Source: Corynebacterium accolens (lineage in GTDB: Bacteria > Actinomycetota > Actinomycetes > Mycobacteriales > Mycobacteriaceae). Taken from it: a DNA stretch of 14,900 nt. Location of the stretch: contig NZ_CP100376.1 in NCBI RefSeq assembly GCF_030515985.1, positions 2,234,665-2,249,564 of the forward strand, in the 5' to 3' direction. The notes below the pieces were generated by a model, which did no database searches, was not told the DNA's origin, and saw only the letters and a list, made by a program, of their open reading frames with translations. Positions 1 to 14,900 of this stretch are shown one piece after another. Each line of letters opens with the position of its first letter. Within the stretch, counting starts at the first letter, position 1. Position numbers and translations under genes: made by a program.

Positions 1-205
1 CCCCGCCGAGAATAACGACGAGCGCAAGCAGCGCGCCGAGGAGGCCCGCCGCGTCGCGCTGGAGGCCCGGCGCACCGCGCTTAACGCCGCGCAGAGCGAG
101 CTCCTAGTCCTGCGCAAGGATCGGGCCTTCAATCCGGCCATCGTGGATGAGATACTGGAAGAGATCGACCGCATGGTCATCGGCACTAAGCACCGGGAGA
201 TTTAG
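1..205 (+). CDS. C-terminal end of probable Na+/H+ antiporter (CPA1 type), partial
   Basis: An open frame enters from the left edge (first full codon at position 2) and ends at TAG 203-205, giving the last 67 residues of a larger protein. The tail is charged and probably helical: a run rich in Arg, Glu and Ala is followed by LRKDRAFNPAIVDEILEEID, then a short end. A cytoplasmic helical tail with 'xAxxDEILxEID' spacing is typical of actinobacterial NhaP/CPA1 cation:proton antiporters, which exchange Na+ for H+ at the membrane. No membrane segment lies inside the window, so the family call rests on this tail alone. The next gene starts 3 bases after the stop, which suggests co-transcription. 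Confidence 0.5.
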   Translation, partial: PAENNDERKQRAEEARRVALEARRTALNAAQSELLVLRKDRAFNPAIVDEILEEIDRMVIGTKHREI

Positions 206-208
206 CCC

Positions 209-544
209 ATGGATCCACAACACTATGCCGAGCTCGAGGACGCGATGGACTACCTCTACGATTTCCTCGACGAGGACTTGGCGGACCGCGTGCGCGCCGA
301 GCGCGAGTTCGTTCCGGCGGGCTTAGAAAGCTTGCTTGCCGATGACTCCCTCGACGACTACGCCTGGCTCTGGATCAAGGATCCCGGGCCGAATGGCTTC
401 CGGCAGTACCTGCGCGATGGCGGTTATTCCGAGGCCGAGGTGCGCCAGACCTTCGCGTGGGCGCGCAGCGAGTGGGGCATGAATACCCCACCGCATATCG
501 CGTGGCTTAAAGAGGACGGCTACGAGCCGCCGCGCATCGATTAG
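209..544 (+). CDS. Small acidic protein of unknown function
   Basis: A 111-residue soluble, strongly acidic protein rich in Asp, Glu, Tyr and Trp, with no signal peptide or membrane segment. The start is well supported: GGGAGA lies 8 bases before the ATG, overlapping the end of the upstream gene, whose stop is only 3 bases away, so the pair is probably translated together. The first third is acidic and helical (repeated D/E-DL/DYL units); the last third holds a WARSEWG segment. I do not recognise the family. The neighbour suggests an accessory role near the cation antiporter, but that is only context. The stop codon overlaps the stop of the convergent gene on the other strand. Confidence 0.75.
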   Translation: MDPQHYAELEDAMDYLYDFLDEDLADRVRAEREFVPAGLESLLADDSLDDYAWLWIKDPGPNGFRQYLRDGGYSEAEVRQTFAWARSEWGMNTPPHIAWLKEDGYEPPRID

Positions 545-789
545 GCCAGGCGGTACGGCCCCGCCTTGCGCACCGCCGCATCAATGACCTCCGGATCTAC
601 TGTGACGGACTCAGCGTGCTTGATGACGACATCCGCGGTGGCATCCCCGGTCATCTCGAAGGTGGCTTGGCCCATTCCCGTATCAGCAAAGATGCCGTAG
701 AGCTTTTGCAGGCACTTGCGCACGTCATTGTCATTGCGGATGCCATCGATGGCGATGCGGGTTTCGGTGACAGAAGATTTATCAGTCAT
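541..789 (-). CDS. HMA-like (ferredoxin-fold) small protein lacking the CxxC metal motif
   Basis: An 82-residue protein starting MTDKSS. The pattern of an N-terminal beta strand (ETRIAIDGI), a helix (DNDVRKCLQKLYGIF), two strands (GQATFEMTG, ADVVIKH) and a final helix (DPEVIDAAVRKAG) fits the beta-alpha-beta-beta-alpha-beta fold of heavy-metal-associated domains. The metal-binding CxxC that normally follows the first strand is absent (GIRNDND instead), so metal chaperone activity is doubtful. A longer upstream reading is possible in this frame but would run into the neighbouring gene; the ATG at 789 gives a clean 25-base gap after the oxidoreductase stop, with AAGGA about 15 bases upstream. 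It probably shares the oxidoreductase transcript and may assist it. The fold call is an inference from the pattern. Confidence 0.65.
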   Translation of the reverse strand: MTDKSSVTETRIAIDGIRNDNDVRKCLQKLYGIFADTGMGQATFEMTGDATADVVIKHAESVTVDPEVIDAAVRKAGPYRLA

Positions 790-814
790 AGAAACAGATT
801 CTAATCCTTCGGTG

Positions 815-2419
815 CTAGATGCGGCCGTTGAAGGCCTGGAGCGCGGAATCCTCGCGGGTGCCGCCGCGGCCATCGCCGTAGTCGGCGTAATCACCAATCC
901 AGGCAATCCGCGATACCCACTTCACGGCCTTATACCCGTGGTTCGATTCCACGCGGGCGCGCACTGGGGCGCCCAAGTGCAGATCGATGTCCTGGTCATT
1001 GCGCGAAATCGCCAAAATGGACTGATTCTCCATGGCGGTCTCGATATCGAAGGCCGCGTAGAAAGGCTCGCGCGGGCGGTTATCGTACATCTTTTGCGCC
1101 AAGCCATAAGACTCGATGAGCACGTAATTGGCGCCTTCGGGGCGGGGGCAGAGTAGCTCGAGGACATCGGCAAGCTTGGGCCCTCCCCACTTGGAGGTCG
1201 CAGACCACCCCTGCATGCAGGTATGCGTGGCGATGTAGGACGTTTGCGGCAGCTCGCGCAACTGCTCAAGGGTGACGGTCTTTTCGGTGCCGTTGACATC
1301 ATCGGCCACGGTAATGGCGTAGTTCTCCCAGCCATTGCGCTTGTACTCGGTCCACTCAGGGGATTCCTTCTCCGTCGGCGGCAGGCCGTTGGTCCAGTGG
1401 AAGGAGGAAATGGGCATCGGCGAGTCCTTGGTCTCCTTGGGCTTGCGCGGGTGGAAGTGGTTCAGCGAAAGCTTGCGGCCGATTTCGGTGAACGAGACCA
1501 AGAAATTATGCGCCCGGGCGCGGTCCGCCAAGGTCCAATAGGACAGGGCAATCCAGAAGATGATGACCGCCACGATGGTGATGACGACGGTGGTAAAGGC
1601 CTGCACATAGCGCTCGGTGGAGACGTCACCGAAGACGATGTGGACCATGTTGTACTCGCGGTGCACGAAGAAGACCAGCACCACGTGGACCAGGATGAAC
1701 GCGGACATCAAGACCATGCCGATAAAGTGCAGCGACCGCGCACCTTGGTGGCCGCCCAGCATCTTTACAAACCACGGGAAGCGCACGCGGATGGCCGGCG
1801 ACATCCCCAGGCCGGTCACCATCATGAAGGGCGCAACGATGAAGATGACGAAGGCGTAGGCGAGTTGCTGGAGGGCATCGTATGGCGTGAAGTGCTCGAT
1901 GCCGGGCGCGCTGAGGCTGATATAGACCTTGAAGGTATCCCACGCCTCCGGGATGATGTCCCAGGAGGTGGGGATGAGGCGCTGCCACAGGCCGGTGGCA
2001 AAGAGCAGCACGACGTACACCAGGCCATTGAGGACCCACAGCATGACCGAAAGGCCGTGCCAGTGGCGGCCCAGGCCAATGTTTTCGCGGCCCGGCAGCG
2101 CCACGACCGGTGACCACGAAAGCTCGTCCATCAAAGAGGTATATACGCCCTCTTCCTTGGGCAGCTTGCGCTTGGTAAAACGCAGCCATTCGGTGCCAGG
2201 CGCGCAGTCATTGCGCCACCACAGGCGCGGCATGGAAGAAAGCATTTCCAGCCCGGAGCGCAAGAGCATGCCGATGAGTACAAAGTTGATGAGGTGCGTC
2301 GCGCGAAGCCACAAAGGAAAATCGGGGTTTTCGCCGAGAGCCAAGACATAGTCCATGGGGAGCGTCCTAGGGAGATAGTTTATGGGAAAAGGGCTATCTC
2401 TATTTTGACGGCTTTTCAT
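815..2419 (-). CDS. Membrane molybdopterin-dependent oxidoreductase with cytochrome b-like N-terminus
   Basis: A 534-residue fusion of two modules. Residues ~38-295 form a cytochrome b561-like membrane part with about five helices (near 40-57, 121-141, 185-205, 230-252, 273-295) and candidate heme histidines H42, H119/H121, H231 and H245. Residues ~335-515 form a sulfite-oxidase-type molybdopterin domain: Cys401 in THTCMQGWSATSKWGG is the expected molybdenum ligand, and GYKAVKWV near 495-502 is a family hallmark. Such proteins pass electrons between a periplasm-side or cytoplasmic Mo centre and the quinone pool; the substrate cannot be read from sequence. Two starts are possible: ATG at 2419 or ATG at 2356 (MDYVLALG). 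Neither has a clear ribosome-binding site, and family proteins usually begin close to the second. It is followed by the HMA-like gene 25 bases downstream. Confidence 0.85.
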   Translation of the reverse strand: MKSRQNRDSPFPINYLPRTLPMDYVLALGENPDFPLWLRATHLINFVLIGMLLRSGLEMLSSMPRLWWRNDCAPGTEWLRFTKRKLPKEEGVYTSLMDELSWSPVVALPGRENIGLGRHWHGLSVMLWVLNGLVYVVLLFATGLWQRLIPTSWDIIPEAWDTFKVYISLSAPGIEHFTPYDALQQLAYAFVIFIVAPFMMVTGLGMSPAIRVRFPWFVKMLGGHQGARSLHFIGMVLMSAFILVHVVLVFFVHREYNMVHIVFGDVSTERYVQAFTTVVITIVAVIIFWIALSYWTLADRARAHNFLVSFTEIGRKLSLNHFHPRKPKETKDSPMPISSFHWTNGLPPTEKESPEWTEYKRNGWENYAITVADDVNGTEKTVTLEQLRELPQTSYIATHTCMQGWSATSKWGGPKLADVLELLCPRPEGANYVLIESYGLAQKMYDNRPREPFYAAFDIETAMENQSILAISRNDQDIDLHLGAPVRARVESNHGYKAVKWVSRIAWIGDYADYGDGRGGTREDSALQAFNGRI

Positions 2420-2439
2420 GGATTAAACAAGCAGGGCGG

Positions 2440-2461
2440 ATTCTAGGGGTCGTTGCAACGA
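2440..2461 (-). promoter_or_regulatory. Possible promoter -10 with 12-bp palindromic operator
   Basis: Reading leftward, TAGAAT (2445-2440) could be a -10 element about 20 bases before the upstream start at 2419. Just upstream sits the perfect palindrome TCGTTGCAACGA (2450-2461), placed where a repressor would cover the -35 to -10 spacer. No good -35 hexamer is visible. The palindrome is seen directly; its operator role is inferred. Confidence 0.3.
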
Positions 2462-2483
2462 TGATGGTTATTTTGGTGTGATA

Positions 2484-2729
2484 CTACCGGTTTGTGTCAG
2501 GGCGTTGCCGAGACAAATTCCTCTGTGCTGCACGCACGAACTTAGCGAGTATGCCGGCATCGCGGGCCAGTGGGGAAGTAGCGGGCAGTTCTGCCAGTAT
2601 TGCTTGCAGGTGTTTGACTGCGCTGTTGGAGCCGTCTCGCGCGTACTCGTAGTCTCCACCGTGTCCGTGGGCTTTGATGAATAGGGCGCACAGGTGTGCG
2701 TCCTGAGCTTCATGAATAATGTCAACCAT
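2484..2729 (-). CDS. Small hypothetical protein
   Basis: An 81-residue soluble protein starting MVDIIHEAQ. A good AGGAG lies 10 bases before the ATG at 2729, and a further G-rich stretch touches the start. An alternative GTG at 2750 would add seven residues and overlap the stop of the upstream small gene. The sequence looks protein-like (helical DAHLCALFIKAHGHGG, then KHLQAILAEL and ILAKFVRAAQRN) with no signal peptide. I do not recognise a family; helix pattern and His/Asp content do not point to one activity. It follows the small membrane protein gene closely, so the two probably form an operon that lies between the oxidoreductase unit and the IS remnant. Confidence 0.55.
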   Translation of the reverse strand: MVDIIHEAQDAHLCALFIKAHGHGGDYEYARDGSNSAVKHLQAILAELPATSPLARDAGILAKFVRAAQRNLSRQRPDTNR

Positions 2730-2742
2730 TCCCCCAGATCTC

Positions 2743-3018
2743 CTAGTCACCCCTTTTCCAAGTGCTTTTTATTTTTCCCGAAGCCCGCCACGCTATGACC
2801 AAGTTAACGACCTGAACGGAGGTTAGCCTCATAATCCAACCGACCCCTTTTTGTTCGGACTCCGCCTGTTTCGTGATGTTTACGTCACTACATTCAGCAG
2901 GATCGGGCTTACTACATTCAGCAGGATCGGGCTTCCCAGAGGTGAGAATTGCGATTGTGCATACAAGTCCCATAAAAAGAGGGACAAATATGGGAAACTT
3001 TGTTGTACTAGTCACCAT
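2743..3018 (-). CDS. Small putative membrane protein with duplicated octapeptide
   Basis: A 91-residue product with one clear hydrophobic segment near residues 8-26 (FPIFVPLFMGLVCTIAIL) and a second weaker one near 62-77. Right after the first helix there is an exact duplication of KPDPAECS, caused by a 24-bp tandem repeat in the DNA. The start ATG at 3018 has only a weak TAGG upstream. The proposed left end of the IS remnant is only some 27 bases upstream of the start, so its native promoter may have been lost. I do not recognise a family. The C-terminus is basic (KIKSTWKRG). The tight junction with the next small gene supports a real two-gene unit, but the coding status is less certain than for its partner. 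Confidence 0.4.
   Translation of the reverse strand: MVTSTTKFPIFVPLFMGLVCTIAILTSGKPDPAECSKPDPAECSDVNITKQAESEQKGVGWIMRLTSVQVVNLVIAWRASGKIKSTWKRGD
2887..2934 (+). repeat. Perfect 24-bp tandem duplication
   Basis: Two identical, directly adjacent 24-base copies (2887-2910 and 2911-2934), each starting ACTACATTCAGC. The unit is a multiple of three and, on the minus strand, encodes KPDPAECS twice in the small membrane protein. Perfect identity suggests a recent slippage event or an actively varying repeat. Confidence 0.9.
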
Positions 3019-3045
3019 AAACAGGCCTATGCCGACTAGCAGTAG

Positions 3046-3329
3046 TGAGGTTACCCTCGTTTAGTGGACACCCGATTAGTACGGATCTTGTGTCCGTAGG
3101 AGAGGATGTTCATTGTGAGTTCGTCAAGGAAGAAGTACACCCCGGAGTACCGGCAGGAGGCCGCCAGACTGGTCATTGAGTCTGGGCGCCCAATCGCTCA
3201 TCAACACCAAGCGCTTGCACTCGTGGTGCGGCTATCGCTCGCCGAACGCCTTCGAAGCCGCCGGATCAGCTACACTTACTATCGCATCTTGATTAAATCC
3301 CCGTGTCCACTTTCCGGGGTTCGGGCCCA
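3046..3329 (+). mobile_element. Internally deleted IS3-family element (MITE-like remnant)
   Basis: The block is framed by inverted AGTGGACAC (3063-3071) and GTGTCCACT (3303-3311). Extending outwards, both ends begin with TG and show partial complementarity (TGAGG.. on the left; reverse-complement TGGGCC.. on the right, ending at 3329), which is how IS3 ends usually look. Inside, the first ~30 codons of an OrfA are joined directly to the last ~30 codons of an OrfB, so most of a normal ~1.3-kb element is missing. I see no target-site duplication. The flanks do not join into one gene, because the right flank is a siderophore permease and the left flank is unrelated. Outer limits are approximate. 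Confidence 0.7.
3106..3292 (+). pseudogene. IS3-family transposase remnant (OrfA start joined to OrfB end)
   Basis: From a start at 3106 or, more likely, GTG 3115 (GGAGAGG just upstream), the frame encodes SSRKKYTPEYRQEAARLVIE, the classic N-terminus of an IS3 OrfA helix-turn-helix protein. Near 3198-3203 the homology switches frame to NTKRLHSWCGYRSPNAFEA, the classic C-terminus of the OrfB DDE integrase, ending at TGA 3290-3292. All catalytic Asp/Glu residues are lost, so the product cannot transpose. A copy of this size could only be moved by a related full-length transposase elsewhere. Confidence 0.75.
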
Positions 3330-3508
3330 CCGAAAGAGATTGGATAATCTCCCAGCGTGATAGATAAGGGCACTAGAAGTAGGGCCAATATGGCGAGGAT
3401 GAAAGTGGCAGATAGCTGCCACGGGCGCCAAACAGCTGAGAGCTCAAATAGTTTTGTGCCAATGCGGAAGGCGGGGCGGCCTGGGACAGTATTGCGGTGA
3501 CCATTCAT
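3293..3508 (-). pseudogene. N-terminal fragment of second FecCD siderophore permease
   Basis: The ATG at 3508 overlaps the stop of the upstream permease (ATGA), the usual translationally coupled arrangement of FepD-FepG pairs. The first 60 residues are a good FepG start: a basic N-terminus, one hydrophobic helix (~33-50) and the family signature ITLGDYPISFG. After SFG the frame runs into the IS end and continues with about 11 unrelated residues to a stop. A complete protein would have about 340 residues and 8-10 helices. The rest of this gene and the ABC ATPase gene expected behind it are absent from the window, so an IS-edge deletion most likely removed them. Confidence 0.8.
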
Positions 3509-4572
3509 AGCGCTACCCCCTTCCGCCGGAAGACAAGCACGAAGAATAATGGAGCGCCAATAAAAGCGACGACGATTCCTACTGGTAACTCGCCTGGACG
3601 TGCGATGATTCGGCCAATGACATCAGCTAGCACCAGTAGCGTGGCACCTAATAGGGCGGAATACGGCAAAATCCACCGATAGTCAGGACCCGTGATGGCA
3701 CGTACCAAGTGCGGCACTATCAAGCCAATGAACCCAACTGGTCCTGCCATAGCGGTCGCAGCACCCGCAAGCAGAGAGATAAGGACCATGCCGAAGAGGC
3801 GAGCCCGATCGGTTCGACCACCGAGACTTTGAGCTACATCGTCACCGAGGCTGAGTAAATTTAGAGACGGCGCAGAAGCAAAGGCTAAAACGATACCCAA
3901 GACCAAAAATGGTAATACTCCCCAAAAGACGTCTAGACCACGTCCCGCTACCGAACCTACGGTCCAAAAACGCATACGGTCCAGGTTGGCCTCTTCTGCC
4001 AGAATGAGGCCTGTAGTGATCGAATTCAACACGGCAGATAAGGCTGCGCCACTAAGCGTAAGAGTGAGCGAACTAGCATTGCCTCCATTGATGCGTCCCA
4101 GGCCGAAGACAATGATGGTTGCACTTACAGCGCCCAAGAAGGCAGCCGCAGTTGTTGCAAACATACTGATCGATCCAAAGACTGCGAAACTGGAAACTAC
4201 AGCTAAAGCGGCACCAGCGTTGACCCCAAGAATGCCTGGATCAGCGAGCGGGTTTCGGGTGTGGCCTTGAATTAAAGCGCCAGCTACTCCGAGGGAAGCG
4301 CCCACTACGATTGCGATCAAGGTCCTCGGTATACGGAGCTCGAAGAGTACGCGCTGTTCGAAGTTTAGAGCAGTTTCACGGTGCGAAGGAACTTCTCTGA
4401 GAGCAGATATGACATCGGTTAGTGGAATACTTCTAGCTCCGACAGCGATACTCAAGCAAACTCCGAGGACGAGCAGCACCAAGCACAGTATGAGTCCAGC
4501 AACGCGTCGCGAATAGGTGCGGCTTCGAGGCACTTGGGCGCTGTTAATGCTGAAACTGGAATGAATACTCAT
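3505..4572 (-). CDS. Iron-siderophore ABC transporter permease, FecCD family
   Basis: A 355-residue membrane protein of normal family length. It would form half of the inner-membrane channel that imports a ferric siderophore delivered by the binding lipoprotein. Family features are all visible: a first helix near 25-45, RIPRT at 80-84, the NPLADPGILGVN loop at 107-118, and the conserved GPVGFIGLIVPH segment at 277-288 that contacts the ATPase, followed by the final pair of helices. The start at 4572 has only a weak AGGAAC about 16 bases upstream; no better start is visible. It overlaps the truncated second permease. Transcription probably starts at the DtxR-controlled promoter about 240 bases upstream. 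Without its partner and ATPase from this locus it may be non-functional unless other loci supply them. Confidence 0.9.
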   Translation of the reverse strand: MSIHSSFSINSAQVPRSRTYSRRVAGLILCLVLLVLGVCLSIAVGARSIPLTDVISALREVPSHRETALNFEQRVLFELRIPRTLIAIVVGASLGVAGALIQGHTRNPLADPGILGVNAGAALAVVSSFAVFGSISMFATTAAAFLGAVSATIIVFGLGRINGGNASSLTLTLSGAALSAVLNSITTGLILAEEANLDRMRFWTVGSVAGRGLDVFWGVLPFLVLGIVLAFASAPSLNLLSLGDDVAQSLGGRTDRARLFGMVLISLLAGAATAMAGPVGFIGLIVPHLVRAITGPDYRWILPYSALLGATLLVLADVIGRIIARPGELPVGIVVAFIGAPLFFVLVFRRKGVAL

Positions 4573-4814
4573 GATGGTCAGTCGAAAAGTTCCTGTTCTG
4601 TGCGGTAAGACCTGTGTTCTCTAAGACTGGCTCGTCCGGGGGTCAAGCCCATAAGAATGAGAAAACAGTCGTATCAGGCGTTTGGCTTGCGGTGGAAGTC
4701 CTTCCATCTCCTCAAAGAAAACTCCTGTTCCCACTTGGGGCTCACGCTGAGCTAGCGACTGAATTTGCGCGGTTAAGCGTCATTGACAACCTGGGAAGTG
4801 TTAGGTGTGGCACA
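4573..4814 (-). other. Long untranslated leader of the permease gene
   Basis: About 240 bases separate the proposed leftward promoter from the permease start. I see no recognisable riboswitch. Read leftward, one short frame at 4707-4621 would encode 28 residues starting MEGLPPQAKRL, with GAGGAG touching its ATG; the spacing is too short for a normal start, so it is only a weak leader-peptide candidate. No other gene is supported here. Confidence 0.35.
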
Positions 4815-4844
4815 AATATATGCACTGTAGGTTAGGTTAGTCAA
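4815..4844 (-). promoter_or_regulatory. Leftward sigma70-type promoter for the permease gene
   Basis: Read on the minus strand: TTGACT (4844-4839) as -35, an 18-base spacer, and TATATT (4820-4815) as -10. The -35 lies inside the iron box at 4832-4850, so a bound repressor would block RNA polymerase. Both hexamers are close to consensus. Confidence 0.6.
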
Positions 4845-4850
4845 CCCTAA
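4832..4850. promoter_or_regulatory. DtxR-type iron box 1
   Basis: TTAGGTTAGTCAACCCTAA matches the 19-base DtxR operator consensus (TTAGGTTAGSCTAACCTAA) at 16 positions by my count. It covers the -35 of the leftward promoter. In corynebacteria DtxR with Fe2+ represses siderophore uptake genes, so the permease gene should be expressed only when iron is scarce. Confidence 0.75.
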
Positions 4851-4873
4851 TACTGTTGGATAGATTGATGTCG

Positions 4874-4914
4874 AGCGCTTTAGGGGTGGAGAAGTGGTTG
4901 TAGAAGCGCTTTTT
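4874..4914 (+). terminator. Possible rightward terminator between the two iron promoters
   Basis: AGCGCTT (4874-4880) can pair with AAGCGCT (4904-4910) across a 23-base loop and is followed by a run of five T. The stem is short and the loop long, so this is weak. It could insulate the divergent promoters. Confidence 0.25.
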
Positions 4915-5015
4915 ATCTTCGGATTGCAGGTGGGCGTGCTTTCTCTACGGGAATAATTTTCCCTCTAGATAAGGCTGGTTAATGGCATATTGTGTTGATT
5001 TGTGGTGGAACACTA

Positions 5016-5044
5016 TTGCAATGCGATGTAGGTAAAGCTAACCT
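5016..5044 (+). promoter_or_regulatory. Rightward promoter for the siderophore-binding protein
   Basis: TTGCAA (5016-5021), a 17-base spacer and TAACCT (5039-5044) form a plausible promoter about 80 bases before the ATG at 5130. The -10 lies inside iron box 2, so repression by DtxR is expected. The hexamers are moderate matches. Confidence 0.45.
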
Positions 5045-5046
5045 AA
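5028..5046. promoter_or_regulatory. DtxR-type iron box 2
   Basis: GTAGGTAAAGCTAACCTAA matches the DtxR consensus at 16 of 19 positions by my count; the right half is perfect. It overlaps the proposed -10 of the binding-protein promoter. Together with box 1 it makes the divergent transporter genes an iron-regulated pair. Confidence 0.7.
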
Positions 5047-5129
5047 TCTAAAAGTTGCCTGCGGGTCTGTGAGAAATCCAGTGGAAAACGTCGAGGACAA
5101 CTTCAGGAAACCGACTTTAAGGAAAAGGG

Positions 5130-6110
5130 ATGGCAGTAAAGAGGAGAGTGCAGTCAGTTATCGCAGCCGCTATCTGCGCCGGATTGGTTTTGTCAGGATG
5201 CTCGTCGAACGATTCGACCGATGAAGCGGCAACCTCCAAAGTTGCAGAAGACGTGACCATTGAGCATGCACGGGGTACGGATACGTATCCGGTCAATCCA
5301 CAAAATGTGGTTGCCGTGGGGCCGGCTGTTGATAACCTGCTGGAACTTGGAATTAAACCAGCAGCCGTCGTGCAGAATGCAAAAGATAAGAACTCACCCT
5401 GGCGCGAGGGGAAGCTCGATGGTGTCAAGGTGATCGATCAGGCAGATTTCAAAACTCTGCCACAAGAACAAATCGCGGCAATTGAACCCGACTTCATTGT
5501 TGGGGATTACTGGACAATATCTGAGGTTAATTACAAAGAATTGTCTGCAATCGCACCGACTCTCGGCGGCATCTCCGATAAAGGGGAGGGGATTGGCTGG
5601 GAGGCACAGCTAGAAGCTTTGGGTAAGATCTTTAATAAGGAATCCGAAGCGAAGAAAGCTATCGATGAGGATCGGAAGCGTTTCGCTGACGTTAAGGAAA
5701 AATTGCCGAACCTCGCGGGTAAAACCGGCATTGTTTCTCAATTCGCCCAGGGATCCTTTGGTGCCGTTGCAGACCCTGAGGATCCGGGTGCATCCTTCAT
5801 CTACGATTTGGGTATGAAGTTCCCGGATAAGTTGACTGACGGTACGGTTCCAGTTGATAAAGGCCGCGTCACGCTTTCTCCGGAAAACGTATCCCACCTG
5901 GCCGCTGATTTTATGGTTATTTATAACCGCACCGGCTCAATCGAGGAAGTTGAAAATACTCCGGGATACAAAGATTTGCCGCAGGTGAAATCCGGTGCGA
6001 CTCTCGCTGGCGATGAAGCGGTCGTCGCTGGACTCAACAACCCGACGAGCTTGAGTCGAGCTTGGGTGCTGGATAAGACGATGCCGACGCTGGAAAAGGT
6101 TGGAAAGTAG
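5130..6110 (+). CDS. Iron-siderophore ABC transporter substrate-binding lipoprotein
   Basis: A 326-residue exported lipoprotein. The N-terminus has basic residues, a hydrophobic stretch and the lipobox LSGC with the lipid-anchored Cys at residue 24, followed by a Ser/Asp-rich linker. The remainder fits the class III (FepB/TroA-like) binding fold: HARGTDTYPVNPQNVVAVGP near the start of the mature protein, DNLLELGIKPAAVV, then a second lobe ending in a helical tail (SLSRAWVLDKTMPTLEKV). It would capture a ferric siderophore outside the membrane and pass it to the FecCD permease. AAGGAAAAGGG just before the ATG is the likely ribosome site. It lies divergent from the permease gene across two iron boxes, and is followed by a strong palindromic terminator. 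Confidence 0.92.
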   Translation: MAVKRRVQSVIAAAICAGLVLSGCSSNDSTDEAATSKVAEDVTIEHARGTDTYPVNPQNVVAVGPAVDNLLELGIKPAAVVQNAKDKNSPWREGKLDGVKVIDQADFKTLPQEQIAAIEPDFIVGDYWTISEVNYKELSAIAPTLGGISDKGEGIGWEAQLEALGKIFNKESEAKKAIDEDRKRFADVKEKLPNLAGKTGIVSQFAQGSFGAVADPEDPGASFIYDLGMKFPDKLTDGTVPVDKGRVTLSPENVSHLAADFMVIYNRTGSIEEVENTPGYKDLPQVKSGATLAGDEAVVAGLNNPTSLSRAWVLDKTMPTLEKVGK

Positions 6111-6173
6111 TCAAGGTCTGCACGACTCCGACGCCTGCTAGATGGGGCTCAGCCCGTTGCAGCAGGTAGTCAT

Positions 6174-6206
6174 GAACGCCTTCCGATGCATCGGAAGGCG
6201 TTCTCT
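6174..6206 (+). terminator. Perfect 30-base palindromic terminator
   Basis: Positions 6174-6188 and 6189-6203 are exact reverse complements (core TTCCGATGCATCGGAA), giving a very stable hairpin about 60 bases after the binding-protein stop. The T-tract is short (TCTT), so it may act as a terminator or as an RNA-stabilising 3' hairpin. Confidence 0.7.
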
Positions 6207-6431
6207 TAAATGAATTGTATCCAAGGCAGTGGTCCGTTCGCTCATGCCTTTCCGGCACGGAAAACCAGCGTCAGGCTTTCCGCATCTTCGCTCACCGGCG
6301 CAGCACGATGACTGTATTAAAAGGTATGTAGGTGAGCTGGAAAATGCTTGGCGCTGGGAAAAGCGTTCAAAGCACCAGCAAAAACTTAATAAGAAAATAG
6401 ACAATCGAACAAAGTGAATTAAAAGCCATCT
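6207..6431 (+). other. Intergenic region before the SIP fusion gene
   Basis: This relatively AT-rich stretch presumably holds the promoter of the SIP gene, but I cannot pick convincing hexamers. There is a TAGGTGAGC resembling half of an iron box near 6331, with no second half. A 62-codon frame at 6229-6417 has no good ribosome site or recognisable content. Confidence 0.4.
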
Positions 6432-6452
6432 AGACCGAGAGGGGACTGGTCT
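6432..6452 (+). promoter_or_regulatory. Small hairpin holding the SIP ribosome-binding site
   Basis: AGACC (6432-6436) can pair with GGTCT (6448-6452), leaving the purine-rich GAGAGGGGA in the loop, a few bases before the ATG at 6458. The Shine-Dalgarno-like bases would be exposed in the loop. It may tune translation; the stem is only five pairs. Confidence 0.3.
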
Positions 6453-6457
6453 CAAAT

Positions 6458-8314
6458 ATGCCAAGGAACAGCCGGAGCAGGGAAATTTATCCAATTTCTT
6501 ACCGGGAATTATATGTGGAAGAAATTGAAGATATATCGCCATCCATGCGGCGCATTACGCTGAGCGGGGAGCAACTCCAAGACCACGAGCGCGATGGTAT
6601 TTCCGTTCCCTCGCTGGTAAGCCATGGTTTTGACGACGACGTTCGGCTCATCTTCCCGGATCCTGAAACGGGGGAGCGGCCGCACCCAATAGCCCAAAAT
6701 GATGGCAACCTCTTGTGGCCAGAAGCCGTGAAAAACCTATTCCGCACATACACGGTTCGCCACTTTGACGCTGTACGCGGGCGATTAGCCATAGATTTCG
6801 CGCGCCATGGTGAGGGCTTGGCCGAAAACTGGTCCCAGAATGCCCGAATCGGTGACGCCATTTTTGTGGCAGGCCCGAAGTCGTGTGCACAGTTACCTAC
6901 GCACACCGATTGGCTCTTCTTGGCCGGAGACGAGACTGCGCTCCCAGCAATCGGCCGCTGCCTGGAATCACTCCCGTCAGGGCATCGCGCGGTTGCGGTG
7001 GTAGAGGTTCCTACGAGTGCTGATATTCAGAACCTCGATATTTCGGATTCGGTACAGATCCACTGGGCAGTACGTGACCAGGGCGAGGACTTCGTAGAAA
7101 AGGCACGTGCGCTTTTTGAGGAGACTGCTCAGTCGGCATTGCCGGGTGGCGAAGCATATGCATGGGCGGCGGGGGAGGCCTCCCGGCTGAAACCGCTGCG
7201 GCGTTTGTTTAAGGCCTCCGGAATTTCCCCTGAGCATCGGGAAATCACAGGCTACTGGCGGCGTACCAGCCAGAGCGACGCTAAAGAAAGCGCATCGAGC
7301 AGCAGCAATAGTGTTTTGCACAATATCCATGATTTGGCTGAGTTGAATTCGGCCTTTGCGCTTCGCACTGCCGTGCGTTTAGGGCTCTTCCAGGAAATCG
7401 ATGCGGGTGCGAACACGGTCCCTGCTCTTGCTGCTGCGACAGAACTGCACGAGGAGGCGCTACGGAGGTTTATCCGTTACCTGGCGGCTCTTGAACTTGT
7501 CGAAGTTAGCGAAACCACCCTCGCATTGACCGCAATGGGCATGGAACTGGCGGACCCAGATTCAAATGTAGTGCGTTGGTTAAGCGGGCCAGCGCACCTT
7601 GAGGCGATGGCGCTGATGCGCCTTGAGGACAGCCTTCGCACCGGTGGGCCAGCGCTTCAAGGCGAAAAGGGATTGCCGTGGTCAGAATATCTTGGCCAGG
7701 ACCCGCACCTGGCAGCCGAACGCTTTGAGCAAAAGAATGTGAGTGCTGGGTGGACCGCTCCTTCCGCAGCAAAGGAACTGCAGCAGTATCTGGATGACAC
7801 TGCTCGTGTTCTCATCATTGGCCAGGGCGGTGCAGTATATGCAGATGAAATCCTCCGCCGATGCGAGCATGCTGAATGCCGGATTATCACCGATGCTTCA
7901 TCGGAAGCGGTGCTACGGGAAATCGCAGTAGCCTCTCATGCGCGCTGCGAGATGGGCGGCGACGGACGCGGCCTTTCTCCCACCGAGACGGACTATGCGT
8001 GGGCAACTGACGTGATTTTCATCGATCCCTGGAGCATCTTTGGCAGCGAAGAGGTGGCTGCCGAATTAGGCCGCGCGGTTAGTGGGGATAAGTCCCGCCG
8101 GGCTTTTATCCTTACCGAGGTCCTCGAGGAAGCAGGCGGCGATGAGCATTCCTATGAAGAGGACTTGGTGAGGCTTTCCATGTTCGGCACCAAGGTGCCG
8201 ACTCAGGACGATGTCAGCGCTGCTACCGCTGATAGCCGCGCTCTTATTTCTTCTGCCACGGCTGTTGGCTGGGGCAAACACCTCTTCGTCCTGGAAGCAG
8301 AAGCGAATTCCTAA
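6458..8314 (+). CDS. Siderophore-interacting flavin reductase fused to O-methyltransferase-like domain
   Basis: A 618-residue two-part protein. Residues ~10-268 are a SIP/ViuB-type ferric-siderophore reductase: FAD site RTYTVR (96-101), NAD(P)H-site signature GDETALPAI (158-166), AWAAGEAS (235-242) and the family end GYWR (265-268). This module reduces the imported ferric complex and frees Fe2+ in the cytoplasm. A Ser-rich linker (~270-285) leads to a second half resembling class I O-methyltransferases: a winged-helix dimerisation part (~286-370, with LGLFQEI and ALRRFIRYLAALELVEV) and a Rossmann part (~376-616). Its SAM motif I reads IIGQGGAVYA rather than DxGGGxG, so methyl transfer is uncertain. 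It starts after the binding-protein terminator and runs towards a convergent, truncated exporter. Confidence 0.85.
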   Translation: MPRNSRSREIYPISYRELYVEEIEDISPSMRRITLSGEQLQDHERDGISVPSLVSHGFDDDVRLIFPDPETGERPHPIAQNDGNLLWPEAVKNLFRTYTVRHFDAVRGRLAIDFARHGEGLAENWSQNARIGDAIFVAGPKSCAQLPTHTDWLFLAGDETALPAIGRCLESLPSGHRAVAVVEVPTSADIQNLDISDSVQIHWAVRDQGEDFVEKARALFEETAQSALPGGEAYAWAAGEASRLKPLRRLFKASGISPEHREITGYWRRTSQSDAKESASSSSNSVLHNIHDLAELNSAFALRTAVRLGLFQEIDAGANTVPALAAATELHEEALRRFIRYLAALELVEVSETTLALTAMGMELADPDSNVVRWLSGPAHLEAMALMRLEDSLRTGGPALQGEKGLPWSEYLGQDPHLAAERFEQKNVSAGWTAPSAAKELQQYLDDTARVLIIGQGGAVYADEILRRCEHAECRIITDASSEAVLREIAVASHARCEMGGDGRGLSPTETDYAWATDVIFIDPWSIFGSEEVAAELGRAVSGDKSRRAFILTEVLEEAGGDEHSYEEDLVRLSMFGTKVPTQDDVSAATADSRALISSATAVGWGKHLFVLEAEANS

Positions 8315-9500
8315 AGAGGAACCTCGGTAGGACAAAATGCCTCGAGCATAACCTTTTATTTCCGGACCACGGTCCCGGACGGGAGCCGGGGGCCGTGGCT
8401 GCCATAAGTGTGGTGAACACGGTGAAGTAGGCGAACGTTGTCCAGCCGATCCCGTGGGTGAGGGTCATCAGCACCGTGCAGACGGATACGCCGAGTGCGC
8501 TACCAAGTTGGGTCGCGATGCGGCCCGCAGCACTGGCATGGACGACTTCACCTTTGGATAAGCCGTGGTAGGTCGCGGACATCGTGAGCACCGTAAGGGC
8601 TCCGATTCCGCCGCCGCGCACGAATAGCCCACAGCCTTGAAGGATGAGCCAGCCTGCCGCCTGGCCGGTGGGAAAGGCGAAAGGTAGCGTTCCGATAATA
8701 GCGGCGGCAATGCACATGTAGACGGTCTTCCGCGTACCCCAACGGGCGATGAACTTTTCCGACGCCGAGCGGCTGAAATACGCGCCCACACTCTGTAGTG
8801 CTAGCAGAAGTCCCGCATGCAGTGCGGTGTAGGCGTAGCTGCTCTGATAGTGCAGTGGGATAAGGAAGAGCCCGCCATAAAACACGGTGCTTGCAATGGC
8901 CAGCGTTGCCCACGCTGAGGAAAAGGAGGCGTGGGTAAATAGGCGGACATCGATAAGCGGCGATGGTGCCCGGAGCGCATGCAGGACAAAGTATCCAATC
9001 AGCCCCGCGCCGGCGGCGAGGAGAATTATGCTTGTCCAAGAGTTCATGTGCCCGATGGTGGTAAAGCCATAGACTGCCGCGAGCAAACCTGGCGCGAGCA
9101 AGAGGTATCCCATGCGGTCCAGCTGGGCTGCAGGGTCTGCTGGGGTCCGTTCTAGATAGTGAGCGGCTAGGGCGATTGCGGCGATGCCGATGGGGACGTT
9201 GATGAGGAGGATGGCGCGCCAGCCGATGGCATCAACAAGCAGCCCGCCCAGTAGCGGGGCAATCGCAGGCGCAATTACCGCTGGTAGACCGATTGCGGTG
9301 ATGGCGCGTGTGGCCTGGTCCTTTCCGGCATTAGTGACGATGAGGGTCTGCATCACCGCCACCGAGAAGCCCGCCGCGAATCCCTGCAGGATTCGGAAGG
9401 CGATGAGCATATCGATATGGGTCGATACCCCTTGGCCAGCCACGTTAATTATATATGGCCGGGATGGACCCTGTCCATTTTGTTGATGGCTTGTTTCCAT
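8244..9500 (-). pseudogene. DHA2 (EmrB/QacA) family exporter, truncated at the N-terminus
   Basis: The frame is open for 418 codons, but exporter homology starts only around residue 30 with IDMLIAFRILQGFAAG, which is helix 4 of this family, and continues through GLPAVIAPAIAPLLGGLLVDAIGWRAILLINVPIG. The first three helices (about 90 residues, including the motif A loop) are missing; residues 1-28 are unrelated and not hydrophobic. At the other end the reading runs past the expected C-terminus (about FTTLMAATAP) into ~45 odd residues and overlaps the convergent SIP gene by 71 bases. A full protein would have 14 helices and ~460-500 residues. It was perhaps a siderophore or drug exporter; activity is now unlikely. 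Confidence 0.65.
8367..8398. terminator. GC-rich hairpin between SIP gene and exporter remnant
   Basis: CCACGGTCCCGG (8367-8378) pairs with CCGGGGGCCGTGG (8386-8398) with one bulge and a seven-base loop. It lies about 50 bases after the SIP stop, in the tail of the exporter frame. No T-run follows on either strand, so it is at best a two-way weak terminator. Confidence 0.35.
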
Positions 9501-9836
9501 CCGGATGTTCGTGCTCCCTCAAGGAGTCTACTGGCTGCAGCAGAGGGCTGTTTTGGATTGGTTCGTTCTACAACGTGTTTGTATTCAATATTGCAGTTAA
9601 TTAGTCGCAGCGTCTTTAGGGCAGACTCATCAGGCGCCCTTAGAGCTGACGGCAAGGTGCTTTCCAATGGTTCGAAAGATCAAAATGACGAATCTTTGTG
9701 CTATCGCAAGCGGGCCCATCTCAAACAAGGGTGAACAGCGTAGTGCTGCACTCGGATTTCGTGCATTTTGATGTTGAAGAATCCAGATTCAGTGGATAAG
9801 CACTTAAGTAAATGCCATGATTGTGAATACGGCCTC
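9501..9836. other. AT-richer gap between exporter remnant and ATPase gene
   Basis: No gene is supported. The bases become AT-richer from about 9430 on, which marks the junction with foreign-looking DNA. A 72-codon minus frame (9667-9449) crosses the exporter start but has no ribosome site or known content. The missing exporter N-terminus is not found here. Confidence 0.4.
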
Positions 9837-11242
9837 TTATGAATCTTTTAGTTTCAAAGCTTTTGCCACGGCTAGGTGGACCTGCATGTGTGACTCTTCT
9901 TCGGGTTGCACATTAAGATCTTGGTAACGGTAAATGCAGCGGGATCCTCCGCCCCCGCCCCCAATTTCAAATACGCCTACAACAGAAGCCTCGAAGAGTA
10001 AATTCAGCCATATTCGAGCTTCTTCTTCGCAGACATTCTGTGCTTGAGCGACAGTGAGCCAATCTTCCATGAAGAAATTTCTTTTCCTAAGCTTCCGGAC
10101 AAGATTGAGGACACTCTGAAAATTATCAATAGTATGACTAAATTCATCACGAAGCTCTTCAAGGACATGCATGCAATATTTGGCCTCGGCTGAATAAATG
10201 TCCTCTCGCTCAATTAAAGAATGACCATTTCGCTGAGCTTCTTCGAGGCAAGAGATAGAAAAGGCTACTATGTCCCTCGGTCGCCCCATGGTCCGTTTCA
10301 ACATATAAGTTTCAGAGCGGGCGCGTTGCCGCATTTCTCCATCGTAGAACAGCGAATGCCAAGTCGAGGAACTACTTTGCTTGTTGCCGACACTACTTTT
10401 AATTCTAGCTTCGATTACTTTGATTAGGTCATCGTCACTCCAATCCAAGTACTCGATATCTTGACTCACTTTATTTCGATCGTTGAATGAAATTGCCTGC
10501 CACAAATCTGTTCTAAGAAAAATAATTACAGTTGCTAATCCTTTGGGCTTAACTTTCAAGTTAATATCACGCATGGCCTTGATGGCCCCGATGATTAGAA
10601 GCCTTGCTTCCTCGCTGCCGTCCCATGCTTCATCAATCCTGTCGATAAGTACAGTCCGAGGGAATTCGGCAAGGATTTCTAAAGCAAATTTTTGAAACTG
10701 ATTAAATACTTGGATAAATTTATCGTCTAATGTCTGCTGAGATGTGGTATCAAACTCTACTCCCCCTAAATCTGCCACGGTAGAGATATTAGGTAAATTA
10801 AGTTTCTTTATGCGACTGAGCCAGTCAAACATCTGATTGAGTCGACCTTGTCGATCTTGAACCTGAAGATCATGGAGGAATTTATTGAAATTGCTCAGCT
10901 GTTTCGAAGACATTTTTTCCTGTATCGAACCGAGCGCTGCAAGGTAGATTAGCAATTCCCATGCAGTAGTGTATGCATTCGTCTCTGCGACGCCCTTTTC
11001 CCGCAACAGCTTGTGAGTTTCAAAAAATAATTTGTTAATTCAAGATCGACTGTCCTGTGGCTAAAAGCGTCCCTGATATGGGCAAATAGAGCGGTCTTTC
11101 CTGAGCCTTTCCTACCCAATATCAGTTGCTTCCCTGAACGGACCCCATCGACGGCTCCAGTTTCAACAAAATAAGCCTCGAGTTGTTCGTCGCTTTCAGC
11201 GTCAATACGGCCTAAGTTGATTTCGTTGAGTGATGATTCCAT
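9837..11242 (-). pseudogene. Sll1717-like P-loop ATPase, one-base frameshift
   Basis: Two overlapping frames together encode one ~468-residue protein. The first (ATG 11242, strong GGAGGGATA just upstream) contains Walker A GRKGSGKT at residues 43-50. The second (from the break to TAA 9837) contains Walker B-like VLIDRIDEAWDG (~198-209), IIFLRTDLW (~240-248) and a conserved MGRPRDIV segment. The IDRIDEAWDG form is typical of P-loop ATPases of the Sll1717 type, related to STAND/KAP-like NTPases; their role is unknown and several occur in defence islands. The frames join perfectly by a -1 step at codon 73 in a run of six T, so a lost T, a sequencing error or ribosomal slippage could explain it. 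The gene is AT-rich beside its neighbours and flanked by IS debris, which suggests transfer. Confidence 0.75.
11021..11027 (-). other. T_TTT_TTG heptamer at the ATPase frame break
   Basis: In the zero frame the minus strand reads TAT TTT TTG, that is X XXY YYZ = T TTT TTG, a canonical -1 slippery heptamer. A -1 shift here gives TAT TTT TTT GAA and continues into the long second frame without any further change. Without slippage translation stops 24 codons later. Confidence 0.45.
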
Positions 11243-11356
11243 TATCCCTCCATAGTAAAGTTGGTTTGGCCCCTATAGCAGCCAATTCTATCGAAGTGTC
11301 CTGACTTTTTGTTCCTTGGTATTTGCCTTGATTTGCATTTTATCCTGTGGCTGATT

Positions 11357-12191
11357 CTAATTCCACAGTTCGGTTTCCACCTCGGCTGGGGTTCGGTATC
11401 CCAGGCTTTGGTGGAGCCTTACCTCGTTCCACCATGACACCCCACTCGAATGTCGCGATTTCTACCTCGACAACGTTATTCCACCTGCGATTATAGATGA
11501 GTTCGCCTCTTGTGAGGAGCCGTTAACGTTTTCAGCTAGAGCATTGTCATTTCAGTCGCCAACAGTTCCGGTGGAAGCAGTGGTCCCGTGCTGGGCGAGA
11601 CGCTGGTTGTAGACAACGCTGACGTACGGCGAGCCGTGATCCGAATGGTGAATGAGACCTGTTGTTTCCCTCGCACTTACAATCGCTTGATTGAGTGCTT
11701 GTAGCGGCAATGCCTGCAGTGCGCATGGGCCCGACCCCCGAAGCCTTTCTTCGTGCGCACGTAGGTAATGTCGGCCACCCACAGCTTGTTTAAGGCCTTG
11801 GGCTTTGAACTCACGCCCCACTAAATCCGGGCGCAGATCCGGCACGTTGAGGTGTACGGGTTGTGGTAGGTGATCTGCCTGTGCCTGTGCCAGAAACACC
11901 GGCCAGGCGCATCAGCCGGGCGGTTTGTTCACGACCGATGTCGATTCCGTCACGGTCAAGCGCATGCCACATCTTTCGCACGCCGTAGACACCGTAATTA
12001 TCCCGATGAACAGCACTAATGCGTTCAACTAGAACAACCGTCACGAAGGCAACGAGCACTTAAGCCCACGGGCTTTGGACTGGCGATAACCACGCAAGGT
12101 GATGAACCCACCAGCCCGGTTATTTTTCAACGCCGATGCAGATGAACTCGACAGAGAAATGATTCCGGTATTTATCGATGAACCGGATCAT
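11357..12191 (-). pseudogene. IS3-family OrfB transposase, multiple frameshifts
   Basis: The ATG at 12191 overlaps the OrfA stop (ATGA). Family pieces appear in changing frames: MIRFIDKYRNHF, then a stop and a shift near 12118 into AGGFITLRGYRQSKARGL; VERISAVHRDNYGVYGVRKM; DLRPDLVGREFKAQGL; IHHSDHGSPYVSVVYN (second catalytic Asp present); ALAENVNG (catalytic Glu), preceded by an in-frame TGA where Ser is expected; ELIYNRRWNNVVEVEIATFEW, then a one-base insertion before the final YRTPAEVETE. The first catalytic Asp region is in a shifted frame. With at least four frame breaks and one nonsense codon it cannot be functional. It ends at TAG 11359-11357. Confidence 0.8.
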
Positions 12192-12505
12192 TTCTTAACG
12201 TTTGGGGCCTGGTCGTGAGGCGAAAAAGCTGACGCAGCCTTCAGCAACTCGTTGGTATCTCGAAGCTGGTGATTTTCGCGGCGTAGCCTGGCATTTTCGG
12301 CGGCCAAATCTTCAGGCACAGGCTCTGGGATGTTTCCCGAACGACGAGCCTGCTGGGTCCATTGACGAGCTGTGTGCCATGAAACCCCCAACTTTGGAGC
12401 TACTGCCTGGCACGCGGCCTGCATCGACATGTTTTCCGCCAAGATGCGGTCTTCCACGAGACGGACCACGCGGTCCTTTGCATCTTGGTCAAATTTTCTT
12501 GGCAT
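12188..12505 (-). CDS. IS3-family transposase OrfA
   Basis: A 105-residue helix-turn-helix protein of normal OrfA length that binds the IS ends and, after a -1 frameshift, is made as an OrfAB fusion in active family members. It starts PRKFDQDAKDRVVRLVED and has a Leu-zipper-like tail (ENARLRRENHQLRDTNELLK) typical of IS3 OrfA oligomerisation. Its frame is open although OrfB is destroyed. The stop overlaps the OrfB start. Alone it cannot move the element. Confidence 0.8.
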   Translation of the reverse strand: MPRKFDQDAKDRVVRLVEDRILAENMSMQAACQAVAPKLGVSWHTARQWTQQARRSGNIPEPVPEDLAAENARLRRENHQLRDTNELLKAASAFSPHDQAPNVKK

Positions 12506-12602
12506 GTTCCAGATTTTCCCATCTACTCAAACGGAACAAAACCTGGGACACTCCGAAACGCTAGGATAGGAGAAAATAGATCTAGTTAAGGAGTACAAAG
12601 CA

Positions 12603-13220
12603 ATGGCTAAAGAAACTGCACGCGCCCTTGGTCACGAAGTAGACGTGGATCGCGAGAAATTTACCTACCTGGCATCCACTGATGCCGAGGGCAACAAGAT
12701 TGAATCCGGCAAGGCTGCGGGAGCCGGTGTAGCCGGAGCCGCGGCTGGCGGGGCTGCTGCTGCCGGCGCCGCCGCAGCGGCAAGCGCAGATGGGCAAAAT
12801 GATGCTGCGGCGCAGAGCGATTACGAGCCGAAGAATCACGTCGTTACCGGCGCTGAGGAAGAGCACGTCGCTGCAGCGTCCGAGCAACCGGATCTGCAGG
12901 AACAGCTGGATGAGGATAACGCGGACTATGAGCCCTCACAGCACGTGGTGGGCGAGGCCGAAGAGGAACACATCGCTGCCGCCCCCGAGCAGCCGGAAGG
13001 GGTTGCAGCTGATGATGAGCGCGATGACTTTGATGACCTGAAGGACAAGGTCACCGAGGCCGGCAACGTCGTTGAAGAAGCCATCAACCGCGCTAAGGAC
13101 TTCGTGGAAGACAAGGCGCAGGAATACCAGGATGGATCCGGTAAGAAGGGCGGTTTCTTCGACCGCGTGAAAGACGTCGTGCGCGAGGCTCGCGATAACC
13201 TCGACGAAAAGCGCAAGTAG
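12603..13220 (+). CDS. Ala-rich acidic protein with two 24-residue repeats
   Basis: A 205-residue protein with AAGGAG 11 bases before the ATG. Order of parts: an N-terminal segment of unknown type (1-38); a very Ala/Gly-rich stretch (39-61) that is flexible or weakly membrane-like; two copies of a 24-residue unit, DYEPxxHVVxxAEEEHxAAA-x-EQP, at 73-96 and 108-131 (18 of 24 identical); an acidic spacer; and a C-terminal amphipathic helical region (~142-203) with charged heptad-like spacing (NVVEEAINRAKDFVEDKAQ, FFDRVKDVVREARDNL). There is no classical signal peptide. I do not recognise a described family; similar proteins appear typical of corynebacteria, possibly envelope- or stress-related, but that is inference. 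It is followed by a terminator shared with the convergent gene. Confidence 0.8.
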   Translation: MAKETARALGHEVDVDREKFTYLASTDAEGNKIESGKAAGAGVAGAAAGGAAAAGAAAAASADGQNDAAAQSDYEPKNHVVTGAEEEHVAAASEQPDLQEQLDEDNADYEPSQHVVGEAEEEHIAAAPEQPEGVAADDERDDFDDLKDKVTEAGNVVEEAINRAKDFVEDKAQEYQDGSGKKGGFFDRVKDVVREARDNLDEKRK

Positions 13221-13232
13221 CTAACTACGCCC

Positions 13233-13271
13233 AGGCCGCTGTCTTAACCCGAAGGGGAGAGGCAGCGGCCT
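13233..13271. terminator. Shared terminator between convergent genes
   Basis: AGGCCGCTG (13233-13241) pairs exactly with CAGCGGCCT (13263-13271) over a 21-base loop, followed on the plus strand by TTTG. It sits 12 bases after the Ala-rich protein stop and 13 bases from the stop of the opposite gene, so it can serve both. Confidence 0.65.
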
Positions 13272-13284
13272 TTGTGCTGTCGTG

Positions 13285-13725
13285 CTAGTCCAGCGCGTGC
13301 AGGTAGAACCGGCGGATGAGCAGACGGCGGGGGATATCGACAAGCGGGCGCAAGAAGGGCAGGAAGGGCTCGGAGGTGGCATCGATAAGCAGCAGCGTCC
13401 GCCCATCCCGCAGGCGCTCTAAGGTGAAGGTTTCCTCGCCGCGCTCGAGGTGTCCGGGCAAGGTGCCGTAGGTAAAGCCGCAGCGCCCATCGTCAGAGAA
13501 AGCCTCGACCACGCGGCAGCGGAAATCAAACGGGCCAAGGCCCATGGTGACCTCGGCGCCTTCTTGGACGACCGGGTGGGTGGGGCGCACGCGGAAGAGG
13601 CCGCTGCGCTGGATGCCCCAGCGAAAGAGCCGGTGGGCCGCGGCATCGAAATCGGCGTCGATGACCCGGCTCATGTGCAGCTGCGGGAATCCGGCGGTAT
13701 CGGTATAGGAAAGCGGCTCTGGCAT
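13285..13725 (-). CDS. DUF1990 family protein
   Basis: A 146-residue cytoplasmic protein. The family hallmarks are present: RWGIQRSGLFRV early in the chain, a middle strand with GPFDFRCRVVEAF, and above all GFTYGTLPGHLERGEETF, the signature of DUF1990. The last third has SEPFLPFLRPLVDIPRRLLIRRFY, which matches the family's basic C-terminal helix. The biochemical role of the family is not established. The start at 13725 has a weak purine-rich stretch upstream; no better one is visible. It is monocistronic and divergent from the secreted protease gene. Confidence 0.85.
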   Translation of the reverse strand: MPEPLSYTDTAGFPQLHMSRVIDADFDAAAHRLFRWGIQRSGLFRVRPTHPVVQEGAEVTMGLGPFDFRCRVVEAFSDDGRCGFTYGTLPGHLERGEETFTLERLRDGRTLLLIDATSEPFLPFLRPLVDIPRRLLIRRFYLHALD

Positions 13726-13825
13726 CTTAAGTCTCAGTGCTTATCTGTGGGGACCTCATGGGGGTGAAGAATAGGGCATCGAAAAGTTTTTGGGTACGGA
13801 TTAATAGTGTGATCACCCCCGAAAC

Positions 13826-13931
13826 CTGAAAGAACGGTAACGGCTTGGAAACAGTCACAGGACTTAGCTGCTTTCACACGAGATTCATGTCAGGATTTAG
13901 CTAGCACGATCCTGACAACTGAAAGAAGGTA
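13826..13931 (+). promoter_or_regulatory. Repeat-rich control region of the protease gene
   Basis: Two pairs of near-copies lie in mirrored order: CTGAAAGAACGGTA (13826-13839) with CTGAAAGAAGGTA (13919-13931), and CAGGACTTAGCT (13858-13869) with CAGGATTTAGCT (13891-13902), the latter pair 33 bases apart, about three helical turns. A perfect inverted repeat TGTCAGGAT/ATCCTGACA (13888-13896, 13909-13917) overlaps them and ends 19 bases before the ATG. The arrangement fits operator sites or a leader hairpin; the regulator is unknown. Confidence 0.45.
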
Positions 13932-13936
13932 CTTTG

Positions 13937-14900
13937 ATGCTTCGCATTCCGCACCTAAAGAAAGTCCTGGTGGGCTCGGCTTTCGCTGGTGCGTTTTTCC
14001 TGGGTTCCCCGGCAGCAGGCGCCCAAGAATTGCCCCAACCGGATATTGACTCGGCAGGGTTAATCAACCACGTGCGCGATGGCCTCGCGGACTTTGGAAT
14101 TGAGACCCCAGAGGTGGATAAGCAGGTCACCGATACCGTGGATTCCGCGGTGCAGAACGCGCACGATACGGTGGCGAATAACGCCCAGCAGGGGGCTAAG
14201 TACGCGGAGCCGGCCACCAACCCGAATCCCTTCGGGCTACTGGAACAGGCCACTCAGGTAGAGCAAAAGCCATTGGGTAATAATCCCAATTACCAGTGGA
14301 AAAATGATGGATTTTCCAAGGTAGCTGCGGGCAAGCCCGATGCAGATTTTGTTCTGCACCGCGTGCCGGGGTCCTTGTTCGATGCCCCGCGCACTCCCGA
14401 GGAATCCGATGTTGCCATGAACCAGGGTAAGTCCCTGTACGGCCCTGGAACTCCCATCTATATCAATGGTGACACCATGTGCACCCTGAGCGTTGCCGGT
14501 AATGACGATGCCGGCCGCAAGGTGGGGCTAACCGCAGGGCACTGCGGCAATGAGGGCGATGCCATTACCTCGGCCGATTCTGATCACATTGGCCCGACGG
14601 GCACCATCGTGTCCAAGAATGACAAGCTGGATTATTCGGTGATCGAATTCGGTTCTAATGCTGAGGTCACCCGCAGCTACAACGGAGTAACCGTTAACTC
14701 CCTAGGCGGGACCGTAAACCCGGGTGAGACCGTATGCAAGCAGGGCGTTGCCACCGGCAAGACCTGCGGTATGACCTATCAGCAGGCACAAAGCATCCAG
14801 GTCAACCAGGTCTGCGCCATGATGGGCGATTCTGGTGCGCCGCTGCTCGCCGGTGACCGCCTCATCGGTTCCATCTCCGGCGGCTTCCTGCCGGTGAACT
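13937..14900 (+). CDS. Secreted trypsin-like serine protease, C-terminus beyond window
   Basis: At least 321 residues are visible; the frame is open at the window end. The start ATG at 13937 follows GAAGG at a good distance. A Sec signal peptide (basic start, hydrophobic VLVGSAFAGAFFLG, AGA before QE) is likely cut near residue 29. A long prosegment of ~140 residues with helical, charged character follows. The chymotrypsin-fold domain then shows the full catalytic triad: His202 in TAGHCG, Asp232 in KLDYSVIEF and Ser299 in GDSGAP. Cys182/Cys203 and Cys267/Cys277 are likely disulfide pairs. It would act outside the cell on proteins or peptides. The promoter region carries direct and inverted repeats. 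Confidence 0.88.
   Translation, partial: MLRIPHLKKVLVGSAFAGAFFLGSPAAGAQELPQPDIDSAGLINHVRDGLADFGIETPEVDKQVTDTVDSAVQNAHDTVANNAQQGAKYAEPATNPNPFGLLEQATQVEQKPLGNNPNYQWKNDGFSKVAAGKPDADFVLHRVPGSLFDAPRTPEESDVAMNQGKSLYGPGTPIYINGDTMCTLSVAGNDDAGRKVGLTAGHCGNEGDAITSADSDHIGPTGTIVSKNDKLDYSVIEFGSNAEVTRSYNGVTVNSLGGTVNPGETVCKQGVATGKTCGMTYQQAQSIQVNQVCAMMGDSGAPLLAGDRLIGSISGGFLPVN

Follow-up and report, generated by a model that had tools for sequence, protein, structure and literature searches.

A siderophore-interacting reductase family member fused to a likely pseudo-methyltransferase in Corynebacterium accolens and other actinobacteria

A gene of Corynebacterium accolens encodes, in a single open frame, a member of the siderophore-interacting protein (SIP) family of reductases followed by a second half that is likely a pseudoenzyme derived from class I O-methyltransferases of the DnrK/RdmB type. 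According to the reading that we prefer, and to which we give a probability of about 0.48, slightly below even odds, the protein is a SIP-family reductase whose pseudo-methyltransferase half would dock or hold the siderophore and whose winged-helix part would dimerise. The window referred to below is the whole stretch of DNA analysed, 14,900 nucleotides; its features are collected in Table 1.

Results

Table 1. Features of the fusion gene and of the importer genes upstream of it, in window positions.
Feature	Position	Strand	Residues	Evidence or remark
FecCD-type siderophore permease	3505..4572	-		PF01032, E 2.5e-94; divergent from lipoprotein gene
DtxR-box-like site	4832..4850	+		3 mismatches
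DtxR-box-like site	5028..5046	+		3 mismatches
Ferric-siderophore-type substrate-binding lipoprotein (Peripla_BP_2)	5130..6110	+		PF01497, E 1.7e-21
SIP::pseudo-methyltransferase fusion gene (putative)	6458..8314	+	618 aa	ORF, Pfam, AF2 model, fold search
SIP FAD-binding domain	6515..6883	+	20-142	RTYTVR at 6743-6760
SIP NAD(P)H-side domain	6908..7264	+	151-269	PF04954, E 1.9e-31
Motifs within the NAD(P)H-side domain	GDETALPAI 6926-6952; GYWR 7250-7261	+		
Ser-rich linker, predicted disordered	7268..7318	+	271-287	pLDDT <50 at 271-287
Winged-helix / O-methyltransferase dimerisation domain	7352..7519	+	299-354	PF08100, 26.8 bits (cut-off 25.6)
Rossmann-type domain, putative pseudo-methyltransferase	7778..8302	+	441-615	
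Degenerate SAM motif I, IIGQGGAVYA	7814..7843	+	453-462	Ile for acid; DnrK alignment and tally
HSYEED, conserved H..E.D helix	8147..8164	+	564-569	Aligns with DnrK region R1
GWG turn, signature of the altered class	8267..8275	+	604-606	At DnrK substrate-lid region R2 by alignment

Architecture of the fusion protein

The whole N half has the SIP fold and passes both Pfam cut-offs (FAD_binding_9, 87.2 bits against 23; SIP, 109.5 bits against 26.3). It belongs to the same family as FscN of Thermobifida fusca (PDB 4yhb), YqjH, ViuB and SbSIP and, judging from the family, is probably a cytoplasmic flavin-dependent ferric-siderophore reductase resembling FscN. Solved SIP members end near GYWR, after 250-300 amino acids, whereas the fusion protein runs on for 350 residues beyond this motif (a short length is a usual trait of SIPs, not a defining one) and adds a half of about 330 residues with a methyltransferase fold. 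Basic residues at positions 243, 245, 248 and 249 lie in a stretch that seems to match the basic triad of the siderophore pocket, Lys45/Lys236/Lys239 in SpSIP numbering (sections of PMC11965169).

The preliminary description had noted SIP motifs, a Ser-rich linker and a methyltransferase-like half in the same frame, all of which is confirmed; a class I methyltransferase fold with a winged-helix dimerisation domain is present in the C half, as borne out by the winged-helix Pfam match, the fold search and the alignment with DnrK. The fold matches listed for this half are methyltransferases or methyltransferase-like enzymes, and the closest solved structures include RdmB, a 10-hydroxylase, and TamK, a 10-decarboxylase. 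The motifs that in summary hold the amino-acid part and the ribose of SAM (as outlined in sections of PMC3440578) are absent from the fusion protein: IIGQGGA stands in place of the E/DxGxGxG motif I, and the acidic ribose-binding residue after strand 2 is replaced by Thr478, which aligns with a Glu of DnrK. Pfam Methyltransf_2 has no match in the protein at E 0.1. The protein is a SIP family member with an added half, and it is not classed as a methyltransferase because the SAM motif was looked for and is missing.

The AF2 model of the fusion protein has a pTM of 0.81 for its two domains, and that of a distant Glycomyces homologue reaches a pLDDT of 92.9 and a pTM of 0.90. Such high values with a disordered linker between the two domains, obtained again for the Glycomyces protein, suggest that the two halves may pack against each other in a fixed, rigid way. 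The GWG turn is placed by the model between the last two strands, and the alignment would put Trp605 at the cleft.

Distribution in actinobacteria

A protein identical to the fusion protein is encoded in genome G001, and the closest named proteins are from C. accolens (88%), other Corynebacterium species (87%) and C. macginleyi (83%). The protein search returned 118 relatives, 96 of them with 550 aa or more, most commonly named 'siderophore-interacting protein' in the database. Named relatives are found in Corynebacterium, Tsukamurella, Propioniciclava, Kineosporia, Mumia, Aeromicrobium, Pseudonocardia, Nocardiopsis, Streptomyces, Actinoplanes, Nakamurella, Glycomyces and Actinomadura, and contig searches add, among others, Williamsia, Rhodococcus, Leucobacter, Pseudoclavibacter, Dactylosporangium and Cellulosimicrobium. 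Of 242 Corynebacterium genomes, 122 give a match at 1e-20, and at least 59 have an open frame of at least 500 aa that also covers the C half (split over two contigs in one of the 59). Twenty further places, picked mainly for a listed match that covered little of the C half, were checked with a C-half profile; 19 have the C half in the same frame, and it is absent from the remaining one, in G246, a genome outside the 59. Two outcomes had been named in advance as telling against the preliminary description, the lack of a methyltransferase fold after residue 285 and a fusion absent from relatives or produced by a frameshift; both were checked, the fold is there, and the fusion recurs across actinobacteria.

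Some variants were encountered along the way. Corynebacterium sp. SN15 has one in-frame stop between the SIP and the C half (L054, 7001-7816 on the + strand and downstream). In a second, more distant fusion (L022, 5929-9693), the gene adjoins one for a protein that combines an ABC_membrane with an ABC_tran domain, reminiscent of IrtAB, and a Peripla_BP_2 gene is nearby. In the proteins P0114, P0103-P0111 and P0117, SIP domains are also annotated together with several methyltransferase Pfam families in Streptosporangium, with PF09981 in proteins of about 350 aa, and with PF00255, glutathione peroxidase, in Actinocatenispora.

Two classes of fusion

The residues of the SAM site were tallied over 117 non-redundant fusions, thinned from 164 by removal of near-duplicates with common 4-letter words; database proteins below 550 aa, locus ORFs without GDE[ST]A[LV]PA and tails below 200 aa had been dropped beforehand, and in rows without GYW the end of the SIP half was placed by distance. 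The motif I acid (position 453) is lost in 109 of them and replaced by Val, Ile, Leu, Ala, Thr or Phe, while Asp is found in the other eight, the acid-keeping class. The degenerate SAM site and the probable loss of methyl transfer that had been proposed for the single protein are therefore features of the family, and local decay of one gene's SAM site is rejected by the same count.

The glycine-rich loop is mostly kept in the altered class (Gly455 in 103 and Gly457 in 85 of 109), and position 478, the ribose site, is acidic in 37 of these 109. Both observations would be expected if the C half still bound SAM and methylated its substrate despite the altered motif, but this is very improbable in view of the general loss of the acid at 453, the Thr at 478 of the protein studied here and the missing Methyltransf_2 match. 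It has also to be considered that the remodelled site, with hhhhGxGxx where hhDhGxGxG would stand, accommodates a different nucleotide, for example NAD(P)H, and feeds or senses the reductase. Dinucleotide-binding Rossmann motifs have a hydrophobic strand before GxG, and the loss of the acid leaves just such a strand. However, the third Gly of GxGxxG is not conserved and the listed fold matches are all of the methyltransferase kind, so that the probability of this alternative is remote.

The loss of the acid is accompanied by a new signature near the C-terminus. Trp605 is present in 106 of the 109 altered fusions versus none of the eight acid-keeping ones, and Gly604 in 108 of the 109. In the tally, loss of the acid thus coincides with the presence of the GWG signature (Fisher p 2.4e-10, for rows that are related and not independent). 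His564, Glu567 and Asp569 are found in 77, 84 and 62 of the 109 altered rows, respectively; His564 was dropped as a marker of the altered class because it also occurs in five of the eight acid-keeping fusions. A loose letter test for His-x-Trp is passed by none of the altered but by seven of the eight acid-keeping fusions; its value as a proof of lost catalysis is weakened by DnrK itself, which has Asn-Trp at the place where His-x-Trp is found in many of its relatives, so that methylation would survive the loss of the His by itself. The adenine-site letters GD[FMLIW] fail to separate the classes (one of eight acid-keeping versus four of 109 altered fusions).

The tally of 117 rows overstates how universal the GWG turn is. 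Among 13 further fusions missed by the motif filter, six have GWG, four GLG and three neither, and none of the 13 has the acid in a D-x-G-x-G setting. The three with neither turn, from three Corynebacterium genomes (L026, L174 and L175), are a third, more distant kind of fusion with a more strongly altered site, which matches the C-half profile at only 1e-25 to 1e-27 and in which motif I is unrecognisable and the GWG turn absent.

In the profile alignment His564 falls at DnrK Gln296 in region R1 (numbering that presumes an offset of four between chain and paper), and the GWG turn at R2, the substrate-lid region of DnrK according to sections of PMC9976750. On this sequence comparison, the SAM side of the site would be lost and the substrate side would carry a signature of the family, which leads us to favour a pseudoenzyme that holds a ligand rather than an inert scaffold. 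The preliminary suggestion that ligand binding has been kept stands in outline, since a family-specific Trp lies at the lid position; binding itself we infer. Alternatively, the C half might catalyse a reaction on the siderophore other than methyl transfer, such as decarboxylation, hydroxylation or hydrolysis, just as RdmB and TamK, which are among its closest solved relatives, act on anthracyclines. R1 and R2 set the reaction type in enzymes of the DnrK type (in the parts of PMC9976750 that treat them), and the fusion has conserved residues in both. But RdmB needs SAM (sections of PMC9976750 and PMC10491745), for which the fusion has lost the motif, and Arg303 of DnrK, which starts the decarboxylation, aligns with Val571, a variable position among the fusions. 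A different catalysis is thus rather improbable.

Phylogeny and selection

A tree of the methyltransferase half was computed with 54 altered rows, thinned from 109, of which the long-branch row L079 was then left out. The 53 altered C halves are on one side of a branch with an SH-aLRT of 97, versus nine acid-keeping fusions and 11 standalone methyltransferases. In the SIP-half tree all fused rows of both classes together with five unfused ones form a group of 67 rows with a support of 91 (not starred), and the other 34 unfused rows lie outside this group. Because it fits both trees, the reading of one ancient fusion with an active methyltransferase, followed by loss of the SAM site in a big lineage and by occasional loss of the C half, is put forward here; several independent fusions may be an alternative.

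The altered C half and the SIP are near-obligate partners. Among the best 7997 candidates scored in the protein search the altered C half appears only fused, apart from pieces of 332 aa and 213 aa, and below the altered-type rows the scores fall to methyltransferases with a Methyltransf_2 domain. A search of 296 genomes of the class with the C-half profile gave some match in 109. In each of the ten best loci, headed by the copy in G001, the frame also contains a SIP motif, and eight of them have the GW turn and two GLG; past the first dozen or so, the matches are mostly frames too short for a fusion, with some longer ones.

The loss of the SAM site is old, common to the family and under selection. 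The segments ARVLI.GQG.AVYADEILRR, GGDEHSYEED and TAVGWGK are invariant in ten close sequences, one of which (L001) is identical to that of the window. Omega in eight of ten Corynebacterium pairs ranges from 0.09 to 0.18 for the SIP half, from 0.09 to 0.16 for the winged helix and from 0.18 to 0.30 for the Rossmann part; the closest two pairs, in which dS is only 0.01-0.08 across the three parts, gave 0.08 and 0.25, 0.64 and 0.31, and 0.15 and 0.26, respectively. The pairs share sequences, and L033 and L114 give identical values. Evolution of the Rossmann part is roughly two times faster than that of the SIP half, as would be expected equally of a looser structural role and of diversification of the ligands. 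An assembly artefact, a frameshift join or a decaying gene might be suspected because the adjacent MFS and importer genes of the window are truncated. This reading is rejected by the single open frame in many independent genomes and by omega values well below 1, and its probability is practically negligible.

Within the C half, conservation is highest in the winged helix, with a relative entropy of 1.58 versus 1.21 and 1.19 elsewhere, and in eight of the ten pairs this part is constrained like the SIP half. The dimer scaffold of the preliminary description holds up in outline on this ground, and dimerisation is what we infer from it. DnrK is a dimer as well (in the sections of PMC9976750 that describe it). 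It could be argued that dimerisation is the sole function, that only the winged-helix interface matters and that the Rossmann part is inert mass. Gly455, Gly457, His564, Glu567, Gly577 and GWG are, however, conserved in the Rossmann part, which is more than inert mass needs, and we know of no requirement of SIPs for dimers. A pure scaffold deserves consideration, but it is unlikely.

Importer neighbourhood and iron control

The lipoprotein gene lies 347 bases upstream of the fusion gene on the same strand, and both genes are probably in the same operon. The lipoprotein and the permease match models of enterobactin and other siderophore importers, all below the cut-offs. Both DtxR-like sites are located between the permease and the lipoprotein genes; with what we take to be the DtxR-box consensus, two sites were found versus 0.01 expected, and none of 200 shuffles had two. 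Sixteen other loci were scanned, several of them short and only part of them checked for site placement: L033 has the same pair upstream, six have a site at 3-4 mismatches (L028, L029, L027, L114, L116 and L127), four only at 5 mismatches (L024, L030, L031 and L126), and five have none at up to 5 mismatches (L025, L032, L113, L115 and L132). Sigma-70 promoters in the window are at the level of chance (three found versus 3.8 expected from shuffles), nine terminators were found versus 6.3 expected, and Rfam has no match in the window at gathering thresholds.

A substrate-binding protein (SBP), FecCD or importer-type ATPase gene is encoded within 2.5 kb in 31 of 43 fused versus four of 35 unfused SIP loci, a comparison that is biased, since the unfused loci are mostly proteobacterial, that has SIP frames of 345-559 aa in neither group, and that includes three fused loci with less than 600 bases on one side; in the other 12 fused loci an importer gene is absent within 2.5 kb. 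Within Corynebacterium, a Peripla_BP_2 gene is present within 1.8 kb in eight of ten fused loci (seven by Pfam, one by 94% identity to the gene of the window), which stem from seven best-match genomes rather than a random draw and are what remains of 12 regions without L021, a short contig, and L028, the near-identical relative of the window. The two loci without such a gene are L023, a split copy, and L026. In tblastn searches with the genes of the window, SBP or FecCD was found in five of the ten fused but in none of 20 unfused Corynebacterium loci, and the importer ATPase in two of ten and two of 20; the 20 unfused loci come from 19 genomes, and many of them may represent a single orthologous place. 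The commonest 25 of 73 families in the 79 neighbour ORFs of these 20 loci do not include Peripla_BP_2, although one such ORF is possible, since a family with a single match can rank below the first 25.

The importer operon of the window is cut at 3330-3505, and the window lacks a second FecCD permease and an ATPase, both of which L033 has at 2158-4076; G001 carries a 95% copy of the L033 importer ATPase on a different contig. Three stretches, at about 3046-3201, 3203-3330 and 2438-2507, are dispersed repeats that occur many times in closely related Corynebacterium genomes. The first two adjoin the cut, and a 156-base repeat is the most frequent of the three; the repeat beside the importer has no unusual fold as DNA (z -0.51). 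An EmrB-type MFS exporter gene (8244-9500, - strand) runs on into the end of the fusion gene and covers no more than residues 97-442 of a 453-aa relative in L029; full-length copies are present in L029 and L033. The stretch at 9837-11242 (- strand) comprises a P-loop-like part (NACHT/AAA, below cut-off) and an ORF of 389 aa that has no match in Pfam. L028 has this stretch, the aligned parts of L029 and L033 lack it, and transposase-like fragments at 11552-12505 adjoin it.

Discussion

The constituents of the fusion are known. SIP reductases have been described (sections of PMC11965169), and so have DnrK, RdmB and the loss of methyl transfer in RdmB, which still needs SAM (sections of PMC9976750 and PMC10491745). 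No literature on a SIP::methyltransferase-like fusion was found in open-licence PMC; a subscription paper may exist. The C half has the same type of fold as the anthracycline enzymes DnrK, RdmB and TamK, but in contrast to them it lacks the motif I acid and a Methyltransf_2 match, carries GWG at R2 and is joined to a reductase. Two further systems are comparable. IrtA is a mycobactin importer with a SIP domain, and thus another actinobacterial SIP domain fused to a second siderophore-handling module, as seen in the PDB matches; its partner is an ABC transporter, whereas here it would be a pseudo-methyltransferase. Dre2/Ciapin1 (anamorsin) also joins a SAM-methyltransferase fold without detectable SAM binding to a redox module of iron metabolism (sections of PMC3440578), but it is eukaryotic, has its domains arranged differently and is without strand 1 and the glycine loop, which the fusion keeps.

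In the proposed mechanism, an iron-repressed operon of the DtxR type would import a ferric siderophore via the lipoprotein/FecCD importer. The pseudo-methyltransferase half would dock the siderophore beside the flavin and/or hold the iron-free ligand, so that the release of Fe(II) is not reversed, and the winged-helix part would make the enzyme a dimer. By alignment, the C half seems to have lost the SAM-anchoring residues but not its fold, nor the greater part of the glycine-rich loop, and it appears to have gained conserved features of its own around the old substrate cleft, namely, the GWG turn and the H..E.D helix, the His of which is common to the acid-keeping class. The docked siderophore might conceivably be a catecholate, a weak guess by analogy, made because the C half comes from a line of aromatic-binding proteins, with relatives that bind phenolic aromatics, and because of the enterobactin-type importer matches below cut-off. 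Coupling of iron release to siderophore modification by this protein, which had also been envisaged, is not supported; only the acid-keeping minority (8 of 117) could plausibly methylate.

A more far-reaching idea, speculative and in our view doubtful, is that an ancient fusion of a SIP with a catechol-type O-methyltransferase would act as an iron-release ratchet in one protein, which reduces Fe(III) and then caps or captures the freed ligand, thus preventing it from binding the iron again. The minority would cap it by O-methylation, and the large class would capture it without chemistry in a pocket closed by GWG. If true, this would add a step of a new kind to the handling of siderophores, and one that is widespread among actinobacteria.

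To our knowledge, little is known about the intracellular dismantling of ferric siderophores in actinobacteria and the fate of the emptied ligand. The fusions constitute a large and conserved group of likely reductases, found in common actinobacteria of skin and soil and in antibiotic producers, with a second half that has no database name, and the same arrangement across these organisms seems to point to a conserved way of handling siderophores. They would also be a further example of a pseudoenzyme in which the loss of a cofactor site is old, shared and under selection. If the C half holds or modifies the ligand, iron reduction would be linked to ligand fate in one enzyme, and, since fusions with and without the acid exist side by side in nature, this question is directly testable.
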